Assembly (NCBI GenBank): GCA_025056175.1
Contig: JANWWK010000051.1
Location: 1 to 57,654, forward strand
Length of the DNA: 57,654 bases
Source: Anaerolineales bacterium
GTDB taxonomy: Bacteria > Chloroflexota > Anaerolineae > Anaerolineales > Villigracilaceae
Direction: 5' to 3'
The notes under the pieces were generated by a model. The model was not told where the DNA came from, did no database searches, and was given only the letters and a program-made list of their open reading frames with translations. Both the position numbers and the translations under genes were made by a program. Shown in pieces: positions 1-57,654 of this stretch (within the stretch, counting starts at the first letter, position 1; every line of letters begins with the position of its first letter).

Positions 1-1
1 G

Positions 2-412
2 GATATGCGTCGCAGCCGGGAGCGCGTGGCCGGAGAATTGTACTACGATGGCCTGACCAACGTCCTGGCCGAACCAGAGTTCAATGCCTCGGAAGAAGCC
101 CGCCGCGCTTTGCGTCTCTTCGAGGAGCGGAATTTGCTCCATGAGCTGCTCTCGCGCACCGTGCTGAGCCGCGATGCTGGCAGCATTCAGGTCATCATCG
201 GTGGAGAAGGAACGTGGGAAGAACTGCGTCAGTGTTCGATGGTGCTGGCGCGTTACGGCGTCCCTGGTGTGGTGACCGGTACGCTGGGCGTGCTTGGCCC
301 GATGCGGATGTCTTACTATCGCACTATCCCAACCGTGCGCTATGTTGCCGGTGTACTGAGCGATTTAGTCAATGAAACTTTTGCAGGAGAATGGACCGAT
401 GACCAGGCGTAA
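2..412 (+). CDS. hrcA: Heat-inducible transcription repressor HrcA, C-terminal part (5' truncated by window)
   Basis: The reading frame is open from the first bases, so the start lies outside the window; about 136 C-terminal residues are seen. The visible part matches the HrcA C-terminal GAF-like/dimerisation region: an LYYDGLTNVL segment, then IIGGEGTWEELRQCSMVLARYGVPG, and a terminal GVLGPMRMSYYRTIPTVRYVAGVLSDLV. The last segment is a hallmark of the family. HrcA represses chaperone genes by binding CIRCE inverted repeats and is itself refolded by chaperones (family knowledge). It overlaps grpE by 14 bases, and the order hrcA-grpE-dnaK-dnaJ is the classical heat-shock operon. The operon promoter and any CIRCE element would lie upstream and cannot be seen. 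Confidence 0.93.
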   Translation, partial: DMRRSRERVAGELYYDGLTNVLAEPEFNASEEARRALRLFEERNLLHELLSRTVLSRDAGSIQVIIGGEGTWEELRQCSMVLARYGVPGVVTGTLGVLGPMRMSYYRTIPTVRYVAGVLSDLVNETFAGEWTDDQA

Positions 413-956
413 ACAGGAACAACCTTCTATCGAACAACCACAATCTGGCCTCGATGAACACGCCTCTCAAGTCGAACAACCAGAATCGAATCTCGAAGCT
501 CGTATTGCTGCGCTCGAAACCCAACTCTCTGAAACTCAAGCCAAAGCGCAGGAATATCTTGATGCGCTTCAGCGCGAACGCGCCGATTTCGTCAATTACC
601 GTCGCCGTGTAGAGCAAGAAAAAGAACAAATGACACAGTGGATGACCGGTGAGACCATCAAGAAACTCTTGCCGGTACTGGATGACCTGGAACTGGCGCT
701 TGCCAACCGCCCTGCCGGGGAACCCTGGGCGAACGGCGTGGAACTCGTCTATCGCAAATTCCAGTCCATCCTGGAGCGGGAAGGCGTCACCCGCATCGAA
801 GCGGAAGGCAAGCCCTTTGACCCCAACCTTCATGAAGCCATTATGCAGGAAGCCAGTGAAACGCACGACCCTGGCGTGGTGACCGCTGTGTTGCGGCAGG
901 GTTACCTGCATGGAGAGCGTGTTTTACGCCCTGCGCTGGTCAAAGTCGCTCAATAA
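399..956 (+). CDS. grpE: Nucleotide exchange factor GrpE
   Basis: Co-chaperone that releases ADP from DnaK. I chose the ATG at 399 because AGGAGA at 385-390 lies 8 bases upstream; the in-frame ATG at 372 has no ribosome site and would overlap hrcA further. The 185-residue product has an acidic, Gln-rich N-terminus, a long coiled-coil helix (AALETQLSETQAKAQEYLDALQRERADF, then NYRRRVEQEKEQ) and the compact C-terminal beta domain. GVELVYRKFQSILEREGV and PFDPNLHEAIMQE are the standard GrpE signatures, followed by GYLHGERVLRPALVKVAQ. Length is normal. It lies 9 bases before dnaK and is surely co-transcribed with it. Confidence 0.96.
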   Translation: MTRRKQEQPSIEQPQSGLDEHASQVEQPESNLEARIAALETQLSETQAKAQEYLDALQRERADFVNYRRRVEQEKEQMTQWMTGETIKKLLPVLDDLELALANRPAGEPWANGVELVYRKFQSILEREGVTRIEAEGKPFDPNLHEAIMQEASETHDPGVVTAVLRQGYLHGERVLRPALVKVAQ

Positions 957-965
957 TCTTGAACT

Positions 966-2801
966 ATGTCTAAAATCATCGGCATTGACCTGGGTACCAC
1001 CAATTCGGTATGCGCTGTGATGCTGGGCAGTGAGCCGGTTGTTATTCCCTCTTCAGAGGGTGAGCGGTTGGTGCCCTCGGTGGTCGCCGTGAACAAAAAC
1101 GGTGAACGACTGGTGGGGCGTGCCGCGCGCAATCAGGCCATCGTCAACCCCCAGGGAACGATTTTTTCGGTCAAGCGCTTTATGGGGCGCAAGTTTAATG
1201 ACCCCCTGGTGCAGCGCACGCTTTCGCGCATCCCTTATCGTGTGACCGCTGCCGAAAATGGCGATGCGCGCGTGGTGATGGCCGGCAAAGAATATGCGCC
1301 ACCGGAAATCTCGGCCATGGTTCTTGCCAAAATCAAGGCCGATGCCGAAGCCTATCTGCGTGAACCGGTCACCAAAGCCGTCATCACCGTTCCGGCGTAT
1401 TTTGATGATGCCCAGCGTAATGCCACCAAAGACGCCGGACGCATTGCCGGCCTGGACGTTGTTCGTATCATTAACGAGCCGACTGCTTCCTCCCTGGCGT
1501 ATGGACTGGACAAGAAACAAAATGAGTTGATTGCTGTGTACGACCTGGGCGGCGGCACGTTTGATGTCTCCATTTTACAGGTAGGCGATGGGGTCTTTGA
1601 AGTGCTTGCCACCAGCGGAGACACCTTTTTGGGCGGGGATGATTTCGACCAGCGTCTGATGGATTTTCTCCTTCAAGAGTTTTTACGCCAGAATGGCGTT
1701 GACCTGCGCCGCGACCAGCAGGCCCTCCAGCGTCTTAAAGAAGCCGCGGAACGCGCCAAAATTGAACTGACCGCTGCTCCCAGCACAGAAATCAACCTGC
1801 CCTACCTCACCGCTGATGTCAGCGGTCCCAAGCACCTTTCTGTTTCGCTTACCCGTGCGCGCTTTGAGCAAATGACCGCCGATTTGATTGAGCGCACCCT
1901 GATTCCTTTGCGCCAGGCGCTCAAAGATGCCGGTCTCACGCCCCAGCAGATTCATGAAGTCGTGCTGGTGGGTGGGATGACCCGCATGCCTGCCATCCGG
2001 GAAACGGTGCGAAATTTCTTTGGCAAAGACCCCCATATCGGCGTTAACCCCGATGAAGTGGTTGCTGTGGGGGCGGCCATTCAGGCGGCTGTGCTGGCCG
2101 GTGAAGTGAAAGACATCCTCTTGCTGGATGTTACCCCGTTAACCCTTTCCATCGAAACACTGGGCGATGTGGCAACCCCCATCATCCCTCGCAACACAAC
2201 CATCCCTACCCGCCGCACGCAGGTCTTTTCGACGGCCACCGATAACCAGACGTCGGTTGAGATTCACATCGTGCAGGGAGAACGCCCGATGGTGGCCGAC
2301 AATAAGACTCTCGGGCGCTTTATTCTCGATGGCATTCCTCCCGCTCCGCGCGGCGTACCGCAAATTGAGGTGACCTTCGACCTGGATGCCAACGGTATTT
2401 TGAAAGTTTCAGCGGTAGATAAATCTACCGGACGTTCGCAAAATATCACCATCACGGCCTCTTCGGGCCTGAGTGCTGAAGAAATCGAGCGCATGCGCCA
2501 GGATGCCGAACTCCATGCGGAAGAAGACCGTCGCAAACGCGAACTGCTCGACTTGCGGAATCGCGCTGATGCCGCGCTGTATCGCGCAGAACGAGCCGTT
2601 TTGCAGGCGGATGTTCACGTTCCCGATAATTTCATCAGTGATGTGGAAAAACACGCCTTCGACCTGCGCGCCATGCTTACCACCAATGACCCGAAGGCTA
2701 TCCGCCCAGCACTCGAAGCGCTGGAAGTGAGCCTGGAAATTCTCTCCCGCTTTAGCGGTTCCCCTCCCCAGATGCCTGGCGGTGTATTTGGAAAGAAATA
2801 A
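966..2801 (+). CDS. dnaK: Molecular chaperone DnaK (Hsp70), operon copy with non-canonical C-terminus
   Basis: ATP-driven Hsp70 chaperone of 611 residues. The N-terminal ATPase domain (about 1-375) shows [11 protein letters not shown], the phosphate loop [12 protein letters not shown] and [12 protein letters not shown]. The substrate-binding domain begins near [14 protein letters not shown]. The helical lid is present, but the protein ends in [15 protein letters not shown] instead of the usual acidic EEVVDADFEEV-like tail. A second dnaK at 24953-26833 has the canonical tail. The N-terminus is also slightly atypical ([22 protein letters not shown]). Position between grpE and dnaJ makes it the heat-shock operon copy. 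Whether the two Hsp70s divide clients or partners is inference. Confidence 0.97.
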
Positions 2802-2821
2802 TCCCCTGTTGAGACTCGACT

Positions 2822-3931
2822 ATGCCAACCAACCGCGATTATTACGAAATTCTCGGCGTATCGCGCACAGCCACTGCCGATGAAATCAAGTCGGCCTTTC
2901 GTAAGCTGGCGCGTCAGTATCACCCTGACGTGAGCAAAGAGGCCGACGCCGAAGAAAAATTCAAAGAAATCAACGAAGCGTACAGCGTGCTTTCAGACCC
3001 CGAAAAGCGCGCCCGTTATGACCGTTTCGGACGTGCCGGGTTGGGCGATATGGGCGGCGCGCCGGATTTCAGTGTGCATTTCGAGGACATTTTCGAGGAA
3101 CTCTTCGGGTTTGGCGGTGGACGCAGCCGCCGCAACGCGCCTCGCCGGGGACGGGATTTGCAGATGGCCGTGCAGCTGACCTTTGAGGAGGCTGTTTTCG
3201 GGGTCGAGAAGGACATCACCTTCGAGCGTGATGAGACCTGTTCCACCTGTCGTGGAAGCGGCGCAGAACCTGGCACCAACGTCTCCACCTGCTCCACCTG
3301 TGGTGGACGCGGTGAAGTGCGTCAGGTACGGCAGACTTTCATCGTCCAGATGGTCGAAACCGTCACCTGCCCGAAATGTCAGGGGCGTGGACAAGTGATT
3401 GAAAAATTGTGCCATGCCTGCGGCGGGCGCGGGCTGGAACGCAAGCGCGTCACCAAACGGGTGTCTATTCCCGCTGGGGTAGATAGCGGAATGCAGATTC
3501 GTCTGCCCGGCGAGGGACAGCCTGGCACCAACGGCGGCCCAAACGGCAATCTATTCCTGGCAGTCGATGTGCTGCCGCACGAATTCTTCCAGCGTAAGGG
3601 CGAAGATATTCTGCTTTATCTCGACATCAACATTGCCCAGGCTGTGCTAGGGGCAGAGATTGAAGTGCCAACCGTGGACGGCAAAGAAAAACTGGAGATT
3701 CCCGCCGGCACGCAACCGGGCCGCGTCTTTACCCTGCGGGGCAAAGGCGTGCCGCGCCTGCGCCAGAGTGGACGCGGCGACCAGCAAATCATCGTCAACG
3801 TTGAAATTCCCACCAAACTCACCCCCGAACAGCGCGAATTGTTCGAGAAACTGGCGCAAACCCTCGGTGCTTCTCCCCGTCCGCAGGGCAAAGGGTTTTT
3901 TGATAAACTGAATGAATTCTTTGGGGGATAA
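2822..3931 (+). CDS. dnaJ: Chaperone protein DnaJ (type I Hsp40)
   Basis: J-domain co-chaperone that delivers substrates and stimulates DnaK ATPase. The 369-residue protein has the J domain at 1-70 with the invariant HPD at 34-36. A short Gly/Phe region ([10 protein letters not shown]) follows. Four zinc repeats run from about 140 to 204 ([32 protein letters not shown]). The C-terminal peptide-binding domains end in [11 protein letters not shown]. All eight zinc cysteines are present, so it is a complete type I DnaJ. It is 20 bases downstream of dnaK and 3 bases upstream of prmA, consistent with one transcript. Confidence 0.97.
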
Positions 3932-3934
3932 CTG

Positions 3935-4852
3935 ATGAATTGGCTCGAGGTTTCTCTCACTGTCAACCCGGAACTGGCCGAGGCAGTGGCCGACGTGCTG
4001 GGGCGTTTTGCCCCCAACGGCGTGGTCACCGAACAGGCGGTTGCATTCCTGAATGACGAAGACGAAGGCACGCCGACTGGAGACATCACCGTCAAAGCTT
4101 ATTTGCCGATGGATGAACGCCTGGAAGACACGCGCCGGAAGCTGGAAGAGTCGCTCTACTATTTGGGAATGATTGCGCCGCTCCCTGCCCCTGCTTACAA
4201 CTTCGTGGGTGACCAGAACTGGATGGAAGCCTGGAAATTGCGTTACCAGCCCATCGCCATCGGCAGGAAACTGATGATTTTACCCGCCTGGATGGAACTC
4301 TCAGACCAGACCCGCGTCGGCATCAAAATAGACCCCGGCATGGCCTTTGGTACCGGGGCGCATCCTTCCACGCAGTTGTGTTTGGAATTGCTGGAAACAG
4401 TTTTTGAACAAAAACCTGCCCCCCGTTCGGTCATTGATGTTGGTTGTGGTTCTGGCATTCTTTCGATTGCGGCGCTCAAACTCGGTGCGGAATTTGCGCT
4501 TGGTGTAGATATTGACCAGGCGGCCATCGTCAACAGCCGTGAAAATGCCCAAAACAACGGCATTCCAGAGACAGCCTTCCAGTTGGGGACTGGTTCGGTC
4601 GAAGAGATTTGCGCCGGCGCCTTTTCCATCACTTCCGCGCCCATGGTTTTGGCAAACATTCTGGCGCCCATTCTCATCCGCCTCTTGCAAGCGGGGCTGG
4701 CCAGACTGGTCATGCCGGGTGGTTTTCTGATTCTGGCTGGCATTCTTGAACACCAGGCTGAAGAAGTCGTTCAGAAAGCGCAGGAACATGGCCTGCATCT
4801 GACCGACCGCCGACAAATTAACGATTGGGTAGCATTGCTCTGCCAGAAGTGA
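3935..4852 (+). CDS. prmA: Ribosomal protein L11 methyltransferase PrmA
   Basis: S-adenosylmethionine-dependent enzyme that trimethylates ribosomal protein L11. The N-terminal substrate-recognition domain is followed by GDQNWMEAWKLRYQPIAIG, the FGTGAHPSTQLCLELLE segment typical of PrmA, and SAM motif I IDVGCGSGILSIAALKLGA (about 166-185). NILAPILI is the family's version of the NPPY motif. Length (305) is normal. It follows dnaJ by 3 bases; dnaJ-prmA pairing is common in bacteria. Its stop abuts the stop of a convergent FHA gene with no visible terminator between them. Confidence 0.95.
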   Translation: MNWLEVSLTVNPELAEAVADVLGRFAPNGVVTEQAVAFLNDEDEGTPTGDITVKAYLPMDERLEDTRRKLEESLYYLGMIAPLPAPAYNFVGDQNWMEAWKLRYQPIAIGRKLMILPAWMELSDQTRVGIKIDPGMAFGTGAHPSTQLCLELLETVFEQKPAPRSVIDVGCGSGILSIAALKLGAEFALGVDIDQAAIVNSRENAQNNGIPETAFQLGTGSVEEICAGAFSITSAPMVLANILAPILIRLLQAGLARLVMPGGFLILAGILEHQAEEVVQKAQEHGLHLTDRRQINDWVALLCQK

Positions 4853-5371
4853 CTATTTCTTGTAAGCCACCATCATTCGCATTCGGCCCAGTCGCAGCAT
4901 TGCACCACTGGGCAAAAACTGCGGCTGGTGGGGGGCTAATCGTTGCTCGTTGACCCATGTACCATTCGTGCTTTCCAGGTCGGTGATTTCGTAACCTTCT
5001 GGTGTACGCCGCACGCGTGCATGACGGCGTGAAACGCCATGTCCAAACGCATCGTAAATTGCCAGGTCGAGCATATATTCGGGGGAATCATCCGTTTTTC
5101 TGCCAATCAGGAACTCATCTTCGGGACAAATCTCGAACGGCATCTGGTCCTCGGGAAAGAAGAACGCAATCCCGGTATCGGGAAGAATTTGCGGTGACCA
5201 GCGCCGCGCGGCGACTTCGGGTTCGGCAGATTCGGGCATTCCGAAGCGGGTGGTTGTCACCGGACGGAGATGGGCATCCTCGAACGGCGCGCCGCAGTGA
5301 ACGCAGAAAATTGCGCCCGGTTCATTGTAGCGTTTACAGGCAGGGCAGAATTTCCCGGATGGCGATTGCAT
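4853..5371 (-). CDS. Zinc-ribbon and FHA domain protein (first of a tandem pair)
   Basis: A 172-residue cytosolic protein. An N-terminal zinc ribbon has C9-x2-C12 and C23-x2-C26 (CPACKRYNEPGAIFCVHCGAPF). A forkhead-associated domain follows at roughly 80-170: FLIGRKTDD, GVSRRHARVRR and LESTNGTWVNEQRL are the phosphothreonine-binding loops. FHA domains read Ser/Thr phosphorylation, so it is expected to act downstream of a Ser/Thr kinase, none of which is in the window. It is the second gene of a two-gene unit with its paralogue at 5381-5899 (9-base gap). The exact partner is unknown. Confidence 0.85.
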   Translation of the reverse strand: MQSPSGKFCPACKRYNEPGAIFCVHCGAPFEDAHLRPVTTTRFGMPESAEPEVAARRWSPQILPDTGIAFFFPEDQMPFEICPEDEFLIGRKTDDSPEYMLDLAIYDAFGHGVSRRHARVRRTPEGYEITDLESTNGTWVNEQRLAPHQPQFLPSGAMLRLGRMRMMVAYKK

Positions 5372-5380
5372 ACGTTCTCC

Positions 5381-5899
5381 TTACTTGTACAGCACAATCA
5401 GATTCAGCCGTCCCAAACTCACCACGTCTCCGCTGGAAAGGCGGCAGGGCGTATTGGGCAGTAACCGGCGTCCGTTGATACGTGTGCCGTTGGTGCTGTT
5501 CAAATCGGTGATGTAGTAACCGTCTTCTTCACGGTGAATAGCGGCATGACGACGTGATACGCCGCGTTGAATGGCATCGAAGGGGGTCAAATCCACAATT
5601 AATCCGCCTGTGGTGGAAGCGGAAGCGCGGCGCCCTAAAATCGCTTCCTCATCGCGCACCACCGTCACTGGCACGGTATTTTCCAGGTAGATTCCCAGCC
5701 CAGATTCTGGCACCAGAGAATCCGTGTATTTGCGCGGCCCGAGCGGTATGATGTCGCTGGCATGGTCGTCATCGAACCGGTTGGTGGCACGCGTTTCTTG
5801 CGGAGGTCCTTGCAACGGCGCTCCGCAGAACGTGCAGAGAATTGCGCCTGGCTTGTTGCGCAATTTGCACGATGGGCAGATTTCTCCAAGGGCGGCCAT
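5381..5899 (-). CDS. Zinc-ribbon and FHA domain protein (second of a tandem pair)
   Basis: A 172-residue paralogue of the neighbouring FHA protein with the same architecture. The zinc ribbon has C8, C11, C22 and C25 (CPSCKLRNKPGAILCTFCGAPL). An acidic linker leads to the FHA domain with ILGRRAS, GVSRRHAAIHR and LNSTNGTRINGRRL. I start at the ATG at 5899 because it puts the zinc ribbon at the N-terminus as in its partner and has an AGGAA site upstream; the longer open frame to 5953 adds unrelated sequence. Both FHA domains keep the binding-loop Ser/Arg/Asn residues, so both look functional. Confidence 0.83.
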   Translation of the reverse strand: MAALGEICPSCKLRNKPGAILCTFCGAPLQGPPQETRATNRFDDDHASDIIPLGPRKYTDSLVPESGLGIYLENTVPVTVVRDEEAILGRRASASTTGGLIVDLTPFDAIQRGVSRRHAAIHREEDGYYITDLNSTNGTRINGRRLLPNTPCRLSSGDVVSLGRLNLIVLYK

Positions 5900-6014
5900 G
5901 CGATTCCTGTGTGAGGCGTCTCTACTAACTATACACCAAAACCCAAAAAACAAAAACAGGCAAGCACGAACCCGTGAGCCTGCATCGAATGCACTGGATG
6001 TCCGCTATCATTAA

Positions 6015-6073
6015 TTTTGTTGAATTTTATTGAAAATTATTATATTGACAAAAATCAACAAGAAAAGTAACAT
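6015..6073 (+). promoter_or_regulatory. Candidate promoter and operator of the DeoR-rhamnose operon
   Basis: A -35 TTGACA at 6045-6050 is followed after 17 bases by TAACAT at 6068-6073. An inverted repeat TTGTTGA (6017-6023) and TCAACAA (6055-6061) brackets the -35 box in a very AT-rich stretch. This is a plausible binding site for the DeoR regulator encoded just downstream. Function is inferred from position only. Only 9 bases separate the -10 from the ATG and no ribosome site is seen. Confidence 0.5.
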
Positions 6074-6082
6074 TTCTTCGCG

Positions 6083-6868
6083 ATGACCACCCACGAACGC
6101 CGCCAATCTCTTCTGGAACTTTTGCGCCAGACGCCCGGCCTGCGTGTGCCGGCTCTGGCTGCCGCGTTAGGCGTATCGGAAGGCACAATTCGTAACGACC
6201 TGGATGCACTCGAAGCCGAAGGCCGCCTGACGCGCGTGCGTGGGGGCGCGGTTCTCCTGGAAGGACGGCTGCCGGGTGGGCTTTCATTTTCGGAACGACA
6301 TCGCCGGCATGTTCCCGAAAAAGAAGCGATTGCCCGTGCTGCTGTTGCCCTGGTTCAAGATGGGGACTCAATTTTGCTGGATGCCAGCAGCACGGTCTAC
6401 TATTTTGGATTGGCACTCCGCGAACATCAAAATTTGCGCGTAGTCACAAATGGCCTGGACGTCGCCCGCCTTTTGGCAAAAAATCCTTCCAACACTGTCC
6501 TGCTGGTTGGTGGAATTCTCGACCCCGATGGCTCCTCGCTGACGGGTTTGCTCGGCGAACAGGTTCTGCGTGACCTGCGTCCCGCCAAGGCGTTCGTCTC
6601 AGCCAGCGGCTTCAGCCTGGAGCGTGGCCTGACCGAAGTCAACCTGCAAGAAGCCCAACTCAAGCGTAAGGCGCTCGAATCTGCCCAACAGGTGTTTGCC
6701 CTGCTCGATTCGAGCAAGTTGGGACACGAAGACCTGACCTGCTTTGCTCGCCCGGCCCAAATTACACGCCTGTTTACCGATGCAGGGATTTCACCTGAAT
6801 GGCAGGCGCGCCTGCAACAGGCCGGCATTCCTTTTACGATTTGTGGAAGTAATTCTCATCTGGATTGA
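6083..6868 (+). CDS. DeoR-family transcriptional regulator of rhamnose utilisation
   Basis: A 261-residue regulator. The N-terminal winged helix (about 1-57, ERRQSLLELLRQTPGLRVPALAAALGVSEGTIRNDLDALEAEGRLTRVRGGA) is the DeoR signature. It is followed by the DeoR sensor domain, an isomerase-like fold binding sugar phosphates, with ILLDASSTVYYFGLAL, VVTNGLDVA and VLLVGGILDP. It lies 3 bases upstream of rhaB and heads the operon, so it most likely represses or activates rhaBDA in response to a rhamnose phosphate. Gammaproteobacteria use AraC-type RhaS/RhaR instead. The ligand is inferred from context. Confidence 0.9.
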   Translation: MTTHERRQSLLELLRQTPGLRVPALAAALGVSEGTIRNDLDALEAEGRLTRVRGGAVLLEGRLPGGLSFSERHRRHVPEKEAIARAAVALVQDGDSILLDASSTVYYFGLALREHQNLRVVTNGLDVARLLAKNPSNTVLLVGGILDPDGSSLTGLLGEQVLRDLRPAKAFVSASGFSLERGLTEVNLQEAQLKRKALESAQQVFALLDSSKLGHEDLTCFARPAQITRLFTDAGISPEWQARLQQAGIPFTICGSNSHLD

Positions 6869-6871
6869 CCT

Positions 6872-8311
6872 ATGCCGCATTACCTTGCCCTCGACCTGGG
6901 CGCTGAGAGCGGACGCGCGATGCTCGGCACGCTCGAAGCCGACCACCTGACCCTGACCGAAACACACCGCTTTCCCAACGGCGCGGTCTCCTTGCCCGAA
7001 GGCTTGTATTGGGATGTTCTGCGCCTGTGGGATGAGATACAGCGCGCAATTGCCCTGACCACCGCTCGCTCTCCGCTCGACAGCCTGGGTCTGGATACCT
7101 GGGGCGTTGATTTTGCCTTGCTCGATACAAACGGCGCCCTGCTCGCTAACCCACGTCATTACCGCGACCCCCGCACCGAAGGCGTGATGTCCGAAGCCTT
7201 TCAGCGCGTTCCGCGTGAAGAAATCTTTGCTCAAACGGGCATTCAATTTCTGTCCTTCAATACCCTGTATCAATTGCTGGCGCTCTCCCGCCAACAGCCG
7301 CATCTGCTGCAAGCCGCCTCCACTTTCCTGACCATCCCCGACCTGTTCAACTACTGGCTCACCGGTCGAACCGTTTGCGAATTTACGAATGCCACCACGA
7401 CCCAATGCTTCGACCCACGCCGCCGTAACTGGGCGCACCCCTTGCTGGAATCTTTTGGGTTGCCCACCCACATTTTGCCGCCTGTTTGTGAACCGGGAAC
7501 CATCCTCGGCGAATACTCCGCGCCCTCGCTGGCACAATTCATCGCCGTCATTGCTCCTGCCTGTCACGATACCGGTTCGGCGGTGGTTGCTATCCCGGCC
7601 GAGGGGCGCAATTTTGCCTGGCTGAGCTCCGGTACCTGGAGCATCATGGGGGTCGAAAGCGACTCTCCCTGTCTGGAAGCGCACGCACTTGAATACAACT
7701 TCACCAACGAAGGCGGCGTGTTCGGCACCTGGCGACTCTCCAGGAACATCATGGGGTTGTGGCTGATACAGGAATGCCGCCGCGAGTGGGGAATTTCCTA
7801 TGATGAAATCACCCGGCTGGCTGCCGAAGCACGTCCTTTCCTGGCTGTCATAGACCCCGATGCCGAACCCTTCTTTCGTCCAGGGGGGATGAGCGAAAAA
7901 ATCCGTCAGTTTTGTGCCCGGAGCGGTCAGGCTGTCCCTCAAACGCGTGGCGAAGTGGCGCGCGTGGTGTTGGAAAGCCTGGCGCTCAAATACCGCCTGG
8001 TGCTGGAGCAGCTGGAAGCGCTTACCCGCAAGCAGCTCTCGCCGGTGCACATCATCGGCGGAGGCACCAAAAACCGCTTACTCAACCAGCTCACCGCCGA
8101 TTGTACCGGGCGTCCGGTGGTGGCCGGGCCGGTCGAAGCCACGGCAATTGGGAATCTGCTGATGCAGGCGCTTACGTTGCGACATCTGACTTCGCTGACC
8201 GAAGCCCGTGCGCTCGTCCGCCATTCTTTCCCACTCGAAATGTACCAGCCTGTTGAACATGCCGGGTGGGAAATCGCGTATCGCAAACTTCTCAATTTTG
8301 TCCAAGGATAA
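6872..8311 (+). CDS. rhaB: Rhamnulokinase RhaB
   Basis: FGGY-family sugar kinase that phosphorylates L-rhamnulose to L-rhamnulose-1-phosphate. The 479-residue protein begins YLALDLGAESGRAMLG (ATPase phosphate 1 motif, the AESGR variant typical of rhamnulokinases). It contains LDTWGVDFALLD, FLTIPDLFNYWLTG, ACHDTGSAVVAIPA, LSSGTWSIMGVE and the C-terminal IIGGGTKNRLLNQLTADCTGRPVVAGPVEATAIGN. It sits between the DeoR regulator and rhaD with gaps of 3 and 6 bases. The aldolase and isomerase neighbours confirm the substrate. Confidence 0.95.
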   Translation: MPHYLALDLGAESGRAMLGTLEADHLTLTETHRFPNGAVSLPEGLYWDVLRLWDEIQRAIALTTARSPLDSLGLDTWGVDFALLDTNGALLANPRHYRDPRTEGVMSEAFQRVPREEIFAQTGIQFLSFNTLYQLLALSRQQPHLLQAASTFLTIPDLFNYWLTGRTVCEFTNATTTQCFDPRRRNWAHPLLESFGLPTHILPPVCEPGTILGEYSAPSLAQFIAVIAPACHDTGSAVVAIPAEGRNFAWLSSGTWSIMGVESDSPCLEAHALEYNFTNEGGVFGTWRLSRNIMGLWLIQECRREWGISYDEITRLAAEARPFLAVIDPDAEPFFRPGGMSEKIRQFCARSGQAVPQTRGEVARVVLESLALKYRLVLEQLEALTRKQLSPVHIIGGGTKNRLLNQLTADCTGRPVVAGPVEATAIGNLLMQALTLRHLTSLTEARALVRHSFPLEMYQPVEHAGWEIAYRKLLNFVQG

Positions 8312-8317
8312 TTCACC

Positions 8318-9139
8318 ATGCTTCACACTCCTGTCCCCCAACTCGATGACCTTCTGACCATGATGGGAGAAGCTGGCCGCCGCCTGGCCGAAATCGAAGC
8401 CAGCGAAGGCGCCGCCGGAAATCTCTCCATTTGCTTGCGCTGGTCGTTGGACCTGCACACCCACTTTCCACTTGTCAGCGAAATCGAACTGCCTCAACCT
8501 GTGCCAGAACTGGCCGGGGCGACCTTCCTCGTCAGCGGCTCAGGCCGCCGCCTGCGCGAAATTCTCGATGACCCACCTGCCCACCTTGCGGCTATCACCG
8601 TCCAAAAGGACGGGATTCTCGGCAAACTGTACACCTCTCCGCGCCGGCGCTTCGAGCGCGTCACCAGCGAATTCAACTCCCATCTGTCCGTCCACTATGA
8701 CCAGGTCTGCACCACGGGCGCGAACTTTCACGCCGTTGTTCACGCCCAACCCTTACACCTGACCTACTTGAGCCACATTCCGCGCTACCAGGACGAAACC
8801 TATCTCAACCGCCGCCTGCTGCGCTGGCAGCCGGAGACCATCATTAACCTGCCCGAGGGCATTGGCGTGCTTCCCTTCCTGCTTCCTGGCTCGGCGGCGC
8901 TCATGCAGGCCACCACCGATGCCTTACGCCGCCACCGTATCGTGGTCTGGGGGAAGCATGGCGTCATGGCGCGTTCTGATGTCTCCATTAAACGCGCTAT
9001 TGACCGGGTTGAATACGCTGAAACCGCCGCCAAATATGAATATCTCAACCTGTGCGCGGGCGAACCCGGCCAGGGCCTGACCGCCGAAGAAATCCGCACC
9101 ATTTGTGCGGCCTTTGCCGTTCAGCAGAATATTTTTTAG
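8318..9139 (+). CDS. rhaD: L-rhamnulose-1-phosphate aldolase RhaD
   Basis: Class II aldolase that splits L-rhamnulose-1-phosphate into dihydroxyacetone phosphate and L-lactaldehyde. The 273-residue product fits the class II aldolase/adducin family: EASEGAAGNLSICL near the N-terminus (phosphate-binding), FHAVVHAQPLHLTYLSH (two zinc-ligand histidines), and VVWGKHGVMARSDVSIKRAIDRVEYAETAAK near the end (third histidine). Its place between rhaB and rhaA separates it from fuculose or ribulose phosphate aldolases. No lactaldehyde dehydrogenase or reductase is in the window. Confidence 0.93.
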   Translation: MLHTPVPQLDDLLTMMGEAGRRLAEIEASEGAAGNLSICLRWSLDLHTHFPLVSEIELPQPVPELAGATFLVSGSGRRLREILDDPPAHLAAITVQKDGILGKLYTSPRRRFERVTSEFNSHLSVHYDQVCTTGANFHAVVHAQPLHLTYLSHIPRYQDETYLNRRLLRWQPETIINLPEGIGVLPFLLPGSAALMQATTDALRRHRIVVWGKHGVMARSDVSIKRAIDRVEYAETAAKYEYLNLCAGEPGQGLTAEEIRTICAAFAVQQNIF

Positions 9140-9194
9140 ACCCTAGATAACAGACCGCCGCTCTATCGTCTGTGGTCAGAAAAGGAAACAGGCA

Positions 9195-10442
9195 ATGGAT
9201 AACATTCAACAAGCCTACGCCCTCGCTCGCGAACGCTACGCCGCCCTGGGTGTGGATACCGACACCGCACTGAAAGCACTCGAAACGGTCTCTCTTTCCC
9301 TGCACTGCTGGCAGGGGGATGACGTGGGCGGATTTGAGAACCCTGGCGGCGAACTCACTGGCGGCATCGCCGCCACCGGCAACTACCCCGGCAAAGCCCG
9401 CAACGCCGATGAACTTCGCCGCGACCTGGACATGGTGTATAGCCTGCTGCCGGGCAGGCATCGTCTGAACCTGCACGCTATCTATCTTGAAGCGGATACC
9501 AGGGTGGAGCGCAACGCCATCGAGCCGCGTCACTTCTTCCGCTGGGTCGATTGGGCCAAAGCGGGCGGTCACGGTCTGGATTTCAACCCGACCTGCTTCT
9601 CGCATCCCCTGGCTGCCGATGGTTTCACCCTCTCCCACCGTGACCCCTCCATCCGCCAGTTTTGGGTGGAACACTGCCTGGCCTGCCGTAACATCGGCAA
9701 TTTTTTTGGAAAAGAATTAGGGACACCCGCGGTGACGAACATCTGGATTCCCGACGGTTACAAAGACACCCCTGCCGACCGCACCACCCCCCGCCGCCTG
9801 CTTCTGGAATCCCTCGACCAAATCCTGGCTGAAAAACTGCCCCACACCCTGGACGCCGTGGAGCCAAAACTGTTCGGAATCGGCTCTGAAAGTTACGTCA
9901 CCGGCTCGATGGAGTTCTACACCGCCTACGCTGTCAGCCGCCGTGTCATGTTGACCCTGGACAGCGGCCATTTCCACCCCACCGAGAGCATTGCCGACAA
10001 AATCTCGTCCGTTCTGCTCTATCTCGATGAGATTCTGCTGCACGTCAGCCGCGGCGTGCGCTGGGACAGCGACCACGTGGTGACCTTTAACGATGATTTG
10101 CAGGCCATCGCCCAGGAAATTGTCCGCGCCGAAGCGCTGAACCGTGTTCACATCGGGCTGGACTACTTCGACGCCAGCATCAACCGTGTGGCCGCCTGGG
10201 TTATTGGCGCCCGCAATACCCTGCGCGCCGTGCTGAACGCCCTGCTGGAACCGCGCGCCTTGCTCACCCGCTACGAGGCCGAAGGCGACTTTACCGGCCG
10301 CCTGGCTTTACAGGAAGAACTCAAGGCCATGCCCTCTGCTGCCGTCTGGGAATATTACTGCCAGCAGCAAGACGTGCCGGTGGGAATGGATGTTTTGCGC
10401 GTAGTGAAAAACTACGAGCGGGAGGAGCTTTCCAGGAGATAG
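9195..10442 (+). CDS. rhaA: L-rhamnose isomerase RhaA
   Basis: Converts L-rhamnose to L-rhamnulose. The 415-residue protein is of the RhaA type found in E. coli and Bacillus, recognised by [15 protein letters not shown] near residue 40, [24 protein letters not shown], the metal-site region [14 protein letters not shown], and [16 protein letters not shown]. The catalytic His and metal-ligand Asp/Glu positions appear intact. A 55-base gap separates it from rhaD. This completes the isomerase-kinase-aldolase pathway; there is no rhamnose transporter or mutarotase nearby. Confidence 0.95.
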
Positions 10443-10651
10443 TCTCACATTCGCAGTCACTGGTCTTCCTGAAGCAACTGGTGATATGATTAAGGCGGGT
10501 AGCACACCCGGAATTCTCGTTCAATCTTGCGGCGTGCGGAGCATTCCCCTTAACGCGATACCCACTGCCCGTTGGCGCACCGAAGTCCCCGCCGACCGGG
10601 CCGGGTTTTGTGCCATAAACCGATACTCGAACGTTTGCCTCAGGAGCTGTC

Positions 10652-11353
10652 ATGAAAAACGACCGTCTGGTGTTTTTAGGGATGGTGGTGTTATTGGTTG
10701 CGATGGCCTGCGTCATCACCATTCCACTCCCTGGCGGAAGCGCCCCGCCGCCTGCCATGCTCACGCCATTCGAGACCCCCACGCTTGCCCTTACGCCGAC
10801 GTTTACCTCCCTTCCCAGCCGCACACCTGTCCCGTCTCCTACCCGCCGCGAAGCCGCGACAGAATCCGTGTATGCGTTTCCTACCATCACGCCGCTGCCT
10901 CCCATTCCAACTATGACTCTGCCCGTTGTCGAGGAGACGTCTGCCCTTGGAACCCTGACACCTACAAAGCCGGGTGGCGGGCCGGTCAAAATCTACACAC
11001 CGACCAGAGTGCCGCTGAAATGTAAAGTGGAACTGGTCAAACCGGAGGTGGGGGAGGTCATTTTACCGGGCAAAGATTTCAAAGCGGTCTGGCGCATTTA
11101 TAACGAAGGCGGAAAAATCTGGATAACGAACGAGTTCTACTTCGATTTCGTCAGCGGTGCTCAGCTCAGCAACCCGGGTTACGGTCCTAAATACCTGCCT
11201 TATACCATCTATCCCCGCGACCGGTTTCGTCTGGAAGTACGGATGACCGCCCCCCGAACGCCTGGCGTCTATACCGCTAACTGGGGGATGTGGCAGGCTG
11301 GACGCGAGGAGCCTTTTTGTACATTTTCGGTTACGATTACTGTGAAAAAATAG
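10652..11353 (+). CDS. Secreted NBR1-Ig-like domain protein with Thr/Pro-rich linker
   Basis: A 233-residue exported protein. A hydrophobic N-terminal segment (FLGMVVLLVAMAC, Cys20) resembles a lipoprotein signal, although the lipobox is not canonical. Residues 30-125 are a low-complexity Pro/Thr/Ser linker. The C-terminal 110 residues (VELVKPEVGEVILPGKDFKAVWRIYNEGGKIW through MTAPRTPGVYTANWGMWQ) match the NBR1-type Ig-like fold common in Chloroflexota surface proteins. AGGAG lies just before the ATG. A catalytic role is not visible; a wall- or polymer-binding role is inferred. The gap 10443-10651 before it holds only a weak TATGAT -10 candidate at 10484-10489. Confidence 0.72.
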   Translation: MKNDRLVFLGMVVLLVAMACVITIPLPGGSAPPPAMLTPFETPTLALTPTFTSLPSRTPVPSPTRREAATESVYAFPTITPLPPIPTMTLPVVEETSALGTLTPTKPGGGPVKIYTPTRVPLKCKVELVKPEVGEVILPGKDFKAVWRIYNEGGKIWITNEFYFDFVSGAQLSNPGYGPKYLPYTIYPRDRFRLEVRMTAPRTPGVYTANWGMWQAGREEPFCTFSVTITVKK

Positions 11354-11356
11354 TGC

Positions 11357-11385
11357 TTGCCCATCCGTTGCATTTGTGATAAAAT
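11357..11385 (+). promoter_or_regulatory. Promoter of tRNA-Pro
   Basis: TTGCCC (11357-11362), a 17-base spacer and TAAAAT (11380-11385) stand 16 bases before the tRNA start, with a TG shortly before the -10. This is the expected geometry for a tRNA promoter. It overlaps the end of the preceding gene by a few bases only. Confidence 0.6.
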
Positions 11386-11400
11386 CACGCCCGCGAAGTT

Positions 11401-11474
11401 CGGGGCGTGGCTCAGCCCGGTAGAGCGCACGGTTCGGGTCCGTGAGGTCCGCGGTTCAAATCCGCGCGCCCCGA
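11401..11474 (+). tRNA. tRNA-Pro (anticodon CGG)
   Basis: A full cloverleaf folds by hand. The acceptor is CGGGGCG with CGCCCCG and discriminator A. The D stem is GCTC/GAGC. The anticodon stem CACGG/CCGTG carries loop TTCGGGT, giving anticodon CGG. The T stem is CGCGG/CCGCG with loop TTCAAAT. C1 with A73 is characteristic of bacterial tRNA-Pro. The 3' CCA is not encoded. It reads the codon CCG. Confidence 0.95.
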
Positions 11475-11516
11475 CAGAAGCAGTCCTGACGCCGCCCCAC
11501 CCGAGGGCGGTGTTTT
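11458..11516 (+). repeat. 59-bp direct repeat, copy 1 (tRNA-Pro 3' end plus terminator)
   Basis: Identical over 59 bases to 11547-11605. This copy holds the last 17 bases of the tRNA-Pro gene (part of the T loop, T stem, acceptor strand), the trailer and the terminator hairpin. The match stops at both ends (C versus G before, T versus G after), so the boundaries are exact. Confidence 0.95.
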
Positions 11517-11518
11517 TT
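11492..11518 (+). terminator. Rho-independent terminator of tRNA-Pro
   Basis: Stem CCGCCC (11492-11497) with GGGCGG (11505-11510), a 7-base loop, then TGTTTTTT. Confidence 0.85.
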
Positions 11519-11546
11519 GTCCGCGTTTCTCCCCTCGAGGGACGCG

Positions 11547-11605
11547 AAATCCGCGCGCCCCGACAGAAGCAGTCCTGACGCCGCCCCACCCGAGGGCGGT
11601 GTTTT
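11547..11605 (+). repeat. 59-bp direct repeat, copy 2 (tRNA-Pro 3' fragment plus second terminator)
   Basis: Exact copy of 11458-11516, displaced by 89 bases. It carries an orphan 17-base tRNA-Pro 3' fragment and a second terminator (stem 11581-11586 with 11594-11599, then TGTTTT). The 30 bases between the copies include the perfect palindrome CCCTCGAGGG. Confidence 0.95.
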
Positions 11606-11641
11606 GTTGGCATCGTTAAACAATCTTTTACATTCGCCTTC

Positions 11642-11685
11642 TTGACTTTTATATTCAATATCGTTATTATTTTTAATAACGATAT
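11642..11685 (+). promoter_or_regulatory. Promoter overlapped by a perfect palindrome: likely autoregulatory operator
   Basis: TTGACT (11642-11647), 17 bases, TATTAT (11665-11670) form a strong promoter. A perfect inverted repeat, arm ATATCGTTATTA (11658-11669) and its complement (11674-11685) around TTTT, covers the -10 and the predicted transcription start. The next gene encodes a winged-helix regulator, so the palindrome is the obvious candidate for its own operator. Confidence 0.75.
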
Positions 11686-11711
11686 AAAAAATAATAGTGA
11701 ATTCCATAACA

Positions 11712-12251
11712 ATGTCCCTCAAAAATTTCGCCGTTATCAATCATCCAGTACGGATGCGTATTTTTCAGGCGCTTCATGCTGAGGAGTTGTCCATCAATCA
11801 ACTGGCGAAGCGGCTGGCCGATGTTCCCAAACCTTCGCTCTATCGCCATATTCATCAAATGGTCGAAGCCGGAGTCGTTGAAGTCACACGCACGCGCCTG
11901 GTCAATGGGATTGAGGAACGGTTTTTTGCCTCGGTCAAAGAATTGATTGATTCGGCGGACATTGACCGACCGGGTGGCCTGGAGCAATTTGCCGACCATG
12001 TGCAACTGTATGGCAACGGCGTGGTGCAGGACTTGACGCGCTATATCCTCTCGAGCGGCGACCCTTACGACGAGAAAATTGCTGCCCGCGACCATTTGTT
12101 CTATGCTACTGAACAGGAGTTTGTCCAGGCGCGTGAAACGATGTATGCCCTGCTGAAGCAGCTGGAAGCAGCGTCTCCTGCGCCCGGACGTCGGAAATAT
12201 CGCGTTTTCATCATGGGGCACCCGGTTGGTGGGGTAGACGAAGAACCCTGA
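11712..12251 (+). CDS. ArsR-like winged-helix transcriptional regulator
   Basis: A 179-residue protein from the ATG at 11712; a GTG at 11697 would add five residues, and neither start has a clear ribosome site. The N-terminal 75 residues form an ArsR/HTH_20-type winged helix (FAVINHPVRMRIFQALHAEELSINQLAKRLADVPKPSLYRHIHQMVEAGVVEVTRTRLVNGIEERFF). The C-terminal part is helical with no visible metal-binding Cys cluster, so a metal sensor role is not supported. It heads the CPBP protease gene group and is preceded by a palindromic operator, so local autoregulation is likely. Confidence 0.83.
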   Translation: MSLKNFAVINHPVRMRIFQALHAEELSINQLAKRLADVPKPSLYRHIHQMVEAGVVEVTRTRLVNGIEERFFASVKELIDSADIDRPGGLEQFADHVQLYGNGVVQDLTRYILSSGDPYDEKIAARDHLFYATEQEFVQARETMYALLKQLEAASPAPGRRKYRVFIMGHPVGGVDEEP

Positions 12252-12316
12252 CTTTTTCACAAGCACAATCGTCCTCAAAGGGCAGCGAATTCCAACCGTT
12301 TTGTTGTGAGGTGTTT

Positions 12317-13267
12317 ATGACAGAATGGATGATACAGAACCGTTTGTATGACCTGGCTCGTCAGGGCAGGCGACTCACGCCGTGGTGGGGCGTCTTTGTG
12401 CTGGGGAGCATCATGTTGTTTGTTTCGGCCTTATTTGGTCTGCCCGTGCAGGTGGTGCAAATGGCGCTCGCCGGGTTCTCTGAAGAAGGGCTGGCTGCTC
12501 AGCCACCTTTGCTTGCCGGACTGTTCATGGGTTTGCTGTTGGCTGTGTCGTTTGGCGGGCTGATTTTGCTCGTCTGGCTGTGGATATGGCTGTATGAGAA
12601 GCGCCCCTTCTCAACCCTGGGCTTTGAGCGAGGTGGTGCGCTGATGCAGTATGGACGCGGTTTGCTGTTGGGGCTGCTTGCTTTTGGCGGGTCGGTGGGG
12701 CTGATGTCCCTGTTCGGTTGGGTTGCGCCCGAAGCAAGCGACCCGGAACGGGTGGGGCTGGCCGCTTTGGGCGGGATCCTGCTTATCTTGCTGCCCGGCT
12801 GGTTGATCCAGGGTGCAGCTGAAGAAGTGCTGACGCGCGGTTGGATGCTTCCCGTTTTAGCGGCACGTTATCGCCCCTGGATAGGGATTGTCTTTTCCTC
12901 GTTTTTCTTTGCCATCATGCATGGACTGAACCCTAACTTGAGTCTTCTGGCACTGGTCAATCTGATGTTATACGGCCTGTTTGCCGCCCTCTACGCGTTG
13001 CGGGAAGAATCGCTGTGGGGCATTTGCGCCTTTCACTCAGTCTGGAACTGGGCACAGGGCAATTTATTCGGTTTGGCTGTCAGCGGGCAGAATACCGGCG
13101 TTGGCACGTTGTTTGACCTGATGGAAACCGGTCCAGACTGGTTCACCGGCGGCGCATTCGGTCCGGAGGGCGGTCTGGCCGTGACGCTGGTTTTGCTTCT
13201 CTCCAGTGCCTTGATGGTTTTCTGGCCGAATCGGCGCCGTTTGCTTTTATCTGAACAGACCTCGTAG
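12317..13267 (+). CDS. CPBP family intramembrane metalloprotease 1
   Basis: A 316-residue polytopic membrane protein; the ATG at 12317 follows TGAGG by 6 bases. The CPBP (Rce1/CAAX-protease-like) core is clear: motif 1 AAEEVLTRGWMLPVLAAR, motif 2 FFFAIMHGLNPNLSLLALVNLMLYG, and motif 3 CAFHSVWNWAQGN. The glutamates and histidines thought to form the active site are present, so it should be active. In bacteria CPBP proteins are linked to bacteriocin self-immunity, peptide maturation or envelope stress (family knowledge). It is the first of three consecutive CPBP genes. Confidence 0.88.
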   Translation: MTEWMIQNRLYDLARQGRRLTPWWGVFVLGSIMLFVSALFGLPVQVVQMALAGFSEEGLAAQPPLLAGLFMGLLLAVSFGGLILLVWLWIWLYEKRPFSTLGFERGGALMQYGRGLLLGLLAFGGSVGLMSLFGWVAPEASDPERVGLAALGGILLILLPGWLIQGAAEEVLTRGWMLPVLAARYRPWIGIVFSSFFFAIMHGLNPNLSLLALVNLMLYGLFAALYALREESLWGICAFHSVWNWAQGNLFGLAVSGQNTGVGTLFDLMETGPDWFTGGAFGPEGGLAVTLVLLLSSALMVFWPNRRRLLLSEQTS

Positions 13268-13287
13268 CGTTGACCTGGAGTTGCGCG

Positions 13288-14148
13288 ATGAATGCCTTAA
13301 TATCATTCAACCCGGTGGCTGATTTCTTCGCTTTTGTGCGGCGACCGGATGCCCAAAGGATTTCCGCCTCGCTGAAGCAGAAACTGCTGGTTCTGGTCGT
13401 TATTCTTGCTCTCGATATTTTGCTCGCTTTTGCCGCCAATCTCCTTGCTACCTCCATCGAATCGTTGCTTCCCATCCAAAGTGAGCATGTAGCAGAAGAA
13501 GCCGAGGCGGAAATGCTGCGCTTCATGCAGACAATTGGGGTTCTGGTCGTCCCCTTTCTGGAAGAACTGGGCTTTCGGCTCTGGCTTGCCCCCAATCTGT
13601 TTTTCTTTTTCATTTCGTTTGTCCTGGTGACGCTGCAGTTTGCACCAGTGCCGTTTGCCGACTTGTTGATGGCTTCCGGGCTGACCGAGTCTGCACCGCT
13701 GGTCAAAATCGTCTTTTACCTGACGATTGGGGCTGCCATCACGCTGTTCTTCTGGCTGCGCGACCGGCAGGGACATCGCTACGCCGATTTCTTTCGCCGT
13801 TATGTGGCGGTGTATTATTACGTTTCGGTCTTGCTGTTCGGCTTTATTCACCTGACCAACTACAGCAATTTGAATGCCTGGTGGTATGCGCCGATTCTCA
13901 TCCTGCCGCAGTTGATAGGTGGCTTCCTTTTTGGTTATGCCCGCATTCGGCTGGGATTCTGGTACGCTGTGCTGGCGCATATGTTGGCTAATCTGCTCTT
14001 TACGCTGGGTGATGGCATGAACGCGCTGTTCGGCACGGCGGGAGGAATCGTCTGGCTGGCAATTCTGCTTCTTTCTTCGGCAATTGTGATGGTGATGGTC
14101 TTCAAGAAAAATCCAATTACGATTGAAATGCCGTTATCACAAGGGTAA
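13288..14148 (+). CDS. CPBP family intramembrane protease 2 (divergent)
   Basis: A 286-residue membrane protein; the ATG at 13288 follows GGAG by 7 bases. It has about seven hydrophobic segments. CPBP-like motifs are recognisable but altered: PFLEELGFRLWL (EExxxR spacing kept), LLFGFIHLTNYSNL, and LAHMLANLLF where family members have H-x3-N. The N-terminal part is long and hydrophobic. It lies 20 bases after CPBP protease 1 and 36 bases before protease 3. The divergence suggests a different substrate or a partly non-catalytic role; this is inference. Confidence 0.78.
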   Translation: MNALISFNPVADFFAFVRRPDAQRISASLKQKLLVLVVILALDILLAFAANLLATSIESLLPIQSEHVAEEAEAEMLRFMQTIGVLVVPFLEELGFRLWLAPNLFFFFISFVLVTLQFAPVPFADLLMASGLTESAPLVKIVFYLTIGAAITLFFWLRDRQGHRYADFFRRYVAVYYYVSVLLFGFIHLTNYSNLNAWWYAPILILPQLIGGFLFGYARIRLGFWYAVLAHMLANLLFTLGDGMNALFGTAGGIVWLAILLLSSAIVMVMVFKKNPITIEMPLSQG

Positions 14149-14184
14149 CGAACGTTGATGATTTTATCGAAACAGGAGGTTGTA

Positions 14185-15054
14185 ATGCAAAATCTTTTTC
14201 TCGCTCAGGCCCAGACGGGCAAAAACGAATGGTGGCGCTATCTGATGGGTATCTTGCTTATTGTCATCGTCTGGCAAGGTGGGGCATTTGCTTTTAGCGT
14301 GGTGATGGCGATTTCTACCGGTGGCGAGATGCCAAAACAGGCGTCTCCCACTATGTTCGCGCTGATGTTAGCCAGTTTTGCCTTCCTGCTCATTGGCACG
14401 TGGCTGGTCAACCGCTGGATGCACGGACGCTCGGTCAAGAGCCTCACCACGCCTTTCGAGCGGGTGAGCTGGAAACGCATTTTGCTCGGCGCACTGCTCT
14501 GGCTGGTTGCGACAACCATCGCTTCAATTGTCGAGGCGTTACTCTACCCTGGCCGCTACGTGGCTAACCCCAATCCGGTCGGCGTTTTGCCCTATCTGCT
14601 GATTGGGCTGGTGCTGCTTCCGCTTCAAACCAGCGCGGAGGAGTATTTTTTTCGGGGCTATCTGTTGCAGGCAACCGGGCGACTGCTCCAGCAGCCGGTG
14701 CTGCTGGCGGTCTTGAACGGCCTGTTGTTTGCCCTGCCGCATTTAGCCAACCCGGAAGTGGACGTGATGGGCTTTTCCCTCTCGGTGTTGTTCTACGCGC
14801 TGATGGGGTTCATCTTCGCCTACGTCACTCTGAAAACCCAGACGTTGGAAGTGGCGCTGGGGATGCATGCCGCCAACAACTTCTTCACCGGCGTTTTTGC
14901 CAATTACCAGACGAGCGCACTTCAGACAGAGTCATTCTTCCTCATCCAGACCCTCGACCCGGTCTACGGGCTGATTTCGCTGGTTGTTGTGGTCGTCCTG
15001 TTCATCGCTCTGCTTTCAACCGACTGGATGAAGAAGTGGCTGGAATTAGCATAA
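14185..15054 (+). CDS. CPBP family intramembrane metalloprotease 3
   Basis: A 289-residue membrane protein. I use the ATG at 14185 because a perfect AGGAGG (14174-14179) precedes it; the open frame from 14155 adds an unsupported extension. CPBP motifs are QTSAEEYFFRGYLLQATGRLL, LLFALPHLANPEVDVMGF and LGMHAANNFFTGVF, which is a textbook active-site set. It is the last protease of the three-gene row and is followed after 28 bases by a very small membrane protein gene with its own strong ribosome site. Confidence 0.88.
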   Translation: MQNLFLAQAQTGKNEWWRYLMGILLIVIVWQGGAFAFSVVMAISTGGEMPKQASPTMFALMLASFAFLLIGTWLVNRWMHGRSVKSLTTPFERVSWKRILLGALLWLVATTIASIVEALLYPGRYVANPNPVGVLPYLLIGLVLLPLQTSAEEYFFRGYLLQATGRLLQQPVLLAVLNGLLFALPHLANPEVDVMGFSLSVLFYALMGFIFAYVTLKTQTLEVALGMHAANNFFTGVFANYQTSALQTESFFLIQTLDPVYGLISLVVVVVLFIALLSTDWMKKWLELA

Positions 15055-15082
15055 AATTTCATTACATAAGGAGGAGTTAGCA

Positions 15083-15271
15083 ATGACTAAAGAATGGCGT
15101 GATGTCATCATCGCTGTTGCTGGTTTCGTTTACGGCGTCTGGTTGTATTACCTGTATTCTGAAGATGGCTGGGCTGCTCTTGTGGCAGACTGGTGGAAAG
15201 GGCTGATACCGAGCCTTGTTGTTATCGCGATTGCTGTTTTGTGGTATCACTTCAGGAAAACAGAAAAGTAG
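15083..15271 (+). CDS. Small two-helix membrane protein
   Basis: A 62-residue protein preceded by AAGGAGGAG at good distance, so translation is likely. It has two hydrophobic helices (DVIIAVAGFVYGVWLYYLY and LIPSLVVIAIAVLWYHF) joined by a Trp-rich acidic loop, with a basic tail RKTEK. I do not recognise a family. It ends the CPBP protease unit and could be a partner or substrate of the proteases; this is inference from position. Confidence 0.65.
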   Translation: MTKEWRDVIIAVAGFVYGVWLYYLYSEDGWAALVADWWKGLIPSLVVIAIAVLWYHFRKTEK

Positions 15272-15417
15272 CTATTCCAGCCCCCTCCCTTACTCTGTTT
15301 TGTAGGATTTTTGCTGCCCTCTCTCCCAACTGGACCGCAAAGCGCGCGGAAGGCGAGGAAAGCCCGGCGCAGGTTGAAGCCGATACGGATGTGGCGTGAA
15401 TGTTCGGAGATGCTCTA

Positions 15418-15454
15418 AAAAGACAGCGCAAGAGACCCTCTTGCGCTGTCTTTT
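15418..15454. terminator. Bidirectional terminator between the CPBP unit and lysS
   Basis: A perfect 17-bp stem, AAAAGACAGCGCAAGAG (15418-15434) and its complement (15438-15454), with loop ACC. A-rich and T-rich ends allow it to work on both strands. It lies between convergent genes. The rest of 15272-15473 holds nothing else recognisable. Confidence 0.9.
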
Positions 15455-15473
15455 GACCACCGTTTTTTTGATT

Positions 15474-17012
15474 TTATTCCTCTTTCCGCAAGGCCGGGAA
15501 GAGTAACACCTCGCGGATAGAGCGTTTGTTCGTCAGGAGCATGGTCAGGCGGTCTATGCCCATACCAAAGCCGCCGTTGGGAGGCATTCCGTAGCGCATG
15601 GCGCGCAGGTAATCTTCGTCGAGCGGGTGTTTTTCTTCTTCTTCGTCACGGAAGTCTTTTTGCATATCCAGGAAGCGTTGTTCCTGGTCGAGCGGGTCGT
15701 TGAGTTCGGTAAAGGCGTTACACAGCTCGAAGCCAGCCACATACCCCTCGAAGCGTTCGACCGTCAGTGGGTCGCCGGGTTTGGGTTTGGCGAGCGGGGA
15801 AATATCGCGGGGATAATCGTAAAGGAATGTGGGCTGGATGAGGGTGGGTTCGAGGAACTCTCCGAGCAGGAAGTCAATCAATTTCCCGCGCGTCACATGC
15901 GGGTCGGGTTTCTTATCGGGGTGGCGGGTGACGATGGCGCGGAAGAGCGATTCAGCCGTGGGATGTTCGGCGATGTCAATCCCGCTGGTTTCCAGAATTC
16001 CCTGCCGCATCTCCAGCCGCCGCCAGGGGGTGCTGAAATCGAGTTCGTACACTGTGCCGGGTTCTTTTTCAAAGGTGAATTTGCGCGTGCCGAAGACTGT
16101 ATCGCACACGTAGCCAATCATCGCTTCGGTCAATTCCATCACTTTCAGGTAATCGAAATAGGCGGCGTAGAACTCCAATTGGGTAAATTCCGGGTTGTGC
16201 TTAAAGGAAATGCCCTCGTTGCGGAAGTCGCGCCCGATTTCGTAAACGCGCTCCAGGTTGCCCACCAGCAAGCGTTTGAGATACAACTCGAAGGAGATAC
16301 GCAGGTACATATCCTGGTCGAGTTCGTTATGGTGGGTGATGAATGGACGCGCCGCAGCGCCGCCATACAGCGGCTGCAGGATGGGCGTTTCGACTTCCAG
16401 AAAACCGTGGCTATCCAGAAAGTCGCGCAGGGCTTTGACGATGGCTGCGCGCTTGCGGAAGGTCTCGCGCACGTGCGGGTTGACAGCCAAATCGGCATAG
16501 CGTTGACGGGCGCGCAGTTCCGGGTCTTCTAATGCGGCATAGCGTTTGACCGTGCCATCGGGCTGTTCTACATCTTTATCGGCAGGCAAGGGCGAAATCG
16601 CTTTGGCAAGCATGACGAAATCGCGAACCAGCAGGGTTGGCTCTCCCGTGCGGGTGCGCATGAGAACGCCAGAAGCCTGGATGAAATCGCCCAGGTCGTA
16701 CATCTTGTTGAAAAAATCAATCCGCTCCTGTCCCAGTTCGTTCACACGGAAAAAGAGCTGGATTTTGCCTGCTCCGTCTTCGATATGGGCGAAGGTCAGT
16801 TTGCCCATCGGGCGGATGGCGCGGATACGGCCGGTGAGAGTGGCTTTGACTTCCGCGGGGGGCGTTTGTCGCTCGGCTTCTTCCAGCGCGGCAATTGCTT
16901 CGGTGCTGGTGTGTGTGCGCTCGGCGCGCGTGGGATAGGGTTCGATGCCCTGTGCGCGCAGTTCGGCAACTTTTTGCAGGCGGATGCGTTCCAGTTGGTT
17001 GTATTCTGCCAT
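15474..17012 (-). CDS. lysS: Lysyl-tRNA synthetase, class II
   Basis: Charges tRNA-Lys. The 512-residue protein has the N-terminal OB-fold anticodon domain (LTGRIRAIRPMGKLTFAHIEDGAGKIQLFF). It also has class II motif 1 (FLEVETPILQPLYGGAAARPF), motif 2 (RVYEIGRDFRNEGISFKHNPEFTQLEFY) and motif 3 (GFGMGIDRLTMLLTNKRSIREVLLFPALR). Length and motifs are normal. It lies 108 bases downstream of greA on the same strand; a greA terminator in that gap suggests separate or attenuated transcription. No T-box or other leader element is apparent. Confidence 0.96.
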   Translation of the reverse strand: MAEYNQLERIRLQKVAELRAQGIEPYPTRAERTHTSTEAIAALEEAERQTPPAEVKATLTGRIRAIRPMGKLTFAHIEDGAGKIQLFFRVNELGQERIDFFNKMYDLGDFIQASGVLMRTRTGEPTLLVRDFVMLAKAISPLPADKDVEQPDGTVKRYAALEDPELRARQRYADLAVNPHVRETFRKRAAIVKALRDFLDSHGFLEVETPILQPLYGGAAARPFITHHNELDQDMYLRISFELYLKRLLVGNLERVYEIGRDFRNEGISFKHNPEFTQLEFYAAYFDYLKVMELTEAMIGYVCDTVFGTRKFTFEKEPGTVYELDFSTPWRRLEMRQGILETSGIDIAEHPTAESLFRAIVTRHPDKKPDPHVTRGKLIDFLLGEFLEPTLIQPTFLYDYPRDISPLAKPKPGDPLTVERFEGYVAGFELCNAFTELNDPLDQEQRFLDMQKDFRDEEEEKHPLDEDYLRAMRYGMPPNGGFGMGIDRLTMLLTNKRSIREVLLFPALRKEE

Positions 17013-17047
17013 AATCGGGTTGTCCTTCGAGGGCGTATTGTGTGCGT

Positions 17048-17100
17048 AAAAAAGCCCGCGCCAACAGCTTCTGCGCAGGCAGAAGTCAGCGCGGGGCTTC
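17048..17100 (-). terminator. Terminator downstream of greA
   Basis: On the minus strand, an outer stem pairs AAGCCCCGCGC with GCGCGGGCTT around an inner hairpin (ACTTCTGC with GCAGAAG), followed by TTTTTT at 17053-17048. It lies between greA and lysS. Confidence 0.8.
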
Positions 17101-17120
17101 TGGGTGACTGCCCCCGTCTC

Positions 17121-17582
17121 TCAGGTGGTCTTGAGAATTTTGACTTTGAATGAGCCGCCGGGCGCATCCACGGTGACCACATCCCCGGGACGGCGGTTGA
17201 GCAGGGCTTTGCCAAGCGGCGATTCGTTCGAGATTTTGCCTTCACGCGGGTTGGCTTCTGCCGCGCCAACGATGATGTATTCTTCCGGTTCGCCGCCTTC
17301 TTCCTGGATGGTGACGGTATCCCCTACCTGAACGCTGGTGGGGTCATTTTGTCCCTGAATGATGTGCGCTGCCGCCAGGATGATTTCCAGCTCTTGAATG
17401 CGTCCTTCCACGAAGGCCTGTTCGTTCTTGGCTGCTTCGTATTCAGCGTTTTCGATGAGTTCTCCACCTTCCATTGCTTCGTGAAGACGCTCGGCGACTT
17501 CCTGCCGTTTGACGGTACGCAGGTAATCCAGTTCTTCTTGAAGTTTTTGGAAGCCCTCTTTGGTCAAATACATCGTGGACAT
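17121..17582 (-). CDS. greA: Transcription elongation factor GreA
   Basis: Rescues backtracked RNA polymerase by stimulating transcript cleavage. The 153-residue protein starts MSTMYLTKEGFQKLQEELDYL. The N-terminal coiled coil carries the acidic tip GELIENAEYEAAKNEQ, whose Asp/Glu residues coordinate catalytic magnesium. The C-terminal FKBP-like domain includes ISNESPLGKALLNRRPGDVVTV. I chose the ATG at 17582; the longer frame to 17621 runs into a leader hairpin. Length matches the family. Confidence 0.95.
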   Translation of the reverse strand: MSTMYLTKEGFQKLQEELDYLRTVKRQEVAERLHEAMEGGELIENAEYEAAKNEQAFVEGRIQELEIILAAAHIIQGQNDPTSVQVGDTVTIQEEGGEPEEYIIVGAAEANPREGKISNESPLGKALLNRRPGDVVTVDAPGGSFKVKILKTT

Positions 17583-17607
17583 GCTGCTATCCTGTATAGA
17601 AGAATAT

Positions 17608-17663
17608 GTTGCATCTCCCACCAGAGATGCAACGCGGCCGCGAACGTATTTTTCCCGTTCGCG
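17608..17663 (-). promoter_or_regulatory. Two tandem hairpins in the greA upstream region
   Basis: A perfect 10-bp hairpin, GTTGCATCTC (17608-17617) with its complement (17624-17633), and an 8-bp hairpin, CGCGAACG (17639-17646) with CGTTCGCG (17656-17663). They lie between the PIG-L gene end (17694) and greA. Neither is followed by a good T-run on the minus strand, so they may be leader or stability structures. Confidence 0.45.
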
Positions 17664-17693
17664 TGCATACTATATCATGAATCCAGTCCAAAA

Positions 17694-18431
17694 TCAAGCG
17701 GTGTTATCGCGTTCCCACAAGACCAACCCATTTTGGCGATGGGCATATTCTTTGATTTTCTGACGCATGTCGGCCACATCGGCAAAAAGCGAGGTGATTT
17801 GCGACGCATGGGCTTCGATGCTGTCTTGCCAGCCAGCCAGTCCCTGAGCGGAAATAAAGAAAGTTTTCCCGGTCATTCCTTCGGTCATCGGCGCAAGCGA
17901 ATCGGTGTGCCAGAACACATACGGCACATCGGCGTAATACCAGAGTGGCCGTCCCAACTGTTCGATGGCTTTGCGGGTGAGAACGTGGTCTACGTGTCCG
18001 CCTATCGCCAGCGGGCAGACGATGGTGTCATACTGGCGCAGACGGGCGGCAACCTGTTCAGCGATTTCCTGCACGAGGGCGCCCTCACGCGGATTGGGGG
18101 GGACGAAAATTCCCTCCGGGTAATAGAGCGTTCCAGTTTGGGAACGTCGGTAGATACTATCGGGGAAGGGGAAGTGATGAATGGAAGCTCCCACGCGCCG
18201 GGCTGAATTCTGGTCTTCTCCGCGCCGCAGGGTAACCGTCTCCTGGGCGTTGGCGGTCTGCCAGCTGGCATGTAATTGTTGGGCCAGCGCCGATTCCGCA
18301 CCGATGGGTGGGTCGCCGGCCATAATCGTCCAGATTTCGACCGGGATGCCGCTGTGGGTTTGTTCCCAAATCAGCCCGCCGCAGGAGAGAACGGCGTCAT
18401 CGAAGTGTGGGGAGATATATATCCAGCGCAT
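17694..18431 (-). CDS. PIG-L family (LmbE-like) deacetylase
   Basis: A 245-residue member of the PIG-L/LmbE zinc-dependent N-deacetylase family, which acts on N-acetylglucosamine-linked substrates. The zinc motif near the N-terminus is PHFDDAVLSCGG, a variant of the usual AHPDDE; the second site is GGHVDHVLTRKA. The ATG at 18431 has GGGGAG upstream and places the motif at the N-terminus; the open frame extends to 18629 but overlaps the unrelated sbcD end. It follows the SbcD/YfhO/glycosyltransferase unit, which fits a role in cell-surface glycan or glycolipid modification. The substrate is unknown. Confidence 0.85.
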   Translation of the reverse strand: MRWIYISPHFDDAVLSCGGLIWEQTHSGIPVEIWTIMAGDPPIGAESALAQQLHASWQTANAQETVTLRRGEDQNSARRVGASIHHFPFPDSIYRRSQTGTLYYPEGIFVPPNPREGALVQEIAEQVAARLRQYDTIVCPLAIGGHVDHVLTRKAIEQLGRPLWYYADVPYVFWHTDSLAPMTEGMTGKTFFISAQGLAGWQDSIEAHASQITSLFADVADMRQKIKEYAHRQNGLVLWERDNTA

Positions 18432-18495
18432 ATTCTCCCCTATGATATGAGATTTTTTGTTTGAATGCATGGCAATACCGTAATAGAGAGATTGG

Positions 18496-19749
18496 TCATT
18501 CGTGTTCCGCGTTCCCTGTTTCCCTGCTTCCCTGCTCACCTGTATCCGCCTCCACGATTTCCTTCGCCAGGGCGTTGAGGGCTTCAGCTTCGGCGGAGTC
18601 GAGGTGGTTAGATTTCCAGTACAGGTCAAGCAGTTCCAGCGGGGTGAGGGTCGCTATCGTTTCGTTTTGCGGCAGACGGATACGCGCTTCAATTTGGGGA
18701 CGCTTAATCAGATGGAACTCGAAGCATTCGGCGGTGTAGCGGCGTAGTTCGGCTTCGTCAATTAATTTTTCGTAATCGCGGGGGTAATCTACCGTCAGTT
18801 TGACGATGGCATCTTTGAGTTTTTTCGGGCCAGGCAGGGCTGCTTTGAGTTGCGCGGTGATGTTTTCTGGTGATTCGAGCCTGGCCCAGGCTTCGATGAA
18901 AGGACGCACTCCTTCCAGTTTGCGCCACTGGACATCGGTCTTGCCCTTTTGCACTTCGGCTACGATGAAAAATTTGTCGTCGTGCGCCTCGCCGAAATCT
19001 ACCCGTTCGATGGAGCCGGGGTAGATGACCGGCGGGTGACCGTCCTCGTTCAGGTTTTGGGCTTTGTGGATGTGTCCAAGCGCCACGTAGTCGAAGCGCG
19101 GGTCTTTGACGAGCGAACCTGGTAGAACCACGTCTGCGCCGAGCATGACCATGCGTTCCGCACCGTAGGATGCACCCTGCACCGAAGCGTGGGCGGTGAG
19201 AATGAGCGGCAGGGAAGGGTCGGCCTGTTGAATGTAGCGTTGTACCAGCTCGGTCAGGGTGCTTTCGATTTCGATGCAGGCTTTATCGGCGTCTACATCC
19301 AGCGCGGCCATCACCCCGGAACGTGAAACCCACGGTAGCCCGATGACCTGTACGGGCAGGCCGAGTTGTTCGGCGGTGAGCAGCCGGGGACTGGCAATAA
19401 CGTGAACAAAAGGCACGGCGAGCGTGTCAAATTCCTGGATGGCATGCGCCCGTCCGATGGAGGGGGAGACATCGTGGTTGCCAACCAGCAGAATGGTGGG
19501 AATTTTTGCCTGCGAAAGCCGGACAATCCGTTTGCCCCACTCGCGTTGGAAGGTGGGGGCGGGCGTGCGGTCTTTGTAGGCGTCTCCCGCGAAAATCACC
19601 AGGTCAACCCGCTCGCTAATGGCGGTTTCGACAATTGTGTCGAGGGATTTGAGAAAGTCCAGCACCCGCAGCGGAAGTCCGGTCTGCGGGTCGTGGCGGC
19701 CATAATTCGCCATGTCAATATGCGCGTCGGCAAAGTGAAGCAGCTTCAT
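18496..19749 (-). CDS. sbcD: SbcD-like metallophosphoesterase / DNA exonuclease
   Basis: A 417-residue Mre11/SbcD-type phosphoesterase. Metal-binding motifs in order are FADAHID, FAGDAYKDR, VGNHDVS, TAHASVQG and LGHIHKAQ, covering all five canonical segments. A C-terminal capping region follows (PRDYEKLIDEAELRRYTAECFEFHLIK). SbcD normally works with the SMC-like ATPase SbcC; no sbcC is adjacent or in the window. Its ATG overlaps the stop of the YfhO gene as ATGA, so it is translationally coupled to a membrane protein of the envelope, which is an odd pairing. Confidence 0.88.
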   Translation of the reverse strand: MKLLHFADAHIDMANYGRHDPQTGLPLRVLDFLKSLDTIVETAISERVDLVIFAGDAYKDRTPAPTFQREWGKRIVRLSQAKIPTILLVGNHDVSPSIGRAHAIQEFDTLAVPFVHVIASPRLLTAEQLGLPVQVIGLPWVSRSGVMAALDVDADKACIEIESTLTELVQRYIQQADPSLPLILTAHASVQGASYGAERMVMLGADVVLPGSLVKDPRFDYVALGHIHKAQNLNEDGHPPVIYPGSIERVDFGEAHDDKFFIVAEVQKGKTDVQWRKLEGVRPFIEAWARLESPENITAQLKAALPGPKKLKDAIVKLTVDYPRDYEKLIDEAELRRYTAECFEFHLIKRPQIEARIRLPQNETIATLTPLELLDLYWKSNHLDSAEAEALNALAKEIVEADTGEQGSRETGNAEHE

Positions 19750-22529
19750 GTCATTTTGCGTCGGTCGAGAGAAAGGGCGGTCAAGAACAGCAACAGGGTC
19801 GAAATCAGGGAGACGCCCAGCCCCAGATAGAAACTCATCGGAACGAAGCGGAATTCTATCCGATGTTCGCCCGGCGCGCCAATCGAAATGCCGCGCAGTG
19901 TGCCATAGGTTTTATAGATGGGCGTTTCCTGACCGTCTATGAAGGCTTTCCAGCCGGGATACCACGTATCGGCCAGCACCAGAAAGGCCTGAGAATTGGT
20001 TCGGATGCGCAAAGTGACCGTTTCATTTTCATAGGTTTCTTCAAGAATTTCTCCCAGCGAGAGTCCCGTCCACTCTGACGGCAGACCCTCTGCCAGGGCG
20101 GTGGTGGAGGGGTCGAACTCGGGCGCGAGCCACAGGTAGTAAAACACATCGCCCCAGCCGTTGACCGGAATCACCCGTTCGACAAAACGCGCGCGCGGCA
20201 GGGCGTTGCGGTTTTCGTAGAGCGTGATGTCATTGGGCGCGTCATAAACCCGCCGGTAGAGGGCTGTATCGCCTTCGGCTTCTCCCTGCCAGAGCGGCAC
20301 AGGAATATCCTGGCTTTCGAGCCGGGTCAGGGTTACGTTGCGGACTTCATAGGGCTGTTCGGAATAGGTGAAAACGCGCAAATAGCTTTCTGCGGGGACG
20401 TAATCGTGTGTGAAGATGAGAAAACGATAGGAGCGGAATGTTTTGGTTATGGTGAGGGGGTCAATCAGCCGTTCCTGCCCGGCGCCATCGTAGTTTTTGC
20501 CGAAAAAATCCACAATCAGCGGTTTGGCGGCTGTCCCGACGGGAATCCGCGCTTCGAGCGTGACCTGGTAGGTGGCATTTGGCTGGATGGGGAAGGAAAT
20601 CTGTAGCAGGCCGGGTTCTTTTTTCTTTCCCTCCCGGCGGCCTTGCAGCGTGGCAATTGTTCCTGAAGCAGAAGCCGGCGAGACGAATTCCCAGCCTGGC
20701 GAATCGAAACCCTGCACCAGCACTTCGCCGGGTTGATTGCCGCCGGAGGCTTTCACCCGCGCAATGTAATCTTTTTGTTCCGCGCTGGAAGTTATCAGGT
20801 AGCGGGTGGACAGGACGGATAGGACGCGGTTGTTGGCAATCAGGTCACGCTTGCGCCCGGCGGGAGCGTCCAAATTGAATGTAGTGATGGCAACGTAGTC
20901 CTTGAGCCAGATGTTGGAGTAGGCATTGATGACGGGAATGCCGTAGAGCATGTTCAGGTTGGGCTGGAGTTCGCGCTCCTGGCCCTGAAAGTTGAGCGGG
21001 TAAACGCGGCCTGGCGCCTGCCGGATGTACTCTGCTGCCGGGTTTGGCTGCCCTTCAACGAAGAGCAGGCGGGGATACTCATTGAATGGACGCCCGAACG
21101 TAAACAGGTCGGCCAGCAAGAGCAGGCTGAGCGCGCCCCACATAAAGGGGGTCTGCCGGTAACGGTAGAGCAGCGCCAGGCCGAGAATCGACAGCATCAG
21201 GAACGCGAGCGGCAGATACACCGTTGGGGATGACAGACGGAGATTTTGCAGCCAGGCTTCCTGTTCGCGCAGGTGAGGAAACAGAGAATCCCATCCGAAC
21301 AGGACAAAGCCGCTCCAGGCCAGAAAGGCGGCAGAGAGCGCGGCGAGAAGGAGAAAATACGTTTTCTTTTCCAGCGTTTGATGCAAGAGAGCCTGCGCTG
21401 CCAGGGCGCTCAAGGCCGCCGTTGCGAAACTGAACTCCAGCCAGTTGCGCGCTGGGACGCGGAACATGTTGTAGAGCGGCACGCGGTACATGAGCCGATA
21501 GAGCGGAGTCGAATCTCCGAGAGCCAGCAAGAAGGCTCCCAGCGCCACCAATGCCCAAAAATAGACCTGCCGGTCGCGTTTGGGCAGGAGCAGTGCCAGC
21601 GCAGAGAGGAAAAGCGGCAGAATGCCCACGTAACCAGTCAGTTCCATCAGGTTCGGTTCGCCAAAGTAGGGTGCGGGGAAGAGGCTTTCCCTGTTTGCTC
21701 CGAACAAATATGGAAACAGGAGCATGGGCAGTTGATAGAGCGGGAAGGAGAACGAAGCAAAGAATTCGTAGGAGATTTTTTCGCGCGTGACGAGCGGCAG
21801 GGATTCGAGAATTGGAAAGACCTGCGCGGCGGCAATCGCCACCCCGCCCGGGAAGATGACCGCCGAAGCCAGTAGCGCGGTTTTCAGCCGCGCCAGGAGC
21901 GGCTCACCGGGCGATTCCTGCCCGGTCAGCGCGCGAAACCAGAGGTAGGGAAACGAAACCATCCCGATATACAGCGAGACGGCGGGATAATCCCCGAACA
22001 GGTTCAGCCCAAAGGCCAGCGCAGCCAGCGCCAGGTGCAGCCAACGGCGGGATTGCAGCCAGGTTTCGATGGCGTAGAGCAGAATCGGCAGGTAGGCCAT
22101 CGTGACGATAATCATGTAATGCGCCAGGTGCGCCGAAGCAAAGCCGCAAAACATGAATGCCAGCCCGCCTAAAAAGGCCGGCGGCGCGTCCAGGCGCAGT
22201 TTGCGCAGAAAGAGAAACGTGAACATGCCTGCCAGCGCGTAATGGGAGAGAATTAGCAGGTTGTAGCCAAACGGGTTGGGGAACAACGCCATCACCACGA
22301 CCGAAGGCAGGTAGAGGAATTGGAAGCCAATGTCTTTGAACGTGAAAGTTCCCGCCTGCAAATAGGGGTTCCAGGCCGAAAGGCTGGCCCCGAACAGTTT
22401 GGTGGGCAGACCGCTGATGTAGCCGTCGCCCGGGGCGAGCGGCGCGCGCAAAACATCTACCCCCAGCCCGAAGAAAAACCAGGGCAGCAGCAGGTAGAGG
22501 GCGAGGATGGCGGCATCGGTACGTTTCAT
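19746..22529 (-). CDS. YfhO-family multi-spanning membrane protein
   Basis: A 927-residue protein with a dozen or more predicted membrane helices in its N-terminal two thirds and a soluble C-terminal part. Typical YfhO/GT-C-like features are LAPGDGY near the N-terminus, the acidic first loop, and ALPRARFVERVIPV, LVLADTWYPGWKAFIDGQ and PIYKTYGTLRGISIGAPGEHRIEFRFVP at the end. YfhO of Gram-positives is implicated in glycosylating lipoteichoic acid (family knowledge). Here it follows a family 2 glycosyltransferase 2 bases earlier, so a lipid-linked sugar donor and surface glycosylation role is inferred. An upstream TTG overlapping the previous stop is an alternative start. Confidence 0.85.
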   Translation of the reverse strand: MKRTDAAILALYLLLPWFFFGLGVDVLRAPLAPGDGYISGLPTKLFGASLSAWNPYLQAGTFTFKDIGFQFLYLPSVVVMALFPNPFGYNLLILSHYALAGMFTFLFLRKLRLDAPPAFLGGLAFMFCGFASAHLAHYMIIVTMAYLPILLYAIETWLQSRRWLHLALAALAFGLNLFGDYPAVSLYIGMVSFPYLWFRALTGQESPGEPLLARLKTALLASAVIFPGGVAIAAAQVFPILESLPLVTREKISYEFFASFSFPLYQLPMLLFPYLFGANRESLFPAPYFGEPNLMELTGYVGILPLFLSALALLLPKRDRQVYFWALVALGAFLLALGDSTPLYRLMYRVPLYNMFRVPARNWLEFSFATAALSALAAQALLHQTLEKKTYFLLLAALSAAFLAWSGFVLFGWDSLFPHLREQEAWLQNLRLSSPTVYLPLAFLMLSILGLALLYRYRQTPFMWGALSLLLLADLFTFGRPFNEYPRLLFVEGQPNPAAEYIRQAPGRVYPLNFQGQERELQPNLNMLYGIPVINAYSNIWLKDYVAITTFNLDAPAGRKRDLIANNRVLSVLSTRYLITSSAEQKDYIARVKASGGNQPGEVLVQGFDSPGWEFVSPASASGTIATLQGRREGKKKEPGLLQISFPIQPNATYQVTLEARIPVGTAAKPLIVDFFGKNYDGAGQERLIDPLTITKTFRSYRFLIFTHDYVPAESYLRVFTYSEQPYEVRNVTLTRLESQDIPVPLWQGEAEGDTALYRRVYDAPNDITLYENRNALPRARFVERVIPVNGWGDVFYYLWLAPEFDPSTTALAEGLPSEWTGLSLGEILEETYENETVTLRIRTNSQAFLVLADTWYPGWKAFIDGQETPIYKTYGTLRGISIGAPGEHRIEFRFVPMSFYLGLGVSLISTLLLFLTALSLDRRKMT

Positions 22530-22531
22530 CG

Positions 22532-23476
22532 TCAACCCAGCGGGTTCTTTTGCTCAAAAATCTCGTCAATCACATACGGCGGGCGGCGGCGGATTTCATC
22601 CAGCGCGCGCCAGAGATATTCGCCCAGAATGCCGAGCAGGGTCATTTGCACGCCGGAGGTAAAGGTCAGGATAATCATGGTCGAAACCCAGCCTTCCACG
22701 CGAATCCCAACAAACAGCCAGTAGAAAAAGATGAACGCGCCATACAGAAATGCGCCCAGCGCCACCAGAAAGCCGACCAGCGAGAGCAGTTGAATGGGGA
22801 AATACGAGAAGGCCACAAAGGTATCGATGAATAGCTTGAGTTTTTTGGAAAGAGTCCAGCGCGATTTGCCCTTACGGCGTTTGCGGCGGGTGTAGGGGAT
22901 AAGAACCGGGCGGAAACCGAGCCAGAAGATGAGCGTCAGCAGGTTGGTGTTCTTTTCGTGGATGCGGTTGATTTCCTGCACGACCTGGCGGTCAATCAGG
23001 AAGAAGTCGAATCCGCCGATGGGGTAATCGCGGATGGCAAAGCGGCGTATCAGGTCGTAATAACGGTTGGCAAACCAGGCCGAGAGAGGCGGGTCTTCAC
23101 GCTCCTGACGCACGGCGAACACGGCTTTGACGCCGTTTCGCCAGTGTGCGACCATCTCCAGGAACAATTCGGGCGGGTCTTGCAAATCGGCGGCAATCAT
23201 GCCCACGCAATCGCCGCTGGCAACGGCGAGACCGGCCTGAATGGCGGCCATCGAGCCGAAATTGCGCGTCAGTTTGACGATGCGGATGCAGTCGGGATGT
23301 CGAACCTGAAAATCGCGCAGGATTTCGAGCGAACGGTCGCCGGAGCCGTCATCCACGAAGACCAGTTCCAGGCGCATTTCGGGCAGTTGGCTGCTCAGCG
23401 CCAGCAGTTGGGGGACGGTCTCTGGCAGGTTGAGTTCGTTGTAATAGACCGGGACGACAATCGAGAAGGTCTTCAT
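22532..23476 (-). CDS. Family 2 glycosyltransferase, DPM1/GtrB type with two C-terminal membrane helices
   Basis: A 314-residue GT-A enzyme that transfers a sugar from a nucleotide donor to polyprenyl phosphate. Motifs are FSIVVPVYYNELNLPETV, ELVFVDDGSGDRSLEIL, KLTRNFGSMAAIQAGL, GMIAADLQDPPE (catalytic metal-binding DXD region) and YPIGGFDFFLIDRQVVQEI. Two hydrophobic helices at about 235-295 anchor it to the membrane. This matches bactoprenyl-phosphate glucosyltransferases such as GtrB/ArnC. It sits immediately upstream of the YfhO-like protein, a plausible user of its product. Confidence 0.92.
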   Translation of the reverse strand: MKTFSIVVPVYYNELNLPETVPQLLALSSQLPEMRLELVFVDDGSGDRSLEILRDFQVRHPDCIRIVKLTRNFGSMAAIQAGLAVASGDCVGMIAADLQDPPELFLEMVAHWRNGVKAVFAVRQEREDPPLSAWFANRYYDLIRRFAIRDYPIGGFDFFLIDRQVVQEINRIHEKNTNLLTLIFWLGFRPVLIPYTRRKRRKGKSRWTLSKKLKLFIDTFVAFSYFPIQLLSLVGFLVALGAFLYGAFIFFYWLFVGIRVEGWVSTMIILTFTSGVQMTLLGILGEYLWRALDEIRRRPPYVIDEIFEQKNPLG

Positions 23477-23491
23477 ACGGCATTTGGCGGG

Positions 23492-24859
23492 TTAGCGCAA
23501 TCCCCATTCTTTCAATCGCTGAATGCCCGGAGCAAAATTCGGGTTCAGGCGCACGGCTTCGAGCATGTCTTTGGCGGCAGGGCCGGTTTGCCCCAGGGCG
23601 TAATAGGCCATCGCGCGCCAGTACAGGCTTTCTTCAAGCGTTGGCCCTACGGAAGGCGTAGCGAGCGTGACGTTGGCGAGGTTGATGACATCCTGGTAAC
23701 GTCCGGTATAGAAGTAAGCCCAATACGGGCCGGTCTGATACCAGACCATGCGATAAGGCCGCTGGCTGTTGTCTTGCGTCAACCCGGCATAGAGGGTAAA
23801 GGCCTGGTCATAGGCTGCGGCGGCACCCGCGTAATCCTGCAATTGCACCAGGCTGGTGCCTTTGTTGAACCAGGAGAAGAACAGGTCAATTTCGGTCTGG
23901 GTCTGAATATCGGTTTCGGCCAGTTCCAGGGCATGACGGTACGCCCATTGCGGGTCGCTCCAGTTGCCCAATATGGTCATCAGCTCTTGTTCCCGTTCAG
24001 GCGGATAGACGACCATGAAGAGGTAGTTGAACGAGCGCCAGCCTTCCAGGAGCTCTTCGTAGGAAATGCGCCGGTTCTTGCGCGGTTTTTCCTCGTTCAG
24101 GTAATAGGCGTCTTGCACGATGAAGACGTTTTCGGCGTCATCATAACCGGTGACGAAGAGATAGTGTCCCATCCAGGTGCGCTTGCCCTGGGTATCGCGC
24201 TCGTAGTAGCCTTTTTCGATGACGGGGGGAAACCCGGCGCTCACGAGGGCTTTGAGCGTATTCAGTTCGCCGCCATGCCGGATGAGCGCGGCGTAATCAG
24301 TGTAATTGGTGACGAAATCGGCCATTTCATAGGGCATCACGTTCAGGTCAAGCCGTCCGCGTTCGATGAAGTTCTTGCTGGGGTCGGCAAAACCGGGCTT
24401 GACCACGCTGGCAACCTGGTCACGCAGGTCGTCGGTGCGTCCGGGCAGGCCTTTCCAGCCCCAAAATTTGAGCGCCATCACCAGGTTGGCCGGTCCGCAG
24501 TAGTTCCAGCGATTTTTCTGGTCAGTGTAGAAGCGGTCGCCTTTCAAGTCCACCCGTTGGGGCAGGGGCGTAGGGGTGATGGTGGGCGTATCGGTTGGGA
24601 GCGGCAGGGTTGGCGTCGCCGTCACCGGTGGTTCGACGCGCGTGACGATGGGCGTGGGCAGCGTCGTTGGGCCGGCAGTCGGCGCGGCGGGGATGAAAAC
24701 CTGCTCGGCAGGTGGGCGGAAGAACTGGCGGATTTTTGCCTGGAACGCCTCGACCCGCCAGGCGAGCCGGGAGTGGACGAAAGGGAGGTTGTAGATGGCC
24801 GTTGCCAATATCAGCAAGCCGATGACGGCCAGAACGATTCGGTGGGGGCGTTTGAACAT
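23492..24859 (-). CDS. Membrane-anchored C39-like peptidase domain with TPR repeats
   Basis: A 455-residue exported protein. An N-terminal membrane helix (VLAVIGLLILATAIYNLPFV) leads to a Pro/Thr linker (60-100). A papain-like C39_2 domain has the catalytic Cys121 in NYCGPANLVMALKFWG and His232 in MGHYLFVTGYDD, with Asp240 nearby. The C-terminal 150 residues are TPR-like helices (FNKGTSLVQLQDYAGAAAAYDQAFTLY, AMAYYALGQTGPAAKDMLEAVRLNPNF). It probably acts outside the membrane as a peptidase or peptide-binding factor. It heads the envelope unit; TATAAT lies 7 bases before its ATG. Confidence 0.83.
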   Translation of the reverse strand: MFKRPHRIVLAVIGLLILATAIYNLPFVHSRLAWRVEAFQAKIRQFFRPPAEQVFIPAAPTAGPTTLPTPIVTRVEPPVTATPTLPLPTDTPTITPTPLPQRVDLKGDRFYTDQKNRWNYCGPANLVMALKFWGWKGLPGRTDDLRDQVASVVKPGFADPSKNFIERGRLDLNVMPYEMADFVTNYTDYAALIRHGGELNTLKALVSAGFPPVIEKGYYERDTQGKRTWMGHYLFVTGYDDAENVFIVQDAYYLNEEKPRKNRRISYEELLEGWRSFNYLFMVVYPPEREQELMTILGNWSDPQWAYRHALELAETDIQTQTEIDLFFSWFNKGTSLVQLQDYAGAAAAYDQAFTLYAGLTQDNSQRPYRMVWYQTGPYWAYFYTGRYQDVINLANVTLATPSVGPTLEESLYWRAMAYYALGQTGPAAKDMLEAVRLNPNFAPGIQRLKEWGLR

Positions 24860-24866
24860 GGCGGAG

Positions 24867-24872
24867 ATTATA
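24867..24872 (-). promoter_or_regulatory. TATAAT -10 box 7 bases before ATG (leaderless start)
   Basis: Perfect -10 hexamer on the minus strand at 24872-24867, with only CTCCGCC before the ATG at 24859. Transcription would begin at or near the start codon. No Shine-Dalgarno is present. Confidence 0.55.
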
Positions 24873-24895
24873 AACGTAATCCATCTCTCAAACGA

Positions 24896-24932
24896 TAAAA
24901 AGACAGGCGATTCTTGCAGAATCGCCTGTCTT
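24896..24932 (-). terminator. Terminator of the second dnaK
   Basis: A 15-bp stem, AAGACAGGCGATTCT (24900-24914) and its complement (24918-24932) around TGC, followed on the minus strand by TTTTT. Confidence 0.88.
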
Positions 24933-24952
24933 CTCGTTGATGTATCTTATGC

Positions 24953-26833
24953 TTACGCGTCTTTCACTTCGCCATCTACCACATCATCGCCGGAGGGCGG
25001 GGTGGCAGTGCCAGGCTGACCTTGCGCCTGGGGCTGACTGTAGAGTTTCTCGCTCAACTTGTAGAAGGATTGCTGCAAGGTTTCGCTGGCCTTGCGGATA
25101 CGGTTGGCGTCGTCGCTGTTGAGCGCAGATTTCAGGTCGTTGATTTTGGCTTCCACTTCACCGCGTTCGGCAGAGGGAAGTTTCTCGCCCAGGTCGCGCA
25201 TGGTCTTTTCCACCTGGTAAATCAGGTTATCGGCCTGGTTGCGGGCTTCAATCAGTTCCTTGCGTTTCTTGTCTTCGGCTTCGTGTGCCTGCGCTTCTTT
25301 GACCATGCGTTCGATGTCCTGCTTGCTCAGGTTGGTGGAAGCCGTCACGGTCACCTTCTGCTCTTTGCCGGTGGCTTTATCGCGGGCGGTGACGTGCAGG
25401 ATGCCGTTGGCATCAATATCGAAGGTCACTTCGATTTGTGGCGTGCCACGCGGCGCAGGCGGGATGCCATCCAGGCGGAATCGGCCCAGACTCATGTTAT
25501 CGGCAGCCATCGGGCGCTCGCCTTGCAGGATGTGAATATCTACGGCGGTCTGTCCATCGGCGGCGGTGGAGTAAATTTCGGTCTTTTTCACCGGGATGGT
25601 GGTGTTGCGCTCAATCATGACGGTCATCACGCCGCCCAGGGTTTCAACGCCCAGCGAGAGCGGGGTGACATCCAGGAGCAGAATGTCGCGCACTTCACCG
25701 CCCAGTACGCCACCCTGGATGGCCGCGCCAATCGCTACGACTTCATCTGGGTTGACGGATTTGTTCGGCTCTTTGCCGGTCAGTTTTCGTACCAATTCCT
25801 GCACCATCGGCATACGCGTTGAACCGCCTACGAGGACAACTTCGTCCAGGTCGCTCGCCTTCAGGCCGGCATCGCGCAGCGCGTTCTCAAACGGAATGCG
25901 GCAGCGGTTGAGCAGGTCTTCGGTCATTTGCTCAAATCTGGCACGGGTCAGTTTGAGGAGCAGGTGCTTGGGGCCGCTGGCATCGGCGGTGATGTAGGGC
26001 AGGTTAATTTCGGTCTCCATCATGCTGGAGAGCTCGATTTTGGCTTTTTCGGCAGCCTCGCGCAGGCGTTGCAGCGCCTGACGGTCGGTGCGCAGGTCAA
26101 TGCCTTCCTGTTTCTTGAATTCATCGGCCGCCCAGTTGACGATGCGCTGGTCCCAGTCATCGCCGCCCAGGTGCGTGTCGCCGCTGGTGGCTTTGACTTC
26201 GATGACGCCTTCGCCGACTTCCAGGATGGAGACATCAAACGTACCACCGCCCAGGTCGAACACCAGGATGGTTTCGTTGGATTTCTTATCCAGCCCGTAG
26301 GCCAGCGCGGCAGCGGTCGGTTCGTTGATGATGCGTTTTACGTCCAAACCGGCAATCCGCCCGGCGTCTTTGGTGGCCTGGCGCTGCGAGTCGTTGAAGT
26401 AGGCCGGAACGGTAATGACCGCTTCGGTGACAGATTCACCCAGGTAAGCCTCGGCATCGGCTTTGAGTTTCGCCAGCACCATTGCTGAAATTTCTTGCGG
26501 GCTGTATTCGCGCCCTGTCACCGGGATTTTGACGCGCACATCATCCGCCGGTCCTTCCACAACCTGATAAGGCACCATCTTTCGTTCGGTTTCTGTCTCC
26601 TCGAAGCGGCGTCCGATGAAGCGTTTGATAGAGTAAATGGTGTTTTCTGAGTTAATAACGGCCTGACGCTTGGCGGTTTGTCCGACCAGGCGTTCGCCGT
26701 TTTTGTTGAAGGCCACCACCGAGGGGCAGAGTCGTCCGCCTTCTGCAGTGCTGATGACGGTGGGCTGACCGCCTTCCATGACGGCAACGACGCTGTTGGT
26801 GGTGCCGAGGTCAATTCCGATGATTTTTCCCAT
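24953..26833 (-). CDS. dnaK: Molecular chaperone DnaK, second copy with canonical C-terminus
   Basis: A 626-residue Hsp70. ATPase motifs are [36 protein letters not shown] and [17 protein letters not shown]. The substrate domain begins [20 protein letters not shown]. The tail ends [13 protein letters not shown], the normal acidic Hsp70 ending that the operon copy lacks. It stands alone, with its own AGGAGTT site and terminator and no grpE, dnaJ or visible CIRCE element (TTAGCACTC-N9-GAGTGCTAA) in the 60 bases upstream. It may be the constitutive housekeeping copy; this is inference. Confidence 0.97.
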
Positions 26834-27012
26834 GGTTCATAACTCCTGTTGCGATTAAGTTTCCGGGCTGATACCTGCCAAAGGATACTCTATGAATGAT
26901 AGAAAAACATTAACACGGCGTAGAAAAAGTGAAAGTGAATTCCTCAAGAGGCTGTTGGCGTGGTGGGCAAAAACGCTGTTTTCCCAAAAGCGGCAGAGCT
27001 CTATCGAAAAGC

Positions 27013-27038
27013 AGCGACCGCCATTTCTGACGGTCGCT
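27013..27038 (-). terminator. Terminator-like hairpin after the serine protease gene
   Basis: AGCGACCG (27013-27020) pairs with CGGTCGCT (27031-27038); on the minus strand a GCTTTTCG tail follows. The surrounding stretch 26834-27081 holds only the dnaK leader and this hairpin. Confidence 0.6.
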
Positions 27039-27081
27039 ACTGGTGTTGATGGAATTGTGGGCGAGGTTTTGCAAGAATGGG

Positions 27082-28773
27082 CTATGGTTCAGCAATGCTA
27101 AACCAGTATACATCTACAGTGATGGGCAAAACGTTCAGCGAAGAAATGTTGAACCCGACCTGTCCTTCTTTGAAGACGAACTTGTTTTCGTTGATTCGTC
27201 GGACTTCCTGACCGTTGATGATGAGGGTGATTTCCCGGTCACGGCAAATCATTTCGTAGTCGTTCACTTCTTTGCCTTGTCGGAGCGCTTTGGCGCCGCC
27301 CTGGGCAATCACGTTATAATTTCCATTGTCGTAGGCATACAGGTACCACACGCCGCCGCCTTCGGTGCTGAACTCGTACCACTGGTTTCGTTCTGGGTTG
27401 TAGCGGCAAATCAGGCTGACGTTGTTGTTATTGCGCCCGAGATTTTCGGCACGCATGGAGATACGAACATTCGTGTAAGTGTACGGTTCGTAGAAGAAAT
27501 AGGCGTACACGTTCAGGTCCTGAATATCTACCAGGAAACTATCGGTTTTGACCTGGAAGCTGACCTTGTCCCGGTTGCCACTTCCGAGAACGAAGTAGGA
27601 CCAGTTATCCAGGGAGGTCTTGCCGTCAAATTCTTCCACGAAGAAGGCGGGCGCTTCACCGCTGGAGGTGGAACCGCCACCGCTGCTCCCACCACCGGTG
27701 TTGAAGTTGCCGGTCACTTTGAGTTCGCGTCCGTTCAGCTGGCCTTCCAGCAGTTCCCCGGTGCCAAAGCGGATGACGGTAATCCCGATGGTGTCAGTGG
27801 CGCTGCGCGAGCGCAGAATGTCGCAGTAACTCTTCATTGTACCGTCGGTTGCCAGCACCAGGTTTTCCATCTGGTAGAGAATATCGCCGGGTTTGATGCC
27901 CGTCTTATCTGCCGGGCTGCCCGATTTAACCGAAGAAACCCAAATACCAGAGAGCGAGCCATCTTCCAGTGCAAAGGCCGTGCCATTAATGCCGATGCTC
28001 AAAACGTCTTTGCCATTTTTCAGGTCTTCGACGAATTTGCGCGCGGTTTTGGCGTCAATGGCGAAGTACTGGTTGAATTGCGAGCGCGAGGCATAGTTGA
28101 CGCCGACCACCTGGGCGTCTTTGTTGACCAGCGGGCCGCCAGAGTTGCCGGGGTTGATAGTAGCATCGTGGCTGAGGGTGTAATCGAGCGAGGCCCATGA
28201 GGTTTGTCCATCGGCCTTTTCTTTGGAGATGATGCCTTTGGTGAGCGTGAATTCTGGTTCACGCAGTGGGAAGCCTGCGGAGTACACTTCCATTCCGGTC
28301 TTGGGGGCATCGGCGTACCAGTCCAGATAAGGGAAGTCGCCCCCTTCCAGTTGGATAACGGCCAAATCAGCACATTCCGAAGCGCCCAGCACACGCGCGC
28401 GATAGGTTTCTCCGTTCAGAATCGCTTTCAGGGTAGCCGCGCCGGTCACGACGTGGTTGTTGGTAACGGCGATGCCGGATGGGTCAATCAGGAAGCCGGA
28501 GCCGCCCCAATCGGCATTTACAACTGTTCCCTGCGGTTCGACGAAGGTGCCCGTGGCTTCGATTTGGATGACAGCGTTGCGCAGGTCATCAAGTGCTTTA
28601 ATCGCTTTGCTTTCTGGGGTAGGGGTGGCTTTGGGTGCTTCTGTTGCTTTCTCCTCCGTGGGCTTTTCTACTGGTGCCGGTGTGTTTGCGGGCGCACTGC
28701 CGCCAAAACTGCATGCTAGGCTAACAATCGTCAGCAGAACGAAAACGAAAAGAAATGGTCTTGCTGGTTTCAT
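27082..28773 (-). CDS. Secreted HtrA-like trypsin/PDZ serine protease with C-terminal LamG-like domain
   Basis: A 563-residue exported protein; the ATG at 28773 has a perfect AGGAGG upstream. The signal segment ends LTIVSLAC (Cys21, lipoprotein-like), followed by a Pro/Glu/Thr linker. The protease domain has the catalytic triad His107 (TNNHVV), Asp136 (CADLAVI) and Ser211 (NPGNSGGPLV). A PDZ domain follows at about 260-345 (SGIWVSSVKSGSPADKTGIKPGDIL). After a Gly/Ser linker, a domain at about 395-563 resembles LamG/DUF1080-type jelly rolls (DNWSYFVLGSGN, YEFSTEGGGVWYL, ITLIINGQEV). DegP-like quality control is expected; the extra domain may bind polysaccharide. Confidence 0.88.
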   Translation of the reverse strand: MKPARPFLFVFVLLTIVSLACSFGGSAPANTPAPVEKPTEEKATEAPKATPTPESKAIKALDDLRNAVIQIEATGTFVEPQGTVVNADWGGSGFLIDPSGIAVTNNHVVTGAATLKAILNGETYRARVLGASECADLAVIQLEGGDFPYLDWYADAPKTGMEVYSAGFPLREPEFTLTKGIISKEKADGQTSWASLDYTLSHDATINPGNSGGPLVNKDAQVVGVNYASRSQFNQYFAIDAKTARKFVEDLKNGKDVLSIGINGTAFALEDGSLSGIWVSSVKSGSPADKTGIKPGDILYQMENLVLATDGTMKSYCDILRSRSATDTIGITVIRFGTGELLEGQLNGRELKVTGNFNTGGGSSGGGSTSSGEAPAFFVEEFDGKTSLDNWSYFVLGSGNRDKVSFQVKTDSFLVDIQDLNVYAYFFYEPYTYTNVRISMRAENLGRNNNNVSLICRYNPERNQWYEFSTEGGGVWYLYAYDNGNYNVIAQGGAKALRQGKEVNDYEMICRDREITLIINGQEVRRINENKFVFKEGQVGFNISSLNVLPITVDVYWFSIAEP

Positions 28774-28938
28774 GGTGATTTCCTCCTCTGAAAAGGGACC
28801 AAACACGAGTAGATACATCATATTCTAGCACGATGGAGTTTTTATTCAAGTTAAGGTTCGATAATTTTTTCCCGAAAGCGATGCCCCAAAAGTCATAACA
28901 GGCAGCGCGAGCGTATGGAGAAAACGTTGAAACTATCT

Positions 28939-28962
28939 CCCCTTACCTTATGGGGTGAGGGG
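28939..28962. repeat. GC-rich palindromic element in the trkA-protease gap
   Basis: CCCCTTACC (28939-28947) pairs with GGTGAGGGG (28954-28962). It has the CCCC...GGGG form of widespread intergenic palindromes and resembles an element found inside the hydrogenase protease gene at 43291-43322. It could also end the trkA transcript. The rest of 28822-28995 shows nothing else. Confidence 0.5.
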
Positions 28963-28995
28963 AAAACGGTAATTATGCCTTTTTGTTCCCATCTC

Positions 28996-29679
28996 TCATC
29001 TTCTCTCTATGGGGAAAGGTGGTGCGAGCAGGGCGGCAAATTCTGCCAGTCGTTTGTGGTGAACCAGCGCCAGCACTTCATCCAGCGCTTCCAGCACCGT
29101 TGTGCCGCGCGGGATGATGAGTTGATGCTGACGGATGATTGCAACGATAGTACATTCTTCGGGAATCTGCACATCTTTGAGTGCTTTTTGGCAAACGATG
29201 GCGGCCGGGTGTACTTTTTCTTCTACGAGAGAGTATTCTCCCCGTTTGAGTTTGAGCAGGGTCATCATGTCGCCCATAGACATTTCTTCAGCAACCAGGT
29301 GCGCCAGGATGTCGGCCTGGTTGAGGGCCACATCTACCCCCATTTCTTTGGTGAACAACCAGTGATTTTTAGGATTGTTGACCCGTCCAATGATGCGAGG
29401 AACGTTGAATTCGAAACGTGCCAGCGAGCTGATGACCAGGTTGGTCTCGTCATCTCCAGTGACGGCGGCCAGCACATGCGCTTTGCGGATTTCGGCCTGC
29501 TCCAGCATGGACGGCGAAGACCCATCTCCGGCCAGCACGGTTTCGGCGGGTAGCTCTTTGCGCAGTTTTTCCAGAATAAAAGGGCGTTCTTCGATAATGC
29601 GGACGGAATGTCCACCCTCGAGGAGCATTTTTGCCAGGTATGAACCGGTGTTTCCACCACCGACAATGACGACGTGCAT
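28996..29679 (-). CDS. TrkA family potassium-channel regulator (RCK), copy 2
   Basis: A 227-residue cytosolic NAD-binding regulator. RCK_N with the Rossmann motif VVIVGGGNTGSYLAKMLLEGGH opens the protein, with acidic ERP after strand 2 and GDGSSPSMLEQAEI. RCK_C occupies about 140-215 (RGEYSLVEEKVHPAAIVCQKALKDVQIPEECTIVAIIRQHQLIIPRGTTVLEALDEVLAL). Such proteins gate Trk/Ktr K+ channels. It follows another trkA gene by 2 bases; together they may form a heteromeric ring. No TrkH/KtrB channel subunit is in the window, but APC-type K+ transporter candidates lie upstream. Confidence 0.9.
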   Translation of the reverse strand: MHVVIVGGGNTGSYLAKMLLEGGHSVRIIEERPFILEKLRKELPAETVLAGDGSSPSMLEQAEIRKAHVLAAVTGDDETNLVISSLARFEFNVPRIIGRVNNPKNHWLFTKEMGVDVALNQADILAHLVAEEMSMGDMMTLLKLKRGEYSLVEEKVHPAAIVCQKALKDVQIPEECTIVAIIRQHQLIIPRGTTVLEALDEVLALVHHKRLAEFAALLAPPFPIERR

Positions 29680-29681
29680 GG

Positions 29682-30344
29682 TCAGTTCCTCCTTTCGATA
29701 CCGAGCAGTTCTTCCAGGCGTGTCATGGAAGTCGCCAGCACTGCCAGGTGTACAATGTCTCCCTCTCGAAATTCCGTACCGCCGGTGGGGATGAACGCGC
29801 GGTCATCGCGCGTGATGGAGACCACGCTCACTTCGCCGGGGATGCTCAAATCGCGTACGGTGCGTCCCTCCAGGTGCGCGCCGGCTTCGATGGCTATCAG
29901 GCTGACTTCGCCGCGTCCGAATTTTTTCACCACGTCCAGGTCGGTGTGGGTGACCATTTCGTAAATCTGGCGCACTCCCAAATCGGTGCTGGAGATGGTC
30001 ATCAGTCCCAGGCGCTGATAGATTTCTGCACGGCGCGGGTCGTACATGCGGGCAACCACGCGTGGCACATGGAAGATATTGCGGGCGATGCGCGCGCCGA
30101 TGATATTGGCGTTGTCGGAAGCGCTGGCGGCTACGAACGCGTCGGCGTTCTGGATACCGGCTTCCAGAAGCACCTGGCGGTCGAATCCCAGCCCATTGAT
30201 GACCCGTCCTTTGAAATTTGGGCCAAGACGGGCCAGCGCATCGGCATCGCGGTGGTCTATGACCGTCACGTCGTGGCCGCGATTTGCCAGCAGCAGGCTG
30301 ACCTGCGACCCTACTCTGCCGCATCCCATTACGATGACTTTCAT
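29682..30344 (-). CDS. trkA: TrkA family potassium-channel regulator (RCK), copy 1
   Basis: A 220-residue RCK protein. The ATG at 30344 has AAGGAG 6 bases upstream; an ATG two codons earlier overlaps that site. The Rossmann motif is VIVMGCGRVGSQVSLLLANRGHDVTVIDH with GLGFDRQVLLEAGI. RCK_C spans about 135-215 (RGEVSLIAIEAGAHLEGRTVRDLSIPGEVSVVSITRDDRAFIPTGGTEFREGDIVHLAV). It forms a two-gene unit with the paralogue just downstream. Nucleotide-dependent control of K+ uptake is expected from the family. Confidence 0.91.
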   Translation of the reverse strand: MKVIVMGCGRVGSQVSLLLANRGHDVTVIDHRDADALARLGPNFKGRVINGLGFDRQVLLEAGIQNADAFVAASASDNANIIGARIARNIFHVPRVVARMYDPRRAEIYQRLGLMTISSTDLGVRQIYEMVTHTDLDVVKKFGRGEVSLIAIEAGAHLEGRTVRDLSIPGEVSVVSITRDDRAFIPTGGTEFREGDIVHLAVLATSMTRLEELLGIERRN

Positions 30345-30467
30345 ACGCATCTCCTTACGGTTCTCAAAAACCTATCTGAAACCTGCGAGAGGGTAGCCCG
30401 GTGCTATCAGGTATTTGTCGCTTGCGCGAGCGCTTTGGGTTTTTCTGTCTGCACCGGGGAATTGTGT

Positions 30468-33302
30468 TCAGGGAGTGGTGGATGAGGCCGGGCTGATACC
30501 CGTGGCTTCGTGTCGCAAAGCAAAGAACAGACGCACGGCCTGTTTGCGAATCCATTCCATGCCATACAGCAGGAAGGGGAATAATCCCAGTCCGAGCCAG
30601 TAGCGCAGGGGCAGGTCAGTGTGTCCAAAGTATCCGGCAACTTCTTCAATGTAGATAATCAGCAGGATGCCGACGGTCTCCAGCAAGGCGGCGTACAACA
30701 ACAGGCGGTTGCTTCCCCAACCGAGCCGCGTGTTCCGCAGACTTTCGGAGCGGCAGGCAAACGCGTTGCCAATTTGCGCCATGACCACGCCAGCATGGAA
30801 GACAGTGGTCGCCATTTTGGCGGCTTCTTCAGGTGTCAGGTCCAGACGAACCAGCGCAGGAATGGGCAATTCCGTCAGGAAGGGAAGCCCGAGCTGTTCT
30901 GCATTGCCGGAGAACAGGTAAACCGAAAAGAAGCCAAGATAGCACAACAGGGCTTCGAGCATTCCGAGCCAGAGAAACGAACGTACCAGCAGGAAGTTAT
31001 CGACCAGGCGGGTGCCGCGCTTACGCGGCGGACGCTGCATGACGTTGGGTTCGGGTTTTTCGGTGCCAAGTGCAACTGCGGGCAACAGGTCGGTGCCCAG
31101 GTCAATCGCAAGAATCTGGCGTGCGTTTAATGCCAGAGGAATGGAAGGATAACTGGCTGTCACCAAAAAGGGCATCACTTCTGGTACGTTGCTGGAGAAG
31201 ATGTATGTGACAAATTTACGAACATTATTATAGATTGTACGTCCTTCTTCAATTGCATGGACAATAGCGCCGAAGTTGTCGTTTGTCAGAATAATGTCGG
31301 CGGCTTCTTTAGCAACATCGGTGCCAACGACGCCCATCGCCACGCCCACATCGGCCTTTCGCAGGGCAGGGGCGTCGTTTACCCCGTCTCCGGTGACGGC
31401 GACTACTTCGCCGGCCGCCTGAAGTGCCGAAACGATACGCATTTTGTGTTCGGGCGCCATGCGTGCGAAGAGCACTTCACCCTGCAGGGCTTTGTTCAGT
31501 TCGATGTCACTCATCGTCTCCAGTTCGGCGCCGGTGATGATACGGGCATGTGGGCTGGTCAGCATTCCCACGCGCCGTGCGAGTGATTCGGCGGTCAGGC
31601 CGTAATCACCGGTAATCATGATGATGCGAATTCCGGCCTGGCGGCAGGTTTTAATGGCGGCTTCTACTTCGGGGCGGGGCGGGTCCATCATTGCCATCAG
31701 GCCGAGAAAGGTCAAGTCGCGTTCCACCGTTTCGGCGCGGTAGGTTTTGATGTCTGTCGGTAGTTCACGCCGCGCAACGGCCAGCACACGCAACGCACGG
31801 CGGGCGTAGTCGTCATTTGCGGTGAGAATTTCCCGGCGCAGGTCTTCATCGAGTGGCACGACCTGGTTATCAATTTCGATGTGTGTACAGAGTTGCAACA
31901 CCTCGCGCGGTGCGCCTTTGGTGAAAGCCACCACTTCCTGCGGTGTACGGTGGATGGTGGTCATTCGTTTCCGGCGTGCATCGAAGGGAATTTCATGGAT
32001 GCGCGGATAGAGCAAGTTGAGCTCTTTTTCGTTGATATGGGCTTTGAGCGCGGCCACTTTCATAGCCGCTTCAGTCTGGTCGCCCAGACTGGTCCAGGTT
32101 GGATGTTCAGCGCAGGGCGGGTTCAGGCGGGCGTTGTTACAGCAATCGGCGGCCTCCAGCAGGCCAAGCAGGGTTTCGCCCCAGATGTGTCCGTCGGGTT
32201 TGGGGTTGAAATTGCCTTTGGGTTCGTAACCCACCCCGGTCACTTTGATTTTGCGGCGAGAAACCCAGATTTCGCGCACGGTCATCTGGTTCTGAGTGAG
32301 TGTGCCGCTTTTGTCGGTGCAGATGACCGATACCGAGCCGAGTGTTTCGATGGTGTTGAGTTTTTTGACCAGGACACCTTTCTGGGTTAATCGTTGTACC
32401 GCCATCGCCAGGGAAAGGGTGAGCGTGGCGGGCAGGCCTTCCGGAATCACGCCGACGATGATGCCGAGGGTGAACACCAGCAGGTCGGTCTGGCTCAGGC
32501 CCAGTCCGGTGGTGAAGCCGACGACGAGGACGAGCAGGCCAATTGCGAGCGCCGCCAGAGTGATGATTTTGGTCACCTGGCGCAGCTCGCGCTGCATAGG
32601 GCTGGGTGGGTCGGCGATGCTCTGGGTGAGATGGGCAATGCGTCCGAACTGGGTCAACATGCCGGTTGCATAGACCACTGCCCGGCCGGTGCCAGCAGCG
32701 ACCGAAGTGCCGGCAAAAATCAGGTTGGGTTGTTCCAGCTCGCTGATGCCTTGTTGAAAGGATGCATCTGCAATTTTGCGCGCCGGGACGGATTCGCCCG
32801 TCAGGGTAGCGTTGTTGACGCGCAGGCCGTATTCTTCGACCACGCGCGCATCAGCGGGAATGTTATCGCCCTCAGCCAGTATCAACACATCACCAGGCAC
32901 AACTTCTCGCGCCAGGATGGTTTGGCTTTTGCCGTCGCGCAGAACGTGTGCGTAGGCGGGCAGGATGGCTTTGAGTTTTTCTACGGCTTGCTCGGCGCGG
33001 TATTCTCGCCAATACGAAAAGAGGGCGTTGAACATGACCAGCGCCAGGATGACGACCGACAAGCCCACATCGCCGCCAAAGGCGGCCAGTAGGGCGGCCA
33101 GTATCAGGAGAAGGGCTTGCAGGTGAACAGCATGCCGCAACACTTTGTGACTGAGCGGTTCACGCTGTTCTTCCCGTAAGACGTTTTCGCCATAGAGCGA
33201 GAGACGCGCTTGCGCTTCGGCGGTCGTCAGGCCATCGGGCGAGGTTTCGAGCGAGTGAAATACCTGCTGAGGACGCAGGCATTGAATCGGTTCAGAAGGC
33301 AT
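30468..33302 (-). CDS. P2-type cation-transporting ATPase
   Basis: A 944-residue P-type ATPase with about ten membrane helices. Features are the N-terminal cation ATPase domain, TGES at 168-171 (actuator), PEGL at 287-290 in helix 4, the phosphorylated Asp330 in CTDKSGTLTQNQM, KGAPREV in the nucleotide domain, and VTGDGVNDAPALRKADVGVAMG. Helix 6 has AIDLGTDLLPAVALGTEKPEPNVMQRPPR, closer to the Na+/K+ ATPase-like IDLGTD form than to the SERCA form. Calcium, sodium or another cation is possible; sequence alone does not decide. Context with K+ regulators and KdpDE suggests monovalent cation balance. Confidence 0.9.
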   Translation of the reverse strand: MPSEPIQCLRPQQVFHSLETSPDGLTTAEAQARLSLYGENVLREEQREPLSHKVLRHAVHLQALLLILAALLAAFGGDVGLSVVILALVMFNALFSYWREYRAEQAVEKLKAILPAYAHVLRDGKSQTILAREVVPGDVLILAEGDNIPADARVVEEYGLRVNNATLTGESVPARKIADASFQQGISELEQPNLIFAGTSVAAGTGRAVVYATGMLTQFGRIAHLTQSIADPPSPMQRELRQVTKIITLAALAIGLLVLVVGFTTGLGLSQTDLLVFTLGIIVGVIPEGLPATLTLSLAMAVQRLTQKGVLVKKLNTIETLGSVSVICTDKSGTLTQNQMTVREIWVSRRKIKVTGVGYEPKGNFNPKPDGHIWGETLLGLLEAADCCNNARLNPPCAEHPTWTSLGDQTEAAMKVAALKAHINEKELNLLYPRIHEIPFDARRKRMTTIHRTPQEVVAFTKGAPREVLQLCTHIEIDNQVVPLDEDLRREILTANDDYARRALRVLAVARRELPTDIKTYRAETVERDLTFLGLMAMMDPPRPEVEAAIKTCRQAGIRIIMITGDYGLTAESLARRVGMLTSPHARIITGAELETMSDIELNKALQGEVLFARMAPEHKMRIVSALQAAGEVVAVTGDGVNDAPALRKADVGVAMGVVGTDVAKEAADIILTNDNFGAIVHAIEEGRTIYNNVRKFVTYIFSSNVPEVMPFLVTASYPSIPLALNARQILAIDLGTDLLPAVALGTEKPEPNVMQRPPRKRGTRLVDNFLLVRSFLWLGMLEALLCYLGFFSVYLFSGNAEQLGLPFLTELPIPALVRLDLTPEEAAKMATTVFHAGVVMAQIGNAFACRSESLRNTRLGWGSNRLLLYAALLETVGILLIIYIEEVAGYFGHTDLPLRYWLGLGLFPFLLYGMEWIRKQAVRLFFALRHEATGISPASSTTP

Positions 33303-33326
33303 GACATCGAACTTGTTGCCGCGTTT

Positions 33327-35168
33327 TTATTCCTGCTCCTCAGGAGGGGAGACGGTTTCTTTGGGTGCGCCGCCCAGCCGGGGGGCTGTTTTGGGCTGGC
33401 TTGCCAGGTATTGCTCCAAAAAGGTTTTTCTGCCTTTGGGTTTCAGGGCATCTTCGTAATCGCCGGCGGGGAGTGGGGCCGGAATTTCCGCGCTCAACGG
33501 TTTCATCACCCCGAAGATTGCCATGAAATCGGCCACGCTGGTCAGCAGTTTATAGCGGTATTCCTGCATTTTCAGCGATTGCCACTCGACCACGTTTCCC
33601 ATTGGACCTTCAACGCGCGATTTTTCGCGGATGATGCGGTGGATGTCTTGAGGGTCACGATACCCGGCAGGCGAAATCAGGATGATGTAACTGATGAGTA
33701 TGAGGAAGGCCATTGTGAGTAGAACAACCCAACCGCCCTCGTTCCACTTGGTAACGATTTGCCCGACCAGGATGAAACTGGAGAGAAAGATGGAAAAGGT
33801 TGTACCGAATAATCCGAACGTGCGAGCGCGCCCTGTCAGGTTCAATTGCACATGACGGCGCATTGCCAACCCCATGATGGTGATGGGCAAGAAGACGCCT
33901 ACCCCGTAGAAGGGGATGGCTGTGCTGGTGTTGCCACGCACCAGGAACTGGATGAGGATGGCGGCGATGGCGGCAGCGGTAACCGGGCGGGTAAATGTGC
34001 CTTTGGCGTTGCGGTAAACCACAACTTCAGGAATTTCGCCGATAGCCACATTCCGCCAGGTGATGGCCTGCAAATCCTGAAAGGCGGTCATCGAGGCAGC
34101 GGTCAGCAGCCCGACGGCCAGAATTTGGTAGGCCCAAAAGAGAATCACACCGCCCTGTTCGGATAGGGTGGTAAACCCGATATACGCCAGGTTACCGACC
34201 AGCGTGCGTCCCTGTACGCCGTCATACGCCTGAAAGTGAATGCCGAAGTACGTCAGAAAGAGCGTAGTGAGTGCGCCGTAGAACAGAAACGCTGTCTGCA
34301 CGGTGCGCCCAATGCCGGTTTTGCCGCTGTAATAGTTCCACAGCCAGTTCAGCCTGGGCAGGTGCTTTTTGCCCCATTTGACGAAGCCGGGGTCGTCTTC
34401 GATGACGAATTGAATGCCGTCGGCCATGGCTTCCAGGCCGGTGAGCGCCACCAGTCCTTTCATCGCGGCAGCAATCAGGTAGAACAGGGCGCGCCAGATG
34501 GATGGTTCGGCAACGATGTGTTCGGTCTCTCGCGGCAGGGGCGGGACGCCGCTGGCTTTGGCAATGAATAGCCCCACAGCCATCGTCAGTGTCAACAGAA
34601 CAAAGATGCCCAACCCGGTAAAGACCACCTGCGCCGATTCACCGCGTCCGCGAATGGTGATGTACCAGGTGGTGCTGACCATGGCTGCGCCAATCAGAAA
34701 GTTGACGTACCAGGGGGAATTTCCCCACTGCCCCAGAGAGAGCAGCTGGTCTGCGCCGGAAAGCGTGGAAACGACAATTGTGAAGACGTAATCTTGCAGC
34801 AAGACAACCGCCACCACCAACCCTACCGCAGGCCCCAGGTAGCGAATGGCTGCCGCAAAGGAGCCGCCGCCCTCTTTGAATACGCCCAAAAAGTACATGT
34901 ACAAAAAGCCAAAGGTGATGTTGGCGATGGCAATGATAAAGATGGCGTAGTAGGCCAGGTGGTCTAACCCGTGTGGATGCAGGACGTGCAGCATTTCGCC
35001 GGTGGCGTAGTAATACGAGGTGAAGTAATCTACCCCGAAGAGAGCAATGGCCGCCAGCAGGCCGACCTGGCCTGCGCCGTGAACGTGAGCATCTTCCTGC
35101 CGTTCGCGCGGGGCGGCGCGCCAGGAGAGGTACACAATCAGTGCCAGTAAGAGCAGAGAAAAAAGCAT
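33327..35168 (-). CDS. APC superfamily permease, KimA-like candidate K+ transporter 1
   Basis: A 613-residue membrane protein with about 12 hydrophobic helices and a C-terminal cytosolic region of roughly 130 residues. Conserved stretches are LFGVDYFTSYYYATGEMLHVLHPHG, FKEGGGSFAAAIRYLGP, GLVALTGLEAMADGIQF and SMTAFQDLQAITWRNVAIGE. Size and layout resemble KimA/YdaO-type K+ importers of the APC superfamily, but amino-acid transport cannot be excluded. The C-terminal domain carries YRDPQDIHRIIREKSRVEGPMGNVVEWQSLKMQEYRY and ends near LGGAPKETVSP. A close paralogue lies at 36425-38260. Confidence 0.82.
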   Translation of the reverse strand: MLFSLLLLALIVYLSWRAAPRERQEDAHVHGAGQVGLLAAIALFGVDYFTSYYYATGEMLHVLHPHGLDHLAYYAIFIIAIANITFGFLYMYFLGVFKEGGGSFAAAIRYLGPAVGLVVAVVLLQDYVFTIVVSTLSGADQLLSLGQWGNSPWYVNFLIGAAMVSTTWYITIRGRGESAQVVFTGLGIFVLLTLTMAVGLFIAKASGVPPLPRETEHIVAEPSIWRALFYLIAAAMKGLVALTGLEAMADGIQFVIEDDPGFVKWGKKHLPRLNWLWNYYSGKTGIGRTVQTAFLFYGALTTLFLTYFGIHFQAYDGVQGRTLVGNLAYIGFTTLSEQGGVILFWAYQILAVGLLTAASMTAFQDLQAITWRNVAIGEIPEVVVYRNAKGTFTRPVTAAAIAAILIQFLVRGNTSTAIPFYGVGVFLPITIMGLAMRRHVQLNLTGRARTFGLFGTTFSIFLSSFILVGQIVTKWNEGGWVVLLTMAFLILISYIILISPAGYRDPQDIHRIIREKSRVEGPMGNVVEWQSLKMQEYRYKLLTSVADFMAIFGVMKPLSAEIPAPLPAGDYEDALKPKGRKTFLEQYLASQPKTAPRLGGAPKETVSPPEEQE

Positions 35169-35214
35169 ACGCGTTTCTTCCGTTGGGTCAGGTGCGGGTT
35201 AAAAAGTTAAGTGC

Positions 35215-35244
35215 CATTCCCTGCCCGCCAGGGGAAGCGGAATG
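35215..35244 (-). terminator. Hairpin between the unknown protein and permease 1
   Basis: CATTCC (35215-35220) pairs with GGAATG (35239-35244) around an inner CCTG/CAGG pairing; on the minus strand a CTTTTTAACC tail follows after a few bases. It probably ends or attenuates the upstream transcript. Confidence 0.45.
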
Positions 35245-35249
35245 ACATC

Positions 35250-36347
35250 CTATCCCTGTGGTTTGTAGAAGGCATCCTCCAGCATCTTCAACCCGGCGAG
35301 CATGTGCTTGCGGGTAGATGCGTTGAAGCGGGTATCTTGCGCGCGTTTGACAGCCTCCTCGCGCGCGGCGCGTACCACAAAGGCCGGCACGAACATAATT
35401 CGCCCCGCGGGGATGACCTCGAAGCGCAAGACATCCATTTTCAAATCCTGGTCGTCAAAATAGGGCAGGCTTAAGCTCAAGCCGCGATTGAGCGACCCGG
35501 CTGCGGCGCGTTCTTTGATGGTGGCGATGATTTCCCCGATTTTGTGCTTTGCCAGCGCCCGTCCCTGGTTGATGAGTTGTCCCAGCATGCCGTAGCGTTT
35601 GCGCTGATATTCCTCGTCGGCAATGATGTAAGGCGCAATCGAGGAGGCTGTGTGCAAGATTTCGATGTACCGCTGCATCGAAGCGATGTGCGCTTCGGCT
35701 TCCTCCACGCTCCCGACCAGTAGTTTGCCCTGGTCATCGAATGCTACCCATTGCGGCAAATAGAAGCGCCGCGCAGCGGGAACGAACGGCACCTGTAAAT
35801 CACCGCGTCCGCTCTCGGCTTTGCCTTCTTCGGCAATTGCATCGGTGGCCTGCGTAATCGCTGATTCCGGCTCCATATCGGCGACCGGAATGGTGGGGAT
35901 GTCTTCTCCCTCGTCGGGGCGGTATTCAACTGTGCGCCCGGCAGGGAGCATGTTGTGAACCATGTGAATGGCGGCAGCGTAGCGCAATAACCCCGCGCTG
36001 GTTGCAATGGCCTGGTCGGGTGATTGTTCCAATTCGTTCAGACGGTGACGCAACTCTTCTTTAACATCTCGCTTCATCAGACGATTACGGAACCCACCGA
36101 CGGCCTGCTCGCGGTGTTCCGATGGCACGGTGATGGTGGCTGGCTGCTCAATTTGCGGCAGTTCGGCCACGATGCGGTCTGGCAGGGTAAAGCGCACTTG
36201 TGGCTGATGTTCGATGAGTGCCTCAGCAATTTTGCGCGATTGGGCTTCCAGAAAACGCTGGACGATAGCGGGTTGGGCATCGAAGAGCGATTGTTTCTGG
36301 TGAAATTCCTCGCGCAGGTGGCTCGCGGGAGAGAATGTTTCGGTCAT
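35250..36347 (-). CDS. Conserved soluble protein of unknown function between the two permeases
   Basis: A 365-residue protein without signal peptide or membrane segment. I do not recognise a family. It is rich in Glu, Arg and Ala and largely helical at the N-terminus (EEFHQKQSLFDAQPAIVQRFLEAQSRKIAEALIEHQPQ). A proline-rich beta part follows (VRFTLPDRIVAELPQIEQPATITVPSEH), then an acidic linker (EYRPDEGEDIPTIPVADMEPESAITQ). The helical C-terminal half has YLPQWVAFDDQGKLLVGSVEEAEAHIASMQRYIEIL and SLPYFDDQDLKMDVLRFEVIPAGRIMFVPAFVVRAAREEAVKRA. Flanked by paralogous transporters, it may be their cytosolic regulator; this is inference. Confidence 0.7.
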   Translation of the reverse strand: MTETFSPASHLREEFHQKQSLFDAQPAIVQRFLEAQSRKIAEALIEHQPQVRFTLPDRIVAELPQIEQPATITVPSEHREQAVGGFRNRLMKRDVKEELRHRLNELEQSPDQAIATSAGLLRYAAAIHMVHNMLPAGRTVEYRPDEGEDIPTIPVADMEPESAITQATDAIAEEGKAESGRGDLQVPFVPAARRFYLPQWVAFDDQGKLLVGSVEEAEAHIASMQRYIEILHTASSIAPYIIADEEYQRKRYGMLGQLINQGRALAKHKIGEIIATIKERAAAGSLNRGLSLSLPYFDDQDLKMDVLRFEVIPAGRIMFVPAFVVRAAREEAVKRAQDTRFNASTRKHMLAGLKMLEDAFYKPQG

Positions 36348-36393
36348 GCGTCCGTCCTTGCGAAATGAATGAGCGAATAAATCTTACCATAAA

Positions 36394-36420
36394 GTAGGGC
36401 GAGAGATTCTCTCGCCCTAC
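36394..36420 (-). terminator. Terminator of permease 2
   Basis: A 13-bp inverted repeat, GTAGGGCGAGAGA (36394-36406) and its complement (36408-36420), lies 4 bases after the permease stop on the minus strand. The following tail CTTTATGG is only moderately T-rich. Confidence 0.65.
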
Positions 36421-36424
36421 CTGC

Positions 36425-38260
36425 TTAGTGGATGTTGCTGTGTGCCTGTCGTGTCTCGTTGGGCGCACCGCCCAGATGCGGCGGGGGCACGGGCTGGTTG
36501 TTCAGATATTGCTCCAGAAACGTTTGATTTCCTTGATGATGGAGCGCCTGCTCGAAGTCACCAGCAGGTGCCGGCGCCGGCCAATCGTCGAAGCGGAGCG
36601 GCTTAAACAGGCCGAACAGCCCGAAGAAACGTGCAACGGACAGCAGTAAGTGGTAACGATATTCCTGCATTTTGAGCGATTGCCATTCGACGATGTTGCC
36701 CATCGGGCCATGAATGCGCGATTTCTCGCGGATGACACGGTGAATATCTTGCGGGTCGCGGTAACCGGCAGGGGAAAGCAGCAGCAGGTTTGCGCCCAAA
36801 ATCAGAACAGAGAAGACAATCAGAACCACCCAGCCGCCTTCGTTCCACTTCGTCACAATTTGTCCAACGAAAATGATGGTCGAAAGCGTAGCGGCAAAGG
36901 TGGTACCAAACAGCCCCAGCGTGCGCGCCCGACCGGTGAGATGCCGCTTGACATGTTCGCGCATGGCCAACCCCATCACAGCAATCGGCATGAAGACGCC
37001 GACCCCGTAGTAGGGGATGGCTGCGCTGGTGTTCCCGCGCACCAGGAATTGAATGAGAATGGCCAGCAAGGCAGCCGCCGTTACCGGGCGGGTGAAGGTG
37101 CCGTTGGGATTGCGATACACCACGATTTCTGGCAGTTCTCCAATGGCAACGTTGCGCCAGGTGATGGCTTGCAAATCCTGAAAGGCGGTCATCGAGGCAG
37201 CGGTCAGCAGGCCAATTGCCAGAATTTGATACGCCCAAAACAGCAGTGTGCCGCCAGGGAACATCGAGAAGCCGATGTACGCCAGGTTGCCAACCAGACT
37301 GCGTCCCTGCACGCCATCAAAGGCTTGAAAATGAATGGCAAAGTAGGTCAGCATCAGCGTCGTCAGCGCGCCGTAGAACAGGAACACCGTCTGCACAGCG
37401 CGGCCAATGCCCGATTTCCCACGATAGAAATTCCACAGTTTTTCCAGGCGGGGCAGGTGTTTGCGTCCCCATTTGACGAAGCCGGGGTCATCATCAATCA
37501 CAAATTGGATGCCGTTAGACATGGCCTCCAGGCCGGTGAGTGCCACCAGGCCTTTCATCGAGGCTGCCAGGATGTGAAAAATGGCTTCTCCCAGGCTGAC
37601 ATTGGCCGCGTGCAGGCTTTCGCGTGGGAGCGGTGGTACGTTCTGAGATTTGGCAATCAGCAAACCGATAACCATTGTCACCGTCAACAGGGCAAACAAC
37701 CCCAACCCGGTGAAGACCACCTGCGCTGATTCGCCCCGCCCGCGGATGGTGATGTACCAGGTAATGCCCACCAGCGCCGCACCAATTAAGAAATGCCAAT
37801 ACCAGGGAATGCCGCCCGCCTGGTTGAGCGAGAGCAATTGGTCTACCCCGGAGAGAGTGGAGACGACAATTGTGAAGATGTAATCTTGCAGTAAGATGAC
37901 GGCGACAATCAGGCTGAGCGCCGGTCCAAGGTAGCGCATGGCTGCGGTAAATGAACCGCCTCCTTCGTTGAACACGCCCAGTGAGTACATGTACAGCCCG
38001 CCAAATACCAGGTTTGCCAGGCTGATGACCGCAACGGCGGCATACGCATATTGCTCCAGTCCGTACGGGTGCAACGCATGGAGCATTTCGCCGGTGGCGT
38101 AGTAGTACGATGTAAAATAATCTACCCCGAACAGGGCAACGGCAGCCAGTAAACCGACCTGGCCTGCGCCGTGAACGTGTGCATCTTCTTCTCTTTCTCG
38201 CGGGGCCGCCTTGAAAGAAAGTGTGAGGAATAAAATAAGCAGTCCAATTGCAAATAACAT
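36425..38260 (-). CDS. APC superfamily permease, KimA-like candidate K+ transporter 2
   Basis: A 611-residue paralogue of the 33327-35168 permease, alike throughout: LFGVDYFTSYYYATGEMLHALHPYG, FNEGGGSFTAAMRYLGP, STLSGVDQLLSLNQ, GLVALTGLEAMSNGIQF and AFQDLQAITWRNVAIGELPEIVVYRNPNGTF. The C-terminal cytosolic part repeats YRDPQDIHRVIREKSRIHGPMGNIVEWQSLKMQEYRY and ends LGGAPNETRQAH. The shared tail LGGAP-x-ET in both copies suggests a conserved regulatory or docking motif. A T-rich KdpE-like site lies 76-95 bases upstream of the start, so Kdp-type regulation is plausible. Confidence 0.82.
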   Translation of the reverse strand: MLFAIGLLILFLTLSFKAAPREREEDAHVHGAGQVGLLAAVALFGVDYFTSYYYATGEMLHALHPYGLEQYAYAAVAVISLANLVFGGLYMYSLGVFNEGGGSFTAAMRYLGPALSLIVAVILLQDYIFTIVVSTLSGVDQLLSLNQAGGIPWYWHFLIGAALVGITWYITIRGRGESAQVVFTGLGLFALLTVTMVIGLLIAKSQNVPPLPRESLHAANVSLGEAIFHILAASMKGLVALTGLEAMSNGIQFVIDDDPGFVKWGRKHLPRLEKLWNFYRGKSGIGRAVQTVFLFYGALTTLMLTYFAIHFQAFDGVQGRSLVGNLAYIGFSMFPGGTLLFWAYQILAIGLLTAASMTAFQDLQAITWRNVAIGELPEIVVYRNPNGTFTRPVTAAALLAILIQFLVRGNTSAAIPYYGVGVFMPIAVMGLAMREHVKRHLTGRARTLGLFGTTFAATLSTIIFVGQIVTKWNEGGWVVLIVFSVLILGANLLLLSPAGYRDPQDIHRVIREKSRIHGPMGNIVEWQSLKMQEYRYHLLLSVARFFGLFGLFKPLRFDDWPAPAPAGDFEQALHHQGNQTFLEQYLNNQPVPPPHLGGAPNETRQAHSNIH

Positions 38261-38335
38261 AGATTTCTACCTTTCCTGGTATATGGAAAGGATACCCCGT
38301 CCGAATAAAAGCCTCGCAAAAATTCCCCCGTTTCG

Positions 38336-38355
38336 CGTAAAGAAAAAATAAAAAT
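38336..38355 (-). promoter_or_regulatory. KdpE-like box upstream of permease 2
   Basis: On the minus strand this reads ATTTTTATTTTTTCTTTACG, 76-95 bases before the permease start. It is 18/20 identical to the site at 38777-38796 next to kdpE. From memory the E. coli KdpE operator upstream of kdpFABC is a very similar T-rich ATTTTTATA...TTTACA element. Binding is inference. Confidence 0.5.
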
Positions 38356-38393
38356 GTCCCAACGAAAGCGTAAGCCGGGCTGCTGGTCAAAAC

Positions 38394-38561
38394 TCACCGC
38401 AGGAAGATTTCCAGCAGAACAAACGTATAGAACCATGCCAGGGTGAAGAATACCAGAGCCTGTTGCCCGCGTGGTGAGATGGGTTGAAATGAAGCCCAAA
38501 CGATGCTCAACAACGGCAGGGCAGGCGCAAGCCTTCGCCAGTATTTGCGGACAAATTCCAT
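38394..38561 (-). CDS. Small membrane protein between kdpE and permease 2
   Basis: A 55-residue protein from the ATG at 38561, which has GAGG 5 bases upstream; the open frame extends to 38648. A basic N-terminus (MEFVRKYWRRLAP) leads to two hydrophobic segments (ALPLLSIVWASFQPI and ALVFFTLAWFYTFVLLEIFL). No family is recognised. It lies between the two KdpE-like boxes and could be a small transporter subunit in the manner of KdpF, which is speculation. The remaining gap 38562-38804 holds the second box. Confidence 0.5.
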   Translation of the reverse strand: MEFVRKYWRRLAPALPLLSIVWASFQPISPRGQQALVFFTLAWFYTFVLLEIFLR

Positions 38562-38776
38562 CACTGCCTCTGTTCCAGGAACCGTTTCCCAACGCAAAGA
38601 CGCAAAAATGTCAGGGCTTCTGTCTGCAAAGCATTGCAAATCTCGCATTGAACATTCAGAATGCCCTTGTTTCTGGGTTGCTTGAGCTCATTTGCAGGGA
38701 GGTTCTTTCGTTTTTTATTTCATCGTTATAGTGTATTCCTTTTCCGTAAAAAGCAGAGCAAAAAATTGGCCTGTGT

Positions 38777-38796
38777 CGTAAAAGAAAAATAAAAAT
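38777..38796 (-). promoter_or_regulatory. KdpE-like box downstream of the response regulator gene
   Basis: On the minus strand this reads ATTTTTATTTTTCTTTTACG, differing from the 38336-38355 site only by a shifted C. It begins 9 bases after the kdpE stop and could drive the small membrane protein and permease 2. A weaker variant with the same T...TTTTTACGG pattern lies near 38744-38766. Confidence 0.45.
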
Positions 38797-38804
38797 TCGG
38801 AGCA

Positions 38805-39503
38805 TCACTCATCTGCGATGAAGCGGTAGCCGATGCCCGGCTCAGTGAGCAGGATTTTCGGGTTTTGCGGGTCATCTTCCAGTTTCTTGCGGAGTTGACG
38901 GATATACACCCTTAAGTATTCGATTTTGTCTGCTTCTGCCGGGTCCCAAACGTTTGAGAGAATCATCTGATGCGTCAGCACGCGCCCGGCGTGCGAGGCC
39001 AGGTAAGCCAGCAGTTTGAATTCGGTCGCGGTGAGCGAAACTTCGACATTTTCGCGCCGTACCGAGAAACTGGTCAGGTCAATTTCCACCTTTCCGGCGC
39101 GCACTTTGGAGCGCTTTCCGCCTCCGCTGGACTGGGTTCTGTGCCGCAACGCAACGCGAATGCGTGCCAGCAGTTCCTCAATGCCAAACGGTTTGGTGAG
39201 ATAGTCATCAGCGCCGGCATCCAGCGCCGCTACTTTATCTTTTTCGCTGTCGCGCACGGAGAGAATCAGAATGGGTGTGTTCGTCCACTCACGCAGCTCT
39301 TTACATACCTGAATACCGTCCATATCTGGCAGCGACATATCCAGGATAATCAAATCGGGCTGTTCGGCAGCGGCCAGTGCCAGCCCCTCCTCACCACGCA
39401 ACGCTGTGCTGACCCGGAACTGTTTTGCCGTCAGAATGGTGCGCAATGCCCGCAAAATTTGCGGCTCGTCATCAATCACCAGGATGTGGATTGGATTCGT
39501 CAT
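38805..39503 (-). CDS. kdpE: KdpE-like response regulator (OmpR family)
   Basis: A 232-residue two-component regulator. The receiver domain has acidic D11/D12, phosphoacceptor Asp55 in LIILDMSLPDMDGI, and Lys in DYLTKPFG. The C-terminal OmpR winged helix ends YLRVYIRQLRKKLEDDPQNPKILLTEPGIGYRF, the TEPGIGYRF form typical of KdpE. It is the downstream partner of the histidine kinase gene (56-base gap). No kdpFABC genes are visible, so its targets are probably the local permeases. Confidence 0.9.
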   Translation of the reverse strand: MTNPIHILVIDDEPQILRALRTILTAKQFRVSTALRGEEGLALAAAEQPDLIILDMSLPDMDGIQVCKELREWTNTPILILSVRDSEKDKVAALDAGADDYLTKPFGIEELLARIRVALRHRTQSSGGGKRSKVRAGKVEIDLTSFSVRRENVEVSLTATEFKLLAYLASHAGRVLTHQMILSNVWDPAEADKIEYLRVYIRQLRKKLEDDPQNPKILLTEPGIGYRFIADE

Positions 39504-39559
39504 CGCGTTGTATTGCTCCGCGTGGCTCGAAATCTGGAAACAACCGGTTCCCTTTCAGG

Positions 39560-40882
39560 CTACCGCAAAGGTAGGGTGAAGTTGAATGCCAGGCCATCGG
39601 TCAGGTTTTCAGCCCAGATTCTACCGCCATGCGCCTCGATAATCCCTTTGGTGATAGAAAGCCCCAATCCGCTGCCGGTCACGCGGTCTGAAGGATTGAT
39701 GCGGTAGAATTTATCGAAGATGCGTTCCAGGTCTTCTTCGGGGATGGGGATGCTCTGGTTGGTCAGGCGCACTCGCAGAGATGTGTCGTCGTGGCGTTGG
39801 GCGATAATCCGGATGGTCGAACCGGGCGGGGAGTACTTCAGGCTGTTGGTTAGCAGATTAGTAAATACCTGTTCCATTTGCATAAAATCCACGTTCACGA
39901 GCGGCAGGTCATCGCTGATTTCTACTTCGACCCGATGGCTGTGCAATTGAGACCGCAAGCGCACCAGCACCGATTCGACAATTTCTATCAGCAGGTTGGG
40001 CTTTTTTTGCGGCTTGAGCGCCCCTGCCTCGATACGCGACATATCCAATAAGTTGCCGACCAGGATGTTCAAGTGGTCAATCTCTTCTTCGATGGTTGTC
40101 AGCAATTCAGTCCGTGCTGCCGAATCCCAGGCTACTTCGCCAGAGCGCAGGCTGCTAACCGATGCTTTGATGGCCGAAAGCGGCGTGCGTAATTCGTGTG
40201 ACACCGAAGAGAGCAGGGAAGATTTCAGACGGTCGCTTTCCTCCAGCACTCTGGCTTTTTGTTCAGCGTGAACCAGGCGCAATCGTTCAATGGATAAGAC
40301 ACCCTGGCTGGCAAAGGTTTGGAAGATCCGCATCTCAGCAGGCTGAAAGGGGGGATAAGCCCGCCATAAACGGATTTCACCCATCAACCCGCGTGCCGTT
40401 TGCAGCGGTGCGATGGCATCTGGTTTGCGGGTAAAGCGCATACCGCGCGCAAAGTTCACGGTTTGCTCACCACGTTCCAGCGAAATTTCTACCCGGTCGG
40501 CCAGCAGGGTATCTATCACTTTTTCAGCCAAAGCCTCAACCGCAGCCGATTCATCGCGCGCCTGTGCCAGCGCATTGCTGAGTTCAAATAGTCGCAAGGC
40601 TTCGGCTTCGCGCGACCGCGCCAGCTTCAGGTGGATGCGCGCACGCCCCATTAATTCACTGATGATGACCACCACGCTCAAGAGCGCGGCCAGCACCACC
40701 CAATCACCAGGACGGTAAATATCGAACGCATGTGCAGGCTCAATGCAAAAATAGTTGACCGCCACGAACGCGGTCACTGCACCGGTGAGTCCTGCTGTTA
40801 ATCCCCAGCCAATTGCGCTGGCAAGCATCGCATGACGGCGAAGCATCTCGCGCAGTGGATGCAAAGGCGTATTCATCGTCAT
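39560..40882 (-). CDS. KdpD-like sensor histidine kinase lacking the N-terminal KdpD and USP domains
   Basis: A 440-residue kinase. It starts directly at a shortened DUF4118/KdpD membrane region (two helices, with TAFVAVNYFCIEPAHAFDIYRPGDWVVLAALLSVVVIISELMGRAR). A GAF-like domain follows at about 90-200, then HisKA with His229 (SSVSHELRTPLSAIKAS) and HATPase with N box NLLTNSLKYSPPG and G boxes ERIFDKFYR and GSGLGLSITKGIIEAHGG. Full KdpD is about 900 residues; the N-terminal nucleotide/USP sensor half is absent and no fragment of it lies upstream. The signal sensed is therefore likely different from that of E. coli KdpD. Confidence 0.88.
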   Translation of the reverse strand: MTMNTPLHPLREMLRRHAMLASAIGWGLTAGLTGAVTAFVAVNYFCIEPAHAFDIYRPGDWVVLAALLSVVVIISELMGRARIHLKLARSREAEALRLFELSNALAQARDESAAVEALAEKVIDTLLADRVEISLERGEQTVNFARGMRFTRKPDAIAPLQTARGLMGEIRLWRAYPPFQPAEMRIFQTFASQGVLSIERLRLVHAEQKARVLEESDRLKSSLLSSVSHELRTPLSAIKASVSSLRSGEVAWDSAARTELLTTIEEEIDHLNILVGNLLDMSRIEAGALKPQKKPNLLIEIVESVLVRLRSQLHSHRVEVEISDDLPLVNVDFMQMEQVFTNLLTNSLKYSPPGSTIRIIAQRHDDTSLRVRLTNQSIPIPEEDLERIFDKFYRINPSDRVTGSGLGLSITKGIIEAHGGRIWAENLTDGLAFNFTLPLR

Positions 40883-40888
40883 CTTCGT

Positions 40889-41323
40889 TCAACGCACCGC
40901 TTTTTGGAGGAGCGCCACGATGATTTGTTCTGCTGCAGGCGTCCACTCCTTGAGCGCAAAGGAAGTCGGCCAAAGTTCGCCCTCGTCCAGGTGGGCCGAA
41001 TCGGTAAAACCCAGAGTAGCGTAGCGTGCGCCAAACTTTTGTGCGCCCTGGAAGAAGCACACTACCTTTCCTTCGGCGTTGGCATAAGCCGGCATACCAT
41101 ACCAGGTTTTGGGCGTCAGCATCGGGGCGTTTTGGCTGACGATTTCATGAAATCGTGCCGCCATAGAGCGGTCTGGTTCGGGCATTTCAGCAATTTTTGC
41201 CTGCACGGCGGCTTCGCCGGCGGCCCGGTCTTTGTTCAGACGTGTTTCGGCTTTCAATTCCCTGGCGCGCTCGCGCATGGCCGCTTTTTCTGCGGAGGAA
41301 AATGAGGTATTCTCTGCTTTCAT
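40889..41323 (-). CDS. DUF1801 family protein (YdhG-like)
   Basis: A 144-residue protein; the ATG at 41323 has AGGAG at 7-base spacing, and the longer frame to 41401 overlaps the divergent gene. An Arg/Lys/Glu-rich N-terminal helix precedes the DUF1801 fold: ARFHEIVSQNAPMLTPKTWYGMPAYANAEGKVVCFFQGAQKFGARYATLGFTDSAHLDEGELWPTSFALKEW. The family's function is not established. It is on the opposite strand from the next gene, with a 70-base divergent promoter region containing TACAAT at 41347-41352. Confidence 0.78.
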   Translation of the reverse strand: MKAENTSFSSAEKAAMRERARELKAETRLNKDRAAGEAAVQAKIAEMPEPDRSMAARFHEIVSQNAPMLTPKTWYGMPAYANAEGKVVCFFQGAQKFGARYATLGFTDSAHLDEGELWPTSFALKEWTPAAEQIIVALLQKAVR

Positions 41324-41393
41324 GTAGACGCTCCTCTCGAAAAATCGTACAATAGAAAAAAGGCTCGCTTCTCTCACTGCCAGGAGGTGGATG

Positions 41394-41657
41394 ATGTCCA
41401 ACCCCGAATTTCGCTCTCTGCTCGACCAATTGCGCCGCGAACTGGAGACGGCTGGCCCGATTGATGAGGAGGGCCGTGAATTGCTTCGCGCGCTCGATGC
41501 CGATATTCATGCGTTACTGGAACGTTCCAAAAGTGCTTCTGTGCCCTCGACGCTCTCGCGGCTGGAACAGGCCATCGCGCACTTCGAGGCGGAACATCCC
41601 AGCCTGACCACAGTGCTCTCGCAGCTGTTTGCCTCGCTCAGCAACGCTGGAATTTGA
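41394..41657 (+). CDS. DUF4404 family small helical protein
   Basis: An 87-residue protein. AGGAGG (41382-41387) is 6 bases before the ATG at 41394, which I prefer over the adjacent ATG at 41391. Helical coiled-coil-like sequence: FRSLLDQLRRELETAG, EGRELLRALDADIHALL, STLSRLEQAIAHFEAEHPSLTTVLSQLFASLSNAGI. This fits the DUF4404 family, of unknown function. Its stop is immediately followed by the start of a short-chain dehydrogenase gene, so the two are co-translated. Confidence 0.72.
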   Translation: MSNPEFRSLLDQLRRELETAGPIDEEGRELLRALDADIHALLERSKSASVPSTLSRLEQAIAHFEAEHPSLTTVLSQLFASLSNAGI

Positions 41658-42443
41658 ATGATGCGGCCTCTCGAAAAACAGGTTGCTTTTGTTACCGGCG
41701 CGGGTTCGCCCTCCGGCATCGGGTTTGCCATTGCCCGTGACCTGGGGCGGGATGGCGCATCGCTGGCGTTGGTCAGCACCACCGAGCGCATTCATGCCCG
41801 CGCTGCCGAGTTGCAAGCCGAGGGCATTCGCGCGCAGGGATATGTGGCCGACCTGACTCTGCCAGAGGCCGCCCAGCGCATTGTCCAGTCGCTGCACGCC
41901 GCATTTGGCCGCCTGGATATTTGCGTCAACAATGCTGGTATGACGGTCGTCACTGAACAGGAACAACTTGACCAACCCATAGACACCCTGACGCTTGCCG
42001 ATTGGGAAAAAAGCCTGGCGCGCAACCTGACCACTTGTTTCCTCGTTACCCGGGCGGTCTTGCCGTTGATGCGCGCCCAACGCTATGGGCGTATCATCAA
42101 CATCGCCTCGACCAGCGGCCCGGTGCAGGCCTTTGTGGGCGATTCGGCTTACCACGCTGCCAAAGCCGGCATGTGGGGCTTCACCCGCGCCGTGGCGCTC
42201 GAAACCGCCGCCGATGGCATCACTGTCAATGCGGTCGCGCCCGGCTGGATTGCCACCGCCTCGCAACTCGATTTCGAGAAACGCGCGGGCGAACTGACCC
42301 CGATGAAACGCTCCGGCACGCCCGCAGAAGTCGCCCATGCTGTTCGCTTTCTCGCCCATCCGGGCGCATCATATATCACCGGACAGTTGATTGTGGTGGA
42401 TGGAGGCAATTCTCTGCCAGAAGATAGGGGCTGGAGACCGTAA
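41658..42443 (+). CDS. Short-chain dehydrogenase/reductase (FabG-like)
   Basis: A 261-residue NAD(P)-dependent oxidoreductase. The cofactor motif is [19 protein letters not shown] (TGxxxGIG with an inserted Pro-Ser). NNAG occurs in [11 protein letters not shown]. Catalytic Ser in [10 protein letters not shown], Tyr and Lys in [13 protein letters not shown], and the end motif [10 protein letters not shown] are all present. The substrate is not predictable; 3-oxoacyl-ACP reductase-like or sugar/alcohol dehydrogenase activity is possible. Confidence 0.9.
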
Positions 42444-42484
42444 CGGTTGCTTCATCACCACGTCTCTCCGTGATTTGGAGAGAT

Positions 42485-42490
42485 TATAAT
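42485..42490 (+). promoter_or_regulatory. TATAAT -10 box 6 bases before ATG (leaderless start)
   Basis: TATAAT followed by CAAAAT and the ATG at 42497. No good -35 is visible at 17 bases. The only purine-rich stretch (GGAGAG) is more than 12 bases from the ATG. Confidence 0.5.
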
Positions 42491-42496
42491 CAAAAT

Positions 42497-42910
42497 ATGG
42501 AAATCAACGTTACTACCCCCGCTTTGTTGTTCCCGGCCATTTCGCTTTTGCTCTTGGCCTTCACCAATCGGTTTCTCACCCTGGCCAATCTGATTCGTGA
42601 TTTGCATGCCAGATACAAAATTGACCGCAACGAAGTATACGTCGGTCAAATTGCCAATTTGCGTTACCGCATTCGATTGATACGTGACATGCAGGCGTTT
42701 GGCATTGCCAGCCTGTTGTTGTGTGTGGTTTCGATGTTTGCGCTGTTTGCGGGCTGGCTTGTGGTGGGGAAGTGGATTTTTGGCCTGAGCCTGATTTTGA
42801 TGATGATTGCCCTGGCGCTCTCTCTGCGTGAAATTCAAGTCTCGGTCGGCGCGCTCGATTTGCACCTGAAGGATATGGAGCAAATCATCGAGCAGGCGCG
42901 CAAAAAATAA
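42497..42910 (+). CDS. DUF2721 family membrane protein
   Basis: A 137-residue protein with three hydrophobic helices: LLFPAISLLLLAFTNRFLTL, FGIASLLLCVVSMFALFAGWLVV and IFGLSLILMMIALALSL. The middle segment NLIRDLHARYKIDRNEVYVGQIANLRYRIRLIRDMQAF is the DUF2721 signature. Function is unknown. The frame could start at a GTG at 42470, but the perfect TATAAT at 42485-42490 makes a leaderless ATG at 42497 more likely. Confidence 0.78.
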   Translation: MEINVTTPALLFPAISLLLLAFTNRFLTLANLIRDLHARYKIDRNEVYVGQIANLRYRIRLIRDMQAFGIASLLLCVVSMFALFAGWLVVGKWIFGLSLILMMIALALSLREIQVSVGALDLHLKDMEQIIEQARKK

Positions 42911-42912
42911 AC

Positions 42913-42933
42913 AGGGGCGCTCATGGCGCCCCT
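42913..42933 (-). terminator. Terminator at the end of the hydrogenase operon
   Basis: AGGGGCGC (42913-42920) and its complement (42926-42933) form an 8-bp stem whose loop contains the stop codon of the hydrogenase protease gene. On the minus strand it is followed by TGTTTATTTTTT. It sits between convergent genes. Confidence 0.75.
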
Positions 42934-43412
42934 AACGCTTCAAAAACGGCTGCTACCGCTCTTGGCACGGCAGCGGCCACCGGAGGGGTCAGTTCCTCCG
43001 TAAAATCATACACGTGCGCGGCCTCAATGGCGACGACTTGAATCTCCTCGTCCTGTGGCAGGGAGGCGCCCATGCGCCGACCGAGTTCCAGCGCACGCTT
43101 CAGCGAAAGGTCGTGCGCTGAAGCGCTGTGTCCATAGGTCAGGTCTTCCAGCGCATCCAGCCGAAAGGTGACAACTTCGCCCTGGGGGTATCTGCCAGTG
43201 TTGAGCGAATCAATCAGAATGACACGCTCATAGCCAATCATGTGCTCCATCAGTGAGATGCCGGCCAGGGAGAGACATTCGACGGTTATCTCTCCCTGCG
43301 GGAGAGGGGTTGGGGGCGAAGGGAGCTGCCGCTCGACCTGTTGCGCCACCTTCCAGCCAACACCGTCATCACCCAGAATGGGGTTGCCGAGTCCGATGAT
43401 GAGTGTTTTCAT
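42921..43412 (-). CDS. [NiFe] hydrogenase maturation endopeptidase (HyaD/HycI family)
   Basis: A 163-residue protease that trims the C-terminus of the hydrogenase large subunit after nickel insertion. Motifs are IIGLGNPILGDDGVGWKVAQQVE (the nickel-sensing acidic residue lies in GDDG), VILIDSLNTG and SAHDLSLKRALELG. It is the last gene of the hydrogenase operon, 60 bases after mvhA, and that gap contains a large hairpin. Residues 31-41 (PSPPTPLPQGE) look like an in-frame insertion from a dispersed palindromic repeat. No Shine-Dalgarno is obvious. Confidence 0.92.
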   Translation of the reverse strand: MKTLIIGLGNPILGDDGVGWKVAQQVERQLPSPPTPLPQGEITVECLSLAGISLMEHMIGYERVILIDSLNTGRYPQGEVVTFRLDALEDLTYGHSASAHDLSLKRALELGRRMGASLPQDEEIQVVAIEAAHVYDFTEELTPPVAAAVPRAVAAVFEALGAP

Positions 43413-43422
43413 GGTCAAAGAG

Positions 43423-43466
43423 GACGGTGAACGATAGACCGCGTCACAGGCCTATCATTCACCGTC
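43423..43466 (-). promoter_or_regulatory. Large intercistronic hairpin between mvhA and the maturation protease gene
   Basis: GACGGTGAACGATAG (43423-43437) pairs with CTATCATTCACCGTC (43452-43466), 14 of 15 positions. It begins 6 bases after the mvhA stop and ends 10 bases before the protease ATG on the minus strand. It could lower read-through or translation of the protease relative to structural subunits. Confidence 0.6.
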
Positions 43467-43472
43467 TATGCT

Positions 43473-44945
43473 CTAATCTACGAACTGCTTCAACACGTCC
43501 ACCACTTCACCATCGGGCGCGCGGACGGTGACTTCCAGCGGCATTTGACCGGGCAGCGAGTGGGTGGCACAGCCGAAGCAGGGGTCGTAGGCGCGGAAGG
43601 CCATTTCGACCATGTTGAGCAGTCCTTCGGTCACCTTGCCGCCCTTAATCAGGTTGCGCGCCGCCTTGTTGGTGGACATCTGAATAGGCGCGTAGTTGTT
43701 GGTGGTGCCGACAATCAGGTTGGCTTTGGTGACGATGCCGCGTTCGTCCGTCCAGTAGTGATGGGTGAGTGTGCCGCGTGGAGCTTCCACAATCCCCACG
43801 CCTTCGGTGGGCGTTTCCGTGGGAACCTTGTGGACGTTTGGAGAGGTGATTTCCGGGTCGGTTGCCAGTTCGACCCAATGCTCGGCGGCGTAGAGCAGCT
43901 CGATGAGCCGCGCCCAGTGGATGGCAAGCCGTTGATGCACGGGTTTGCCGCCCAACGTGGCATACATCTCCTCGTAGGCTTCCTGCGCGCGGGGGGTTGC
44001 CATGCCGTCGCTGGCGTTCAGGCGCGAGAGCGGGGTTGCCATATAGACACCGGATTCTTTGCCATCCACGAACCCTTTCCAGCCCACCTGTTTGAGATAC
44101 GGGAATTTCAGATACGTCCAGGGTTCGACATGTTCGGCAATGTGGTGCATGTAGTCCTTGGGTTCGTATTTGCAGAATTCTTTGCCTTCCGGGTCCACCA
44201 CGCGCACTTTGCCATCGTAGAAATTCACCTTGTTGTTCTCATCCACCAGACCCATGTAGTACGTTCGGTGGGTGTACACGTCACCGACAATCAGGTCGAG
44301 ATAGGTTGGGTTTGCCAGCACAATGTCTTTGAAGGCTTTCAGGCTGAACAGGGCGAACTCGACCGCCCAGCGTCCCATTTCCTCGATGTGTTTGCGCTCT
44401 TCCTCCGAGAGAATTTTGGTGATTCCGCCGGGGATGGCCGAAGCGGGATGGACTTTGCGTCCACCGATGATTTCGACCGTTTCGTGGCCGTATTTGCGCA
44501 TCTGAATCACTTTACTGCCGATTTCCAACCCTACCTTGCGAATGACACCCAGTATGTTACGCTCACCGACGGGGGCATCTGGCCCGACGATGAAATCGGG
44601 ACCGCCGAGGGCGTAGAAATGGGTGGTGTGGTCGGTGGCGTAAAATGCCATGTAGAGCAGTTCGCGCAGTTTTTTGGCGGTGGGCGGCGGGTCCACGTGA
44701 TAAACGGCATCGGCAGCCTTGACGGCGGCCATGTGGTGGGCTTCGGGGCAAACGCCGCAAATGCGGTTGGTCAGCAGCGGCATTTCTTCGATGGGGCGTC
44801 CTACACAAAAGCGCTCGAAGCCGCGCAGTTCGGGAATCTGGAAGTACGAGTTGGCGACGTTGCCGTTTTCGTCCAGGAAAATATCAATTTTGCCGTGACC
44901 TTCCAGGCGGGTGATGGGGTCAATCGAAATGCGTTGCATGCTCAT
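43473..44945 (-). CDS. mvhA: [NiFe] hydrogenase large subunit, Mvh type (group 3c)
   Basis: A 490-residue catalytic subunit holding the NiFe site. The proximal motif is RICGVCP (C63, C66) and the distal motif DPCFGCATH (C456, C459, His462). A 28-residue tail (463-490) follows His462 and should be removed by the maturation protease encoded next. MQRISIDPITRLEGHGKIDIFLDENGNV is the standard N-terminal motif, and AGGAGG precedes the ATG at 5 bases. Neighbouring mvhG, mvhD and hdrABC assign it to the group 3c methyl-viologen-reducing/bifurcating class rather than F420 or NAD hydrogenases. Confidence 0.94.
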   Translation of the reverse strand: MSMQRISIDPITRLEGHGKIDIFLDENGNVANSYFQIPELRGFERFCVGRPIEEMPLLTNRICGVCPEAHHMAAVKAADAVYHVDPPPTAKKLRELLYMAFYATDHTTHFYALGGPDFIVGPDAPVGERNILGVIRKVGLEIGSKVIQMRKYGHETVEIIGGRKVHPASAIPGGITKILSEEERKHIEEMGRWAVEFALFSLKAFKDIVLANPTYLDLIVGDVYTHRTYYMGLVDENNKVNFYDGKVRVVDPEGKEFCKYEPKDYMHHIAEHVEPWTYLKFPYLKQVGWKGFVDGKESGVYMATPLSRLNASDGMATPRAQEAYEEMYATLGGKPVHQRLAIHWARLIELLYAAEHWVELATDPEITSPNVHKVPTETPTEGVGIVEAPRGTLTHHYWTDERGIVTKANLIVGTTNNYAPIQMSTNKAARNLIKGGKVTEGLLNMVEMAFRAYDPCFGCATHSLPGQMPLEVTVRAPDGEVVDVLKQFVD

Positions 44946-44954
44946 GGCTGCCTC

Positions 44955-45950
44955 CTAGTGACCGTTCTTTTTCCACGCCGGAACGCCTGCCCGTAAGAGC
45001 GAATCGGCCAGATTGAAGCGGTAGAACTGACCGACCGGGTCGGGAATGCCGTCCAGAATCGCTTCGATTTCTTCCGGCTCTTTGGCATCTACCACCGAAG
45101 CAAAGGCCGTAATCAACCGTGCGCCATAATCCAGCACGCCTTCGGCTGGCCCATAACAGCCGATACACTGCGCCCCTACGCGCGGGCAACGGGCATTGCA
45201 GCCGGAGCGCGTGGCCGGGCCGTTGCACGGCACACCCTGCTCCAGAATGCACAGAGTGGGGTCGAGTGGCGCTACGTCTTGAATACGTTTGAAGGCGGTG
45301 ATGTGTTTGACGTTGCGCGCGCGCGGACATTCATCGCATACCGTAGAGTTGCCGGCTCCAATCACTGCGCCTTTGGGTGGCAGTTGCGCTTTGCCCTCCA
45401 GCACCGCAATCACCAGGTCAATCACTGCCGCAATCTGGTGCGGCTCCGGCGGACAGCCCGGCATGAAGTAGTCCACATCCACCACTTGCGCCAGCGTTTT
45501 CAGCACGGGGTTCATGGCAGGAATGGTGAGCGTGCCTTCGGGCACCTGGACGACGGGTTGCGGGTGAATGCCTTGTGGGTTGTCAGTGGAAACGGTGTGA
45601 TAAGCCGTTGAGAAAATTTCTTCCACCGGGTAGAGATTTGCCAGTCCTGGCACGCACCCCTCGGTGGCGCATGAGCCAAAGGCCACGAGAATTTTGGATT
45701 TTCGGCGCAACAGGTGGGCGATATGTTCGTTTTCCTGGTTGCGAATGCCGCCGTTCCACAGGGTCAACAGGATAGACCCGTCTTCCATCGCTTCCACATC
45801 TTTGTATTTCGAGTCCACTGCCACCGGCCAGAAGACCGGCTCGAAATGGGCGTCCACATCGAGAATTTTTTCGCCGATGTTCAGGACGGAGATTTCACAC
45901 CCTCCGCAGGAAGCGGCCCAATACATGGCAAATTTCGGTTTTTCGCTCAT
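44955..45950 (-). CDS. mvhG: [NiFe] hydrogenase small subunit, Mvh type
   Basis: A 331-residue iron-sulfur subunit that carries electrons from the NiFe site. Cluster ligands are visible in AASCGGCEISVL, FGSCATEGCVPGL, FMPGCPPEPHQI, VCDECPRARNV and GCNARCPRVGAQCIGCYGP, enough for three clusters. No twin-arginine signal is present, so the enzyme is cytosolic. The ATG at 45950 has GGAGGTG upstream and overlaps the mvhD stop as ATGA; the longer frame to 46004 reads into mvhD. Confidence 0.94.
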   Translation of the reverse strand: MSEKPKFAMYWAASCGGCEISVLNIGEKILDVDAHFEPVFWPVAVDSKYKDVEAMEDGSILLTLWNGGIRNQENEHIAHLLRRKSKILVAFGSCATEGCVPGLANLYPVEEIFSTAYHTVSTDNPQGIHPQPVVQVPEGTLTIPAMNPVLKTLAQVVDVDYFMPGCPPEPHQIAAVIDLVIAVLEGKAQLPPKGAVIGAGNSTVCDECPRARNVKHITAFKRIQDVAPLDPTLCILEQGVPCNGPATRSGCNARCPRVGAQCIGCYGPAEGVLDYGARLITAFASVVDAKEPEEIEAILDGIPDPVGQFYRFNLADSLLRAGVPAWKKNGH

Positions 45951-46414
45951 GCCGTCACCTCCAGGATGGGTTGTTTTTCCGCGGTGTGTCCATTCGAGTC
46001 CCATTTCGGCCAGTGCAATGGTCCCAGCGCGCGGATTTCTTCGACAAATGCGTTGATTTCATTGGTCAGTTTCAGACCCTCAGCAGCGCTCGCCCATACC
46101 AGTTTGATGCGTTCTGGCTCCACGCCCAGGCCTTTGAGTGTGCGGCGCAGCAGCAGGAAACGGCGCAAGGCTTTGTAGTTCTGGTCAATGTAGTGACAAT
46201 CGCCCGGGTGACAGCCGGTAATCAGGACGCCATCGGCCCCGCTGGCCAGGGCTTTCATCACAAACGTCGGGTCGAGACGCCCGGAACACATCAGCCGAAT
46301 CAGCCGCACGTTGGGGGCGTATTTCATGCGGGCGGTGCCAGCGGCGTCGGCGGCGCGGTAACTGCACCAGTTGCAGGTAAAACCCACGATGACGGGTTCA
46401 AAAGAGTCTGTCAT
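45947..46414 (-). CDS. mvhD: MvhD-type [2Fe-2S] electron transfer subunit
   Basis: A 155-residue protein linking the hydrogenase to HdrA. The family's cysteine pattern is intact: FTCNWCSYRAAD, LMCSGRLDP, and GCHPGDCHYIDQNYKA, giving five cysteines for a [2Fe-2S] cluster. IRLMCSGRLDPTFVMKALASGADGVLITGCHPGDCHY is a typical MvhD segment. It has a good GGAG site, lies 55 bases after hdrA and overlaps mvhG by 4 bases, which supports a physical Mvh-Hdr link. Confidence 0.94.
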   Translation of the reverse strand: MTDSFEPVIVGFTCNWCSYRAADAAGTARMKYAPNVRLIRLMCSGRLDPTFVMKALASGADGVLITGCHPGDCHYIDQNYKALRRFLLLRRTLKGLGVEPERIKLVWASAAEGLKLTNEINAFVEEIRALGPLHWPKWDSNGHTAEKQPILEVTA

Positions 46415-46469
46415 AATCTTCTCCTCTGGGGGTTCTCAGGAAGTTCGTCAGGTCGCCGAAACGCCAGAC

Positions 46470-48458
46470 TCATACTCCCATCAGCAATCCCTCAATCTGC
46501 GCGAAAATCTGCTCGTTTGAGAAACCTGTGCCGCTGATAGCGCCTGCCGGGCAGGCCGCCACGCACGTGCCGCATCCCTGGCACAGCGCCGGGTTGATGC
46601 GAGTGACGCCCACGTCGTCCAGGAACGAGATAGCATTGAACGGACACAGGTTGTTGCAGATTCGGCAACCGGAGCATTTGCTTTCGTCCACGGTCGCGCG
46701 GATGGGTTCGAGTTCTACTTCTTTTTGGAGAATCTTATCCAGCACGCGGGCAGCGGCAGCGGCGCCTTGCGCCACTGAAGCGGGGATGTCTTTCGGCCCC
46801 GAAGCACAGCCTGCTATCAGAATGCCTTCTGTCATCGTGGTCACAGGGTCAAGTTTGGGGTGGCGCTCGATGTACCAGCCATCGGATGAGCAGGAGATAC
46901 CGAACATCTGCCCGACTTGTTTGGCGTCGTGGCGCGGCTCCATGCCAACCGAGAGGATGACCATATCTACCGGAATACGTCGTTGTTTGCCGACCAGGGT
47001 ATCTTCGACCTGGATGATGAGTTTGCCTTTTTCGTGGGGGCCGTGTGTCGCATTGGTGACTTCGGCCACTTTGCCGCGCACAAAGAGCGTGCCTTCTTCC
47101 AGCACGCGCTGATAGAACTCATCGTAGGCTTTCATCGGTGTCCGCATGTCAATGTAAAATTCATAGACGGTTGCGCCGGTGCGCTCTTTGACCAGATGCG
47201 CGAACTTCAGGCTCTGCATACAGCAAATGCTGGAGCAGTAGTTGTTGAAGTTCTTATCGCGCGAACCCACGCAGTGAATAATCCCGACGGTTTCTGGTTT
47301 GGTCTTGCCATCCCGCAGGGTGATTTCTCCTCCGGTGGGGCCGGCGGCATTGCTCATACGCTCGAATTCCAGACTGGTGAAGACGTTGGGCAGGCGCCCG
47401 TAGCCGTAGTTGGTCACCCGACGCGCATCGAACAGGTCGTAGCCGGTAGCGAGGATGATGTTGCCGACCTCCACGTTCAGGTACTGGTCTTCCTGGGTAA
47501 AGTCAATCGCGTTGGTGGGGCAGAACTTTTCGCACGCTTTGCACTTGCCGTTCTTGAAGAAAGTGCAATTCGGGCGGTCGAGAACCGGGTATTTTGGCAC
47601 AGCCTGGGCAAACGGGGTGTAAATCACTTTGCGATAGCCCAGCCCGGCTTCGTACACGTCGTCAATCACTTTTTGCGGGCATTTTTCAACGCAAATGCCG
47701 CATCCGGTGCAGAGTTCTTCGTTGACATAGCGGGCTTTTTTCTTGATGGTGACGTTGAAGTTGCCCACGTAGCCGCTTACGCTTATCACTTCGCTCCAGG
47801 TGAGCAGGGTGATGTTGGGGTGTGTACCGGCTTCCACCATGCGTGGGGTCAGGATGCAGGCCGAGCAATCCAGGGTCGGGAAAGTCTTGTCGAACTGTGC
47901 CATGTGTCCGCCGATGGAGGGTTCACGTTCGACCAGGTACACATGAAAGCCAGCGTTGGCAATTTCCAATGCGGCCTGAATACCGGCGATGCCGCCGCCT
48001 ACCACGAGCGTGTTGGGGTTGATGGGAACTTTGAGTGGTTGGAGTTCCGTGTTATAGGCCACACGGTGAACTGCCCCGGAGACCAGGGCTTTTGATTTTT
48101 CGGTAGCCACCTGTTTGTCGGTATGCACCCATGAAACCTGCTCGCGGATAGAGACCAGTTCGGTGAGATACGGGTTCAGCCCGGCGCGCTCGCTGGCAGT
48201 GCGGAAGGTTTTTTCGTGTAGATGGGGAGAACAGGCGGCCACCACCACCCGCTCCAGGCCGAGTTCCTGGATGTCTTTCTCGATGAGTTCCTGTCCCAGG
48301 CTGGAGCACATGAACTTGTAGTCGCGCGAGACGACGACCCCATCCTGGCCGAGCGCCGCTTGCGCCCAATCACGTACGGCCTCCACATCTACCATGCCGG
48401 CGATGTTAGAGCCGCAGTGACAGACATACACGCCGATTTTGGGTTTCTTTTCGCTCAT
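46470..48458 (-). CDS. hdrA: Heterodisulfide reductase-like subunit A (FAD, flavin-based bifurcation)
   Basis: A 662-residue flavoprotein, normal HdrA size. Features are VCHCGSNIAGMVDVEAV and CSPHLHEKTF in the N-terminal domain, the FAD dinucleotide fold TLVVGGGIAGIQAALEIANAGFHVYLVEREPSIGGHMAQ, and TLDCSACILTPRMVEAGTHPNI. Ferredoxin-type clusters are CTGCGICVEKCP, CKACEKFCP, CSGCRICNNLCP and CQGCGTCVAACP. In methanogens the FAD splits electrons between ferredoxin and the heterodisulfide (known). AGGAGGCC precedes the ATG. It sits between hdrB and mvhD. Confidence 0.95.
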   Translation of the reverse strand: MSEKKPKIGVYVCHCGSNIAGMVDVEAVRDWAQAALGQDGVVVSRDYKFMCSSLGQELIEKDIQELGLERVVVAACSPHLHEKTFRTASERAGLNPYLTELVSIREQVSWVHTDKQVATEKSKALVSGAVHRVAYNTELQPLKVPINPNTLVVGGGIAGIQAALEIANAGFHVYLVEREPSIGGHMAQFDKTFPTLDCSACILTPRMVEAGTHPNITLLTWSEVISVSGYVGNFNVTIKKKARYVNEELCTGCGICVEKCPQKVIDDVYEAGLGYRKVIYTPFAQAVPKYPVLDRPNCTFFKNGKCKACEKFCPTNAIDFTQEDQYLNVEVGNIILATGYDLFDARRVTNYGYGRLPNVFTSLEFERMSNAAGPTGGEITLRDGKTKPETVGIIHCVGSRDKNFNNYCSSICCMQSLKFAHLVKERTGATVYEFYIDMRTPMKAYDEFYQRVLEEGTLFVRGKVAEVTNATHGPHEKGKLIIQVEDTLVGKQRRIPVDMVILSVGMEPRHDAKQVGQMFGISCSSDGWYIERHPKLDPVTTMTEGILIAGCASGPKDIPASVAQGAAAAARVLDKILQKEVELEPIRATVDESKCSGCRICNNLCPFNAISFLDDVGVTRINPALCQGCGTCVAACPAGAISGTGFSNEQIFAQIEGLLMGV

Positions 48459-48467
48459 GATGGCCTC

Positions 48468-49469
48468 CTACTCTTCCGCGACGGCCTGTCCACTGGCATA
48501 TTTCTTGGGCAGAGGTTTGGGCATGGGCAAGCCTTCTGGCTTCCTGCGCGGCGCGGCGGGTTTGGCTTCTTCTGGCACGTTCAGCCCAATGCGCGCCAGG
48601 GCTTCTTTGGCGCTGACCAGTTCCAGGCCGAAGCCGGCCTGTTTGGGGTCTATGCCGAAAGCAACCGCCATTAACTGCGTGAAGAAGACAATCGGCATGT
48701 GGTAGTTCGTGCCGAAATGACGGTTCGTTTCGCCCTGGTACGCATCCAGGTTCATCTGGCACATCGGACACATGGTGACCATAATATCGGCCTGGTGTTC
48801 TTCGGCAGCGGCCACCAGACGGCGGATGAGTTCATATGCTGTTTCCGGCCCAATTTGGGTCATATGTCCGCCGCAACAGGAAGTTTTCATCGGGAAGTCA
48901 ATCACCTCTGCGCCGAGCGCCTTCATCAAGTCGTCGAGTTCGGAGGGATGCTCATGGTCTGACCAGCGTTTGGCGAAATCGGGACGCGGCACCATGCACC
49001 CCAAATACGGGGCAACCCGCAGTCCGGTGAGCGGGCGCACCACCTTCGATTTGACCGTCTCCAACCCAATGTCGTTGATGATGACATCTACGAGATGCCG
49101 AATTTGAAGCGTGCCGGGGTCGTAGTGCAGGCCGCCGGCGGCCAGCGCTTCGTTCACTTTTTCCCCCAGCGCAGGGCGTTCGGCCATGTAATAATCGGCC
49201 TTTTCCAGGTTCAGGTAGCAGGCCGAGCAGGGCGCCATGACGGTATCGGTGCCGTTTTTTTGTTGGGCGGCCAGTGCCAGGTTACGAGCAATCAGCGAAT
49301 AGGCCGGAATCAGGTTAATGCTCAGGTATTCGGTTGCGCCGCAACAGTTCCAGTCCTCAATTTCTTCCAGTTCCAGCGCCAGCGGGGGCTGAATGGCTTT
49401 CAGCGATTCGTAGTACGCCCTGGCGCTGCCTTCCATAGAACAACCGGGGTAAAAGAGATACTTGTTCAT
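48468..49469 (-). CDS. hdrB: Heterodisulfide reductase-like subunit B (CCG domains)
   Basis: A 333-residue protein with two cysteine-rich CCG domains that hold non-cubane iron-sulfur clusters at the disulfide-reducing site. The first set is LFYPGCSMEGSARAYYES, WNCCGATEYLS and APCSACYLNLEKAD; the second is PYLGCMVPRPD, SCCGGHMTQIG and MCPMCQMNLDAYQG. All cluster cysteines are present. About 40 residues beyond the usual end form a Pro/Lys-rich tail (KPAAPRRKPEGLPMPKPLPKKY), uncommon in the methanogen protein. Its ATG overlaps the hdrC stop. The natural disulfide or other acceptor is unknown here. Confidence 0.94.
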   Translation of the reverse strand: MNKYLFYPGCSMEGSARAYYESLKAIQPPLALELEEIEDWNCCGATEYLSINLIPAYSLIARNLALAAQQKNGTDTVMAPCSACYLNLEKADYYMAERPALGEKVNEALAAGGLHYDPGTLQIRHLVDVIINDIGLETVKSKVVRPLTGLRVAPYLGCMVPRPDFAKRWSDHEHPSELDDLMKALGAEVIDFPMKTSCCGGHMTQIGPETAYELIRRLVAAAEEHQADIMVTMCPMCQMNLDAYQGETNRHFGTNYHMPIVFFTQLMAVAFGIDPKQAGFGLELVSAKEALARIGLNVPEEAKPAAPRRKPEGLPMPKPLPKKYASGQAVAEE

Positions 49470-50065
49470 GCGGTCAACTCCAGGGTTTTGGCTTTCTCAA
49501 GAATGGCCTTGAGTTGTTCGATGTTCTTAATACGCGTTGGGGCCAGGTTCATGCGCTTTTTGGTGAGCATCCCCAGTCCCATGCCGGCCATGCCAGGCAG
49601 GCGCAGAGGTTGATGGGTCAGGTAAAAGCGGGTTGCCAGCCCCAATTCAAAACTCCGCCCGAATGTCTCCACCATTCCTACGAAGGTTTGGGAGAAATCG
49701 GGCGGTTTTGAGTCGGTATATTTTTTGGCTTTGATGGCCATGCTTTTGAGGGTGTACATCACATCAGCAATATGCACCTCTTGTGGACAGCGCACCACGC
49801 AGTGATAACAGGAGACGCAAATCCACGGGGTGTTGCTACGCAGCACTTCTTCCCGCATTCCGGCGCGCAGCATTGCAAACAAAGCGCGCGGCGTGTGGTC
49901 CATATCCGCCGCAGATGGACAGGAGCCTCCGCACGTGCCGCACTGGATGCACATCTCCAGGTGCGACACGCCCGCTGTGGCCTCTGCCACCTCGCGCAGG
50001 AGCGTCAAGTCTTCTGGTTTCTTGAGTCCTGCGCCCTGGGTGAGAACGGTTTCGGCAGCCGCCAT
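49466..50065 (-). CDS. hdrC: Heterodisulfide reductase-like subunit C (two [4Fe-4S] clusters)
   Basis: A 199-residue ferredoxin-like subunit that passes electrons from HdrA to HdrB. It has two CxxCxxCxxxCP motifs, CIQCGTCGGSCP and CVSCYHCVVRCP. The remainder is helical (DSKPPDFSQTFVGMVETFGRSFELGLATRFYLTHQPLRLP). It starts the operon; AAGGAGG lies before the ATG. Gene order hdrC-hdrB-hdrA-mvhD-mvhG-mvhA-protease on one strand indicates a single polycistronic unit. Confidence 0.93.
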   Translation of the reverse strand: MAAAETVLTQGAGLKKPEDLTLLREVAEATAGVSHLEMCIQCGTCGGSCPSAADMDHTPRALFAMLRAGMREEVLRSNTPWICVSCYHCVVRCPQEVHIADVMYTLKSMAIKAKKYTDSKPPDFSQTFVGMVETFGRSFELGLATRFYLTHQPLRLPGMAGMGLGMLTKKRMNLAPTRIKNIEQLKAILEKAKTLELTA

Positions 50066-50306
50066 AACCCCTCCTTTGGGTTACAGTGATATAGATTCCT
50101 TGCAAAGCCTGAAGCAATCAGGAATGTTTATATTTGTTAGTATGATGATTTTGTTCTTCTAATGGCAGTACAGGACATCACCCGATTGGGTGACAAATAT
50201 CATACTTTTTGTGACGCCAGATAGTGATATTGCGTTCTTTTTCACGAAGTGATGAGGCTGCAAAAATCACTCGTCTTTTCTCGCGGATTTCTCGTCGTCT
50301 TGCCTT
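50066..50306. promoter_or_regulatory. Divergent regulatory region between hdrC and cydD
   Basis: Inverted repeats seen are TCACCC (50178-50183) with GGGTGA (50188-50193), and AGTATGAT (50139-50146) with ATCATACT (50199-50206), the second pair flanking the centre. The duplicated GTGATAT motif occurs on both sides. No clear Rex (TTGTGAAN4TTCACAA) or FNR (TTGATN4ATCAA) site matches by eye, so the regulator is unknown. Confidence 0.5.
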
Positions 50307-50312
50307 TATAAT
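50307..50312 (+). promoter_or_regulatory. TATAAT -10 box 6 bases before the cydD ATG (leaderless start)
   Basis: TATAAT, then TTCCTC and the ATG at 50319, with no purine-rich ribosome site. The -35 region is poor. Confidence 0.5.
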
Positions 50313-50318
50313 TTCCTC

Positions 50319-52064
50319 ATGTTTTCCCGTCGTCTTCTTGCTCTGGCACGTTCTTCCAATGTGGCGCTTGCGCTCACCATCGTCTTGGGGTTTGTTGGTG
50401 GCTTGCTGACCATCTTGCAGGCCTGGATTCTTGCGCTCATCATCAACGATGTCTTCTTCAACGGTCTGACGCGCGAAGCCGTCCTGGGTCGTTTGGCCGC
50501 GTTGTTGGGCGTGGTCATTGTCAAAGCAGCTGTGGTGTGGGGGTCTGAAGTGGCTGCGAATGCCGTTGCCCAGCGCGTCAAAGCCGACCTGCGCGAACGG
50601 CTGGTGAAGCATCTGACGGCGCTCGGCCCGGCTTATACCCAGTCGGAACGCACCGGCGAGTTGTCACTTTCGGCTATCGAGGGTGTTGAAAGCCTGGAAG
50701 CCTATTTCAGTCAATATCTGCCGCAGCTGGTGCTGGCTGCTTCCATTCCGCTCTCGGTGCTTTTGCTGGTCTTTCCGCTCGACCCGCTCTCTGGCGTGGT
50801 CTTTCTCTTGACGGCCCCGCTGGTGCCATTCTTTATGATTCTGATTGGACGCTCTGGCGAAGCTCTGACCAGCCGTCAATTTGAGACCCTGCGCCATCTT
50901 TCTGCCCATTTTTACGATGTGTTGCAGGGACTCACCACGCTCAAAGCCCTCAATCAATCTCGTAGTCAGGCCGGGGTGATTGGCGAAGTGGCCGAGCGTT
51001 ACCGCGATGTGACCATGCAGGTTTTGCGCGTCACGTTTCTTTCTGCGCTGGCGCTGGAGTTTCTCACCACGCTTTCCACCGCTATCATTGCCGTTGAAAT
51101 CGGTTTCCGCCTGCTTTACCGGAACATGGAATTTTTGCCGGCTTTTTTCATCCTCGTCCTTGCGCCGGATTTCTACCTGCCCCTGCGTTTATTGGGCTTA
51201 CGTTTCCATGCCGGCATGAGCGGCGTGAGCGCCGCCAAACGCATTTTCGAGATTCTGGATACCCCTGTGCAAACCGTCTCTGGTGTTGCCTCGAACCGCG
51301 TTGTGCAACCAGAGAACTTTTCTGCCGTCCAACATGCAACCATTCTCTTTGACGCCGTCTCTTATACGTACCCCGACCGCACTGCGCCAGCCCTTCATCA
51401 AGTGACATTCTCCATTCCAGCCGGTCAGACCACAGCGCTGGTGGGTGCTTCGGGCGCGGGGAAAACGACCGTTGCCAACCTGCTCATGCGCTTTATCGAA
51501 CCCCAGAGTGGAACGATTCGCGTGGGTGATACGCCACTGGCGCAGATTCCAGCGGACGCATGGCGCAAGACGATTGGGTGGGTGCCGCAAACTCCCTATC
51601 TCTTCTCAGATACCATTGCTGCCAATTTGCGCCTGGCGCGTCCCGAGGCCAACGAAGGTGACCTGTTGCGTGCCTGTGAACGCGCCGGTTTGCTCGATTT
51701 TATCCGCGCTCTGCCCGAAGGCCTGGAAACCCGCATTGGTGAACGCGGCGCGCGTTTGAGCGGCGGGCAGGCGCAGCGGCTGGCGTTAGCGCGCGCTTTT
51801 CTAAAGGATGCGCCGTTTTTGCTGCTGGATGAACCCACCTCCAGCCTTGACCCGGCGCTGGAAGCCGAGCTTCAGGCTTCGGTGCATGAACTCATGCGCG
51901 GACGCACCGTTCTGGTCATTGCTCACCGCCTGGCTACCATCTATCAGGCCGACCAGATTGTGGTGTTAGATGGCGGCAAGGTGGCCGAAGCAGGCCGGCA
52001 CGAGGAGTTGCTTGCCCGTCATGGCGCGTATGCTCGACTGGTTACCGGACAAACCACCCCATGA
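50319..52064 (+). CDS. cydD: Thiol reductant ABC exporter subunit CydD
   Basis: A 581-residue fused ABC transporter (membrane domain about 1-310, ATPase 330-581). The family hallmark APDFYLPLRLLGLRFHAGMSGVSAAKRIF sits at the membrane/ATPase junction. ATPase motifs are Walker A GASGAGKTTVANLLMR, signature LSGGQAQRLALARAFL and Walker B FLLLDEPTSSLD. CydDC exports cysteine and glutathione and is needed for cytochrome bd assembly (family knowledge). No cydAB genes are in the window. It overlaps cydC as ATGA and is divergent from the hdr/mvh operon. Confidence 0.92.
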   Translation: MFSRRLLALARSSNVALALTIVLGFVGGLLTILQAWILALIINDVFFNGLTREAVLGRLAALLGVVIVKAAVVWGSEVAANAVAQRVKADLRERLVKHLTALGPAYTQSERTGELSLSAIEGVESLEAYFSQYLPQLVLAASIPLSVLLLVFPLDPLSGVVFLLTAPLVPFFMILIGRSGEALTSRQFETLRHLSAHFYDVLQGLTTLKALNQSRSQAGVIGEVAERYRDVTMQVLRVTFLSALALEFLTTLSTAIIAVEIGFRLLYRNMEFLPAFFILVLAPDFYLPLRLLGLRFHAGMSGVSAAKRIFEILDTPVQTVSGVASNRVVQPENFSAVQHATILFDAVSYTYPDRTAPALHQVTFSIPAGQTTALVGASGAGKTTVANLLMRFIEPQSGTIRVGDTPLAQIPADAWRKTIGWVPQTPYLFSDTIAANLRLARPEANEGDLLRACERAGLLDFIRALPEGLETRIGERGARLSGGQAQRLALARAFLKDAPFLLLDEPTSSLDPALEAELQASVHELMRGRTVLVIAHRLATIYQADQIVVLDGGKVAEAGRHEELLARHGAYARLVTGQTTP

Positions 52065-53797
52065 AAACGCTTTCTCGTCTTTCCTCTTTCCTTCTTCCGT
52101 TTTGGCCTCAGGTGTTGCTGGCTGTCTTGCTGGGCGCGCTCACCATTGGTTCCAGCATTGCGCTCATGTCCACATCAGCCTGGCTGATTTCGACTGCTGC
52201 GATTGCGCGCTCGGTGGCCGATTTGGGCGTTTCGGTGGTCTCAACGCGGCTGTTTGGCGTCTCGCGTGCGGTGTTTCGGTATGTGGAACGCCTGGTTTCG
52301 CATTCTCTTACCTTTCGCATTCTTGCGCGCTTGCGGGTGTGGTTTTACCAGGCCATCGAACCGCTTGCGCCAGCCCGGCTGGTCTCGGCGCGCAGTGGTG
52401 ATTTGCTCTCGCGCGTTATTGCTGATGTCGAAACCCTGGATAATCTTTTCGTCCGCGTGTTGGCGCCGCCGATGGTCGCCGTTGTTATCGTTCTGGCGAT
52501 GGCGGTGTTTATGGGCAGTTTCGACCCTGTGCTGGGATTGGTCATCACGGCCTTTCTCCTGGCCGTGGGCGTTGGGCTGACGGCTTTTAGCCTGTTTCTG
52601 AATCGCACACTGGGCAGACAGCTGGTTGAGTCTCGTTCCATTCTGCGCGCCGATTTGGTAGATGCCGTGCAGGGTTTGCCCGACTTAATAGCCTTCGGTC
52701 AGGAATCGGCCTGGTTGGAACGAATCAACGCTTCGGGCCGGGAATTTTCTCGAACCCAAACCCGTATGGCGCAGCTGAATGGCCTGCAATCGGGGTTGAA
52801 CAGTCTGTTGACCGGTTTGGGCGCATGGTTGATGCTCTTTCTGGCGATACCGCTGGTTTCAAGTGGCAGAATCGAGGGCGTGTACCTGGCCGTGATTGTT
52901 CTGGCTTCGATGGCAAGCTTTGAGGCCGTTCAAAACCTGCCGCAAGCCGCCCAATTGCTGGAAGCCAATCTACAATCAGCACGACGGCTGTTCGAGATTG
53001 CTGACCAGTCCCCTGCAGTCACCGAGCCGACGGATCCGCTTCCCCAGCCGGCCTGTGCGGATTTGCATGTGCGCAATCTGTCTTTTTCCTATGAACCGGA
53101 AGCGGAACACGCCGCACCACTCGTGCTTTCCAATCTCTCGTTCGACCTGCCTGCCGGAAAGAAACTCGCCATCGTCGGCCCCAGCGGAGCGGGCAAATCT
53201 ACACTGGCGAACTTGCTGATGCGTTTTTGGGATGCCGAAGGCATTTTTCTGGATGGACGCGACATCCGTGCATACCGGCAGGTGGATGTGCGCCGCATGT
53301 TCAGCCTGGTCAGCCAGAACACCTACCTGTTCAACGCCACCCTGCGGGAAAATCTCCTGCTGGCGCGCCCCTGGGCTACCCAGCAAGACATCGAGGCCGC
53401 TTGCCGCGCTGCACAGTTGCATGACTTTATCGTTTCGCTCCCCAACGGCTACGAAACGATGGTCGGAGAGCGTGGCCTGCAATTGAGCGGCGGCGAACGC
53501 CAGCGCGTTGCCATTGCCCGCGCTTTGCTCAAAGATACCCCTATTTTTATCTTTGACGAACCGACCGCCAACCTGGATGCTGCCACCGAACGTAAACTGA
53601 TTGAAACGCTCCAGGCGGTGATGCAAAGCCGCTCAGTGTTGTGGATTACCCACCGACTTATCGGGTTGGAAGGGATGGACGAAATCCTCGTGCTGGAAGC
53701 AGGCCGTATCGTTCAACGCGGTACCCATGCCGAATTGCTGGCGCAACAGGGCTTATACCGCACCCTGTGGGATTTGCAAAACCGCGCTTTGCTGTGA
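52061..53797 (+). CDS. cydC: Thiol reductant ABC exporter subunit CydC
   Basis: A 578-residue partner of CydD. The CydC hallmark VVSTRLFGVSRAVFRYVERLVSHSLTFRILARLRVWFYQAI lies in the membrane domain. The ATPase domain has GPSGAGKSTLANLLMRFWD, LSGGERQRVAIARALL and IFIFDEPTANLD. It shares four bases with cydD, so stoichiometric synthesis is expected. A small gene of unknown role follows after 8 bases. Confidence 0.92.
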   Translation: MKTLSRLSSFLLPFWPQVLLAVLLGALTIGSSIALMSTSAWLISTAAIARSVADLGVSVVSTRLFGVSRAVFRYVERLVSHSLTFRILARLRVWFYQAIEPLAPARLVSARSGDLLSRVIADVETLDNLFVRVLAPPMVAVVIVLAMAVFMGSFDPVLGLVITAFLLAVGVGLTAFSLFLNRTLGRQLVESRSILRADLVDAVQGLPDLIAFGQESAWLERINASGREFSRTQTRMAQLNGLQSGLNSLLTGLGAWLMLFLAIPLVSSGRIEGVYLAVIVLASMASFEAVQNLPQAAQLLEANLQSARRLFEIADQSPAVTEPTDPLPQPACADLHVRNLSFSYEPEAEHAAPLVLSNLSFDLPAGKKLAIVGPSGAGKSTLANLLMRFWDAEGIFLDGRDIRAYRQVDVRRMFSLVSQNTYLFNATLRENLLLARPWATQQDIEAACRAAQLHDFIVSLPNGYETMVGERGLQLSGGERQRVAIARALLKDTPIFIFDEPTANLDAATERKLIETLQAVMQSRSVLWITHRLIGLEGMDEILVLEAGRIVQRGTHAELLAQQGLYRTLWDLQNRALL

Positions 53798-53805
53798 TTT
53801 GTGAA

Positions 53806-54153
53806 ATGGACGATTGGAAAACCGCCCTTCAGCGTGAATTTGAGATGGCCGAAGCCGCCCGTGCGCGTGGCAACGAAGGCCAGGCACGGGTTTGCGCCCG
53901 ACGTGCCGCAGGCATTGCCCTGCGGGAGTACTTTCGGCGGCGCGGCATTCCTCTGCGCTCTCCCAGCGCTTATGACCTGTTGCAAGCGTTTTCTCGTCTG
54001 GCTGATACTCCACCCGACCTGCAAGCAATTGCCGCGCATCTCACTGTGCGTGTGACCGAAGAATTTACCCTGCCTCTCGATGTAGATTTACTCGAGGAAG
54101 CGCGGATGTTGTGCGCGCGTCTTCTACCGGGTGAGTTTTCTCCCTACCGATAA
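53806..54153 (+). CDS. Small helical protein, possibly HEPN-like
   Basis: A 115-residue protein starting at the ATG at 53806; the open frame starts within cydC but the upstream part is a shadow. Predicted mostly helical: DWKTALQREFEMAEAARARGNEGQARVCARRAAGIALREYFRRRG, then SAYDLLQAFSRLADTPPDLQAIAAHLTVRVTEEFTLPLDVDLLEEARMLCARLL. The sequence GxARVCARRAAGIAL recalls HEPN-type helical proteins, but the R-x4-6-H nuclease motif is not evident, so the assignment is weak. It may be co-transcribed with cydC. Confidence 0.55.
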   Translation: MDDWKTALQREFEMAEAARARGNEGQARVCARRAAGIALREYFRRRGIPLRSPSAYDLLQAFSRLADTPPDLQAIAAHLTVRVTEEFTLPLDVDLLEEARMLCARLLPGEFSPYR

Positions 54154-54196
54154 CCGTTCTTTGGTCTGCTTGCACTCGCCTTCTTCGTTTGTCTTG

Positions 54197-55093
54197 CTAT
54201 TCCCCGTCCCAGAATACTGCCCCCAAATACAGTTGCGACTGCATTATCGCATGCGCCTCTTTCAGCCAGGTCTCCTTCTCGTTTTCTGGAACCAGGTTGA
54301 AATGGGTAATCCAAAGCAAGCCGTCGTCATGTTCATGGGCATTCATGACGGCGCGCACTTCCTCATAATGCCTGAGCGTATTTGGGGCGGGTGCTGCCAG
54401 AGGGTCTCCAGTGAGCGTTTCGAGTTGAATGCTGATGATGTCTGGTCGTAAGCCGGTTGTGTACAGCTGAGATAGAAAATCTACGTCTCGAATGGTATCT
54501 GGCTCCGACAGGTTGTTGTGCAATCCACCTGCAACCAGGTACACCGGTAGTTCTTTGGTTTCCAGTTGGCGGCGAACGGTCTCAAAGAGGCGCGCGTAGG
54601 CGGCAGGATTGGGGGCGGCGCCCCAACCCGCGCGTGTGTTTGCGGCCGGAAACAGTTCCAGAGCAGTGGGCGGCGTGTCGAGCAGCGTCAGTTTCAGCGC
54701 GAGTTGGGCGGTTTGTTCTGCATCCGGCCCGGCAGGGGTGAGCGCCCAGTCGGGCGGGTTTTGCACAGAAACCAGCGTGAACAAACCGAGTGAGCGCGCC
54801 GTTTCAAGCGCATGAGAAAAATTGGGTGGCAGCGTCCAGGCGTCTGGCGTAGGCTGTGCGGCGCTCCAATTGAATTCCAACAAGACCCAACTCAACCCGT
54901 TCCGTGCAGCCACGTGCAGAGATGCTTCCACATTTGCCTGCTGGGTACTCAACTTGATGCCGTACCCAAATTTCAACGATTGTGGCGTGCCAGGTGGAAT
55001 CGCCGACTCAACCGATTGCGTTGGGGTTGACTGACAGGCCGTCAGGAGCAGGAGAAACGCGGTCACGAGCAGGATGGATAGGAATTTTCGCAT
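54197..55093 (-). CDS. Lipoprotein with possible glycosidase-like TIM barrel
   Basis: A 298-residue exported protein. It begins with a clear lipoprotein signal (LSILLVTAFLLLLTAC, Cys20) and a short linker. The rest resembles clan A glycoside hydrolase-type barrels: KFGYGIKLSTQQANVEASLHVAARNGLSWVLLEFNWSAAQPTP, LGLFTLVSVQNPPDWAL, ALELFPAANTRAGWG, RPDIISIQLETLTGDP and LLWITHFNLVPENEKETWLKEAHAIMQSQLYLGAVFWDGE. Residues such as LEF and LELF could hold acidic catalytic positions, but I cannot confirm an active site. Function is inferred at low confidence. Confidence 0.68.
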   Translation of the reverse strand: MRKFLSILLVTAFLLLLTACQSTPTQSVESAIPPGTPQSLKFGYGIKLSTQQANVEASLHVAARNGLSWVLLEFNWSAAQPTPDAWTLPPNFSHALETARSLGLFTLVSVQNPPDWALTPAGPDAEQTAQLALKLTLLDTPPTALELFPAANTRAGWGAAPNPAAYARLFETVRRQLETKELPVYLVAGGLHNNLSEPDTIRDVDFLSQLYTTGLRPDIISIQLETLTGDPLAAPAPNTLRHYEEVRAVMNAHEHDDGLLWITHFNLVPENEKETWLKEAHAIMQSQLYLGAVFWDGE

Positions 55094-55278
55094 GATTCTT
55101 CTCCACGAGGCAGCTGGGGTGTTTCGCGGGGGGCGGCTTTTTCGTCCGGCGGGTGTGGTTCGGGCAAGGGCAGCTGGGTGTACTGATACTTTTGTACCAG
55201 CGGGCGCAACGTTTCTATGCGTTGATGTTTGGCAGGCGGGCGATGATGCAGGTTACGGATGTTTGGCGTGTTATTCAT
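55063..55278 (-). CDS. Possible small proline-rich protein overlapping the lipoprotein start
   Basis: A 71-residue frame with a strong ribosome site, GAGGAG 5 bases before the ATG at 55278, and a stop 30 bases inside the lipoprotein gene. The product is rich in Pro, His and Glu (PNIRNLHHRPPAKHQRIETLRPLV, PLPEPHPPDEKAAPRETPQLP) and has no hydrophobic segment. The ribosome site and coupling to the next gene favour a real gene, but no homologue is recognised. Confidence 0.4.
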   Translation of the reverse strand: MNNTPNIRNLHHRPPAKHQRIETLRPLVQKYQYTQLPLPEPHPPDEKAAPRETPQLPRGEESCENSYPSCS

Positions 55279-55347
55279 GGATTCTCCTCAAAAGATAACC
55301 GTCGGTGATAATCATTTCGTTGCAAGAACTGTGCCGGTGGAGAGTGC

Positions 55348-55353
55348 TATAAT
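55348..55353 (+). promoter_or_regulatory. Extended -10 box 7 bases before the epimerase ATG (leaderless start)
   Basis: TGCTATAAT gives an extended -10 (TG-N-TATAAT) followed by CGGCGGG and the ATG at 55361. The start would be at the first codon. Confidence 0.6.
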
Positions 55354-55360
55354 CGGCGGG

Positions 55361-56284
55361 ATGATTCTGGTCACCGGTGGAACTGGTTTTGTCGGACGTG
55401 CGCTGGTGCGTCAGCTGGTGGCGAATGGGCAGCGTGTCCGCACGTTGATTCGGCCATCCCCAAAAACGCCTGCACTGCCGCGCGGTGTGCCGGTGGAAGT
55501 GGCCGTCACCAGCCTGAACGATGAACGCGGCCTTCGGGCCGCGCTGCGTGGCGTGGAGGTGGTCTATCACCTGGCAGGGGCTGAACATCTGGGAGCGCGC
55601 GGCGATGTACTGGGTGTGGATGGACGCGGCACGGCCAACCTGGCGCGCGCTGCTGCCGAAATGCGCGTGCGACGTTTTTTCTACGTCAGCCATCTGGACG
55701 CTGACCGTTCCTCCTACTATCCTTTGCTCAAAGTCAAAGGAATTGCTGAAGAACACATTCGACGCAGCGGCGTGCCGTATACCATTTTTCGCTCTGCGCT
55801 GCTCTACGGCCCGGAAGACCATTTCACCACCTCTCTGGCGCGTCTGATTTCGATGTTTCCACTCTTCTTTTTACCACGCGATGGTGAAGTGCTTCTGCAA
55901 CCGCTGTGGGTTGAAGACCTGGTGACCTGCCTGATTTGGGCCAATGACATGCTGGAGACTATTAACCAGACCTACGTCTTGGGGGGGGCCGAATACTTCC
56001 CCTTTCGCCGCATTGTGGAAATCATCATGGAAACTATCGGTAAGCGGCGTCCACTGCTTTCTTTGCCCTTACCAGCCTTGCGCTGGCTGACTGTGACGCT
56101 GGAAAGTATGTCCCCTTCTTTTCCGTTTTCTACCTTCTGGGTAGATTATCTCTCTTACAATCGCACCTGCCCGGTAGATTCTGTGACCCGCGTATTTGGC
56201 TTTTTGCCGGCGCGTTTTACGTATCGTCTCGACCATTTGAAGGGACTGTCTTGGGCAAAAACTCTCAAATCCCGAAACCGCTAA
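55361..56284 (+). CDS. NAD(P)-binding epimerase/dehydratase family protein
   Basis: A 307-residue atypical extended SDR. It starts MILVTGGTGFVGRALVRQLVANGQRVRTLIR, the cofactor-binding motif. Then come YHLAGAEHLGARGDVLGVDGRGTANLARAA, FFYVSHLDADRSSYYPLLKVKGIAEEHIRRSGVPYTIFRSALLYGPEDHF and a C-terminal hydrophobic region. The catalytic YxxxK is replaced by YYPLLKVKG, as in NDUFA9/complex I assembly-like members of the family. The frame runs 34 codons further upstream, but the extended -10 at 55348-55353 and the fold boundary fix the start at 55361. Confidence 0.85.
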   Translation: MILVTGGTGFVGRALVRQLVANGQRVRTLIRPSPKTPALPRGVPVEVAVTSLNDERGLRAALRGVEVVYHLAGAEHLGARGDVLGVDGRGTANLARAAAEMRVRRFFYVSHLDADRSSYYPLLKVKGIAEEHIRRSGVPYTIFRSALLYGPEDHFTTSLARLISMFPLFFLPRDGEVLLQPLWVEDLVTCLIWANDMLETINQTYVLGGAEYFPFRRIVEIIMETIGKRRPLLSLPLPALRWLTVTLESMSPSFPFSTFWVDYLSYNRTCPVDSVTRVFGFLPARFTYRLDHLKGLSWAKTLKSRNR

Positions 56285-56386
56285 AAATTTTTGGGGTGTG
56301 GGTATCTTAAGTCATGCTCGGTATGAAACCCTCAAAATTCTGTTGTGTTCCGCTGTGGTCAAAGCCAAAAAATCAGGAAAAGGCAC

Positions 56387-57259
56387 ATGGAAATCCGCAT
56401 TCTCGAAACTCCCGAAGAAATGGCGCAAGTTGAGGAGCTTCAGCGCATCATCTGGCCGGGCAGTGAAACTGACGTTGTACCGTTGCACTTGCTTATCACA
56501 GCCGCCCACAACGGCGGGTTGGCAATTGGCGCGTTTGAGCAGGGAAAAATGGTGGGGTTCGTGTTTGGTTTTCCAGGTCTCTATCAAGTTCCCGATGGAC
56601 CGCGCCTCAAGCATTGCTCCCACATGTTGGGCGTTTTGCCGGAACTGCGTGATTCTGGCATTGGGTTTGCGCTCAAACGCGCGCAGTGGCAGGTCGTTCG
56701 CCGGCAGGGCATTGACCGTGTTACCTGGACGTATGACCCGCTTCTGAGCCGCAACGCGTACCTGAACATTGCACGGCTGGGGGCGGTGTGTAACACCTAT
56801 CTGCGCGAAGTGTACGGCGAAATGCGTGATGGATTGAACGCAGGATTGGCATCAGACCGCTTTCAGGTGGATTGGTGGGTCAATACGCAGCGGGTCGAAC
56901 GTCGCCTGAGCAAACGACCACGCGGTGAACTGGCAATCAGCAATTTTGACGCAGCCCATATCTCGCACCTGTATCATGTTCGCTGGGGAGAGAAATCTTT
57001 CGTGTATCCGCCTGAAACATTCTCAGTTCCCGATGAAGCCATGCTGCTGGCCGAAATCCCTTCGGATTTTATGCAGATTCGTCAGGCTGATATGACGCTG
57101 GCGGTGGCCTGGCGCGCCTTCAGCCGTGAAGTCTTCGAGGCCTGTTTTGGGCTGGGCTATCTGGTGACGGATTTTCTCTTTGACCGGGACACGCGCCGCA
57201 GCTACTACGTCCTGACGCATGGACAGGCCACGCTGGGCGATTTTACGGTGCAAAAATAA
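56387..57259 (+). CDS. Predicted GNAT superfamily acetyltransferase (COG3375-like)
   Basis: A 290-residue protein; AGGAAAAGG precedes the ATG at 56387. The N-terminal half is GNAT-like: IRILETPEEMAQVEELQRIIWPG, GFVFGFPGLYQVP, SHMLGVLPELRDSGIGFALKRAQWQVVRRQGIDRVTWTYDPLLSRNAYLNIARLGAVCNTY, the last being a coenzyme A-contact and ALL-type segment. A C-terminal extension of about 130 residues (DRFQVDWWVNTQRVERRL and following) matches COG3375 proteins. Its substrate is unknown. Confidence 0.85.
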   Translation: MEIRILETPEEMAQVEELQRIIWPGSETDVVPLHLLITAAHNGGLAIGAFEQGKMVGFVFGFPGLYQVPDGPRLKHCSHMLGVLPELRDSGIGFALKRAQWQVVRRQGIDRVTWTYDPLLSRNAYLNIARLGAVCNTYLREVYGEMRDGLNAGLASDRFQVDWWVNTQRVERRLSKRPRGELAISNFDAAHISHLYHVRWGEKSFVYPPETFSVPDEAMLLAEIPSDFMQIRQADMTLAVAWRAFSREVFEACFGLGYLVTDFLFDRDTRRSYYVLTHGQATLGDFTVQK

Positions 57260-57261
57260 CG

Positions 57262-57292
57262 CAAAACGCACTCCTCCAGGGAGTGCGTTTTG
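57262..57292 (+). terminator. Terminator after the GNAT-type gene
   Basis: CAAAACGCACTCC (57262-57274) pairs with its complement (57280-57292), ending in TTTTG. The stem includes A/T-rich ends suitable for both strands, so it may also serve the convergent tRNA. Confidence 0.85.
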
Positions 57293-57298
57293 TTCAGG

Positions 57299-57371
57299 CT
57301 CCCGGCCGAGGACTCGAACCTCGAACCTAGCGGTTAACAGCCGCCCGCTCTGCCGATTGAGCTAGCCGGGA
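57299..57371 (-). tRNA. tRNA-Asn (anticodon GTT)
   Basis: On the minus strand: acceptor TCCCGGC with GCCGGGA, D stem GCTC/GAGC, anticodon stem GGCGG/CCGCT with loop CTGTTAA (anticodon GTT), T stem CGAGG/CCTCG with loop TTCGAGT, discriminator G. The 3' CCA is not encoded. Reads AAC and AAT. Confidence 0.95.
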
Positions 57372-57383
57372 ACGCGAGACGAG

Positions 57384-57412
57384 ATTATATAGGCTTCCTG
57401 TGCGGCTGTCAA
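57384..57412 (-). promoter_or_regulatory. Consensus promoter of tRNA-Asn
   Basis: Reading the minus strand, TTGACA (57412-57407), a 17-base spacer and TATAAT (57389-57384) give a perfect sigma-70-type promoter, 12 bases before the tRNA. Confidence 0.9.
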
Positions 57413-57463
57413 GCAATTCGTTGGAATGTTGAAATCGAAATCCTTGAATTGGGAGTGCCTAAA

Positions 57464-57652
57464 TCATGGGTTGATGAAGTCTTTGATATGTGCCTGATAA
57501 GCCGGGAACTGCTGCTTATAAAGTTGTCTGCGATTGAAAGCGAACACAAACAACTTCAACGCACACTGTAAGGCGACCGGACAGCGAGAGAAGCAACGAG
57601 ATTGACGGGCAAGTCGTGCCAGATAATGACGTACTTCCGAGTTGTCGCCTTC
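57464..57652 (-). CDS. IS1-family-like transposase, C-terminal fragment (runs off window)
   Basis: A frame open from the right edge codes 62 C-terminal residues ending at a TGA at 57466-57464. The sequence EGDNSEVRHYLARLARQSRCFSRCPVAL resembles the end of IS1-type transposases, where N-S-x3-RHYLARxxRxxxCYSKS is typical; a helical tail follows (KLFVFAFNRRQLYKQQFPAYQAHIKDFINP). The rest lies outside the window, so intactness is unknown. The stretch 57372-57463 between it and the tRNA holds the tRNA promoter and possibly the IS end (GGGAGTGCCTAAATC near 57451). Confidence 0.6.
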   Translation of the reverse strand, partial: EGDNSEVRHYLARLARQSRCFSRCPVALQCALKLFVFAFNRRQLYKQQFPAYQAHIKDFINP

Positions 57653-57654
57653 AA

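Follow-up and report, generated by a model that had tools for sequence, protein, structure and literature searches.

Among the described systems, the methanogen MvhADG-HdrABC complex (PDB 5odc; 8rvu/9sw2) has counterparts to the locus reported here in all six subunits and their domains, and the inserted ferredoxin domain of HdrA has been described as the route to free ferredoxin (PMC9012536). Bacterial relatives are also on record. Poudel et al. (2018) described a clade of MvhA proteins from anaerobic Chloroflexi and Proteobacteria and proposed a transfer from a methanogen (PMC6085437), and a 2017 single-cell study found other Hdr complexes in Chloroflexi (PMC5736913). The HdrABC-MvhD-MetVF system of acetogens has an HdrCBA-MvhD core in common with our locus (PMC9430772, PMC5736913), in which, unlike in the acetogen system, a [NiFe] hydrogenase is the point of electron entry. 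For the group 3c enzymes of Asgard archaea, the unidentified heterodisulfide is a gap stated by the authors (PMC11291895).

The locus lies on a 57,654-nt contig of an Anaerolineales bacterium; the whole contig is called the window here and is number 68 among the 95 contigs of a genome of 3.57 Mb. The initial annotation had described seven genes, hdrC-hdrB-hdrA-mvhD-mvhG-mvhA and a maturation protease gene, on the minus strand between 42921 and 50065, and open reading frames are present exactly there (Table 1). Both of the ATGA overlaps it listed are real, GCATGAAC at hdrC/hdrB and GGCATGAGC at mvhD/mvhG; the ORF list begins mvhG at 46004, and it is the start at 45950 that gives the overlap. 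The protease frame (43418-42921) opens with TTG, the ATG at 43412 being the likelier start. The spaces between hdrB and hdrA and between mvhG and mvhA are 9 bases long and contain GGAGG, the gaps at hdrA-mvhD and mvhA-protease are longer, and AAAGGAGGGG stands before hdrC. The region of the stem-loop (43412-43480) folds with -34.2 kcal/mol, i.e. a z value of -6.7 versus shuffled sequences. A strong hairpin with a T-rich tail closes the operon 3' of the protease gene, in a region where 18 terminator-like sites were found versus 9.6 expected. The protease is matched at 78 of 80 relative loci, and the contigs of the other two stop just past mvhA.

Table 1. Positions of genes and other features of the operon in the window.
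Feature	Position	Strand	Remarks
hdrC	49466..50065	-	199 aa, two [4Fe-4S] cluster motifs; Fer4 (Pfam), AAAGGAGGGG upstream
hdrB	48468..49469	-	333 aa, two CCG domains (Pfam); tailed type (T1)
HdrB C-terminal tail, residues 296-333, basic/Pro linker	48471..48584	-	past the aligned end of solved HdrBs; low pLDDT
LPMP motif, HdrB residues 314-317	48519..48530	-	motif conservation among T1 proteins
hdrA	46470..48458	-	662 aa, flavoprotein with Fe-S domains (Pfam, NCBIfam, matches to solved HdrA)
HdrA inserted ferredoxin domain, about residues 243-320	47499..47732	-	Fer4 matches and alignment to solved HdrA; role as described in PMC9012536
HdrA Tyr275 codon	47634..47636	-	residue co-varying with HdrB type
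mvhD	45947..46414	-	155 aa; FlpD, E 4.9e-51 (Pfam)
mvhG, small subunit	44955..45950	-	331 aa; Oxidored_q6 (Pfam); start chosen by ATGA overlap
mvhA, [NiFe] large subunit	43473..44945	-	490 aa; NiFeSe_Hases (Pfam)
18-pair stem-loop between mvhA and protease gene	43423..43466	-	RNA fold
hydrogenase maturation protease	42921..43412	-	HycI (Pfam); TIGR00072 above cut-off
terminator-like hairpin, operon end	42912..42934	-	9 pairs, 7 of them G-C

The NiFe ligands and the cluster ligands of HdrB and HdrC are in place, in agreement with the annotation. MvhA has RICGVC and DPCFGC (RxCxxC and DPCxxC) and a C-terminal stretch after CATH, HdrB has ten CCG cysteines, HdrC two CxxCxxCxxxC sets (eight cysteines), and the ferredoxin regions of HdrA four sets of four cysteines; the cysteines of MvhG and MvhD were listed from the sequence, without structural alignment of single ligands. 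In comparison with the methanogen complex, HdrA scores 684 bits with 5odc_A and 701 bits with 8rvu_a. HdrB matches 5odc_B with 132.5 bits, and its model superimposes on this structure with TM scores of 0.81/0.92. The cluster motifs differ, being CCGATEY and CCGGHMTQ in the window HdrB versus CCPAP and CCGAGGG in 5odc_B. All six complex subunits stay below the cut-offs of the NCBIfam Hdr and Vhu/Mvh models: HdrA scores 612.8 of 1400 bits (825.7 of 1100 with the HdrA2 model), HdrB 166.9 of 345.15 and HdrC 83.9 of 160, all under the CoB-CoM cut-offs, and the best models for MvhA (VhuA, 392.7 of 800 bits) and MvhG (VhuG) are also below theirs.

The proposed placement of MvhA in group 3c fits its best family model and the operon content, i.e. 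mvhA, mvhG and mvhD occurring together with hdrABC, which is the gene content of group 3c Mvh with Hdr; the tree did not settle the point, as the branches of the outgroups (3b and 1c), at 8-10 changes, are too long to root it. In the phmmer search the top score of MvhA was with the bifurcating [NiFe] hydrogenase 7t2r_D of group 3d (406.9 bits), above the methanogen MvhA 5odc_F (390.6 bits). In the tree, the 24 Mvh rows group as a single clade (92/96), separate from the 3d rows (94/97), and 7t2r is joined, away from the Mvh clade, with the second hydrogenase of the same genome (99/95), a join flagged as a long-branch one. PF00374 is matched at two places in this genome, the window and contig 10.

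That such an operon should occur in a non-methanogen had been put forward as a surprise, a view that does not hold. At least 593 stretches were matched, at least 587 of which encode an MvhA relative. Among the best 80 of these MvhA loci (76-95% identity), all but L008 (Desulfobulbaceae) and L053 (Chthonomonadales), i.e. 78, have Chloroflexota names, and the MvhA clade of Chloroflexi and Proteobacteria is already published (PMC6085437). The passages of that paper considered here are silent on the features described below, namely the HdrB tail, two HdrCB types and HdrA residue 275. All seven genes were found on 72 of 101 sequences, in the same order in all 72. On these 101 sequences, where many contigs stop within the operon, the matches number 80 for hdrC, 81 for hdrB, 87 each for hdrA and mvhD, 94 for mvhG, 98 for mvhA and 95 for the protease; HdrB was not matched at L062. 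Relatives of HdrB (E <= 0.001), many of them distant CCG proteins, were found in 110 of 400 Chloroflexota genomes and in 180 of 396 genomes of the class. The operon is thus ordinary and widespread in its group, and it is the tail of HdrB that is the new, testable structural detail.

The annotation had also noted an extra, Pro/Lys-rich tail in HdrB. The tail is real, and composition alone understates it: it contains a conserved LP[ML]P motif, by which a plain low-complexity run is ruled out. The five solved HdrB sequences that were matched are 284-302 aa long and their aligned ends fall at residues 276-295 of the 333-aa window protein. In the 78 complete HdrBs from the first 80 loci, the window and 20 further loci, LP[ML]P with a basic linker is present in 60 proteins (320-351 aa, 52-100% identity to the window HdrB) and absent from 18 (288-306 aa, 35-46% identity). 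Within the first 80 loci and the window there are 47 tailed (T1) proteins, 56-100% identical, and 12 of the untailed type (T2), 41-46% identical. LPMP occurs in 46 of the 47 T1 proteins and LPLP in the remaining one (L081), so that LPxP is found in 47/47; linker and motif occur in 0/12 of the T2 proteins. L314, P315 and P317 are invariant in alignment A1 (39 sequences), and in 60 proteins the net charge of the 14 residues ahead of the motif runs from 0 to +6, with +3 as the median. The AlphaFold model gives the HdrB body a mean pLDDT of 89.6 and residues 301-310, 311-320 and 321-330 values of 58, 69 and 50, i.e. a local rise at the motif. HdrB together with LPMP was not found in the open-licence literature, and no HdrB C-terminal extension of such kind is apparent there from titles and the first parts of abstracts.

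The two types of HdrB are distributed differently on trees of different subunits. In the HdrB+HdrC tree, calculated with the HdrB tail removed, T1 is one clade and T2 is one clade (SH-aLRT 99), where the program flagged the joining of L081 with the T2 side as a long-branch effect. The HdrA+MvhA+MvhG tree of 72 loci (59 T1, 13 T2) requires 7 changes of the HdrB type, of which the starred branches force at least 6. Loci that lack any of hdrC, hdrB, hdrA, mvhG and mvhA or have an incomplete HdrB are excluded from this tree, as are L134, L135, L137 and L138, so that 13 of the 18 untailed HdrBs are placed on it (the missing five are L134, L135, L137, L139 and L140). Note that L134 = L014, L135 = L041 and L156 = L137 are duplicates that are counted among the 78 HdrBs and the 60+23 pairs. 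Single HdrCB clades, as opposed to types that are scattered on the HdrA+MvhA+MvhG tree, suggest that the block was replaced several times or that two old copies were differentially lost. As far as the sequences tell, these bacteria have two acceptor modules that can replace each other, of which the tailed HdrCB is one, while the HdrA-Mvh backbone is conserved.

The backbone was scanned for columns in which at least 5 of the 6 T2 groups carry a residue that is rare in T1 (71 loci, L136 excluded). One of the 662 HdrA columns passes, residue 275, with full separation of the types: it is Tyr in 58 and Phe in 1 of the T1 rows and is never aromatic in T2. No column passes in MvhA (490) or MvhG (331); 5 of 155 pass in MvhD, all within the variable residues 138-149, and 5 of 165 in the protease, at variable positions. 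Under this rule the types differ in 78 of the 199 columns of HdrC and in 116 of the 333 of HdrB. When each HdrA is paired with its neighbouring HdrB, residue 275 is Tyr or Phe in 60/60 tailed pairs and non-aromatic in 22/23 untailed ones, the exception being L153 with a Phe in a gapped stretch. A search of 125 loci gave 112 pairs, among them 63 complete pairs that were both distinct and new (one of these, L155, was already in the earlier paired set); the residue is aromatic in 49/51 of the tailed pairs, the other two being L216 (His) and L217 (Arg), and in 0/12 of the untailed pairs. This search used LPxP, and its discovery line therefore counts L074 (a chance LPTP, with Lys275) as tailed, which is treated as untailed elsewhere. 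Most of the pairs share ancestry. The phylogenetically independent pairs are six, all of which agree (sign test, p 0.031), the best value that is possible with this number.

Residue 275 lies in the inserted ferredoxin domain, with a cysteine motif on either side. The solved HdrAs compared at this position (5odc_A, 9sfi_A, 8rvu/8rvv) have Met or Thr, so the aromatic residue of the window protein is, like the LPMP tail of the 333-aa HdrB, a difference from the methanogen complex. Tail and aromatic residue are also paired on five loci without an mvhA match (L130, L211 and L213-L215; under 2 kb is left past the Hdr genes in L130, L214 and L215), which makes a hydrogenase partner unlikely, and the link between tail and residue 275 seems to be independent of the hydrogenase. 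Another locus that lacks mvhA, L217, is tailed but has Arg at 275. The HdrA gene of L130 contains an in-frame TGA.

We conclude that the tailed HdrCB module probably contacts the ferredoxin-output domain of HdrA. Within the module, LP[ML]P is the foremost candidate for the contact, as it hardly varies in a tail that is otherwise free, and its touching Tyr275 would be the most likely route. A more specific model, which we put forward tentatively and at somewhat under even odds, is that HdrB has a flexible C-terminal arm that reaches the ferredoxin-output domain of HdrA, with LP[ML]P lying against Tyr275. Such an arm would link the end where the disulfide is reduced with the low-potential exit, and through it the state of HdrB could gate the reduction of ferredoxin; modules with or without the arm would have been exchanged between operons, with residue 275 changing each time. 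It is also quite possible, if short of probable, that the tail docks on an outside partner (an acceptor protein, ferredoxin or the membrane), and that Tyr275 answers to HdrC or to the HdrB body: the tail changes jointly with HdrC and the HdrB body, many columns of which differ as well. Such a partner would be encoded elsewhere, as outside the seven genes the commonest same-strand cluster beside the operon is on only 21/101 sequences and at varying positions. The coupling of motif and aromatic residue on tailed loci that lack mvhA argues against an outside partner, as does the fact that a single HdrA column stands out alone.

As to the acceptor of HdrB, all ten CCG cysteines are invariant in the 39 T1 HdrBs of alignment A1, including the counterparts of Cys81 and Cys234. 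In Hdr these two are the cysteines that bridge at the catalytic irons, while EtfD builds its clusters without them or otherwise (PMC13083937). A transfer of electrons to quinone in the manner of EtfD, without a disulfide, is consistent with the best NCBIfam model for HdrB, SdhE of methylmenaquinol:fumarate reductase (184.8 bits, cut-off 500), and with the partial recovery of Sporomusa Hdr subunits in washed membranes (PMC9430772). We regard it as very unlikely, given that the bridging cysteines of Hdr are retained in the window HdrB and in the T1 HdrBs of alignment A1. HdrB and HdrC are separate proteins, and Pfam gives no membrane-domain match. The ten retained cysteines favour a disulfide other than CoM-S-S-CoB, and as judged from the sequences this is most likely the acceptor of HdrB.

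The expectation that the bacterium does not make CoM-S-S-CoB agrees with a search of its genome for the ComA route, in which ComA was not found, another difference from the methanogen system. The other clues to the acceptor that were sought in this genome, DsrC, AcsB/CdhC and PF12225 (DUF5981), which we take to be the MetV domain, had no match either. CCG domains are present in three of its proteins, i.e. the window HdrB, a protein of 664 aa that combines Fer4_8 with CCG, and a frame located on contig 64. Clustering of the ORFs on the 101 sequences gave no informative recurrent gene beyond the seven: the clusters are an antisense one on 44 sequences, which we read as an artefact of the ORF caller, a mixed signal-transduction-like one on 21 and a phosphofructokinase-like one on 10, and DUF2721 is on 4.

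A protein-bound lipoyl group, e.g. on GcvH, is an unlikely acceptor, suggested by the authors of a study on Culexarchaeia, who propose GcvH as a disulfide carrier for HdrB (PMC9723716). Locus L130 combines a tailed HdrB with MvhD and a GcvH-like protein in which we read ESGK as the lipoylation site; this GcvH, however, matched none of the loci L211-L250, and gcvH is absent from the recurrent neighbours of the operon on the 101 sequences. The window genome itself has one GcvH, but its gene adjoins two ORFs that are presumably gcvPA and gcvPB, which points to the standard role.

By analogy with the methanogen enzyme, the complex is expected to assemble, to carry its clusters, to bifurcate electrons and to run in the same direction. 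Such complexes are reversible, and four POR-domain matches in the genome suggest that ferredoxin-reducing enzymes are present, so it is possible, though less likely than not, that the complex works chiefly in reverse, with reduced ferredoxin and a dithiol as the sources of H2 in fermentation. The sequence itself does not set the direction, and two cydA genes suggest that oxygen respiration is also possible.

Taken jointly, our preferred reading, to which we give a probability of about 0.7, is an Mvh-Hdr operon that uses a disulfide other than CoM-S-S-CoB and has a swappable HdrCB module, the tail of which most likely touches Tyr275 of HdrA. Mvh-Hdr in Chloroflexota was already known; what is new here is the HdrB tail, the two HdrCB types and the co-varying HdrA residue 275. 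These features bear on two questions, namely which acceptor bacterial Hdr complexes use and how the two exits stay coupled in flavin-based bifurcation. Tail and Tyr275 can be altered singly in a defined enzyme, and a ready-made comparison set exists in nature, where the acceptor module has been exchanged repeatedly on a single backbone together with one matched residue.

In 12 HdrA stretches from relatives (L130, L211-L215, L235, L236 with two, L244, L248 and L249) an in-frame TGA was found at the codon aligned with Cys201 of the window HdrA, i.e. at the second cysteine of the CxxC motif (HdrA 198-201), a position where the window protein itself retains cysteine. The TGA is the sole stop in each of these stretches, and this codon probably encodes selenocysteine. 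HdrA selenoproteins with CXXU/UXXC motifs are mentioned for Asgard archaea in passages of a published study (PMC11291895). The window HdrA also differs from the solved methanogen HdrA at residues 298-306, where it is 5 residues longer between two cluster cysteines.

The gene content of loci L130 and L062 is given in the table. A match to mvhA is absent from L130, although its contig begins only 1.9 kb beyond the locus. L062 has a 673-aa ORF upstream of hdrA, and residue 275 of its HdrA, a tyrosine in the window, is lysine.

Coordinates of the variant loci and of the window features
Feature	Location	Description
Variant locus	L130:1926-9676	tailed hdrCB, hdrA, mvhD, GcvH-like gene, NAD-binding subunit, glycyl-radical enzyme
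Variant locus	L062:4474-11461	HdrA-MvhDGA; adjacent HdrB match absent
Stem-loop	window 43423-43466	between mvhA and protease gene; strong fold, z -6.7
cydD and cydC	window 50319-53797	divergent from hdrC

The gap between mvhA and the protease gene also folds strongly in L005, L006, L007 and L009, with a different sequence; unlike in the window, no strong fold was detected in this gap in L014, L016 and L022. On 8 loci (L010, L014, L016, L019, L024, L052, L072 and L134, the last being a repeat of L014) mvhG and mvhA are separated by an ORF of 84-117 aa that is conserved among them; these loci include both HdrCB types, with tailed and with untailed HdrB.

Closely related operons were found in records labelled Desulfobulbaceae (L008, MvhA 86% identity) and Chthonomonadales (L053, 80%), which may reflect misbinning or transfer. 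One MAG carries two mvhA loci, L010 and L079 (JABWAU010000069 and JABWAU010000151), the latter beginning within mvhA.

The host genome encodes, on contig 10 (L147), a second [NiFe] large subunit that adjoins two Complex1_51K proteins and a Molybdopterin/Fer2 protein, and that clusters in the tree with 7t2r_D, from a bifurcating NiFe hydrogenase. Since cydD and cydC diverge from hdrC and contig 37 of the same genome has two cydA matches, a bd oxidase is probably present in this bacterium.
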